DNA of 35,189 nt, from the NCBI GenBank assembly GCA_947651225.1, contig CANSYK010000034.1, forward strand, positions 1-35,189, read 5' to 3'. This document shows positions 1 through 35,189 of this stretch, in pieces. The DNA comes from an uncultured bacterium. Lineage in GTDB: Bacteria > Bacillota > Clostridia > Lachnospirales > Lachnospiraceae. Below the pieces are notes generated by a model, which was not told where the DNA came from, searched no databases, and saw only the letters and a program-made list of their open reading frames with translations. Position 1 is the first letter of the stretch. Each line of letters begins with the position of its first letter. The position numbers and the translations under genes were made by a program.

Positions 1-408
<408 letters not shown>

Positions 409-634
409 AAGTTTTGACCTCGCCCTCCGTTGCATCCCTTCTTATATTATATAGAAGGAACACACTCCGTTGGCCTGTCCGTAATTTACGCATTCCTGTC
501 TGCATGTGTTAGACAGGAACTTTTTGAAAATCTTTTTAGGTTTAATAACCTTTTCTTTTAGAATTTTCAGGGTTGTTTTACTGTTCAGTTATCAAGGTTG
601 TTTGTGCTAACTTTTTTGCGAGTCAGCGAGATAT
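409..634 (-). other. rRNA operon leader region
   Basis: This is transcribed spacer between the proximal rrn promoter and the 16S 5' end, read on the minus strand. It contains a perfect 9-bp stem (493-501 with 511-519, nine-base loop) and, near 572-600, the complement of ACCTTGATAACTGAACAG, a phrase resembling the CTTGAAAACTGAA string common around Firmicutes rRNA genes. The stem may take part in precursor processing or antitermination; that is inference. No gene is seen here. Confidence 0.7.
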
Positions 635-663
635 ATATTACCATATCTTTCCACTCTTGTCAA
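635..663 (-). promoter_or_regulatory. rRNA promoter, proximal copy
   Basis: On the minus strand the -35 TTGACA (658-663) and -10 TAATAT (635-640) are separated by exactly 17 bp. It is the closest of three tandem promoters to the 16S gene, followed by an initial transcribed sequence similar to the other two. Confidence 0.9.
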
Positions 664-719
664 CACTTTTTTTGAAAATCTTTTCTGTCGTGTTTCTCTT
701 TTTTTCGACAGCGAAATTT

Positions 720-748
720 ATATTACCACATCTCTCCACTGTTGTCAA
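720..748 (-). promoter_or_regulatory. rRNA promoter, middle copy
   Basis: Minus-strand -35 TTGACA (743-748), 17-bp spacer, -10 TAATAT (720-725). The sequence downstream of the -10 (AAATTTCGCTGTCG) is the same as in the distal copy, so the promoter units look like duplications. An A-tract, seen as a T-run on the plus strand at about 751-759, lies just upstream of the -35 and may act as an UP element. Confidence 0.9.
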
Positions 749-814
749 CACTTTTTTTCGATTTTCTAAAATCTTATCTGTCGTCATTCTTTCTTTCGTG
801 CGACAGCGAAATTT

Positions 815-843
815 ATATTACCAAATCCTTCCGCCTTTGTCAA
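815..843 (-). promoter_or_regulatory. rRNA promoter, distal copy
   Basis: Minus-strand -35 TTGACA (838-843), 17-bp spacer, -10 TAATAT (815-820). A-rich sequence upstream (complement of 844-875) is a likely UP element. The distances to the next promoters are 95 and 85 bp. Confidence 0.9.
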
Positions 844-886
844 CACTTTTTTTGATTTTTCGTCATTTTTTTCATTCAAGACGTTC

Positions 887-922
887 CTATTCACGGCTAT
901 TCTAAATATCATGCGAAAAACC
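887..922. repeat. Dispersed TATTCACGGC repeat, copy A
   Basis: This segment runs CTATTCACGGC, then ATTCTAAA, then CATGCGAAAAACCA. The same order of blocks recurs at 23990-24024 with few changes, and the core CTATTCACGGC is found again at 1387-1486 and 27684-27716. It sits between the distal rRNA promoter and tRNA-Ser. Function is unknown. Confidence 0.6.
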
Positions 923-946
923 ACACAGTAAAAACCACTGTGTAAA

Positions 947-1035
947 CGGAGAAGGAGGGATTTGAACCCTCGCGCCGCTATTAACGACCTACTCCCTTTC
1001 CAGGGGAGCCCCTTCAGCCTCTTGGGTACTTCTCC
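947..1035 (-). tRNA. tRNA-Ser (anticodon GGA)
   Basis: The minus strand folds as an 89-nt class II tRNA. The acceptor stem is GGAGAAG/CTTCTCC with a G discriminator, the anticodon loop CTGGAAA gives GGA, there is a long serine-type variable arm, and the T-loop is GGTTCAAATCC. CCA is not encoded. It lies 112 bp from tRNA-Ser(TGA), with a terminator-like hairpin between them, so it may have its own weak promoter. Confidence 0.97.
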
Positions 1036-1093
1036 AAACTTATTTGTATCACCAAAAGCATTACACAAAACCAACCATTCCTTTTTAGCAAAG

Positions 1094-1114
1094 AAAAAAG
1101 CGCAAAATTGCGCT
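1094..1114 (-). terminator. Terminator-like hairpin between the tRNA-Ser genes
   Basis: The minus strand forms AGCGCA, a four-base loop, then TGCGCT (1099-1114), followed directly by a six-U run (1093-1098). It would end the upstream tRNA-Ser(TGA) transcript. Confidence 0.65.
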
Positions 1115-1172
1115 CATGTCCATATGCTACTATTAATATACCGGACACTACTTAAACTAAATCAGAATGAAA

Positions 1173-1258
1173 CGGAGAGGGTGGGATTCGAACCCACGCG
1201 CCCTTGCGGACAAACGGTTTTCAAGACCGCCTCGTTATGACCACTTCGATACCTCTCC
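1173..1258 (-). tRNA. tRNA-Ser (anticodon TGA)
   Basis: An 86-nt class II tRNA on the minus strand. The acceptor is GGAGAGG/CCTCTCC with a G discriminator, the anticodon loop CTTGAAA gives TGA, there is an extended variable arm, and the T-arm is GGTTCGAATCC. CCA is not encoded. A strong promoter lies just upstream (1322-1350). Confidence 0.97.
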
Positions 1259-1321
1259 TTATTCAACTGTAACAACGGTTTTCCTGTCTCAACTGAATCA
1301 TTACTAACACGTTGCTTTGCA

Positions 1322-1350
1322 AGTATAACATTCAATTCGCTTTTCGTCAA
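1322..1350 (-). promoter_or_regulatory. Sigma-A promoter of tRNA-Ser(TGA)
   Basis: Minus-strand -35 TTGACG (1345-1350) and -10 TATACT (1322-1327) with 17 bp between them, about 60 bp upstream of the mature tRNA 5' end. Confidence 0.85.
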
Positions 1351-1386
1351 GTACTTTTTTACATTTTTTTCAATTTTTTGTTTCTA

Positions 1387-1486
1387 AAGTTACTATTCAC
1401 GGCTGATTTCAGAAAATAGCCAAACTCGTTGTGCTTGCACGTAAGAGAGTGATTATTTTCTATAACCAGCGTGTATAGCAACTACC
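1387..1486. repeat. Dispersed TATTCACGGC repeat, copy B (inverted-repeat element)
   Basis: The left arm (about 1387-1418) contains CTATTCACGGCTGATTTCAG. The right arm (about 1452-1486), read on the other strand, is CTATACACGCTGGTTATAG with AGAAAATA following in both arms. Together they form an imperfect inverted repeat of roughly 100 bp ending 5 bases from the permease stop codon. It could be a MITE-like element or the 3' end structure of the exporter transcript. Confidence 0.6.
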
Positions 1487-1491
1487 AAATA

Positions 1492-4065
1492 TTAAAAATC
1501 GCAGTATTTCAAGGTTCCCGCTTCCCACTTATTTTTTCGAAAGAACCATAGCGGCAGGCAGATACAGCCTGCATAAATCATCACCAGCAAAACCATCATC
1601 GCAGTTCCTGGATAATAAAATTGCATATACGGTATCCTCTCTTTCCCCAACCGATAAATCAACCTCATAGCTCCGCTCCCTGCTGTTATTAAGAAAATAG
1701 CTATCAGGCTGCTGTAATAAAAACCCTCCAAAATCAACATTTTGCGAAGCTGTTTTCCAGTCATGCCAAGGCTTTCCATAACTATAAACTCTGTTTTTCT
1801 TGCTTCCAGAGATGATATTGTTACATTAAAATAATTAAACAATCCCATACAGACAAGCAAAGCACTGACCACATACATTAAAGTTCGAACAGGCAGCAAA
1901 TCGGACTCCACCGAAGCAATCGTATCAGATTTAGAAGATAAAGAATATTCTGAACCAAATTCTCCTTCCTTCACTTTCTGCTTTTTCCCAAGTTCTGCAA
2001 CCATATGATTCAGCTTCCACTTTATTTTGCCTTCTTTCTCTAAAGCCACATTGATTTTTATTGCAAATATCTTTCCTTCTATCCTCAAATTTTCCAATCC
2101 ATTCTCGCTAATTAACAGAGTTGGATATCCCGATGTTGATGATTCTGTCTCGCAACGTAATATTCCTTTTTGATTACGTTTCAAATACCCTCCAAACCGC
2201 ATTGTCCCCAAATTTTCTCCCGAAAATGTTTTCAGGGAAAATTCCTCTCCAATGCAGGAAACAGCCTCCTCTTCCAACTGCCTGGAAAGTTCATTAAAAT
2301 GAAATGCAACAGCACTGGTTCCCTTCCTCAACCCCTCAATATCCAAACTTAGCTGATATTTCTCACAGCATTGTTCTAATACATCTATAAATGATTTATC
2401 TACTACTGTAAAACCCGCCATATAATATTTTCTCACATGTTCTGCATATACCTTATTTTCTTTATCCTTTTGCATCCCTTTTTGCATACGGCTTCCTGTC
2501 AACAAAGGATTCCATACAGCATCATCACTATTTAATCCCAAATATCCTCCAACACTGCATTTTACTTCCTCAACCCCATCCAGTTCTTTTATCCTCTCTA
2601 CAAAGGAAGAATCAAACTGAATATCAGACTCCAGATATCCCTCTGATAGAAAAGGAGCGCTTGATGCATAAAGGGCAAAGTCATCATCCTGTTCTAACAT
2701 ATTTCTATAGTCCATTCCCCGGATAATTACCATAGCCCCCAATGCCACAAGAAAGCCAAGAAAAAGGGAACCAAGTGTGACTAAGGCATTTTTTCTGTTT
2801 CGGAAAATATTTCTCCATGCCATTACGGAAATCTGATTTCCTTTAACAGAACGCCTTGTCTTTTTGCCTGTATACGTAATGCCTCCCAGATAGTGAAGTG
2901 CTTCGACTGGCGCCATTTTCCCTACCTTTCTCACTGACATAGAACTACAAAAAAAGGTATTGGCTACTGTTAAAAAGATTGCCCCAAGGAATAGCAAAGG
3001 ATGGAAACTGATTATCGCAGAAGCTTTTCCAAATCCTTCCAGATATTTTTCTTCTAATATTCCTGGCAGAATCAGAAATATTAGCACGCCTCCTGCTATT
3101 ATCCCCAAAGTCAAGCCAATCAGAAGTATTTTTGCAGCCTGTTTCCAGATCATCCGATAAATCTGACAGGAAGTTGTTCCAATTGTTTTCAACAGCCCGT
3201 ACTGCCGAATATCCCTGCGCATAGAAATAGCCACAACATTATAAATCAGCATCCCTGCGCAAAGTACAATCAATATGGCACAGAACACCCCAATATCCAA
3301 TCCTCCAACCAATTCTAAAACTGCTGTGTAACTTACACTGTCACCGCCAATAAACTGCTGTGCTTTATCAATCGTAGGAATATCCCTATAAAGACGAGCC
3401 TCAATATCTTCCCCGCTATACCAGTCTTTTTGACGAATCAAAAGAAACGAAGACTGTTTTGTGGAATCTTTCTGATTTCCATAATATTTTTCAGAAAAGA
3501 AAGCATATGGCAGATCTTCTTCTGGTAAGTACTCTGTATAAAAGCCGCTTAGAACAAACTCCTCTTCTTCCCCTTCTTGTCCTTCAATTTTTAAAGGCCT
3601 CCCCACTTCTGGCTGCGTAATTCCCAACTGCCGCAAAGTCCGTACAGAAAGCATCACCTCATTCCTCTTATCTGGATACTCTCCATGTATTGATGTATAT
3701 GCCGGTTTTAACATAGAGTGATATGTTGTTTTGTCTACATATACCCGAAGTCCAACCGACTCTTGTTCTTTATATATTCCTCCCAAAATATACAGCATCC
3801 CCACATCACGAATATAGTCCAGTTTTGCAATCTGTTCTGCCTGTTTTGGAACAGCATCTTCCAGCAAAGTAGTTGCAGTCTCCCCCGCCATCCTTGTATA
3901 TTTCAATTTTTCTGCATGAATTCTCCCAAATACTATGGAAAAAATAGAAAACAGCAAAAAGAATGAAACAGCAACTGCTCCTGTCAAAAGATAATTACGC
4001 CTGTGATTTGCAGCATAAAGCTTTCCCGCAAGCAGCTTTATTGCCTCTTGATTATTATTTTTCAC
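1492..4065 (-). CDS. FtsX-type ABC transporter permease
   Basis: An 857-residue integral membrane subunit of a MacB/FtsX-superfamily ABC exporter. Eight hydrophobic segments are visible: one near residues 26-46, three around 255-395, one near 425-450 and three near the C-terminus. A soluble domain of about 200 residues follows the first segment and one of about 270 residues follows the fifth, so the FtsX fold is duplicated. The start chosen is GTG at 4065 because AGGAGG lies 5 bases upstream; an in-frame ATG at 4110 lacks such a site. The ATPase gene lies upstream in the same transcript. Substrate is unknown. Beside a two-component system, antimicrobial peptide detoxification or lipoprotein/peptide export is likely, but the topology is not the ten-segment BceB type. 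Confidence 0.9.
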   Translation of the reverse strand: MKNNNQEAIKLLAGKLYAANHRRNYLLTGAVAVSFFLLFSIFSIVFGRIHAEKLKYTRMAGETATTLLEDAVPKQAEQIAKLDYIRDVGMLYILGGIYKEQESVGLRVYVDKTTYHSMLKPAYTSIHGEYPDKRNEVMLSVRTLRQLGITQPEVGRPLKIEGQEGEEEEFVLSGFYTEYLPEEDLPYAFFSEKYYGNQKDSTKQSSFLLIRQKDWYSGEDIEARLYRDIPTIDKAQQFIGGDSVSYTAVLELVGGLDIGVFCAILIVLCAGMLIYNVVAISMRRDIRQYGLLKTIGTTSCQIYRMIWKQAAKILLIGLTLGIIAGGVLIFLILPGILEEKYLEGFGKASAIISFHPLLFLGAIFLTVANTFFCSSMSVRKVGKMAPVEALHYLGGITYTGKKTRRSVKGNQISVMAWRNIFRNRKNALVTLGSLFLGFLVALGAMVIIRGMDYRNMLEQDDDFALYASSAPFLSEGYLESDIQFDSSFVERIKELDGVEEVKCSVGGYLGLNSDDAVWNPLLTGSRMQKGMQKDKENKVYAEHVRKYYMAGFTVVDKSFIDVLEQCCEKYQLSLDIEGLRKGTSAVAFHFNELSRQLEEEAVSCIGEEFSLKTFSGENLGTMRFGGYLKRNQKGILRCETESSTSGYPTLLISENGLENLRIEGKIFAIKINVALEKEGKIKWKLNHMVAELGKKQKVKEGEFGSEYSLSSKSDTIASVESDLLPVRTLMYVVSALLVCMGLFNYFNVTISSLEARKTEFIVMESLGMTGKQLRKMLILEGFYYSSLIAIFLITAGSGAMRLIYRLGKERIPYMQFYYPGTAMMVLLVMIYAGCICLPLWFFRKNKWEAGTLKYCDF

Positions 4066-4132
4066 ACAAACCTCCTTTTCTCTGCCTTTGGCCTGCAGCA
4101 TAGCGCACAATGAAAAACGTAATCCTTGCGTT

Positions 4133-4795
4133 TCACATTACTTCTCCATCTTCTATTCTAATTACCCGTTCCGCCATTTGCGCAATTGCTTCATTATGCG
4201 TTACTACCAGAATCGTCTGGTGAAATTTTCTGGCACTGGTCTTTAATAACCCAATCACTTCCATGCTGTTTCTTGAGTCCAGATTCCCCGTCGGCTCATC
4301 TGCAAGAATAATTGCTGGTTTGGATACTATAGCTCTGGCTATGGCAACACGTTGCTGCTGCCCTCCAGACAAAGTTTCTGGCATCCTCTCAAGCATATCC
4401 TCCAGCTTTAACACCTGGATAATCTCCCTTAAATATACAGAATCTTCACTCAATCCATCTAATTTCAATGGAAGAACAATATTTTCATACACATTTAAAA
4501 CCGGCATCAGATTATAATTCTGAAAAACAAAGCCTATATTCCTTCTGCGAAAAATAGTCAATTCATCTGATTTTAACTTTTCAAGTTTTTGTTTTCGGAC
4601 CGTAACGCTCCCCTCCGTAGGATAATCCAGGCCACCCAACATATTTAGGAGTGTTGTCTTTCCACTTCCCGACGAACCAACAATTGCTATAAATTCTCCA
4701 TCCTGAATATTGATATTTACCTGATACAATGCTTTTATTCTGTTTCCCCCACTGCAATACAACCGGGTAAGATTCTCTGTTTTTAATACTTCCAT
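4133..4795 (-). CDS. ABC transporter ATP-binding protein (MacB/LolD type)
   Basis: A 220-residue cytoplasmic ATPase that powers the adjacent FtsX-type permease. Walker A is GSSGSGKT (residues 40-47), the Q-loop is FQN (91-93), the signature is LSGGQ (142-146), Walker B is IILADEP with the catalytic Glu, followed by the D-loop TGNLD, and the switch is His200. This length and pattern are typical of the LolD/MacB/BceA group. The ATG at 4795 is preferred over a GTG at 4822: family members begin almost directly with the [10 protein letters not shown]-like strand and a GAAAGG site precedes it. It is separated from the kinase gene by a terminator and has its own promoter, so it forms a two-gene transcript with the permease. 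Confidence 0.93.
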
Positions 4796-4843
4796 TACTT
4801 TTCTGCCTTTCTTCTTTCTCACTTTTCTACAGGTTCTAAGTAA

Positions 4844-4877
4844 AGTATATCAAAAACTTCTGACAAACTTCTGACAA
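4844..4877 (-). promoter_or_regulatory. Probable response-regulator-controlled promoter of the ABC exporter
   Basis: On the minus strand two identical 11-bp direct repeats, TTGTCAGAAGT (4867-4877 and 4856-4866), abut each other and precede a -10 TATACT (4844-4849). No -35 match stands 17 bp upstream of the -10. Tandem repeats with one-helical-turn spacing over a missing -35 are typical of promoters activated by OmpR-family regulators. The regulator gene is two genes upstream. Confidence 0.65.
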
Positions 4878-4925
4878 TAAGATTTAAAGTTCCCTTAATA
4901 CAGAATAAAACCATGCTTACTATGC

Positions 4926-4971
4926 AAAAAACTGCCACAAAACAAACTATAAAATTCATTTCGTGACAGTT
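4926..4971 (-). terminator. Terminator after the histidine kinase gene
   Basis: The minus-strand arms 4959-4971 and 4930-4942 pair over 13 bp (two G-U pairs), followed by a six-U run. It starts 2 bases after the kinase stop codon and separates the regulatory genes from the exporter genes. Confidence 0.8.
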
Positions 4972-4972
4972 C

Positions 4973-5956
4973 TTAAACTGGTAAATAAATTTCTGCCAAA
5001 AGCCCTTTTTCTTTTCTGGTTACTTTCATAAACCCATCATGGCAGAGTACAATTTCCCGTGCTAAATATAGCCCAATCCCAAAACCTTCCTGTACTGTTA
5101 CACGCTTTCCACGATAAAACCTGGTAAAAATCTGTGTTTCCTCTCCTTTTTCAATACCAATTCCATAATCTCTTACCTGTATACAGGTAAACATATCATT
5201 ATTCTGGAAACTAATCTCAACAACACTTCCTTCATACGAATATTTGATGCTGTTATCCAACAAATTCTCAACTGCCTCCTCCAGCCAATTTTTATCATGT
5301 AGTACTTTTATCGGCTCTGTAGTCAGAAGCTTTAACATTATATGCCTTGTATCCGCTTTCTGAGTAACTGCAACCATTGCCTGTAATATGGTTTCCCTGA
5401 TATCCTGCTCTTCTTTTTTTATCTGAATGCAATAATGCTCTAATCTGGAAATTTTAATAAAATTTTCAACAAGAAAAGCAAGCTTTTCTTCTGATATCTG
5501 GATTGCTTCCAGATACGTTATGAAGCCTTCTCCTGTTGCTTCCTGCCTGCAAAAATTTAAATATGTCTCGATATTTGTAAGAGGGGTACGAAGCTGATGT
5601 GCAATTTCTGTAATCAGTTTTTTTATGCTTTCCTGCTCCTCCCAAAGCCTCTGGTCGTAATATTGCAATAAATCCTGCAATTTTTCCATCTGACTGATTA
5701 GTTTCCCCTCCAGAGTATCCTCCACTGCAGAAGGCAGCTCCAATGATTTTCGCTCTAAAATGTCATTTAAATAACCCGAAATTACTTTTTCCCGATGTCG
5801 CCCAAATATCTGTTCTCTTTCTATCAAACAGGCAGCGCCTGCCGCCCAAAGAACTCCTGTCAAAAGAAGCAGCGGACTTTTGGCAACACACGATACAATC
5901 AAGGTCACAAAAATTCCCACTGCTAATCCGACAATCACACTGTATTTCCTTTTCAT
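4973..5956 (-). CDS. Sensor histidine kinase, short intramembrane-sensing type
   Basis: A 327-residue membrane kinase that should phosphorylate the adjacent OmpR-type regulator. Two transmembrane segments are packed into residues 5-45 with almost no extracellular loop and no HAMP or PAS domain. This is the layout of BceS-like kinases that sense through a partner transporter. The H-box is EIAHQLRTPL with phospho-acceptor His120, the N-box is ENLLDNSIKY (230-239), the G1 box is DYGIGI (263-268) and the G2 box is GFGIGLYLA (291-299). Its ATG directly follows the regulator's stop codon, so the two are translationally coupled. A terminator follows. The inducing signal is unknown; control by the downstream exporter is inference. 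Confidence 0.93.
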   Translation of the reverse strand: MKRKYSVIVGLAVGIFVTLIVSCVAKSPLLLLTGVLWAAGAACLIEREQIFGRHREKVISGYLNDILERKSLELPSAVEDTLEGKLISQMEKLQDLLQYYDQRLWEEQESIKKLITEIAHQLRTPLTNIETYLNFCRQEATGEGFITYLEAIQISEEKLAFLVENFIKISRLEHYCIQIKKEEQDIRETILQAMVAVTQKADTRHIMLKLLTTEPIKVLHDKNWLEEAVENLLDNSIKYSYEGSVVEISFQNNDMFTCIQVRDYGIGIEKGEETQIFTRFYRGKRVTVQEGFGIGLYLAREIVLCHDGFMKVTRKEKGLLAEIYLPV

Positions 5957-6625
5957 CTATAAATCTCCAAAAACATACCCTGTCCCATAGACTGTTTTAA
6001 TATAAGCTGGTTCAGAAGGATCTGGCTCAATCTTTTTCCTCAAACGGGTAATTGTTACAAACAGCGTATTTTCCTCAACATATGTCCCCTCCATATCCCA
6101 AATTTTTTGCAGAAGCGTTTCCTTTGTCAGCACCCGCCCTTTATTCTGGATCAAACACTCCAGAAGTTGAAATTCTCTTGCAGTAAGTTTCACCTGCTTT
6201 CCTTGTACATAAAGCTTCTTTATGTCAAAATCCACTTGCAGCTCCTCCATCTGGAACAAATTTCTTCCATGCCTCCTGCGGAGCACCACCTCTATCCGCC
6301 GTTTCAAAATATCCATAGAAAAGGGTTTTACAATATAATCCTCGCACCCTACATCAAAACCCTGGATTATATCCTTCTCTTCATCCCTTGCTGTCAAAAA
6401 AAGGACTGGAATTTCTGCATATACTGCAGCATAATGGCAAAGTTCCATTCCGCTGCCATCAGGCAGAGAAACATCCAACAATAGCAAATCCGGCTTCTTT
6501 TCTACTATTTTTCTACCTTCTTTATAACTAAAAGCAGAAAGCACCTTAAAGCCTTCCTTTTGCAGAGCAATAACAAGTGCACGATTCAACAAACTATCAT
6601 CCTCCACAATTGCAATTGTTTCCAT
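5957..6625 (-). CDS. OmpR/PhoB-family response regulator
   Basis: A 222-residue DNA-binding regulator. The receiver domain has the acidic pocket ED (residues 8-9), phospho-acceptor Asp51 in LLLLDVSLPDG, Thr78 in FLTARDE and Lys100 in IVKPF. The C-terminal winged helix (about 127-222) contains LTAREFQLLECLIQNKG and the VYGTGYVF wing. The ATG at 6625 is chosen because GAGGAGG stands 6 bases upstream; an earlier in-frame ATG at 6670 would overlap tsaD and lacks a site. It partners the following kinase, and the 11-bp direct repeats at 4856-4877 are its likely target. It starts 13 bases after the tsaD stop, so some transcription may come from upstream. Confidence 0.94.
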   Translation of the reverse strand: METIAIVEDDSLLNRALVIALQKEGFKVLSAFSYKEGRKIVEKKPDLLLLDVSLPDGSGMELCHYAAVYAEIPVLFLTARDEEKDIIQGFDVGCEDYIVKPFSMDILKRRIEVVLRRRHGRNLFQMEELQVDFDIKKLYVQGKQVKLTAREFQLLECLIQNKGRVLTKETLLQKIWDMEGTYVEENTLFVTITRLRKKIEPDPSEPAYIKTVYGTGYVFGDL

Positions 6626-6638
6626 TGCCATCCTCCTC

Positions 6639-7667
6639 TCAAGAACCGATTTTAAGGTTCGGAACCGCATTTAAATTCCAGCCGCTCCGTTCTCCTGCCA
6701 TATATTCATAATATCCCTGAACGGCAATCATAGCTGCATTGTCTGTACAAAAAACAGGAGATGGATAGTACAGAGTAATCCCCGCCTTCTTGCATTCTTC
6801 CTGCATCCTGCCACGCAAAGAGGTGTTTGCAGCAACACCTCCCGCAACAGCAATCCTGCTTTCCCCAAGCTTTTGCGCAGCAGCAACTGCCCTTTCTACC
6901 AATACCTCAACAACTGATTTCTGAAAAGAAGCTGCCACATCTGCCTGAACAATTTCCTGCCCTTTCATTTCACACTGATTCAAATAATTTAAGACCGCAG
7001 ATTTCACCCCAGAAAAGCTAAAGTCAAGCTCTGCCCCAGCAATTTTTGCACGTGGGAATTCAATCGCATCTGGATTTCCTGTCTTTGCTACTTTGTCAAT
7101 TTTAGGCCCACCCGGATAGCCAAGCCCAATTGCCCTTGCCACCTTGTCAAACGCCTCACCAGCCGCATCATCATGGGTACAGCCAATCACTTCAAAAGTA
7201 TTATAATCTTTTACCTGCACCAGATGGGTATGTCCTCCTGAAACGACAAGACAGAGGAATGGCGGCTCCAAATCGGAATGTTCAATATAATTTGCTGCAA
7301 TATGTCCCTCAATATGGTGTACCCCTACAAGAGGTTTTCGTGCAGCATATGCGATCGCCTTTGCTTCTCCTACGCCAACTAAAAGAGCCCCCACCAGTCC
7401 CGGACCATATGTTACACTGATTACATCAACATCATCAAGCGACACTTCTGCTTTGGAAAGCGCCTCTTCAATCACCTGATTAATCCGTTCCATATGCTTT
7501 CTTGAAGCAATTTCAGGAACAACACCACCATATAAGGTATGAATATCTATCTGTGAGGAAATGATATTGGAAAGCACCTGCCGCCCATTTTTTACAACCG
7601 ACGCTGCCGTTTCATCACAGGAACTTTCGATTCCTAAAACAAGTATGTCTTTCTTTTCTATTTCCAT
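6639..7667 (-). CDS. tsaD: tRNA N6-adenosine threonylcarbamoyltransferase TsaD
   Basis: A 342-residue catalytic subunit that transfers threonylcarbamoyl to A37 of ANN-decoding tRNAs. The N-terminal ASKHA signature is [15 protein letters not shown]. The metal ligands are the His pair in [11 protein letters not shown] (His118 and His122) and the C-terminal Asp in [10 protein letters not shown]. The loops SGGHT (143-147) and GYPGGP (183-188) are also present, and the length is normal. Its start lies 3 bases after the stop codon of the preceding membrane-protein gene. TsaB, TsaE and TsaC are not encoded in this window. Confidence 0.97.
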
Positions 7668-7670
7668 CTG

Positions 7671-8312
7671 CTATTTCTCATCTTTCTTATCTTTTTGATA
7701 CTTTACGCCTACTTTTGCTGCTTCATCTGCATTCGTAGACTGCCAGCCAAGAATTTTCCACTTATTATTGCTATCCCGACGACACATAAATTTCTCATAA
7801 TTCTGTGTCATTTTACCGTCTTCTTTAATCAGGCAAAAACTGATTACCGTTGCACATTCCTTTCCATCTAATTCCACAACCTGCACCGTTTTGTTCTCCT
7901 GCACAATACAAGCGCTGCTAATCGAACGCTCTGCCTTTTCCTTATCCGCTTTAAAACTTTTGAGCATTTCCTCATAAGAATTACCTTCCCCTGCAAGAAG
8001 CTCTTCATCATACAATATACGGAGCTGTTTTAAAAGTCCCTCAAAGTCAGAATCACTAATCTCTTCTGTCTCATTGTACATACAGCGGTTGAAACGCCAG
8101 TAAAGCTTTATAACTTCTGTTGCTGTCTCCGGATATTTTAATTCCAGGTCTTTTGCCAGAAGTTTTCCTGTCTCAGAACTTGGGACAGCGTCTTCCTTCT
8201 GCGCCTCTTTCTCCACCTGCCTGTTCATAAAATAGTAAATTCCCGTTACCGCTGCTGCTGCCACTACGATTGCCACGCAGGCAACAATAATCCTTTTTGT
8301 CATCTTATTCAT
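7671..8312 (-). CDS. Membrane-anchored protein of unknown function
   Basis: A 213-residue protein I do not firmly recognise; it resembles small proteins conserved beside rnz/tsaD in Lachnospiraceae (possibly the DUF6715 type). Lys/Arg residues precede one transmembrane segment (about 8-28, IIVACVAIVVAAAAVTGIYY), then a charged linker (about 29-50) and an outside domain of about 160 residues. The C-terminal half (EDGKMTQNYEKFMCRR, then KWKILGWQ) looks like an NTF2/SnoaL-type cone, but this is only an impression. The ATG is preceded by GGAGGG at 6 bases. It lies between rnz and tsaD in one transcript, which suggests co-expression and not necessarily a shared role. Confidence 0.75.
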   Translation of the reverse strand: MNKMTKRIIVACVAIVVAAAAVTGIYYFMNRQVEKEAQKEDAVPSSETGKLLAKDLELKYPETATEVIKLYWRFNRCMYNETEEISDSDFEGLLKQLRILYDEELLAGEGNSYEEMLKSFKADKEKAERSISSACIVQENKTVQVVELDGKECATVISFCLIKEDGKMTQNYEKFMCRRDSNNKWKILGWQSTNADEAAKVGVKYQKDKKDEK

Positions 8313-8367
8313 ATGTTTCCCTCCATTCCTGTATCCTTTTAAATAAAACTTTTTCCTTTACCACAGA

Positions 8368-9279
8368 CTAATCTTCTGAGAACTCCAATGTACAACTTTT
8401 TCCATCTTTTCCCGGAAATGCCTGTGGAAAAATTTTTCTTACCTGTTTCATATAATTTTCCGGCTGTAACAGAGAAGGACTGTAATGTGTCAGCCACATC
8501 TCTCTTACCTCTGCCGCTTTTGCCACCTCTGCTGCCTCATAAAACGTCATATGCTTTTTTTCGGCTGCCTTTTCCTGCTTCTCTCTTTCACCATACATTC
8601 CCTCACAGATAAATAAATCAGAATCCTTTGCATTGTCAACTAAACTTTGCACTGGCCTGGTATCTGTACAATATGTCAGCTTAATTCCCCTCCTGGCTGG
8701 TCCGATTACCATATCAGGCGTATAAACCCTTCCTTCCTGTTCAATAACCTCCCCCTTCTGCAAACGGCTCCAAAGTTTCATTGGCACCTGATTCTCCTGC
8801 GCTTTTTCTACAAAAAACTTTCCATTGCGCGGAACCATAATACTATATCCATAACATATGACATTATGGTTTACACGAAACGCCTTTAACTGGTAACCGT
8901 TAATTTCTATTTCCTCCTCCGCTTTCTCCAGTTCATGAAAATAAACTGGGAACGGAAGCCCTGGTGCAATAATGCGCAGACTATTTACCACCTTTTCCAG
9001 TCCCTTTGGCCCAATTAGCGTGACTGGATTTGTCCTGTCCGAATTCCCCATAGAAAGTAAAAGCCCTGGAAGCCCCCCAATGTGGTCTCCATGATAATGT
9101 GTAATACAGATTGTATCAATGGGATTCATACTCCAGCCCTTTTGACGGATTGCCACCTGTGTTCCTTCACCACAGTCAATTAAAAGACTGCTTCCTCCTA
9201 ACCTTGTCATCAATGACGTCAGCCAGCGTCCAGGCAATGGCATCATACCACTTGTTCCCAACAAACATACATCTAACAT
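8368..9279 (-). CDS. rnz: Ribonuclease Z (tRNA 3' endonuclease)
   Basis: A 303-residue metallo-beta-lactamase-fold nuclease that removes 3' trailers from pre-tRNAs. The zinc motif HYHGDHIGGL starts at residue 61 (His61, His63, Asp65, His66). Further ligands are visible in VNHNVICYGY, in LTYCTDTRP and near the end in WLTHYSP. The N-terminal LLGTSGMMPLPGR and LLIDCGEGTQ strands are typical of tRNase Z short forms, and the length is right. The start has AAGGAGG 10 bases upstream. Neither tRNA-Ser here encodes CCA, so such processing is needed in this organism. Confidence 0.95.
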   Translation of the reverse strand: MLDVCLLGTSGMMPLPGRWLTSLMTRLGGSSLLIDCGEGTQVAIRQKGWSMNPIDTICITHYHGDHIGGLPGLLLSMGNSDRTNPVTLIGPKGLEKVVNSLRIIAPGLPFPVYFHELEKAEEEIEINGYQLKAFRVNHNVICYGYSIMVPRNGKFFVEKAQENQVPMKLWSRLQKGEVIEQEGRVYTPDMVIGPARRGIKLTYCTDTRPVQSLVDNAKDSDLFICEGMYGEREKQEKAAEKKHMTFYEAAEVAKAAEVREMWLTHYSPSLLQPENYMKQVRKIFPQAFPGKDGKSCTLEFSED

Positions 9280-9330
9280 ATCTGTAACGCCTCCTTTCTA
9301 CAAGAAACTTTGGACAAAATTCCTGACAAA

Positions 9331-9361
9331 ACAAAATCGGTGATATAGTACATCACCGATT
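9331..9361 (-). terminator. Terminator of the M15 peptidase gene
   Basis: A perfect 10-bp inverted repeat AATCGGTGAT/ATCACCGATT (9335-9344 and 9352-9361) with a 7-base loop. On the minus strand it is followed by TTTTGTTTTGT. It ends the peptidase transcript before rnz. Confidence 0.8.
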
Positions 9362-9393
9362 AGTATAACATAAACGATACCTTTTTCCAAATA

Positions 9394-10086
9394 TTACATT
9401 TCAAAATGCTGATAATCCTTGCTATATTTCCAGTCGCCACCCCAGCTAAAGCCATATTTTTTGAAAATTTTTGTAATCTGGCTATTTTTCTGAATCATAT
9501 ATCTGGCATATTTCCCCTTGCATTTTTTCACATCCCGTACTTTATATATTTTGCCATTTCCAGGTGTAAGAACCCCTTTAGAATTAATGTATGGATTAAT
9601 TCGTGGGTTAATGTCAATAGCCAGCCCCAAAGCATGCTTAGAAAGACGGTTGGTCCCGGCTACCGTTCTGAAATTAAAAGACGAGGTATTATTATCAGCC
9701 ATTGATTTTTCATCATCTGCCTGATACTCATCCACCAGCCGAATCCGCTGAATCGGATATTTTATCTGAAACAGCTCATAAAAAATTTTAACTGTCTTTT
9801 TGGCTATTTTTTTATTTACAATCAACTCCCCTGTTTTTACTTTTCCATTAAAATTATAATATTTTACTTTAACGTAACGCAAATCATCATATGTAATTGA
9901 CGAATTTTTATGAAAGGAAACTCCATTTATTTTCTTTTTTATCCGACCCGGCAATTTCTGATAAGTAAATCCATCTTTGTAAACCGTTGCCTGTACTGTA
10001 ATATTCGACTGTAAAAGAGAAACAATCATCCCTAGCATACAAATCGCTCCTGTCAATTTTTTTCCTATTCTCATATTGATATCCAT
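9394..10086 (-). CDS. Secreted M15-family (LAS) peptidoglycan peptidase
   Basis: A 230-residue exported protein, probably a peptidoglycan carboxypeptidase or L,D-type endopeptidase acting at the wall. A signal peptide is visible (GKKLTGAICMLGMIVSLL with an Ala-X-Ala-type end near VQA, residues 31-33). The catalytic metal motifs are SKHALGLAIDIN (His151, Asp158) and the C-terminal DYQHFEM (His227), with GGDWK (216-220) before it, as in the VanY/CwlK group. The SH3 or binding domain that some relatives have is absent. The ATG at 10086 is kept, but its ribosome site is weak; Met5 is an alternative and would give a more standard signal peptide. It is monocistronic, between two terminators. Confidence 0.87.
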   Translation of the reverse strand: MDINMRIGKKLTGAICMLGMIVSLLQSNITVQATVYKDGFTYQKLPGRIKKKINGVSFHKNSSITYDDLRYVKVKYYNFNGKVKTGELIVNKKIAKKTVKIFYELFQIKYPIQRIRLVDEYQADDEKSMADNNTSSFNFRTVAGTNRLSKHALGLAIDINPRINPYINSKGVLTPGNGKIYKVRDVKKCKGKYARYMIQKNSQITKIFKKYGFSWGGDWKYSKDYQHFEM

Positions 10087-10145
10087 TCTGTCTCTATAAC
10101 CTCTGATTCTTTTCTATCCCATAAACCACAGACTTCGCATAAAGT

Positions 10146-10176
10146 AAAAGAGGAACTGTCAAACAGTCCCTCTTTT
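10146..10176 (-). terminator. Terminator upstream of the M15 peptidase
   Basis: Arms 10146-10159 and 10163-10176 pair over 14 bp with a 3-base loop. The only mismatch becomes a G-U pair on the minus strand, so the structure fits minus-strand RNA best, with U-rich sequence at the arm end. It probably ends transcription arriving from ftsH. In the 314-base gene gap 10087-10400 the remaining bases (10177-10323) show no gene or clear site. Confidence 0.7.
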
Positions 10177-10323
10177 GGAGAAGGTATTTTTGTTACTTAT
10201 GGGGTGTAGCAAAAACTATATAATGTATTGGGGTTTACGATGATTAGTATAGCAGTATGAACCGATTAAGTGTGCACAAATCGACATTTATTTTTTATAT
10301 TCTTTTGTGCATCTTTACAATCC

Positions 10324-10383
10324 AATTGAAAAAAGCCCTGGAATCCAGCAAAAAAACTGCCAAAAACCAACGGCTTTTCAATT
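10324..10383 (-). terminator. Long hairpin after ftsH
   Basis: Arms 10372-10383 and 10324-10337 (AATTGAAAAGCC against GGCTTTTTTCAATT) pair around a loop of about 34 bases that contains a small CTGGATTCCAG fold and U-runs. It starts 18 bases after the ftsH stop and may be a first, leaky terminator. Confidence 0.4.
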
Positions 10384-10400
10384 ATTCTTAGAAACTGTAT

Positions 10401-12251
10401 TTATACTGGTGCTTCTTCCGTTTCAAAAAGCGCCTCAAATTCCTGACGGTCAATACGCTCTTTCTCAATCAAAAGCTTTGCGCAGGCATGAAGTATCGCA
10501 ATGTGATCTTCCAGAATCTTCTTTGCATCCGCATATGCCTTGTCAATTATCTTTTTAACCTCGCTGTCAATTGTCTTTGCAACTTCCTCGCTATATCCAC
10601 GGCTTGTATGGCCAAAATCCCTTCCAATAAACACTTCATCTTCATCAGCATAATTTATCATACCAATATTTTCAGAGAAGCCATATTTCATTACCATATC
10701 TTTTGCAGTCGAAGTCGCCTGCTTAATATCCTGTGAAGCCCCTGTTGTTACATCATCAAAAATCAGCGATTCGGCAATACGTCCGCCCAGGCTTGCAATG
10801 ATATCCTGCATCATTTTGCCCTTTGTCAAAAACATTTCATCACGCTCTGGCAATGGCATCGTATAACCTGCTGCCCCGCTTCCAGTCGGAATAACGGACA
10901 CCATATGAACCGGCCCCACATCTGGAAGCACATGGAACAAAATAGCATGGCCTGCTTCATGGTATGCTGTAATCTTCTTATCCTTTTCAGAAATAATCTT
11001 ACTTTTCTTTTCCTTGCCAATTCCAACTTTGATAAAGGACTTACTGATATCCTCCTGCTCAATAAAAGAGCGGTTTTCCTTTGCACAGGCAATTGCCGCC
11101 TCATTCAGAAGATTTTCCAGATCCGCACCAGTAAATCCAACTGTCGTCTGCGCAATCTTTGTTAAATCAACATCATCTCCAAGAGGCTTTCCTTTAGCAT
11201 GTACATTTAAAATCTCTTCACGCCCTCTTACATCTGGACGCCCAACTGTCACTCGCCGGTCAAAACGCCCTGGACGCAGAATCGCCGGATCAAGAATATC
11301 GACACGGTTTGTGGCGGCCATTACAATAATTCCTTCGTTTATCCCGAAGCCATCCATTTCTACCAACATCTGGTTCAAAGTCTGCTCACGTTCATCATGC
11401 CCGCCGCCAAGACCAGAGCCTCTCTTACGTGCTACGGCGTCAATTTCATCAATAAATACAATGCATGGTGCGTTTTTCTTTGCTTCCGCAAACATATCAC
11501 GCACACGGGAAGCGCCTACACCGACAAACATTTCTACAAAATCAGAACCGGACAAGCTGAAAAACGGAACGCCTGCCTCGCCGGCAACTGCTTTTGCGAG
11601 CAGCGTTTTACCAGTTCCCGGAGGCCCAACTAACAAAATTCCCTTTGGAATCCTTGCGCCCACCCCTGTGTATTTTCCAGGATTTGCTAAGAAATCTACG
11701 ATTTCTTCCAACTCTTCCTTTTCTTCCTTTAAGCCTGCAACATCACGAAACCGTTTTGCATGTTCATCTGGGTCAATACGCTGCGCACGGCTTTTTCCAA
11801 AATTCATCATTTTTGCATTACTTCCGCCCGCTCCTGCAGACTGTGCGGACAAAAACGAAAACAAAAAGAAGATAGCAATAATTGCAAGCCCATATGGCAA
11901 AAGGGTTGTAATCACCCAGGAAGGCTTCTGAATATTATCTACCTTGCATTTTTTTGCCAGAACTGGATCGCTCATTACAAGCTCTTCAATTTCTTTTACA
12001 TCAGACACATAAAAGCTGACAGAAGTATTATCTGACAACAAAACATGAATTTCGCCAGTAGGCACTTCTTCATTTGGCAGAATCTCTACCGAAGTAACCT
12101 TTCCACTTGACCAGTCCTCACGAAAGGAGGCGATATTATAATTGCTGTTGGAGGTCTGGTTAAACGCCCCTGACACATAAACTGCCACAAAAATAATGGC
12201 AAGAATCAGGATGTAAAAACCAATTCCTCCTGTTTTCATCTGTTTCTTCAT
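10401..12251 (-). CDS. ftsH: ATP-dependent zinc metalloprotease FtsH
   Basis: A 616-residue membrane AAA+ protease that degrades misfolded membrane and some regulatory proteins. Two transmembrane segments (about 10-28 and 113-135) flank an outside domain of about 85 residues. Walker A is GPPGTGKT (209-216), Walker B is CIVFIDEID (263-271), the second region of homology is ATNR...RPGRFDR (313-332), and the zinc site is HEAGH (431-435). The length is normal. GAAGGAG stands 7 bases before the ATG. It closes the hpt-ftsH end of the conserved sporulation and division block, 18 bases after hpt. Confidence 0.98.
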
Positions 12252-12269
12252 GAGAAATCTCCTTCTAAA

Positions 12270-12800
12270 TTATTTACTAAATTCCAAAGTCCCAATATAG
12301 GGCAGGTTGCGGTACTTTTGTGCATAATCCAGTCCATAGCCTACCACAAACTGATCTGGAACCTCAAAACCAATATATTCTGTTTCAATCTCTACCTCAC
12401 GGCGTGACGGTTTATCAAGAAGTGAACAAATCTTAAGACTTGCCGGATTTCTTGCCAATAACATTTTTTTCACCATACTGAGCGTTCTTCCAGTATCCAC
12501 AATATCCTCTACAATCAGACAGTGGCGCCCTTCAATTGGCTCATCCAGGTCCTTGCGCATCTGGAGCTTTCCTGTACTGACTGTGCTATCTTCATAGCTG
12601 GAAGCTGCCATAAAATCAATTGTTACTGGCACCGTCAGCCTTTTTGCTAATTCCGTAAAAAAGAATACGCTTCCTTTCAAAATACAAATCATATGCAGTG
12701 ATTTTCCTTCATACTCCTTATTAATCTGCTCTGCCATCTGTACAATTCTTTCCTCCACCTGATTTTCTGAAAACATTTCATGTACGATTTCTTCCTTCAT
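12270..12800 (-). CDS. hpt: Hypoxanthine phosphoribosyltransferase
   Basis: A 176-residue cytoplasmic purine-salvage enzyme making IMP/GMP from hypoxanthine/guanine and PRPP. The PRPP-binding signature LIVEDIVDTGRTLSMV lies at residues 95-110, the N-terminal LKGSVFFFTEL (41-51) and the flexible-loop SSYEDSTVSTG (67-77) are present, and YVVGYGLDY-like GFEVPDQFVVGYGLDYAQKY is near the end. Length and order (tilS-hpt-ftsH) match Firmicutes. The start has a GGGG(A)-type site a few bases upstream. Confidence 0.97.
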   Translation of the reverse strand: MKEEIVHEMFSENQVEERIVQMAEQINKEYEGKSLHMICILKGSVFFFTELAKRLTVPVTIDFMAASSYEDSTVSTGKLQMRKDLDEPIEGRHCLIVEDIVDTGRTLSMVKKMLLARNPASLKICSLLDKPSRREVEIETEYIGFEVPDQFVVGYGLDYAQKYRNLPYIGTLEFSK

Positions 12801-12864
12801 GCTGTTCCCCTTTCTTCTTTAAGAAACTACAGGAAAATAGCCTAGACAACCCAGAATACGTTAT

Positions 12865-14295
12865 TTATCTGCCGTTCCCTTCGTTCCTTACGTAAGCATA
12901 AATAATTTCCTTTGTATTCTTTGTAACATAATAATAAGCGCTGCACCGGTCTAATACAGGCACCCACAAAATATGACAGCCTTCCGCAAGCACTAAAGTT
13001 TTCCTGCGCTGCTCACGTGGTACCTTTCCATCAATAAACAGACGGCTTAATTTTTTGGTTCTGCCTGTCTGATCCAGCCACAAATAATCTCCATTTTCTG
13101 GATACCGGAGCTTCGGCATACTCCCCATTCTATCATAATCAAAACATTTCGTACAGTGCTTTTTCCAATTGTCCTCCTGGATTTTTTCTCTGCCCCCTTT
13201 TTCAAAAACAACAAAACCGTTTTCTCCATTTGCAAGCAGCATTTCATATTTTTTCTGAAATACAATTGTATCACCTATATAAGATGGTTTGGCACATTCC
13301 TCTGCCGTCTGCCCATTGATATATAGCGATACTATATCATATGACTTCTCTGCCCGTATATTATAGGGAAGCATTATTTTTTTTCCTGTTTCCCCTTCAA
13401 AAAGAGAAACAACCATCTGAACATGCGCTGCCGTAATATCTTTCTTCCTGCCGCAAAGCTCCTGAACGATCCGTAAAATGAGCTCTCTTTGTAATACACC
13501 AGAAAGCTGGCGATATTCCGCAAAATCCATACTTCGCTTTCCCTGCTCCTTTTTTACAATCCGCCCATACATTTCATCCGTCTGTTCATCAATGTACGCC
13601 ATTACTTCCTGTAGATGGTTTCCCGTCCGCACAATGTGGGAAACTGCCTCTGGCTGCACTTCTTTTTGCAGATAGGGAATCACCTTGTTTCGCAAAAGAT
13701 TTCTGGCGTAGGTATCCTCTAAATTTGTAGAATCCTGGCAATATGCAATCTGTTCTTCCTGTAAAGTCTCCTCAATTTCTTTCCGGCTGATTCCAAGTAA
13801 AGGACGAATAATATGTTCCCGCTTAGGGCGCATACCTCCAAGCCCCCTTAAACTGCTGCCGCGAAGCATCTGAAATAGGATAGTTTCCGCCTGATCCTCC
13901 TGATGGTGCGCTACCGCAATTTTCTGATAGGCAAGCTCTGTTCTGCACTCTTCAAAACACTGGTAACGATACACCCTTCCTGCCTCTTCCTCTGTCATAT
14001 GATGGTTTTTTGCAAGTTCTGGAATATTTTCCTTATAAACTTTGCAGGGAATCCCCAAACTTTCCGCAAAAGCCTGTGCGTATTCCTGGTCTCTTTGTGC
14101 CTCTTTGCCCCGAATCCCATGATTTACATGAACAGCCACAAGATGAAGTCCCCATGGTTCTTTTATTTTAGAAAGTATATAAAGCAGAAAAACCGAATCC
14201 GCACCACCAGAAAGCCCCACTACAATGCCATCACCATAAGAAAAAAGATTGTGCTTTCTGCAATATCCCTCAACCGTTTCATAAAGATTGTTCAT
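12865..14295 (-). CDS. tilS: tRNA(Ile)-lysidine synthase TilS
   Basis: A 476-residue enzyme that converts C34 of tRNA-Ile(CAU) to lysidine so that it reads AUA. The PP-loop SGGADS (residues 29-34) is followed by LVAVHVNHGIRG and AHHQEDQAETILFQMLRGSSLRGLGGM, typical of TilS. The N-type core is followed by a substrate-binding and a C-terminal domain. The start chosen is ATG at 14295, which overlaps the spoIIE stop as ATGA and has GGAGG 11 bases before it; an in-frame ATG at 14313 would begin inside that ribosome site. Translation is probably coupled to spoIIE. Confidence 0.95.
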   Translation of the reverse strand: MNNLYETVEGYCRKHNLFSYGDGIVVGLSGGADSVFLLYILSKIKEPWGLHLVAVHVNHGIRGKEAQRDQEYAQAFAESLGIPCKVYKENIPELAKNHHMTEEEAGRVYRYQCFEECRTELAYQKIAVAHHQEDQAETILFQMLRGSSLRGLGGMRPKREHIIRPLLGISRKEIEETLQEEQIAYCQDSTNLEDTYARNLLRNKVIPYLQKEVQPEAVSHIVRTGNHLQEVMAYIDEQTDEMYGRIVKKEQGKRSMDFAEYRQLSGVLQRELILRIVQELCGRKKDITAAHVQMVVSLFEGETGKKIMLPYNIRAEKSYDIVSLYINGQTAEECAKPSYIGDTIVFQKKYEMLLANGENGFVVFEKGGREKIQEDNWKKHCTKCFDYDRMGSMPKLRYPENGDYLWLDQTGRTKKLSRLFIDGKVPREQRRKTLVLAEGCHILWVPVLDRCSAYYYVTKNTKEIIYAYVRNEGNGR

Positions 14296-16610
14296 TCCAT
14301 TTTCATCCTCCATGCCGCTTTCGCATTATCGTATATTTTTACTACCATAACACTTAAATCGTCCTCTGGCTCCATATTCCAGCGCACCATGGCTTCGTCC
14401 AGAAGACGGTCAGCTATATCCTGTGGCCCTAGCTTTTCCTTCAGACATTCCCACAAAAGGATTTCAAAACACTCCTGTTCCTCTAAAAAGCTGTCCGCAA
14501 CCCCATCGGTCATCATTATAACATAATCTCCTGCTTCTATGCCAGATTTTCTCATATATGGCTCCATCTCATTCATCACGCCAATCGGAAGCGCCTCCCC
14601 TTCAATCCGTTCCATCTCTCCCTGATGATACAGATAGGTCGTGCTGGCGCCACATTTTACAAACTGGCAGCTTTTCCGGTACAGATTCAAAACAGTAATA
14701 TCCGCAGTTGCAAAACTGTGTGTTTCCTCCCTTGCCATATAGATTGAGTTAATTAGACGAATCGCTGAACTTTCCGCAAACCCTGCCTCAGTCATTTGCT
14801 CCAAAAGCTCTATTACCTGCTCACTCTCCTCACAGGCATCGTTTCCGCTTCCCATGCCATCGGAAAGTGCCATTAAGAGTTCTCCACTTGGAAGATAGGT
14901 ACAGGAAAAAGTATCGCCTGACACCTCTTCTCCCGCCTTTGGCAGCCTGCTGATTCCCGTCACAGCAGTCAGCCTTGCACACTCTTCAAATACAAACTCC
15001 TCTTCTTCTCTTGGAAAAACTTTGCGGCATTCTTCACCAGGCATTACCCGGCAGCCAATCAAATCCGAAATCTCTTCTCCCACTTCCTTGGTTGTAACAT
15101 ATCTGCCTCTCCAGGTTCTTCCCTTGACATGTATTTCCAACCTTCCATCATATTTCTCATAAAAAGCAATGTCTGTAATAATTACCCTTCTTTTCCTCAG
15201 CTCCCTTATCATTTTTTCCTGTAAATCAATTGGAATCTTCTGGACATTGGGAAGTTTCTCTGATAACTCTTCCACAATCTCTCCTACTTCCTTCATTTGC
15301 CTTGCAATCACTCTTTGATTCTGCAACATTTTATTCTGAAAGCCCATCGCCAGATTTGCTATATGGATATTCTGATTTGCTTCAGACAAAAATCGCTCTT
15401 GATGAATACATTCCTTTGTGAACTCAACAGGCATCTGTTCTAATACAATCTGCCCCTGCTCCTGCGCCAGTGCCAGTGTCCCAAACATTTCCGGGCGCAT
15501 CAGGGCAATCTGCCCCCGGCAGTTTTCGCCATTCTCACACCGGCTGCAAATATGGCTCGACATTACCTCCATCATTTTTCTTGCATCTTTGGGATTCAGC
15601 AGAGTTTCCTCTTTCGAACCTTTTATCATCGAGGTCGAAAGATTCTGGAAGGAATGTGAAAAATCTTTTAATTTATATTTCATCAGCTTTTGCAGCTTTT
15701 CACTTTCCCAGTTGTCCTGCCAGCTTCCGGCATGAACCTGTATTTTGCCCAAAAATTTCTCAGGTATTACTAAAAAAATTCCTCCGGCAATTGCAATCCC
15801 CTCTAATTCCCCAATCCCCATCATACTTTGATTTACTACACTTTCCAGTCCAAATGCCATCAGAAAAAAACTGGCACACAAAAGTAACTTTCCCTGCTCA
15901 CGTAACATCCCGGCACAAATTCCCATCAATGCCATAACCCCAATCATACTGCTCTCCCATCCGCAGACAACTAACACACAGCCTCCGATTGCCCCGGCAA
16001 TTGCCCCTGTCCCCGTTCCATAACAATATCCCATAATTAATGTCAAAAAATAAATCACGGTCAATATCACAGAAATTTGGGCAATAATAATATCAGGCAG
16101 CCCCAAAACACCAAATGCCCCCAACATCACAAGGCTGATTACTTCTTCATTTCCAAGATTCTGTCCCTTGCGGGCGTGTAATAAAAAATGAATCGCATCA
16201 TATAATATTCTGGTAGATACCAAAGCTAATATAGTCTCTAAAAATCCCATCCACATATCATACTGGCTGTGAGGCATCAAAAACAGCCGAAATGCCGTCA
16301 AAGCTCCTACCGAAGCACACAAAAGAAGGGCAGCATGTCCCATCCGTACTGTTACATTTTTCTTTTCCAATAAATCTACTGCCAGTACAACCGAAAGCAT
16401 TGCCATTGCGCTACATAACACATTTTCCATTGGAAATACCGTTAACATCCCTAAAATCACACTGATTCCAACAGGAATTTTTGCCCCTTCCTCTGTATAT
16501 CCCGCAGCAAAAAAAGCAATCCCGATTGGATTAATTCCAAATAAATTAACCCTCCCAAGGAAAAAACCAAGAATAATCTGCAACAACATCTTTTTCTGAA
16601 TAGCCTTCAT
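14292..16610 (-). CDS. spoIIE: Stage II sporulation protein E (SpoIIE)
   Basis: A 772-residue membrane serine phosphatase that dephosphorylates SpoIIAA and so activates sigma-F in the forespore. The first 300 residues are a multi-spanning membrane region of about ten hydrophobic segments (LLQIILGFFLGRVNLFG onward), then a central regulatory region (about 310-540) with a CxxCxxxxxC-like CSRCENGENC cluster. The C-terminal PP2C domain has SGDTFSCT and LSDGMGSGNDACEES for metal binding, and MMTDGVADS plus DDLSVMV near the end. GAGGTG precedes the ATG. A promoter with a Spo0A box lies upstream. Confidence 0.97.
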   Translation of the reverse strand: MKAIQKKMLLQIILGFFLGRVNLFGINPIGIAFFAAGYTEEGAKIPVGISVILGMLTVFPMENVLCSAMAMLSVVLAVDLLEKKNVTVRMGHAALLLCASVGALTAFRLFLMPHSQYDMWMGFLETILALVSTRILYDAIHFLLHARKGQNLGNEEVISLVMLGAFGVLGLPDIIIAQISVILTVIYFLTLIMGYCYGTGTGAIAGAIGGCVLVVCGWESSMIGVMALMGICAGMLREQGKLLLCASFFLMAFGLESVVNQSMMGIGELEGIAIAGGIFLVIPEKFLGKIQVHAGSWQDNWESEKLQKLMKYKLKDFSHSFQNLSTSMIKGSKEETLLNPKDARKMMEVMSSHICSRCENGENCRGQIALMRPEMFGTLALAQEQGQIVLEQMPVEFTKECIHQERFLSEANQNIHIANLAMGFQNKMLQNQRVIARQMKEVGEIVEELSEKLPNVQKIPIDLQEKMIRELRKRRVIITDIAFYEKYDGRLEIHVKGRTWRGRYVTTKEVGEEISDLIGCRVMPGEECRKVFPREEEEFVFEECARLTAVTGISRLPKAGEEVSGDTFSCTYLPSGELLMALSDGMGSGNDACEESEQVIELLEQMTEAGFAESSAIRLINSIYMAREETHSFATADITVLNLYRKSCQFVKCGASTTYLYHQGEMERIEGEALPIGVMNEMEPYMRKSGIEAGDYVIMMTDGVADSFLEEQECFEILLWECLKEKLGPQDIADRLLDEAMVRWNMEPEDDLSVMVVKIYDNAKAAWRMKME

Positions 16611-16661
16611 AATCCCACACCTCTTTATACAGTTTTGTTAATAGTAATGCTGTAGGAACAA

Positions 16662-16730
16662 AGTATAGAAAAGGTGCATTGCAAATTTTGTCAAATCAGA
16701 AGTTCAAGCTAAAAAAAGGTTTCGACAAAA
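16662..16730 (-). promoter_or_regulatory. Spo0A-type promoter of spoIIE
   Basis: On the minus strand -35 TTGACA (16689-16694) and -10 TATACT (16662-16667) are separated by 21 bp, too far for ordinary sigma-A use. A perfect Spo0A box, TTTTGTCGAAA (16720-16730), lies upstream, and a near-match (TTTTGTCAAAT, plus strand) overlaps the -35. Known Bacillus spoIIE and spoIIG promoters have this unusual wide spacing and are switched on by Spo0A~P. Confidence 0.85.
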
Positions 16731-16818
16731 AGGTGCGAAGTCTTTCTACACTCGAAAACACGCTCTAGGAACTACTGCTGTCACACCTGAACAACATACG
16801 TTGTAATTTCCTTATAAT

Positions 16819-16854
16819 AAAAAAAGAACCTGACAGTCTAAACTGGCAAGTTCT
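16819..16854 (-). terminator. Terminator after divIC
   Basis: Minus-strand arms 16843-16854 and 16825-16836 pair (one wobble, one mismatch), followed by a seven-U run. The arm overlaps the divIC stop codon. It isolates the yabP-yabQ-divIC transcript from spoIIE. Confidence 0.8.
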
Positions 16855-17152
16855 ATTTCTCTTCTTCTGGTTCAAAAATCACTTCATCCTCATATACTAA
16901 TCCAAATTTTTCCCTGGCGACCTCTTCTATGTATTCATCGGTCTCAACATAGTCCTTAAATTCTTCTATTTCTTTTTTCTTTTTTATACATTCTTTTTTC
17001 TGTTTTTCAAGTTCCTTTATCTGAACCGCATATTCTCTTTCTTTTGCCTTTAGTGTATTCTGCTTATATACTAATGTGGCACAGAGTACAACTGTCAATA
17101 GAATTACGCCAAAGACAGTTGCACGGCTTAATTTTTTTTGCCGTTTTCTCAT
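16853..17152 (-). CDS. divIC: Septum formation initiator, DivIC/FtsB family
   Basis: A 99-residue bitopic division protein that forms a complex with FtsL and DivIB at the septum. A basic N-terminus (RKRQKKLSR) precedes one transmembrane segment (about 12-29), then a coiled coil (about 32-68, KEREYAVQIKELEKQKKE) and the family's conserved YIEEVAREKFGLVYEDEVIF end. The length is right. It follows yabQ by 60 bases, as in Bacillus, but the S1-domain gene yabR usually found next is missing. Confidence 0.93.
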   Translation of the reverse strand: MRKRQKKLSRATVFGVILLTVVLCATLVYKQNTLKAKEREYAVQIKELEKQKKECIKKKKEIEEFKDYVETDEYIEEVAREKFGLVYEDEVIFEPEEEK

Positions 17153-17212
17153 CTATCTCACCAGCCTTCACAGGAATAATCACAAATTACCATCCGGTTA
17201 TTACACTATATA

Positions 17213-17650
17213 CTATTTGTCAGAAGATTTCAATGCCTTTTTTCTCCTTATACAAACTCTTTTCCGTATCTTTTTTATCTGCTTTTTTACACTAAAATAC
17301 CTCCGTACTTTAGAAATCCACTGAAACAGCCTTCGCTTTGGCTTTTCCAGATGATTCCACCCAAATCTCCTTAACACACTGCTAATTCCTTTTTCATACA
17401 AAAGAGCGCCTAAAAAAACAGCTGCCGCCCCATACCAACGAATTTCTCCATTGTTATATATAAAAAAAACTGCATATGCCGGCACCGCCATGACACTCCA
17501 GTATAAAATATCCTCTGCCCACACCACCATTTTGTGGTGCGGAATCACCCACCGTACAAAACGCCAGAAATCATATCCAAGCATCAATACCATTCCCAGG
17601 CAGAGCGTAACAAGTACAAAACGAACCTGTCCCATTATGATCTCGGTCAC
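17213..17650 (-). CDS. yabQ: Sporulation protein YabQ
   Basis: A 145-residue membrane protein needed for spore cortex formation in Bacillus. About four hydrophobic segments lie in residues 7-95 (QVRFVLVTLCLGMVLMLGYD; ILYWSVMAVPAYAVFFIY; WYGAAAVFLGALLYEKG), followed by a very basic tail (KQIKKIRKRVCIRRKK). The ATG overlaps the yabP stop as a 4-base ATGA. It is placed in the mother-cell outer spore membrane by family knowledge. Confidence 0.92.
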   Translation of the reverse strand: MTEIIMGQVRFVLVTLCLGMVLMLGYDFWRFVRWVIPHHKMVVWAEDILYWSVMAVPAYAVFFIYNNGEIRWYGAAAVFLGALLYEKGISSVLRRFGWNHLEKPKRRLFQWISKVRRYFSVKKQIKKIRKRVCIRRKKALKSSDK

Positions 17651-17961
17651 TGAAACATCCTCCCCAGAAAGGAAGCCGCTTTTTTCTGTGGCTCTTCCTT
17701 GTCAGAATAGGCAAAGCTGTCAATTCTGCCGTCCACATCAACTTCACCCTTTTCCAATGACAGGCGGTTTACATGAAGCTCATCCCCGCGAATCAGTAAA
17801 ATCCCCTGTTCTGTTTCAAGATATACTTCTTTTGCATCAAAAGACAATACATCCCGGACACCAGACAGTACCGCTGTTTTCCTTGCATTCAAATAAACCT
17901 TATGTACACTCTTTCTGTTCTCATCATAAAGCCTTTCATCCATTATAACAAGCCTCCCCAC
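17647..17961 (-). CDS. yabP: Sporulation protein YabP
   Basis: A 104-residue protein of the YabP/YqfC family, needed for cortex assembly in the mother cell. Family features are the N-terminal RKSVHKVYLNARKTAVLSGV strand, VLSFDAKEVYLETEQGILLI and the GDELHVNRLSLEKGEVDVDG core. GGGGAGG stands 9 bases before the ATG. It is translationally coupled to yabQ. A possible sigma-E promoter is upstream. Confidence 0.94.
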   Translation of the reverse strand: MGRLVIMDERLYDENRKSVHKVYLNARKTAVLSGVRDVLSFDAKEVYLETEQGILLIRGDELHVNRLSLEKGEVDVDGRIDSFAYSDKEEPQKKAASFLGRMFQ

Positions 17962-17978
17962 ATACTTTTTTCTAATTC

Positions 17979-18007
17979 AGTATATGAACAGGCACCGTAT
18001 TTTATAC
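17979..18007 (-). promoter_or_regulatory. Possible sigma-E promoter of yabP-yabQ-divIC
   Basis: Minus-strand GTATAAA (18001-18007) and CATATACT (17979-17986) are 14 bp apart. This is close to the Bacillus sigma-E pattern (KMATATT, about 14 bp, CATACANT). In Bacillus yabP and yabQ are sigma-E genes. Two positions differ in each box. Confidence 0.5.
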
Positions 18008-18028
18008 CAGACAAAATGACATATATTT

Positions 18029-18055
18029 AAAAAGAACGCCAAACCAGCGTTCTTT
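18029..18055 (-). terminator. Terminator after rqcP
   Basis: A perfect 9-bp stem AAAGAACGC/GCGTTCTTT (18031-18039 and 18047-18055, 7-base loop), with extra U residues following on the minus strand. It separates rqcP from yabP. Confidence 0.75.
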
Positions 18056-18105
18056 CCAGGACATATTAAAGAACTAAAAAAGCCTGACTAATTACAGTTC
18101 CTTCG

Positions 18106-18345
18106 CTACAAAACTTTATATAGTTCCTTTGCTTCTTCCTTTTTGTAGGTTTCTTCAATACTTAAAACCTCAACCTTTACTACTTTATCACCAAATGTAA
18201 TCTCAATGATATCTCCTACCTTCACATTAAGAGAAGCTTTTGCAACTTTACCATTCACAGTAATTCTTCCCGCATCACAAGCCTCATTTGCCACTGGCCG
18301 CCTTTTAATCAGCCTTGAAACCTTCAAATACTTATCTAAACGCAT
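18106..18345 (-). CDS. rqcP: S4-domain RNA-binding protein RqcP (YabO)
   Basis: A 79-residue S4-fold protein. In Bacillus RqcP/YabO works with RqcH on stalled 50S-peptidyl-tRNA to add poly-alanine tails. The sequence is a complete S4 domain: MRLDKYLKVSRLIKRRP, EACDAGRITVNGKVAK, then VKVGDIIEITFGDK. The ATG at 18345 has AGGAGG 8 bases upstream; an in-frame ATG at 18390 would add 15 residues that do not fit the family and would overlap the hup terminator. Confidence 0.93.
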   Translation of the reverse strand: MRLDKYLKVSRLIKRRPVANEACDAGRITVNGKVAKASLNVKVGDIIEITFGDKVVKVEVLSIEETYKKEEAKELYKVL

Positions 18346-18373
18346 TCTATCAGCCTCCTCTTTCCCATTGTAA

Positions 18374-18403
18374 GAAAAGAGGTTGTACACACTGACAACC
18401 TCT
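18374..18403 (-). terminator. Terminator after hup
   Basis: A perfect 9-bp stem AGAGGTTGT/ACAACCTCT (18378-18386 and 18395-18403) with an 8-base loop, followed by TTTTC on the minus strand. It lies between hup and rqcP and may be leaky, since no clear rqcP promoter is seen. Confidence 0.65.
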
Positions 18404-18430
18404 AATCAAGACAATCCTATTCATCAATAA

Positions 18431-18703
18431 CTAGTTTACAGCATCCTTTAAAGCTTTACCAGCTTTGAACTTTGGCGCTTTAGAAGCCTTAATGCTCATC
18501 TTCTCCCCAGTCAAAGGATTTCTTCCTTCTCTCGCTGCTCTCTCAATCACTTCAAACGTACCAAATCCAACCAACTGAATCTTCTCGCCCTTCTTTAACT
18601 CATCAGTAACCACATCAATAAAAGCCTTTAAAGCCTTCTCAGAATCTTTCTTAGACAATTCTGCCTGCTCAGCGATTGCTGCAACTAATTCTGTTTTGTT
18701 CAT
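18431..18703 (-). CDS. hup: HU-family DNA-binding protein
   Basis: A 90-residue histone-like protein that bends and compacts DNA as a dimer. The whole HU fold is present: [20 protein letters not shown] helices, [20 protein letters not shown], the arm tip RNPLTGEKM and the closing [19 protein letters not shown]. It is a normal bacterial HU in length. A consensus promoter drives it and a GAGG-type site precedes the ATG. Confidence 0.97.
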
Positions 18704-18751
18704 GGATTAATCCTCCTCAATCATTATTTCCGTAAAAAAGTTACAAGTCTA

Positions 18752-18780
18752 TTTATACCCTCATTGCGCCTGTTTGTCAA
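18752..18780 (-). promoter_or_regulatory. Sigma-A promoter of hup
   Basis: Minus-strand -35 TTGACA (18775-18780) and -10 TATAAA (18752-18757) with a 17-bp spacer, about 45 bp before the start codon. This near-consensus promoter fits an abundant protein. Confidence 0.88.
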
Positions 18781-18875
18781 GGTTTTTGGGGAATTCTTTC
18801 CCTTTTCTGGCAGATTTCGGCTATTGCCCGCTTCATAAGTAGCAACAATAACGTTTTCAACACGGAATCCCCCTT

Positions 18876-19232
18876 CTAATCAATCCATGCAGCCTGGTTA
18901 TCCACATATCTCTGCTTTTCTTCCATCAACTTCTGATACTGCCTGAGCAATCCATCATCCTTCCCCAACCGCAATGTTTCCACAATCGGTTCTATTTTTT
19001 CCTCCAATGACCGCAGACCAAAATTAGAAAGAACTCCCTTTAAAGTATGCGCACTCTCAAATGCTCTTTCTATATCATGCTGTTCTAATGCTGTCTTTAA
19101 TATCTCAAAATCAGAATCCTGCATCAGTTCATCAAAACATTCAAAATAAAACTCTGTATCATTTAAAAAACGATTCATAGTCGCTTTTATATCACATCCC
19201 AGTTCTTCCAGTTTTAATAGACGCTCCTCCAT
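18876..19232 (-). CDS. HPt (histidine phosphotransfer) domain protein
   Basis: A 118-residue single-domain phosphorelay protein. The active helix is SAHTLKGVLSNFGL with the phospho-accepting His62, followed by LEEKIEPIVETLRLG and a third helix. No kinase or receiver domain is attached. No hybrid kinase or receiver gene is adjacent, so its partners lie elsewhere. The preceding leader holds two inverted repeats and a possible promoter (19249-19316). The gene sits between hup and spoVT but appears to be transcribed alone. A role in a sporulation or other phosphorelay is only a guess. Confidence 0.88.
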   Translation of the reverse strand: MEERLLKLEELGCDIKATMNRFLNDTEFYFECFDELMQDSDFEILKTALEQHDIERAFESAHTLKGVLSNFGLRSLEEKIEPIVETLRLGKDDGLLRQYQKLMEEKQRYVDNQAAWID

Positions 19233-19248
19233 CTCTATCCCCCGTCTT

Positions 19249-19316
19249 TCTCAATTTTGAATGCCCTCTCAAAATTGAGAAAGCATTAATAAGTAGTTTG
19301 AAAAGAACTTTCAAAC
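19249..19316 (-). promoter_or_regulatory. Promoter with two inverted repeats upstream of the HPt gene
   Basis: Minus-strand -35 TTGAAA (19309-19314) and -10 TATTAA (19286-19291) are 17 bp apart. An inverted repeat GTTTGAAA/TTTCAAAC (19296-19303, 19309-19316) covers the -35 and spacer. A second, perfect 12-bp repeat TCTCAATTTTGA/TCAAAATTGAGA (19249-19260, 19269-19280) lies in the leader close to the start codon. The first looks like an operator; the second may be an operator or an RNA hairpin controlling translation. Confidence 0.5.
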
Positions 19317-19333
19317 TTATCCTCCTAATTCAC

Positions 19334-19370
19334 AAAAAGTCCCTGATTGGATTATATCAAAGGGACTTTT
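19334..19370 (-). terminator. Terminator after spoVT
   Basis: A perfect 10-bp stem AAAAGTCCCT/AGGGACTTTT (19335-19344 and 19361-19370) with a 16-base loop and U residues following on the minus strand, 50 bases after the spoVT stop. Confidence 0.82.
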
Positions 19371-19419
19371 CGTGGTCAATGCAGTTATATGGATTATATT
19401 TACAGGAAAAACTCTCAGG

Positions 19420-19962
19420 TTACTGTTCCATCTGTTTTCCCAGAAAATTTGCAGCAAAGGAAACAAGATTTTCTTCCGCTTCCCCAAATTTTTTATCCGA
19501 ATTTTTCGTCAAAAGAATCACACTTCCCATCACATCACCCTCAACGATAATTGGATAAATCACTTCACAAGCATATTTCTTTTCTTCGTTTGCCACCGGA
19601 ACATAACTCTGTGTATGGTCTGTCGTAACCTTTTCCCGGTTTGCGATTACCTTTTCCATTTCTTTACTGATTGGTTTCTGTAATAACTCCTTTTTACCGC
19701 TGGATGAAACTGCAATAAAATGATCTCTGTCTGTTACCGCCACAATACCTCCAGAAGTCTGCGCCAATGAATCTACATATTGCTTTGCTAGTTCTCCCAG
19801 TTCCACAATCGGTGAATACTTTTTTAAAATAATCTCTCCCTCACGGTCTGTATAAATTTCCAACGAATCACCTTCCCTGATCCGTAATGTTCTTCTAATC
19901 TCCTTTGGAATCACCACACGCCCCAAATCATCAATACGTCTGACTATGCCCGTTGCCTTCAT
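19420..19962 (-). CDS. spoVT: Stage V sporulation protein T (AbrB-type regulator)
   Basis: A 180-residue transcription regulator of late forespore genes. The N-terminal AbrB swapped-hairpin domain reads MKATGIVRRIDDLGRVVIPK then EIRRTLRIREGDSLEIY (residues 1-50). A C-terminal GAF-like domain (about 56-178) includes SLAQTSGGIVAVTDRDHFIAV. The ATG at 19962 is chosen because SpoVT proteins begin there and GGAGGAG stands 10 bases upstream; an in-frame start at 20052 would add 30 unrelated residues. It is monocistronic. A sigma-G promoter is expected from Bacillus, but I could not place one confidently. Confidence 0.95.
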   Translation of the reverse strand: MKATGIVRRIDDLGRVVIPKEIRRTLRIREGDSLEIYTDREGEIILKKYSPIVELGELAKQYVDSLAQTSGGIVAVTDRDHFIAVSSSGKKELLQKPISKEMEKVIANREKVTTDHTQSYVPVANEEKKYACEVIYPIIVEGDVMGSVILLTKNSDKKFGEAEENLVSFAANFLGKQMEQ

Positions 19963-20061
19963 TTGCCAATTTCTCCTCCATTTCTCACTTTTTCTATGAG
20001 TTATAGTAATTTTACTATTTTTCTCACTTCCGATTAGGCTGCTTAGCAGCATAAATACCCA

Positions 20062-20087
20062 ACAAAAGAACGCTGTTTTTGCGTTCT
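20062..20087 (-). terminator. Hairpin in the spoVT-GH31 gap
   Basis: A 7-bp stem AGAACGC/GCGTTCT (20067-20073 and 20081-20087) followed on the minus strand by TTTTGTTGG, a plausible terminator for transcription from the GH31 gene. A second short fold, GCCAG/CTGGC, lies near 20113-20132. The rest of the gene gap 19963-20411 is AT-rich with no gene or strong site that I can identify. Confidence 0.4.
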
Positions 20088-20411
20088 CGCTATGTGTAAC
20101 CTAAAAATCCCTGGCCAGTGCTTTTTGCTGGCTTAAAATTTTCTTTACACATTTGTTATGAAGTTAGTATGTGAAAATGAAAAAGAATTATACAAAAAAA
20201 TTTGATGGCTCATCTTTGCAATTTACTAAAGATTGACAATTTTCATCATACCTAATCATATATTTTAAAATCCTATCATAGCATCAAAAATACTTTTCAA
20301 ACACAACATTCCATGCTTCTATCCAATCAACACCGTTTTCCCTTCAAAGCAAAACCATAATGCCGGATTCTTTCTTTATGCAATCCCTTTTCCCTCTAAA
20401 ACTGCATCATA

Positions 20412-22670
20412 TTAACACACAACAGCCTTAATATCCTGATATTTTCCTTCAAAGCCTTCATGCAGCATCTTTACTTTAAGGCCATTACTGCGTTTTTCAG
20501 AAAAAATAAATTCATATAAATTATATTCTCCATTTTCATAGGCAAAATCAATACCATTATCCTGATAATGCACATACCGGCACTCTTCCTGTACTTCCTG
20601 CTTTCTTCCAAAAATTGCCGTTTTTTTGGTTGATTCTGGATAATATTCCAGCGTCAGCGCCTTTATATGTTCTGGTTCAATCGAATGCAGCCCTTCATAA
20701 ACAGGAAGAATACTTCCGGCTTTCACATAAAGAGGGCAGATATTAAGAGGGGCTTCTTTTAAAATATAACATCCTCCCGTAATCCTCTCCCTGGTCCAAT
20801 AATCTACCCAAATCCCTTCCGGCAGATACACCATTCTTTCCCTTGCCCCCTGCTGTGTAACCGGGGCAACAAGTATACAGCTTCCCACCAAATATTCGTC
20901 ATTACATTCCCATGTATTTTTATCCTGCTGGTAATGCATTACCAATGGCCGCAGAACAGGAAGCCCTGTTTTCGTTTCCTCATAGCATAAATCATACAAA
21001 TAGGGAAGGTACTTATACCTTAATTCAATATATTTCCGATTAATATCAAGTGTTTCTTTGTCAAATACCCATGGTTCCTGACGTCTTGTATCTTTCGCAC
21101 TATGGTTTCTAAAAAGCGGAGAAAAACAGGCAGCCTCAATCCAGCGGCTCAGCAGTTCTGGCGTTGTATGGGCGCCAAAACCTCCGATATCTGTACCAAC
21201 TATTGGCATTCCAGACATTCCAAGGTTTAGCATCTGCGGAATAGACATCTGTAAATGTGCCCAAAGGCTCTGATTATCACCGGTCCACACTGTTGTGTAT
21301 TTCTGGGAACCGCTGTAGCATGCCCTCGTAATAACAAACGGACGCCTTCCATCATGTTTTTTCAAGCCTTCATAGGTTGCCTTTGCCATCAAATGCCCAT
21401 AAACATTGTGTACCTCCTTGTGCAACCGTGGCAAATCATCCCCTGAAAATACAATATCCTCTGGAAGAGGCCCTTTAAAACTTGCAGGCTCATTCATATC
21501 ATTCCAGATTCCACGAATTCCCTGCTCTGTAAGGATTTTCGTCTGGTTTCCCCACCACTCTCTTACTTTCTTAGAAGTAAAGTCTGGAAATACAGAATCT
21601 CCCGGCCAGACCGCATTATGATAGACATTCCCTTCTGCGTCCTTTGCAAAATAACCATTCTCCATTCCCTCATCATACATATGATAGCCTTCTTCGGCCT
21701 TTGTCCCTGGATCAATAATCGTTACCAGCTTAATCCCCATCTGTGAAAGTTCATCACTTAATTTTTCCAGGCTCGGAAATGTTTCCTCATTATTTGTAAA
21801 AACTTTAAAATGATCCATATAGTCAATGTCAAGATGAATCGCATCACATGGTATTCCATATGTCCTGAAATTTTTTGCAAGACAGAGCACCTCCTCTGCG
21901 CTTGCGTAACTCCACCTTGACTGATGGTACCCTAACGTCCACATCTGCGGAAGCGGTGCCCGCCCGGTAAGCCCTGTATATCCTTCTACAATATCCGCAA
22001 TCGTATCTCCTGCAATAAAATAATAATCAAGTTCTCCTTCCACTGCACCAAAAGAATAATACTGGCTACTTTCAAATCCCATATCAAAATAAGATTTATA
22101 AGTGTTATCCATGAAAATTCCGTAAACAGATTCCTCCCGTAATACAATAAAGAAAGGAATTGATTTATACATGGCACGGAATGTAGGATTTTCCACCTGT
22201 GGATCAGGATTATCAGAATTCCACATAATATAGTCATAGCCTTTCTTATTTAAAAAGCCTGTTTTATCTCCCAGTCCGTAAATCACTTCATCTCCAAACA
22301 GCTTCTTTACCACTCTGAATTTACAATCATCTTCTCCGGCATGAACAACATGTCCCTCCTGACGCATTTGCTCTGACTCTTCTTCTGATAATTTCTGGAT
22401 TTCTGGCTCCTGTTCTCCTTCATAATCCGCACAAAGAATCTTCTGCCTTTTATCATAAATCTTTAATGTACCATCCTTCTCGGCATAAACAGTAAGGTAA
22501 TCCGTTTCCACTGCTGTTACCGACTTTCCGGCACCCGTAATTTCTCTTAGTCCTCTTTTTAAACCCAAATCTTCTTCTACTGCAAAAGAGCCTGTTTTGG
22601 TATCGGAAGAATGAATCCTCAAAATCCTATCTGTTATTGCATCAATATATATATTTTCCCCAATTTTCAT
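20412..22670 (-). CDS. Glycoside hydrolase family 31 alpha-glucosidase
   Basis: A 752-residue retaining alpha-glycosidase. The catalytic nucleophile is Asp391 in GIWNDMNEPASF and the acid/base is Asp465 in VWTGDNQSLW. The substrate-site strands TLGYHQSRWSY and HLDIDYMDHFKVF lie at about 246-292, and an N-terminal beta-sandwich precedes the barrel. No signal peptide is present, so it acts on imported oligosaccharides in the cytoplasm. GGAG precedes the ATG by 7 bases. It lies downstream of a beta-lactamase-like hydrolase gene, possibly co-transcribed. The exact substrate (maltose, isomaltose, xyloside) cannot be told; alpha-glucosidase is the most likely. A ROK glucokinase elsewhere in the window could take up its product. 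Confidence 0.92.
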   Translation of the reverse strand: MKIGENIYIDAITDRILRIHSSDTKTGSFAVEEDLGLKRGLREITGAGKSVTAVETDYLTVYAEKDGTLKIYDKRQKILCADYEGEQEPEIQKLSEEESEQMRQEGHVVHAGEDDCKFRVVKKLFGDEVIYGLGDKTGFLNKKGYDYIMWNSDNPDPQVENPTFRAMYKSIPFFIVLREESVYGIFMDNTYKSYFDMGFESSQYYSFGAVEGELDYYFIAGDTIADIVEGYTGLTGRAPLPQMWTLGYHQSRWSYASAEEVLCLAKNFRTYGIPCDAIHLDIDYMDHFKVFTNNEETFPSLEKLSDELSQMGIKLVTIIDPGTKAEEGYHMYDEGMENGYFAKDAEGNVYHNAVWPGDSVFPDFTSKKVREWWGNQTKILTEQGIRGIWNDMNEPASFKGPLPEDIVFSGDDLPRLHKEVHNVYGHLMAKATYEGLKKHDGRRPFVITRACYSGSQKYTTVWTGDNQSLWAHLQMSIPQMLNLGMSGMPIVGTDIGGFGAHTTPELLSRWIEAACFSPLFRNHSAKDTRRQEPWVFDKETLDINRKYIELRYKYLPYLYDLCYEETKTGLPVLRPLVMHYQQDKNTWECNDEYLVGSCILVAPVTQQGARERMVYLPEGIWVDYWTRERITGGCYILKEAPLNICPLYVKAGSILPVYEGLHSIEPEHIKALTLEYYPESTKKTAIFGRKQEVQEECRYVHYQDNGIDFAYENGEYNLYEFIFSEKRSNGLKVKMLHEGFEGKYQDIKAVVC

Positions 22671-22834
22671 ATCATTTCTCCATTCTTAATCAAATCCATA
22701 CTAGAGCGTTGCTCCATTTACAAAATGCACCTCACGCTTTGTGAAAAATTTGTACTTCGTTCTATTTACTCTAAGGCAGAATATACAATATTTCGGATTA
22801 CCTGCACATTGCGGTGCCCATTCCCGCCACATTT

Positions 22835-23962
22835 CTAAATCACATATATAATTCCCAAATCCTCTTTCGGATCCATACATGCATAACAGCCAAGCCAGCC
22901 ATCCCAACCATACTCTCCTTCGGAACCAAGCTGTTTCGCTTCTCCTACATCCAGCATGACACGCATCAAATTTCCATAGCCATACCCCTGTAACTGCTCC
23001 CAGTCAAGCCACGGGAGCTGTTCCTTATTAAGATGATTCCTCGTCATACATTCTACCGTTTTTCTCCCCAGAATGCGCACACCATTGTAAGTCCCTTTCC
23101 CAAGCATCATTTTAACAAATTTACTGTAATCGTCTACCGTTGAAACAAGCCCTGCCCCGCCAGACTCAAATGCCGGTTTCTTTAAATGCATGTAGGACAG
23201 ACCAAGATGCTGCCAGGTACATGGTTCCAAAGTCTGTGTTTCTGGCATAAACTGATAATTCTGGCAAAAGCGCCCCTGCTTTTCCTCTGGTACATAAAAG
23301 TCTGTATCAACCATTCCGAGCGGTTCAAAAATCGTTTCCTTTAAATATTCCCCATATGTCTTCTTTGTAATTACTTCAATAACAGCTCCAAGTACATCTG
23401 CACAAAAACTGTAGCACCAACCTTCTCCCGGCTGAAAACGCAATGGCTGCTGGCCAATCAGGTTTGCTAAATCATAAGTTGAAGTCGGCTGGTCTTCTTC
23501 AAAAATCTTACGGTAATATTCATCAATCATCTCCTGCATTTTCATTCCTGCTGGAAAAGAAGCATCCGGATAGACAACTCCTGCCGTCATATCCATTAAA
23601 TGCTGGATTGTCACCTCTTCCCTTACTGGGACATATCCTTTTTCTGTTAAAACCTGCTGGTTTTTAAATCCTGGCAAATAGCTGCTTACTGCATCGGTAA
23701 GCTGAAGCTTCCCTTTTTCCACCAGTGACATAACAGCCACCGAAGTAACTGGTTTTGTCATAGAATAGCAACGGAAAATACTGTCTGGAGCCATTGGAAT
23801 CTTTTTTTCTTTATCTGCTTCCCCATATTCTTTCCGATAAACCTCTTCTCCTTTATGTATCACACAAATCGAAGCTCCTACAATACAATCCGGATCTTCA
23901 CTAATTCCTGATAAATTTGATGAAATTGCTTCATCCAGCCTTTCTAATACTTTCTGATTCAT
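22835..23962 (-). CDS. Serine hydrolase, class C beta-lactamase-like, probable premature stop
   Basis: A 375-residue cytoplasmic member of the penicillin-binding-protein/class C beta-lactamase superfamily (esterase EstB/6-aminohexanoate hydrolase type). The nucleophile motif is SMTK (Ser67 and Lys70 counted from this start), the second motif is YSF in GWCYSFCADVLG, and no signal peptide is present. The ATG at 23962 has GGGG 6 bases upstream; a start at 23974 has none. The frame ends at an amber codon (22835-22837) directly after IIYVI, but it stays open for 22 more codons (CGGNGHRNVQVIRNIVYSAL) to a TAA at 22766-22768. This tail looks like the natural family end, so a CAG-to-TAG change probably truncates the protein. 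True substrate is unknown. Confidence 0.85.
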   Translation of the reverse strand: MNQKVLERLDEAISSNLSGISEDPDCIVGASICVIHKGEEVYRKEYGEADKEKKIPMAPDSIFRCYSMTKPVTSVAVMSLVEKGKLQLTDAVSSYLPGFKNQQVLTEKGYVPVREEVTIQHLMDMTAGVVYPDASFPAGMKMQEMIDEYYRKIFEEDQPTSTYDLANLIGQQPLRFQPGEGWCYSFCADVLGAVIEVITKKTYGEYLKETIFEPLGMVDTDFYVPEEKQGRFCQNYQFMPETQTLEPCTWQHLGLSYMHLKKPAFESGGAGLVSTVDDYSKFVKMMLGKGTYNGVRILGRKTVECMTRNHLNKEQLPWLDWEQLQGYGYGNLMRVMLDVGEAKQLGSEGEYGWDGWLGCYACMDPKEDLGIIYVI

Positions 23963-23986
23963 AATCTTCCCCATTCTTTTGATTAT

Positions 23987-24039
23987 TACTATTTGCGGCC
24001 ATTCTAAACGTCATGCGAAAAACCAGCCGTGAATAGTAG
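23987..24039. repeat. Dispersed TATTCACGGC repeat, copy C (hairpin)
   Basis: The left arm TACTATTTGCGGCC (23987-24000) pairs imperfectly with the right arm AGCCGTGAATAGTAGC (24024-24039). The inner part ATTCTAAACGTCATGCGAAA matches copy A block by block. The element lies in the divergent gap between the hydrolase and the CmpB-type gene. Confidence 0.6.
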
Positions 24040-24092
24040 CTTTTGATTCATAATAACAAATATTTACATCTTTTTAAAAGCCTGTATACATT

Positions 24093-24120
24093 TTGCAACA
24101 TAAGACACACTAATTATACC
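24093..24120 (+). promoter_or_regulatory. Possible promoter of the CmpB-type gene
   Basis: TTGCAA (24093-24098) and TATACC (24115-24120) are 16 bp apart, 25 bases before the start codon. Each box matches consensus at four of six positions. Confidence 0.4.
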
Positions 24121-24144
24121 AAAACTTCATTGGAGGTACAACAC

Positions 24145-24561
24145 ATGGCACAATTACAGGCATATATTATTATGTTTTTAACCAGCGGTTTTCTTTATTG
24201 CGGCATCGAAATCCTTGCCAGGGGATATTCGCATATTTCCATGCTGCTTGCCGGAGGAACCTGTTTTCTTCTAGTCGGCGCCATAGAATATATAACAGGA
24301 AGCTCTGCTTCCTTTCTGCTCCAGATGCTCCTTTGCGGAATTATGATTACTACAGTAGAACTGTTATTCGGACTTGTCGTCAACCGCCAGCTCCACTTGA
24401 ATGTATGGGATTATTCTGGCTTACAGTATAATTTTCAGGGACAAATCTGCCTGCTTTATTCCATCTTCTGGTTTCTCTTGTCCGCTCCAGTCATTCTACT
24501 GCATGACTATATGAAATTTCTGCTGTTAGACATCCAAGTTCCCCATTACCATATATTCTAA
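24145..24561 (+). CDS. Small membrane protein, CmpB/putative ABC-transporter type IV family
   Basis: A 138-residue integral membrane protein with about four hydrophobic segments (residues 4-24, 28-48, 52-75, 100-122). The phrase NVWDYSGLQYNFQGQICL, followed by a Trp-rich helix, is the hallmark of the ABC_trans_CmpB family, whose members are labelled putative ABC transporters without a proven role. The ATG at 24145 has GGAGG 8 bases upstream; upstream in-frame ATGs lack a site. It is one of only two plus-strand genes in the window, stands alone, and has no ATPase partner. It ends at two hairpins shared with the convergent HPr-like gene. Confidence 0.8.
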   Translation: MAQLQAYIIMFLTSGFLYCGIEILARGYSHISMLLAGGTCFLLVGAIEYITGSSASFLLQMLLCGIMITTVELLFGLVVNRQLHLNVWDYSGLQYNFQGQICLLYSIFWFLLSAPVILLHDYMKFLLLDIQVPHYHIF

Positions 24562-24564
24562 AAT

Positions 24565-24589
24565 AGCGCACCAACAAAATCGGTGCGCT
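24565..24589 (+). terminator. Hairpin after the CmpB-type gene
   Basis: An 8-bp stem AGCGCACC/GGTGCGCT (24565-24572 and 24582-24589), directly after the stop codon, with only a weak T-tract. Confidence 0.5.
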
Positions 24590-24628
24590 TGCGATCACTA
24601 TATTATAACACAATTTCCCAGTGCATAA

Positions 24629-24668
24629 AAGAAACCGGCTGTCTTATCCCAAAGGCAACCGGTTTCTT
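24629..24668. terminator. Bidirectional terminator between convergent genes
   Basis: A perfect 10-bp stem AAGAAACCGG/CCGGTTTCTT (24629-24638 and 24659-24668), followed by CTCTTTTTTC on the plus strand and by TTTATGC on the minus strand. It serves both the CmpB-type gene and the HPr-like gene. Confidence 0.8.
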
Positions 24669-24697
24669 CTCTTTTTTCTTTTGTCTGACCTTCTCAT

Positions 24698-24934
24698 TTA
24701 TGCTACTGCCACCCAACTTAAATCATTGGCAAGCTTTTCCTTTTCCTGACGATTTCCATTGCAGGTTACCCACATCTGGTTTCTTAAATCAATCGTCATA
24801 ATCCCCAAAATAGACTTAGCATCTACACAGTAGCTTCCACAATACAGGTCTACATCAGAATCATAACCTGATACTAAGTGTACAAACTTATTTACATCAG
24901 CAACATTCTTGAATTTAATTTGGATCTTTTCCAT
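24698..24934 (-). CDS. HPr-like protein lacking the catalytic histidine (Crh-like)
   Basis: A 78-residue protein with the fold pattern of the phosphotransferase carrier HPr. The regulatory serine region is intact: CVDAKSILGIMTIDL with Ser41 in the place of HPr Ser46. The catalytic stretch (GxHARPA in true HPr) is replaced by VADVNKFVHL, so His15 is absent and sugar phosphotransfer is not expected. Bacillus Crh also lacks this histidine and serves only as a Ser-phosphorylated co-regulator of CcpA; a similar role is inferred. AAGGAGA precedes the ATG by 10 bases. The gene has a long upstream region with three phased repeats (25073-25122) and follows an AraC regulator gene. Confidence 0.85.
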   Translation of the reverse strand: MEKIQIKFKNVADVNKFVHLVSGYDSDVDLYCGSYCVDAKSILGIMTIDLRNQMWVTCNGNRQEKEKLANDLSWVAVA

Positions 24935-25072
24935 ATATGCTCACTCTCCTTCATTTGTGGAACTGCTTTTTACTTTGCGCAATTCCTTATACATTTCGCA
25001 TACTATTTATCCAATACATTATATTCAAATCCCCCATCAAGTGTTGAAGATAGTATCATATTTTTTCTGGTA

Positions 25073-25122
25073 TTTTTATACATTTTCTTTTCGTTTTTAT
25101 ACGTTTTCTCCATTTTTATACA
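25073..25122. promoter_or_regulatory. Three phased direct repeats upstream of the HPr-like gene
   Basis: TTTTTATAC(A/G)TTTT occurs at 25073, 25094 and 25113, that is at 21- and 19-bp steps, about two helical turns. The sites lie 140-190 bp before the HPr-like start, within the 309-base gene gap 24935-25243. They could be a regulator-binding array, but the sequence is very AT-rich. Confidence 0.45.
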
Positions 25123-25169
25123 TTTTTGGTCACTATTTACAGTCAATAATACTATTTTTTATTTTATTT

Positions 25170-25189
25170 CTGTAATAGTTACTATTCAG
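25170..25189. promoter_or_regulatory. Palindrome in the AraC/HPr-like gap
   Basis: The palindrome CTGTAATAGTTACTATTCAG has a perfect AATAGT-T-ACTATT core. It lies 55 bases after the AraC-gene stop and 50 bases above the phased repeats. It could be an operator. No U-run follows, so it is not a terminator. Confidence 0.35.
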
Positions 25190-25243
25190 TTTTAAAAACA
25201 ACCTGTAATGTATGCCATATTGCTGAAAATCACAATAGATTAT

Positions 25244-26383
25244 CTATCTTTTGCCTGTGTCACAATTTTGATACTGTTTCCTGTATCTTGCAGGGGTAAT
25301 TCCGTTTTTGCGCTGAAAATACTCACTAAAACGGCTCTGCGAACTAAAAGCACAGTAAGAACTGATTTCCTGCAAAGAATAATCTGTATATTTTAACAAT
25401 TGTTCACTGCTTATAATTTTTTCTTCTATTATATATTGTTTTAAAGTCGTTCCCATTAATTCGCTAAACTGTTCTGACAGATAATTCGGCGTTACGCCAA
25501 TATGCTCTGCAATATCCCTGACACGGACTGGTTCATGGATATGACAGGAAACATAATCTCTTACCTGAGTAATCAACGGGCTTGCGTTCTGGTTTTTATA
25601 TAAGTCATGTACCATATTAGCAAATTCATATTCTGCTTCCCTTGCCGCCTGCTCAATTTTAATTGGATCAGATAAATTTTCTTCCATATTTCTGATAAAG
25701 GCATCTGACATGGAAAATGCCAGTTCTGCATTTACCCCTCCCGCAATTGCACTTCGTGCCGCATTGGAAATCGTACAGATTGCAACATTTTTGTACTGGC
25801 GCACTGTATCATTTGCAAGTATGCCAGTTCCGCCACTATATACTTCATCCATACTTCTTTTTAACGCATCAATATCGCCTCTGCGGATACTGTCCATTTC
25901 CCTTAGCTCCCGTGAATATGGAATATGATGCCTTCCCTCTTCCTGAATTTCAAAAACACCTTTTGTTACCTGTTCAAGAATCCTATCACCAATATCGGTA
26001 TTTTTCTCCCATAACCGTCTCGCACTCATTTCCTGCCCTGAAATCATTTTCCATAAAATAAGTACAATTGCCGTAAATTCCTCTTTTTCACAATAGGGGT
26101 ATACTCTCGTTTCTTCGTCCTGAAAACCATAAATACGCACCCTTCCAAGCCCTACAAATTCTTCCTCTCCTGACTGCATCAGACAATATGCAATTCCATT
26201 TTCATCCACATGGATATATGGAAATAAGAGTTCCTCCCCGATACCTTCAAAATCCTCCTGTCTGATAATTTTTCTGTCCTCCGTCTCGTCTAACGCCTTT
26301 AAAATCTCCCCTTTTCTGTTATAAATACAAATTGGTGCATGAAGCAGTTTTAACATCTGCACCACAACAAACAAATCAAGCAT
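25244..26383 (-). CDS. AraC-family transcriptional regulator
   Basis: A 379-residue regulator. The C-terminal double helix-turn-helix (about 275-372) reads VRVRDIAEHIGVTPNYLSEQ, then YSLQEISSYCAFSSQSRFSE and the typical closing NGITPARYRKQY. The N-terminal 260 residues form an unassigned sensing region beginning LLHAPICIYNRKGEIL, reminiscent of PAS/GAF-like folds but not recognised. AGGAGGGG precedes the ATG. It follows pta behind a terminator and precedes the HPr-like gene, which with its repeat array is a candidate target. Ligand and targets are unknown. Confidence 0.92.
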   Translation of the reverse strand: MLDLFVVVQMLKLLHAPICIYNRKGEILKALDETEDRKIIRQEDFEGIGEELLFPYIHVDENGIAYCLMQSGEEEFVGLGRVRIYGFQDEETRVYPYCEKEEFTAIVLILWKMISGQEMSARRLWEKNTDIGDRILEQVTKGVFEIQEEGRHHIPYSRELREMDSIRRGDIDALKRSMDEVYSGGTGILANDTVRQYKNVAICTISNAARSAIAGGVNAELAFSMSDAFIRNMEENLSDPIKIEQAAREAEYEFANMVHDLYKNQNASPLITQVRDYVSCHIHEPVRVRDIAEHIGVTPNYLSEQFSELMGTTLKQYIIEEKIISSEQLLKYTDYSLQEISSYCAFSSQSRFSEYFQRKNGITPARYRKQYQNCDTGKR

Positions 26384-26471
26384 ATTCCCCTCCTGTTAAT
26401 CCCTCTCTTACCTCTCACTTAGCAGTTCCTTAAAACGTGTTTGAAAATTGCCCCTCATTTCAAAATCCGAC

Positions 26472-26499
26472 AAAAAGGCACCGCCCGTTGGCGATGCCT
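26472..26499 (-). terminator. Terminator after pta
   Basis: Arms 26490-26499 and 26476-26485 form a 10-bp stem on the minus strand (the single mismatch becomes G-U), with a 4-base loop and a U5 run. It lies 37 bases after the pta stop. Confidence 0.82.
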
Positions 26500-26535
26500 A
26501 TATTTTAAGAACTATACAAAAGTTCTTTATTATCT

Positions 26536-27540
26536 CTATGCCAAAGCCGCCGTAATAATTGCCATAGAATATACTTCTGAAGCATTACAACCTCTGGATA
26601 AATCATTAACCGGCGCATTCAATCCTAAAAGAATCGGTCCATATGCATCAAAATTACCCATACGCTGCGCAATCTTGTAACCAATATTACCAGCACTGAT
26701 ATCTGGGAAAATAAAGGTATTTGCATGACCTGCTATTTCTGATTCTGGGCACTTTGTCCTTGCCACACGCGGGGAAACGGCCGCATCAAACTGAAGTTCT
26801 CCATCTATTGGCAAATCCGGATATTTCTTCTTTGCCTTTTCTGCGGCATTACGCATTTTATCTACAGCAGGGCCTGCTCCGGAACCATAAGTCGAATAAC
26901 TTAAAAACGCAACCTTTGGATCTACTCCAAATATCCTTGCGCACTCTGATGCTTCTCCTGCAATTTCTACCAGTTCATCCTCTGTTGGATCAATATTAAT
27001 CGCACAATCTGCCATCGCCAACACATCATTCTCACCAGTAACACCAGGACGTACCAGGATAAAGCAGGAAGATACAATATTGTTTTCCGGCTTTGTCTTA
27101 ATTAACTGCAATGCCGGACGCACTGTATCAGCAGTAGAATATGTCGCACCGCCAAGCAGCGAATCAGCAATTCCCATCTTTACTAACATTGTCCCAAAAT
27201 AATTTGTCTGCATCAATGTCTTTCTTGCCTGTTCTGGCGTTACCCCTTTGCTTTTACGCAGTTCACAGAATAACTCCACCATCTCATCAAGTTTTTCATA
27301 CTTGGCAGGATTGATAATCTCTGCCCCACGAATATTAAAACCACAATCCTCTGCCGCTAATGCAATCTTTTCCTCATCGCCGACCAAAATCGGATGTAAA
27401 AAACTGCTTGCTAACAGACGGGAAGAAGCCTCTAAAATACGTGCATCTTCACCTTCTGTAAACACAATCTTCTTTGGATTCTTCTTCAATACCCCAATCA
27501 ACTGACCAAAACCAAACAAAATATCATCTCCATTCTTCAA
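26536..27540 (-). CDS. pta: Phosphate acetyltransferase
   Basis: A 334-residue enzyme that interconverts acetyl-CoA and acetyl phosphate, the first step of acetate and ATP formation. The family patterns include KKIVFTEGEDARILEASSRL, ATYSTADTVRPALQLI, SYSTYGSGAGPAVDKM and the closing NDLSRGCNASEVYSMAIITA. The length is that of the short, single-domain Pta. The start is uncertain: ATG at 27540 has only AAGGGA 12 bases away, while a TTG eight codons in, just before FGFGQLIG, has GGAG 8 bases upstream and would give a more usual N-terminus. Acetate kinase normally follows pta in Clostridia; here a terminator and an AraC gene follow instead. Confidence 0.94.
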   Translation of the reverse strand: MKNGDDILFGFGQLIGVLKKNPKKIVFTEGEDARILEASSRLLASSFLHPILVGDEEKIALAAEDCGFNIRGAEIINPAKYEKLDEMVELFCELRKSKGVTPEQARKTLMQTNYFGTMLVKMGIADSLLGGATYSTADTVRPALQLIKTKPENNIVSSCFILVRPGVTGENDVLAMADCAINIDPTEDELVEIAGEASECARIFGVDPKVAFLSYSTYGSGAGPAVDKMRNAAEKAKKKYPDLPIDGELQFDAAVSPRVARTKCPESEIAGHANTFIFPDISAGNIGYKIAQRMGNFDAYGPILLGLNAPVNDLSRGCNASEVYSMAIITAALA

Positions 27541-27639
27541 AATTTTCCCTTGGGAACTATGCAGAAACAGCTTTACTTTTCTGCCTGTTTTTCCAGTCGA
27601 TAATTCCCTGTTTATGTGTCAACCACACTTATTTAGCTT

Positions 27640-27668
27640 ATTGTCCACCATATTTAGCGTTCTGTCAA
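27640..27668 (-). promoter_or_regulatory. Sigma-A promoter of pta
   Basis: Minus-strand -35 TTGACA (27663-27668) and -10 GACAAT (27640-27645) with 17 bp between them, giving a leader of about 95 nt. The leader contains a small GCAGAAA/TTTCTGC hairpin. Confidence 0.65.
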
Positions 27669-27683
27669 TAGGAAAATTCGCAA

Positions 27684-27716
27684 TTTTTTCTGAAATCAGC
27701 CGTGAATAGCAACTAC
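27684..27716. repeat. Dispersed TATTCACGGC repeat, copy D
   Basis: On the minus strand this reads TAGTTGCTATTCACGGCTGA, then TTTCAGAAAA, which matches the left arm of copy B almost exactly. It ends one base before the stop codon of the GTPase-Rae1 fusion gene. There is no second arm. Confidence 0.6.
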
Positions 27717-27717
27717 A

Positions 27718-30330
27718 TTATATCAATTCCTGAATTAATTTTTCTACCCGCTTTATTTCTTCATAAAACTCCCTCGCCGAGATAAGCTGGCACCCCTGAC
27801 CACGGATAATCAACTGTTCCAGCCCATCAGAAGTCGCTACCATCACATGATAATCACGCCCAATCTGGTGCGCCAGTTTTTCAATATACTGGTCTGCCGT
27901 CTCTGCTTCTTTTGTATATACTACATGAATATTATGATAGTCTATCATTTTTCCGATACTGCCCTTTACTCTGTAAGCATCAAACACAAGAATCAATGTA
28001 CATTTTACATATCCCTGATAATTGCACAAAATATCCATCAGCTTACTGCGTGCCGCATCAATATTTTCTTTCGCAAGTTCATTTAATTCTTTCCAGGCAA
28101 ACACAATATTATACCCATCTACTAAAAGATAGCGCTCTTTTGATTTTTTCACTGCCAGCCCGCTCTTTCCAGCATCTACCACTTTCTTCTGTGTCTTTTT
28201 GTAGGGATTCTTTCTATCATTTTTCCGGTTCGCAGCATAGGTTCTGTTCAAAATCTGGGAAACTTCATCCTCCCCCATAAAATATTCTTCTTTTACTGGC
28301 GGTACCTGAACCTGCCACTCTTTCACTTCCTCTTTTGCTTCTTCCTGCTGTTCCATTTCTGCCGATAAAGGCAAATGCATATAATTTTCCACCTCATACC
28401 AGGGAACTGCAAAACCTGCCCCATGACTACAAAAAACGGAACCTGTTGGATTTGCAATATCTGCTTCTGGATCATACACACTTTGCGAAAGTACTTCTTC
28501 TGTATTATGACACGGAAAATATCCTTTTAAAGTGCAATTCAGACGCCCAAGCCCTTTTGTATAAGAAGTAACCTCTTGTTGGTAATTGCGCATTGTCGCA
28601 ACCGGCGCAGCCCCTCGCAAAACACTAAGCTGTGCCTCCTGCTCTGGCGGTTCAAAACTTCCCTGAAGCCTTTCAATATCTGACATTGCCCTTCCTAGCA
28701 TATCGTTTGGAACCTCCAGGCAATACTCATAATAAGGTTCCAAAAGAACAGATTCCGCCTTCATCAATCCCTGCCGCACAGCACGGTACGTTGCCTGCCG
28801 AAAATCCCCGCCTTCCGTATGCTTTAAGTGTGCCTTTCCTGCCACAAGCGTTATACGGATATCGGTCAATGCCGCTCCCATCAGTACACCTGGATGCTCC
28901 CTCTCTTCCAGATGACTGCAAATCAAACGCTGCCAATTCCTGTCTAACTTATCCTCACTGCAAACAGACGCAATCTGTAAACCGCTTCCCGGCTCCCCTG
29001 GCTCTAAAAGCAGATGTACTTCCGCATAATGGCGCAGAGGTTCAAAATGGCCAACCCCCTCTACAGAATTTTGAATGGTTTCTTTATAAACAGTTTTTCC
29101 TGTTCCAAAATGAACCTCTACATGAAATCGCTCCCAGATTAGGCGCTTTAAAATCTCAATCTGTACTTCGCCCATAAGCTGTGCCTGTATTTCCTGAAGT
29201 GCTTCATTCCAGACTATTTTAAGCGCTGGTTCTTCTTCTTCCAAAACCCGCAGCTTTGGCAAAAAACTGTTCTCACTACACCCCTGTGGCAATTCTAACG
29301 CATATGTCAAAACAGGCTCTAATACCGGAAGCTCGGAATCCTTCTCAGCCCCCAATCCCTGCCCGGCATATGTCTTTGTCAGTCCTGTCACCGCACAGAT
29401 TGTCCCCGGAAGAGCCACATCCGTCGTTTCAAAGTTCTCCCCTGAATAAATCCGAATCTGGTTTATCTTTTCCTCCCATACCTCCTCATTTCCATGTGCT
29501 GATAACTGATTCGTGACAGATTGCTTTACCAGAAGCTTTCCCCCTGTCACCTTTAAAAAGGTCAGCCGGCTGTTCTTCTCATCTCTTGTAATTTTAAAAA
29601 CCTTTGCGCCAAAATTTTCCGAATATTCTGAAGCCTTTGTATATTTTGCAAAACCCTCTAAAAACTCCTGTACTCCAGTCAGCTTTAGCGCTGAGCCAAA
29701 ATAACAAGGAAACAGTTTTCTCTCTTGAATCAATTTACCAATCTGTTCTCTTTCCACTGTGCCATTTTCCAGATAATATTCCAGCAATGCTTCCTCACAC
29801 ACCGCCACATCTTCATAAAAAGATTCTTCCTCTTCCTGGAAAAGAACACAGTTTTCACTTAACTGCTCTTTCACTTCCTGCAGCAAAGGTTCTTTTTCCA
29901 CACCCTGCTGATCCATTTTATTGATAAATAAAAAAACCGGAATCTGGTAACGCTCCAAAAGCCGCCATAGTGTAGCGGTATGCCCCTGTACACCGTCTGC
30001 TCCGCTAATTACTAAAACAGCATAATCAAGTACCTGCAGCGTCCGTTCCATCTCCGCCGAAAAATCAACATGGCCAGGCGTATCAAGCAGCGTAACCGTC
30101 TTATCGCCCAAAATAACAACCGCCTCTTTGGAAAAGATTGTGATACCTCTTTCCCGTTCCATATCATTTGTATCTAAAAACGCATCCTGATTGTCCACTC
30201 TGCCGAGTTTTCGAATCATTCCTGCGGTATATAAAATTCCTTCTGATAATGTTGTCTTACCGGCATCTACATGAGCCAGCAAAGCAGCACATATATGTTC
30301 TTCCGGTTTATTTTCAGATGTTTTTCCCAT
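27718..30330 (-). CDS. TetM/EF-G-like ribosomal GTPase fused to a YacP/Rae1 endoribonuclease domain
   Basis: An 870-residue two-part protein. Residues 1 to about 680 are a translation-factor GTPase of the TetM/TetO kind. G1 is AHVDAGKTT (19-27), G2 is RGIT (61-64), G3 is DTPGH (83-87) and G4 is NKMD (137-140), followed by beta-barrel, domain III, IV (VPNDMLGRAMSDIERLQG) and V parts. A charged linker (about 683-728) leads to a full YacP/NYN nuclease domain (729-870). It has VDGYNIVFAW (Asp738), LVFDAYRVKG (Asp784), ETADQYIEKL (Asp813) and ATSDGLEQLI (Asp835), plus GCQLISAREF. Bacillus YacP/Rae1 cuts mRNA in the ribosomal A site. The start has AAAGGGG 8 bases upstream. No mobile genes are nearby, so this is probably not an acquired tetracycline-resistance gene. 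Confidence 0.9.
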   Translation of the reverse strand: MGKTSENKPEEHICAALLAHVDAGKTTLSEGILYTAGMIRKLGRVDNQDAFLDTNDMERERGITIFSKEAVVILGDKTVTLLDTPGHVDFSAEMERTLQVLDYAVLVISGADGVQGHTATLWRLLERYQIPVFLFINKMDQQGVEKEPLLQEVKEQLSENCVLFQEEEESFYEDVAVCEEALLEYYLENGTVEREQIGKLIQERKLFPCYFGSALKLTGVQEFLEGFAKYTKASEYSENFGAKVFKITRDEKNSRLTFLKVTGGKLLVKQSVTNQLSAHGNEEVWEEKINQIRIYSGENFETTDVALPGTICAVTGLTKTYAGQGLGAEKDSELPVLEPVLTYALELPQGCSENSFLPKLRVLEEEEPALKIVWNEALQEIQAQLMGEVQIEILKRLIWERFHVEVHFGTGKTVYKETIQNSVEGVGHFEPLRHYAEVHLLLEPGEPGSGLQIASVCSEDKLDRNWQRLICSHLEEREHPGVLMGAALTDIRITLVAGKAHLKHTEGGDFRQATYRAVRQGLMKAESVLLEPYYEYCLEVPNDMLGRAMSDIERLQGSFEPPEQEAQLSVLRGAAPVATMRNYQQEVTSYTKGLGRLNCTLKGYFPCHNTEEVLSQSVYDPEADIANPTGSVFCSHGAGFAVPWYEVENYMHLPLSAEMEQQEEAKEEVKEWQVQVPPVKEEYFMGEDEVSQILNRTYAANRKNDRKNPYKKTQKKVVDAGKSGLAVKKSKERYLLVDGYNIVFAWKELNELAKENIDAARSKLMDILCNYQGYVKCTLILVFDAYRVKGSIGKMIDYHNIHVVYTKEAETADQYIEKLAHQIGRDYHVMVATSDGLEQLIIRGQGCQLISAREFYEEIKRVEKLIQELI

Positions 30331-30466
30331 CGAAAATACCCCTTTCTATTGTCTGTAATCAGGAGCTGCGAAAATGACATTGCCAATCTGCACAGGATTT
30401 CCTCACAGTTCCTTGTATCCTGCATAAGTTAAACCAAAGCAAAATAAATGCAGAGGTATTTATATA

Positions 30467-30955
30467 ATGCAAAATAAAACAATCTTTTCTCTTTTAACAT
30501 TAACTGCCACCCCAAATGCTTATGCAGTTGTTCAGGGCGGCAGCTCTTTTCCAGATTTGACTGGACTTGTTAACTTTTATCAAACCAATTGGGGAATAGG
30601 GCTTGTCATAGAAGCAGAATTTGCCAATCTGCCAAACACCACCACAAATGCTCCCCGTTTTTTAGGTTTCCATATCCATGAAAATGGAAATTGCAACGAC
30701 AATTTTGCCAATACTGGTATGCATTACAATCCTACCAGGGCAGACCATCCTTATCATCTGGGAGATTTTCCTTCTATTCTCAACAGCAACGGCTATGCTT
30801 ATCTTGCCTTTTATGACGGCTATTTGACACTACCGGATATTCTGGGCCGCTCCGTTATCATACACAGCCAGCGGGATGACTTTACCACACAGCCCTCTGG
30901 CGACTCTGGCAATAAAATCGCCTGCGGCATAATCCAAAAAACAAAAGCGAACTAA
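30467..30955 (+). CDS. Cu/Zn superoxide dismutase family protein
   Basis: A 162-residue superoxide-detoxifying enzyme. All metal ligands can be placed: copper His69 and His71 (GFHIHENG), bridging His86 (GMHYNP), zinc His94, His97 and Asp100 (HPYHLGDFPS), and copper His133 (VIIHSQRDDF). Cys76 and Cys153 can form the family disulfide. Lys150 stands where the classical guiding arginine is. The zinc loop is short. The first 20 residues look weakly like a signal peptide, but PNAYAVVQGG aligns with the start of the first strand, so I infer a cytosolic enzyme. AGAGG precedes the ATG. It stands alone on the plus strand, divergent from the GTPase-Rae1 gene. Its stop codon overlaps that of the convergent ROK gene by 3 bases. 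Confidence 0.88.
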   Translation: MQNKTIFSLLTLTATPNAYAVVQGGSSFPDLTGLVNFYQTNWGIGLVIEAEFANLPNTTTNAPRFLGFHIHENGNCNDNFANTGMHYNPTRADHPYHLGDFPSILNSNGYAYLAFYDGYLTLPDILGRSVIIHSQRDDFTTQPSGDSGNKIACGIIQKTKAN

Positions 30956-31896
30956 TTTAATACCATACGGACCGCACCATATATTCCAGCATCATTTCCT
31001 AATTCTGCCAGACGAAACTCCTTATTTTGAAGTGCAAACATAACATTTTTTTCATACTCTTTTTTTATCACATCCGTAACAGCTGGGCCGTTTTTCGATA
31101 TACCACCGCCAATTACAAATGCCTCTGGATCTACTACTGCGGCAACATGTGACAGACCAAGCCCTAAATATCTTGCAAATGCCTCTACTGCCTCGGTTGC
31201 TATCTCATCTCCTGCCTCATACTCCTGGAATATTTCACGCCCGCTTACCTGTTCACATTGGCGCAGGGTAGACGGTCTGTCTGACTCCTTAAGTTTTTCT
31301 GCTGCCATACGCATCAGTCCAGCGGCAGAAGAATATGTTTCCAAGCAGCCCTTTTTGCCACAGCCACAGGTAAGGCGTGTCTCTGCCGGGTTTACTGTAA
31401 TATGTCCAATCTCTCCTGCTGCACCATTGCTTCCAGTCAAAATTTTCCCATCTATAATAACGCCGCCGCCAACACCTGTCCCAAGTGTTACCATAACAAT
31501 ACTCTTAAAGCCGCGTCCACCGCCGCGCCACTGCTCACCTAATGCTGCCACATTCGCATCATTTCCAACTCTGACTTTTTCAACACCTGTTAACTCCCGA
31601 AGCTTGTCTGCTACCGAGAAAACTCCCCAGCCCAGATTCACGCATTTTAATACACGACCATCTTCTGTAATCGGCCCTGGTACACCTATTCCAATCCCAA
31701 GAACATCTTCCACTGCAATTCCCTTTTCTTTGTTCTTTTCATTAATTGATGCAGCAATATCTGGCAAAATCAGTTCTCCTGAATCCTCTTTCCTCGTAAC
31801 AATCTCCCACTTTTCCAGCACATTTCCCTCACTGTCAAACATTCCCATCTTAACTGTGGTTCCTCCAAGATCCACACCATAAATATACTTTTCCAA
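30952..31896 (-). CDS. glk: ROK-family glucokinase
   Basis: A 314-residue cytoplasmic sugar kinase, most likely glucokinase making glucose-6-phosphate. The phosphate loop is DLGGTTVKMG (residues 9-18), the catalytic Asp113 is in GNDANVAALGE, and the zinc site has His165 in GEIGHITV with Cys177, Cys179 and Cys184 in CGCGKKGCLE. There is no helix-turn-helix, so it is a kinase and not a ROK repressor. The start is TTG at 31896 because AGGTGG stands 7 bases upstream and the protein then begins at the first strand; the ATG at 31914 has no site. The stop overlaps the dismutase stop tail-to-tail. A promoter is seen at 31951-31979. Confidence 0.93.
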   Translation of the reverse strand: MEKYIYGVDLGGTTVKMGMFDSEGNVLEKWEIVTRKEDSGELILPDIAASINEKNKEKGIAVEDVLGIGIGVPGPITEDGRVLKCVNLGWGVFSVADKLRELTGVEKVRVGNDANVAALGEQWRGGGRGFKSIVMVTLGTGVGGGVIIDGKILTGSNGAAGEIGHITVNPAETRLTCGCGKKGCLETYSSAAGLMRMAAEKLKESDRPSTLRQCEQVSGREIFQEYEAGDEIATEAVEAFARYLGLGLSHVAAVVDPEAFVIGGGISKNGPAVTDVIKKEYEKNVMFALQNKEFRLAELGNDAGIYGAVRMVLN

Positions 31897-31950
31897 AGTA
31901 ATACCACCTTTCATTTTGTTTTATGCATACAGCAGATATAACCGAATACA

Positions 31951-31979
31951 TTTGTAATTCCATTGTAATAAAATGTCAA
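31951..31979 (-). promoter_or_regulatory. Sigma-A promoter of glk
   Basis: Minus-strand -35 TTGACA (31974-31979) and -10 TACAAA (31951-31956) with a 17-bp spacer, 55 bp before the TTG start. Confidence 0.65.
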
Positions 31980-32069
31980 TAAAAATTCAATGATTATTCT
32001 GATTATTTTGACTTTCTTCGTTTCGTATGTTACAACTTTCTATTCATCTAACACTACATAAAAATTCGA

Positions 32070-32102
32070 GATAATTGTTCAACCCTACATGGAACAATTA
32101 TC
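32070..32102 (-). terminator. Hairpin after the Rpn remnant
   Basis: A perfect 11-bp inverted repeat GATAATTGTTC/GAACAATTATC (32070-32080 and 32092-32102) with an 11-base loop. On the minus strand CTCGAATTTTTA follows, 18 bases past the remnant's stop codon. It is probably its terminator. Confidence 0.55.
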
Positions 32103-32120
32103 CCTATTTAAAAACGATTA

Positions 32121-32695
32121 TTACACGGTTTGCAACCCTGCAAGCTGCTCCACTTCTGCGACTTCAAGACCTGAATATTTTGCTATTTTATCAATTGATA
32201 ACTCTCCGTCCTGCAGCATTCTAAGGGCTGTTTTCTTTTTTGTTTCATTTATACCCTGGCTTATCCCCTGGCTTATGCCCTGATTTAAAACTCTCCTTGC
32301 ACTTGTTTCAATCATTGTACCTCTCATCATACCACCTACACCTTTCTGCACATTCTCATATTTCTGTGCGATTTCATTAATGACATCACCCGATAGGTCA
32401 ATAATAGTCCGTTTATCAAATGCGCCGATTACTCCCTGCCGTTCCAAGCCAGCAGGCCGCTTTCACATTCCATGTGGTATTTTTTCTGCACTTTTCTGGA
32501 AATCCTGAAATTCGTATCAGTGATACGTTCTTTGTCTGCCTCATCCTGCTGGTCTATAAAATGCTCATTAGGAAAAAACTGAATTTCTTCTTCCCCTGTA
32601 TATGTTTCCCCAAAAATCTCATTGATTATCGGAATAATCAGTTTCTGGCAATCATTTAAGATTGTCCGAAATTCCCCATCATATATATTGGCCAT
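32121..32695 (-). pseudogene. Decayed Rpn-type PD-(D/E)XK nuclease gene
   Basis: Two frames together resemble one recombination-promoting nuclease (Rpn/transposase_31 group). The upstream frame (32429-32695, 88 residues) has the N-terminus MANIYDGEFRTILNDC and the start of the nuclease core, DTNFRI and then KKYHMECES, then stops. The downstream frame (32121-32447, 108 residues) has the family's C-terminus: DKRTIIDLSGDVINEIAQKY, a GISQGISQGI repeat and a final helix region. About 150 central residues are missing and the frame shifts at the junction (32429-32447), so an internal deletion is inferred. Intact members run near 300 residues. Not functional as a nuclease, although the C-terminal piece could still be made. 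Confidence 0.75.
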
Positions 32696-32873
32696 CTACT
32701 GTCCTCTTCCTATTTATAATTTCATCTTATCATCATTTCAATGCAAATTCAAGCAGATGCCAGCACTTACTGATTGTCTTTCCCTGTTTTTAAAATCTTC
32801 ATTATGACACACCAATATATAGAAGATGTCCCAACCACCGCTGCTAAAGCCAATACTAATAATTTATTTACCG

Positions 32874-32900
32874 TTCCTTAAATCACCTCAATTTAAGGAA
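32874..32900. repeat. Perfect inverted repeat enclosing an SD-like loop
   Basis: The 10-bp arms TTCCTTAAAT (32874-32883) and ATTTAAGGAA (32891-32900) enclose a 7-base loop that reads TGAGGTG on the minus strand. Just downstream on that strand a 34-codon frame without a normal start (32767-32871) encodes a hydrophobic peptide. The 462-base gene gap 32696-33157 otherwise holds the two repeat features below. Confidence 0.45.
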
Positions 32901-32953
32901 TAGCGGAAAGCCTTCCTAAACTTTTTAGTCCTCATAAAAAAGCAATTGATAAC

Positions 32954-32997
32954 TATGCCTCTTGTGCAGCTTAAATTTAAACCGCACAAGAGGCATA
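32954..32997. repeat. Perfect 14-bp hairpin
   Basis: TATGCCTCTTGTGC (32954-32967) pairs exactly with GCACAAGAGGCATA (32984-32997) around a 16-base AT-rich loop. It has no U-run on either side, so it is not a standard terminator. It borders the palindromic element at 33007. Confidence 0.7.
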
Positions 32998-33006
32998 TTC
33001 AAAAGA

Positions 33007-33141
33007 TATAGTAAACGCATAAAATACATGCGTTTACTATAATAGATGCGCACGGATACACATAGGAAGTTATGCTGCTTTGCAGCGTGTATCCGGCGCT
33101 GTAAACGAAGCAAAACGCAAGCGTTTTTTTCGTTTACTATA
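33007..33141. mobile_element. MITE-like palindromic element with TATAGTAAACG ends
   Basis: A 135-bp non-coding unit bounded by TATAGTAAACG (33007-33017) and its inverse CGTTTACTATA (33131-33141). The same word occurs again inside, inverted at 33031-33041 and in part (GTAAACG) direct at 33101-33107. It folds into three hairpins: 33008-33019 with 33029-33040; GGATACAC/GTGTATCC (33054-33061 with 33087-33094) with an inner GCTGC/GCAGC; and GTAAACGAA with TTCGTTTAC around AAAACGC-AA-GCGTTTT. The last has a T-rich arm and may end the following surface-protein gene. No target-site duplication is clear. Confidence 0.5.
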
Positions 33142-33157
33142 AAAAAACAGATAACTT

Positions 33158-35189
33158 TTATTTAAACTTGGACAATTTCACTTTTCTTTTATCGACCGTT
33201 ATTTTTGCCTTAAACGTTTTGGAGCTTCCATTTTCCAATGTAACCTTTACGGTAATAACTGCTTTCCCTTTTTTAATTCCTTTTACAACACCTTTTGAAT
33301 TAACAGTAGCCACTTTTTTCTTACTGCTGGAAAATTTTACGCTTTTTATATCACTGGCATATAGGCCTTCTGGGTAATTCAATTTTATCTTTGTTGTCTT
33401 CCCCTTTTTAAAAGTCTTTTTAGTAACACTTATAGAGAGTTCCTGCAGCAATGTGTCAAGAGAAATTTCATTTTCTACCTGATAAACATAAATCTGATAG
33501 CTTTCCAGCCCCGGGGCGCTAACCGTAATATATCCGCTTCTCTCCTTATAAGTATTATTTTCCTTGACATAAATATAAAAACCGCCTGACCCGGTTCCTT
33601 CAATCGAAGCATATTGATCTTCATAGTCCCAGGCATTCTTTATGATTTTTATCCAGCCTGCTGATGATGTTACTGTCCATTTTGTATTTTCATCTGCCGA
33701 AATATGAACCATCCCATCAACGGCGCTGGCTGGGTCGTCAAAGTAAGCCGTCTCCCTGTCAACCTGCAGATACGAAGCTGGCTTCCCTAACTGAGTTACC
33801 GTTATGGTCTTCGTTAATTTTCCCCCTTCATGTGTTATCTTAATGGTTGCCGTGCGTTCCTCCCCCATATTTTTATCAGCAAACAGATAAATATATGCAT
33901 TATCCCCTAATGTTATGGATGACATCCCATCTGCAAAAGAAGCGAACTTGTCAGAGGAAATTTTTAGCCATGCCGCATCTTCTACCATTGCGGTAAACGA
34001 ACCGGTATCTGATGTCTCCACATAGATAGCATTATTATAAAAAGCGCCATTGTTATCCACCAATTTACTTGTGCTGTCCACTGTAAGAACTGCCTTTGTG
34101 CCTTCCTGCACAACTTCAATTGTCTCTGTTGTCTCCCCATCTTCATGCGTTACTGTAACCTGCCCTGTCCGCTCTTCATCAGATGGGTTTTCACTTACAA
34201 AAATGTAAAATGTGCCTGTTGCCTCAAATGATACATTAGATGTCGCACTGCCACTATAACTGCTGCTCCCCATCTTTATCCACGAGTTACCATTATTGCT
34301 GACAGAAAAGCCCCCTGTTTTATTTGTATCCACTTTCACAGATGTGACACTTGTTTTCCCTTTTGCATTGGCAGTAATTTTCTTTGCGGAAACGGTCAAT
34401 GCAGCCTTAGCGGCCTCCTGCTTTACCACAACGGTTTCCTTTACCTTTTTATCTCCATACTCAGCCGTAATGGTAATCTCCCCTGTCCTCGGCACTACAG
34501 AAGTATTTTCATTTACAAATACATAAAAGCTTCCCGTCCATTCCTTGCTGTCGCTGCGTAACCAAATGATATTGTCTGCTGATGCTGATGCATCCTTTTT
34601 ACACACCTTCAGCCATAAATCACTTGTACTCACAGTACAGCTATAAGAGCTTGCTACTGTCAGATCTACTTTGTTACTTGCAAATACCCCCTGTGCATCT
34701 GCACTAAGCTCTGTCTGGTTAACACTTATCCCTAACTCTGGAGTCGGGGTCGGGGTTGGCGTTGGGGTCGGTGACAAAGTTGGTGTTGGTGTTGACGATT
34801 GCTCCGTAATAATTGGAGCAAAAGTAACCCCCATTGCCGGAGTCGGTGATGGGGTTGGAATTGGAGTCGGCGTCACCGCTGGATTTGTAGCAGTATCCGT
34901 TTTAACTGTAATGCCACATGTATTAGCATATGTTTCTGCAACAGAACCAGGTGTTGCATAAACCACACATAAACTAGGACAACTCCAAAAAATCCCCTCA
35001 CCTATACTTGTTACACTATCTGGTATTGTTATGCTTTTTAAACTTGAACAATAAATAAATGCAAAATCCCCTATACTGGTTACACTATCTGGTATTACTA
35101 TGCTTTCTAAACTTGAACACCAATAAAATGCACTATCCCCTATACTGGTTACACTATCTGGTATTACTATGCTTTCTAAACTTGAACAC
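33158..35189 (-). CDS. BspA-type LRR / BACON / Big2 surface protein (5' end missing)
   Basis: The last 676 residues of a large extracellular protein whose start lies beyond the right edge. Visible order: three BspA-type leucine-rich repeats of 23 residues ([18 protein letters not shown]), to about residue 70; a Pro/Thr linker ([13 protein letters not shown] and a second TPTP block), about 95-150; four BACON-like beta-sandwich repeats of about 95-100 residues, each ending in a VVVKQE, VVQEG, TVTQLG or VYQVE strand; and a C-terminal Big2 domain with [20 protein letters not shown]. No LPXTG or membrane anchor is seen at the end. Such proteins bind host glycans or proteins, or mucin sugars; that is inference. 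The frame stays open to the window edge, so a start at 34966 should not be used. Confidence 0.88.
34983..35189 (-). repeat. 69-bp direct repeats encoding LRR units
   Basis: Three copies of a 69-bp unit (ends at 35189, 35120 and about 35051) are nearly identical for the two outermost copies and then diverge. They encode the 23-residue LRR. Near-identity suggests recent expansion or ongoing copy-number change. Confidence 0.85.

Follow-up and report, generated by a model that had tools for sequence, protein, structure and literature searches.

An EF-G-family GTPase of Clostridia with a tethered Rae1/YacP nuclease domain and its relation to stand-alone YacP

The window, which here means the whole 35,189-nucleotide stretch of DNA analysed from an uncultured Lachnospiraceae bacterium, carries on its minus strand a gene that starts with ATG at 30330, stops at 27718 and encodes 870 aa in an unbroken frame (Table 1). 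A sequence-only reading of this DNA had proposed that an EF-G-type GTPase and a YacP NYN domain are present in one polypeptide. Pfam analysis of the single ORF bore this out: five EF-G domains come first and a YacP/Rae1 NYN nuclease domain last, with a disordered stretch linking the two parts. The NYN_YacP match of the window protein scored 169.4 bits against a family cut-off of 24.6, and its EFG_III match, at 26.6 bits with a cut-off of 27, was 0.4 bits short. Like EF-G, the protein has domains G, II, III, IV and V with intact GTPase motifs, which places it in the EF-G/EF2 superfamily, and its AlphaFold2 model resembles GTPases of this superfamily over about residues 6-620 (Foldseek, VIA-align). 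There was no NYN match among the 50 structure matches listed for the model. The model comprises two confident parts (mean pLDDT 82.4); since its pTM is 0.61, the arrangement of the domains is not confidently predicted. When modelled alone and without an alignment, the nuclease domain reached a pLDDT of only 45. The linker between the two parts, described earlier as charged, is indeed so and is disordered by AlphaFold2, with pLDDT below 50 at residues 670-689 and 697-730. Its length, taken from residue 673 to 734, ranges from 47 to 97 (median 63) across 127 fused proteins. The extension around GSVFC.HGAGF that precedes it is common to the fusion and its near unfused relatives and was not seen in Tet(M/W/S).

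Table 1 Features of the fusion gene, with positions numbered along the window.
Feature	Position	Strand	Basis
Whole gene, EF-G-like GTPase fused to YacP/Rae1 NYN nuclease	27718..30330	(-)	single ORF, Pfam, AlphaFold2
AGAAAGGGG, ribosome-binding-site-like, 8 nt 5' of the fusion ATG	30339..30347	(-)	read from sequence
G domain GTP_EFTU, residues 11-231; AHVDAGKTT P-loop, RGIT, DTPGH, NKMD, GSA	29638..30300	(-)	Pfam + conservation
EF-G domain II (EF-G_D2, PF22042), residues 241-323	29362..29610	(-)	Pfam
EF-G domain III (EFG_III, PF14492), residues 338-409	29104..29319	(-)	Pfam, modelled fold
EF-G domain IV (EFG_IV, PF03764), residues 412-526	28753..29097	(-)	Pfam
Domain IV tip loop GVGHFEPLRHYAEV, residues 425-438	29017..29058	(-)	alignment
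Domain IV tip loop KAHLKHTEGGDFRQ, residues 499-512	28795..28836	(-)	alignment
EF-G domain V (EFG_C, PF00679), residues 528-609	28504..28749	(-)	Pfam
GTPase C-terminal extension, conserved, around GSVFC.HGAGF, residues 613-655	28366..28494	(-)	protein comparison
Linker, charged, disordered, about residues 670-730	28141..28323	(-)	pLDDT
NYN_YacP (PF05991, Rae1-type), residues 735-867	27730..28128	(-)	Pfam; PDB 5mq8/5mq9 YacP; tail analysis
D738 codon (VDGYN)	28117..28119	(-)	D in 127/127
D784 codon (VFDAY)	27979..27981	(-)	D in 127/127
D813 codon (TADQYIE)	27892..27894	(-)	D in 127/127
D835 codon (TSDGLEQ)	27826..27828	(-)	D in 127/127

The four acidic residues that had been singled out in the nuclease domain were exactly the conserved ones. 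D738, D784, D813 and D835 are each Asp in all 127 full-length fused relatives, the window protein counted (L124, at a contig edge, and the short duplicates L001-L031 were dropped from this set), so the loss of these residues in relatives that the sequence-only reading had allowed for did not occur. In alignment, all four correspond to Asp residues in the YacP structure 5mq9, and they were retained even in three proteins whose NYN domain is just 36-42% identical to that of the window. The fusion shares with stand-alone Rae1/YacP (5mq8/5mq9) the NYN domain, the four Asp residues and the VDGYN, VFDA, ETAD and TSD motifs, but in the fusion a disordered linker joins the NYN domain to a preceding EF-G-like GTPase, and the C-terminal tail of the window protein is nearly gone. 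The window protein stops 18 residues past SA, and most of the tail of stand-alone YacP is missing. An EKWRR-type C-terminal motif (around R166) was found in 14 of 15 stand-alone YacPs versus 16 of 127 fusions, one of which (L142) may be a chance match, and it was absent from 111/127 with a search that favours the fused proteins (the last 22 residues, against the last 14 in stand-alone ones). The window protein lacks the motif, a point on which it departs from YacP membership, although a need for the motif in all YacP members is not established. In B. subtilis, R166P has been described among the loss-of-function rae1 suppressors recovered (PMC6613710). The scarcity of the motif among the fusions looks as if the GTPase had taken over docking; alternatively, loss of the tail could signal a changed nuclease activity.

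To gauge how far the architecture extends, a genome was counted as fused if its YacP match fell within a long open frame, a frame-length criterion with the GTPase half confirmed in part of the genomes. The domain pair, which the sequence-only reading had proposed to search for, proved widespread in overlapping samples drawn at four taxonomic levels. At family level (n = 150, read by hand), 125 genomes were fused, nine had a stand-alone gene (G059, G024, G099, G007, G020, G016, G068, G054 and G029), one was an unresolved contig edge (G128) and 15 had no YacP; at least six of the 125 (G095, G042, G140, G098, G006 and G135) are incomplete or interrupted, owing to a contig end or a break in the frame. 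G039 has a second fragment at a contig edge besides its fused copy. The order sample (n = 117) gave 44 fused genomes, a count that takes in the cut or split G182, G242 and G255, with 59 stand-alone only and 14 with none. The class sample (n = 196) gave 70 fused, including the split G444, plus four that were edge- or frame-broken (G427, G412, G439 and G305), 59 stand-alone and 63 with none. In the phylum sample (n = 199), 12 genomes had a frame over 800. Two separate genes joined during assembly, a concern voiced at the outset, can be rejected since the fused frame was found again in many independently assembled genomes. None of the 15 family genomes without YacP had a GTPase match; some members of the family lack both parts, and the fusion is therefore dispensable.

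We then compared the fused genomes with the places where stand-alone yacP would be found. Besides the fusion, the window's genome has no further YacP domain (PF05991), and none of the 74 class-level genomes counted as fused has another YacP match that exceeds the family cut-off. In 10 of the 12 stand-alone loci listed, yacP directly follows an rlmB-like gene. It was absent beside rlmB in 16/16 fused genomes (hand-chosen rather than random, and read from the available flanks), in 11 of which a sigH-like gene follows rlmB. In two fused genomes outside these 16, G193 and G166, a decayed yacP still sits precisely at the spot between rlmB and sigH. G255, for which an assembly contamination of 5% is listed, carries both the fusion and stand-alone yacP. 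The expectation that fused genomes lack stand-alone yacP therefore held almost always (two keep remnants and one has both genes), and these sequence comparisons make it well supported that the fusion replaced stand-alone Rae1. The position of the fusion itself varied. It lies about 3.5 kb from a sigH-like gene in G445 (L244); on a shared contig, fusion and rlmB are about 36 kb apart in G102 and more than 400 kb apart in G138, G035, G170, G378, G422 and G392. Because fusion and rlmB are distant in these seven other genomes, we draw nothing from G445. Across 131 loci, the commonest neighbour cluster, a histidine kinase (Pfam, one example), occurred in just 19, and there is therefore no conserved operon partner.

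Next, we turn to the GTPase half. All GTPase motifs had been said to be present, and across the 127 fused proteins the motif residues (AHVD.GKTT, RGIT, DTPGH, NK.D and GSA) are invariant or nearly so, with the DTPGH His retained in 127/127. Domain IV is the best conserved domain, its median identity to the window protein being 73.9% versus 53.7-65.3% for the other parts measured. Its tip loop GVGHFEPLRHYAEV is unlike that of EF-G and Tet when aligned with Tet(M/W/S), an Otr(A)-like protein and the EF-G of the same genome, a separate gene (G000:C18) whose tip loops differ from those of the fusion. At the positions of P509 and V510 of Tet(M), the fusion has K503 and H504, and Lys occupies the Pro509 position in 54 of 55 fused representatives. 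Pro509 of Tet(M) is described as the tip residue that meets the drug site (PMC7456112, PMC8161019). The window protein scored 427.3 bits on the Tet profile NF012153 (cut-off 775) and 285 on the EF-G model TIGR00484 (cut-off 659). Unfused relatives also fell below the Tet cut-off, five near ones at 377-450 and a sixth, more basal one at 512.

To place the GTPase, we built a tree by a quick method with one distant EF-G as outgroup and 55 of the 127 fused proteins (66% identity filter), leaving out the split or edge loci L081, L096 and L221. Of the searches behind these comparisons, one for relatives used the best 80 of 133 and a second GTPase search used 80 of 115 initial entries; the structure alignment held the window protein and 71 of the 79 proteins listed. 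The fused GTPases grouped together with 99% support in a set that also took in one unfused plasmid protein, within the tree's 78-row set that includes unfused relatives (support 96). The Tet/Otr(A) set had a support of 99, and the fusion did not group with Tet(M/W/S). The deep order of the tree is unsure because EF-G and the single Otr(A)-like row are long branches. In a second tree, of the same 55 fused and 15 stand-alone NYN domains, one supported branch parts the fused domains from the stand-alone ones. Both trees suggest one main origin for the fusion.

These results bear on an earlier suggestion that the protein protects the ribosome from a tetracycline-like drug, with the nuclease as an added weapon (Atkinson 2015, PMC4342817). 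The nearest named sequence relatives are indeed Tet(O) and Tet(M), and an unfused relative on a Ligilactobacillus plasmid bears the RefSeq name TetM/TetW/TetO/TetS-family protein. However, the fusion is about 30% identical to Tet(M)/Tet(O)/Tet(W), has an extra C-terminal motif, an NYN domain and another domain IV tip, lies outside the Tet clade and below the NF012153 cut-off, and has Lys in place of P509. We therefore reject membership in the Tet(M)-type resistance proteins, and the TetM-like, drug-displacing role given to it in the sequence-only reading was not upheld. A fused gene in 125/150 family genomes is also a housekeeping rather than an acquired pattern, and among the plasmid matches listed (40 of 921) only a Monoglobus record has the fusion's RefSeq name. 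Drug protection is thus, in our judgement, quite improbable, and a chromosomal translation factor of Clostridia is the best explanation of the fusion's nature.

The unfused relatives address how closely the two halves depend on each other. At class level, a near GTPase relative without the nuclease was found in 11 genomes, six with stand-alone YacP and five without any YacP domain; the GTPase can therefore work without the nuclease. Such a relative was present in 6/10 family and 5/27 order genomes having stand-alone YacP. The idea that co-occurrence of the unfused GTPase with a stand-alone YacP proves the two to be functionally linked was unsupported, as 6/11 compares with a class background of 59/122 non-fused genomes. 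It is conceivable that the fusion is passive, the GTPase doing its own job of clearing drugs or stalls and the nuclease that of Rae1, with a link that only co-expresses or co-localises them. That unfused GTPases exist both with and without YacP would fit this, as would a linker that is long and variable. Nevertheless, the fusion was retained in many families with both active sites intact, stand-alone yacP was lost and the Rae1 tail was eroded, which makes a merely passive link unlikely.

Taken together, sequence comparison establishes the architecture of the fusion, its conserved catalytic residues, the replacement of yacP and its non-Tet identity. Our main reading, to which we give a probability of roughly 0.55, is that the protein is a Clostridia translation factor, an EF-G-family GTPase with a flexibly tethered Rae1/YacP endoribonuclease that replaces stand-alone Rae1 and acts by the following cycle. 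As best we can read it, a GTP-dependent ribosome-binding module would bring the tethered nuclease to ribosomes whose A site is vacant. Through EF-G contacts, the GTP form would bind ribosomes whose A site is vacant or blocked, and domain IV, with its own conserved tip, would probe or clear the decoding centre. GTP hydrolysis would then withdraw domain IV, and the tethered nuclease would enter the A site and cleave the mRNA or, alternatively, cut on the neighbouring ribosome of a collision. The truncated mRNA and non-stop ribosome would pass to decay and rescue. A simultaneous version, with A-site opening by the GTPase and cutting by the nuclease in a single step, is sterically doubtful: domain IV of the EF-G type and an A-site-docked Rae1 would compete for space, and this competition would call for a sequential version. 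That the stall sensing, clearing and mRNA cutting form one GTP-timed machine, in which hydrolysis makes domain IV give up the A site to the tethered Rae1, and that gut Clostridia rely on it as their main nuclease for A-site surveillance, is a more tentative proposal that we hold at somewhat below even odds. An RQC branch had also been claimed for the host. The genome has an RqcH-type NFACT_N domain, in line with that claim; the name RqcP for a gene in the window comes solely from its neighbourhood and found no confirmation from a curated model.

Alternatively, the GTPase could act on a maturing or recycled ribosome while the NYN domain trims rRNA or tRNA. EF-G-family factors function in recycling, stand-alone yacP neighbours mrnC (RNase III-type domain) and rlmB (SpoU-type RNA methylase), and rRNA/tRNA maturation was earlier proposed for YacP (quoted in PMC4342817). 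Against such a role in assembly or processing, A-site mRNA is the reported or proposed target of the characterised homologue (PMC12320835, PMC10100781), with Rae1 described as attacking it there (PMC12320835), and the strongly conserved domain IV tip would point to the decoding centre. We consider a processing role improbable, and return to A-site cleavage by a GTPase-delivered nuclease as the preferred reading.

The architecture itself is already in print, whereas the evidence for replacement is new here. Clostridial 'Tet proteins' with a YacP-like NYN domain were reported in 2015 from ten species of Clostridiales and most likely belong to the same family; the passages of that report that concern them amount to a few sentences and the resistance hypothesis, and hold no analysis of conservation or replacement and no tree that separates them from Tet (Atkinson 2015, PMC4342817). 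A literature search of limited scope found no functional study of the fusion. A-site mRNA endonucleases of the RelE/YoeB type are toxins with a different fold and without a GTPase. By description, a cut in A-site mRNA is the proposed outcome that these endonucleases would share with the fusion (PMC12320835).

Evolution appears to have joined a nuclease to a GTPase of a class that enters the A site and then to have discarded the separate nuclease. This bears on the way in which Rae1 selects stalled ribosomes and gains access to them, and ribosome surveillance in Clostridia has been little studied. If the mechanism is true, the fusion would be, to our knowledge, the first translation factor to contain an mRNA nuclease of its own. 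In that case, a GTP-driven factor may cut mRNA on stalled ribosomes in many gut Clostridia. Even if the mechanism is false, many 'translation factor' labels hide the one detectable Rae1 domain of a genome, a point of relevance to annotation and to surveys of resistance genes.

The fusion is encoded by a single 870-codon frame, in which Pfam recognized an EF-G-type GTPase with domains G, II, III, IV, and V (domain III falling 0.4 bits below the cut-off) followed by NYN_YacP at residues 735-867. This confirmed the proposal of the sequence-only reading that both parts lie in one polypeptide. The nearest solved structures were TetO, TetM, and EF-G for the front of the protein and YacP (5mq8/5mq9) for its end. 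AlphaFold2, using an alignment of 72 fused proteins, returned a mean pLDDT of 82.4 and a pTM of 0.61, with pLDDT below 50 at residues 670-689 and 697-730. This implied that the NYN nuclease is predicted with confidence to be folded, yet is tethered loosely; in fused relatives, the stretch at residues 673-734 is 47-97 residues long (median 63). The architecture is already known, since Atkinson 2015 (PMC4342817) describes a YacP-like NYN RNase domain as having been gained by Tet proteins in ten species of clostridia; it also suggests a resistance mechanism for these proteins. We found no functional study of the fusion in the literature searched, whose coverage excluded key Rae1 papers.

Divergently transcribed from the fusion is a Cu/Zn superoxide dismutase-like gene, which is odd for a presumably anaerobic genome. 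As for the RQC branch assigned to this host from the window, an RqcH-type NFACT_N domain was found in the genome, and the small protein adjoining yabP is probably the one earlier called RqcP (YabO). That name rests on its neighborhood since its only match was far below the cut-off.

Coordinates of the fusion and of other features in the window and in extracted loci
Feature	Locus	Position	Strand	Remark
GTPase-NYN_YacP fusion	window	27718-30330	-	
Cu/Zn superoxide dismutase-like, 162 aa	window	30467-30955	+	47.8 bits vs 250 cut-off
Small protein adjoining yabP	window	18106-18390	-	sole NCBIfam match Hsp15
602-aa protein, proline/threonine-rich repeats near start, then several similar units	window	33158-34966	-	read from sequence
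Unfused GTPase within the fused set	L223	5983-7917		
yacP remnant between rlmB and sigH, fusion-carrying genome	L254	4266-4609		
yacP remnant between rlmB and sigH, fusion-carrying genome	L255	4837-4920		

Upon searching for the domain pair across genomes, as had been suggested, we found PF05991 in 135/150 family, 103/117 order, 133/196 class, and 110/199 phylum genomes, with 125, 44, 74, and 12 genomes, respectively, carrying the fused form; the four samples overlap, and fused forms were counted by hand from frame length and contig position, with the class lists checked. Roseburia, Dorea, Anaerostipes, Blautia, Ruminococcus, Monoglobus (one annotated "translation factor GTPase family protein"), and Emergencia are among the named genomes with fusion records, from which we infer that the sampled family is Lachnospiraceae. 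Among the best 80 of 133 such loci, the fused gene was complete in 79, and one (L124) ends at a contig edge.

The four acidic NYN residues picked out from sequence (D738, D784, D813, and D835) were conserved in 127/127 full-length fused proteins, even in five whose NYN domain is just 36-49% identical to that of the window. The P-loop, RGIT, DTPGH, and NK.D residues of the GTPase were likewise retained with few exceptions. Conservation was highest in domain IV, where median identity to the window was 73.9% versus 53.7-65.3% in other parts. Its tip loops, GVGHFEPLRHYAEV and H.KHTEGGDFRQ, are unlike those of EF-G and Tet and are common to near unfused relatives.

In the GTPase tree, which was made by a quick method and in which the EF-G and Otr(A)-like rows are long branches, 55 fused representatives formed one set (support 99) together with a single unfused protein. 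The latter, on a Ligilactobacillus salivarius plasmid and weakly supported in its placement, perhaps reflects transfer and then loss of the nuclease. Unfused relatives of ∼650 aa branched below the fused set, and Tet(M/W/S) fell with an Otr(A)-like protein in a separate supported set. In the NYN tree, whose root was not inferred, one branch (96/82) parted fused from stand-alone domains. Judged from these sequences, the fusion appears to have one main origin. One genome (G364) holds two unfused GTPase copies (L209 and L210) beside a stand-alone YacP. The fusion also has near full-length matches in MT835563.1 (55% identity) and MT835514.1 (52% identity), two human-stool records labeled "Bacteriophage sp." that lack annotation; these matches could reflect either host DNA within the record or carriage by phage.

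The GTPase had been called EF-G/TetM-like from sequence; we rejected membership of the fusion in the Tet family. Besides its place outside the Tet(M/W/S) set, it differs from Tet(M) in carrying K503 at the position of P509 (Lys in 54/55 fused representatives), the residue that PMC7456112 and PMC8161019 place in the drug site. Its top-scoring NCBIfam models, Tet and EF-G, were all below their own cut-offs, and the general domain small_GTP was the only model above its cut-off among the 25 matches listed.

The EF-G-like factor would carry the nuclease to ribosomes whose A site is open. In factors of this type, domain IV occupies that site. Since Rae1 is also proposed to act there (PMC10100781 and PMC12320835), we favor that the nuclease would act in sequence, after GTP hydrolysis, or alternatively would cut on a neighboring ribosome; by our estimate, the length of the linker should permit either. 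At class level, 5/11 genomes with an unfused near relative lacked a YacP domain, and the 15 of 150 family genomes without PF05991 gave no GTPase match (0/15) and so have neither part, which argues against tight coupling.

The C-terminal tail of Rae1 differs between the two forms: the motif [LMFI][ED]xxR occurs in 14/15 stand-alone YacP proteins versus 16/127 fusions, and most of the tail is missing from 41/127 fusions, including that of the window (18 residues after SA). In the solved YacP this region reads FEKWRRG, its second Arg being residue 166, and PMC6613710 reports R166P as one of the loss-of-function rae1 suppressors obtained in B. subtilis. A docking role of the tail may thus have passed to the GTPase; this is suggestive and not proof, since Leu stands at the position of the second Arg in most stand-alone copies of the family.

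Stand-alone yacP lies immediately downstream of an rlmB-like gene in 10/12 loci listed (rlmB confirmed by Pfam on L083, L085, and L107 and otherwise read from sequence), usually with cysS and mrnC upstream and a sigma factor downstream. The sequence-only reading had raised the question of whether fused genomes lack this gene, and the flanks of rlmB in 16 hand-picked fused genomes held no adjoining yacP-like sequence (0/16), with a sigH-like gene downstream within the 1.5-kb flank in 11/16. In the genome of the window, an 85-nt gap separates rlmB from the sigH-like gene that comes after it, and the one PF05991 match is the fusion itself. Between rlmB and sigH, G255 (5% contamination; fused gene at a contig edge) has an intact yacP, G193 of the same genus group a decayed one, and G166 a 28-residue relic, each alongside a fused gene. 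As read from sequence, these three genomes show apparent stages in yacP loss. To the known architecture, this analysis adds evidence that the fusion replaced yacP and stands apart from Tet, and that its active sites are fixed. The absence of yacP beside rlmB in fused genomes and the stages in G255, G193, and G166 provide good evidence that the fusion has taken over the role of Rae1.
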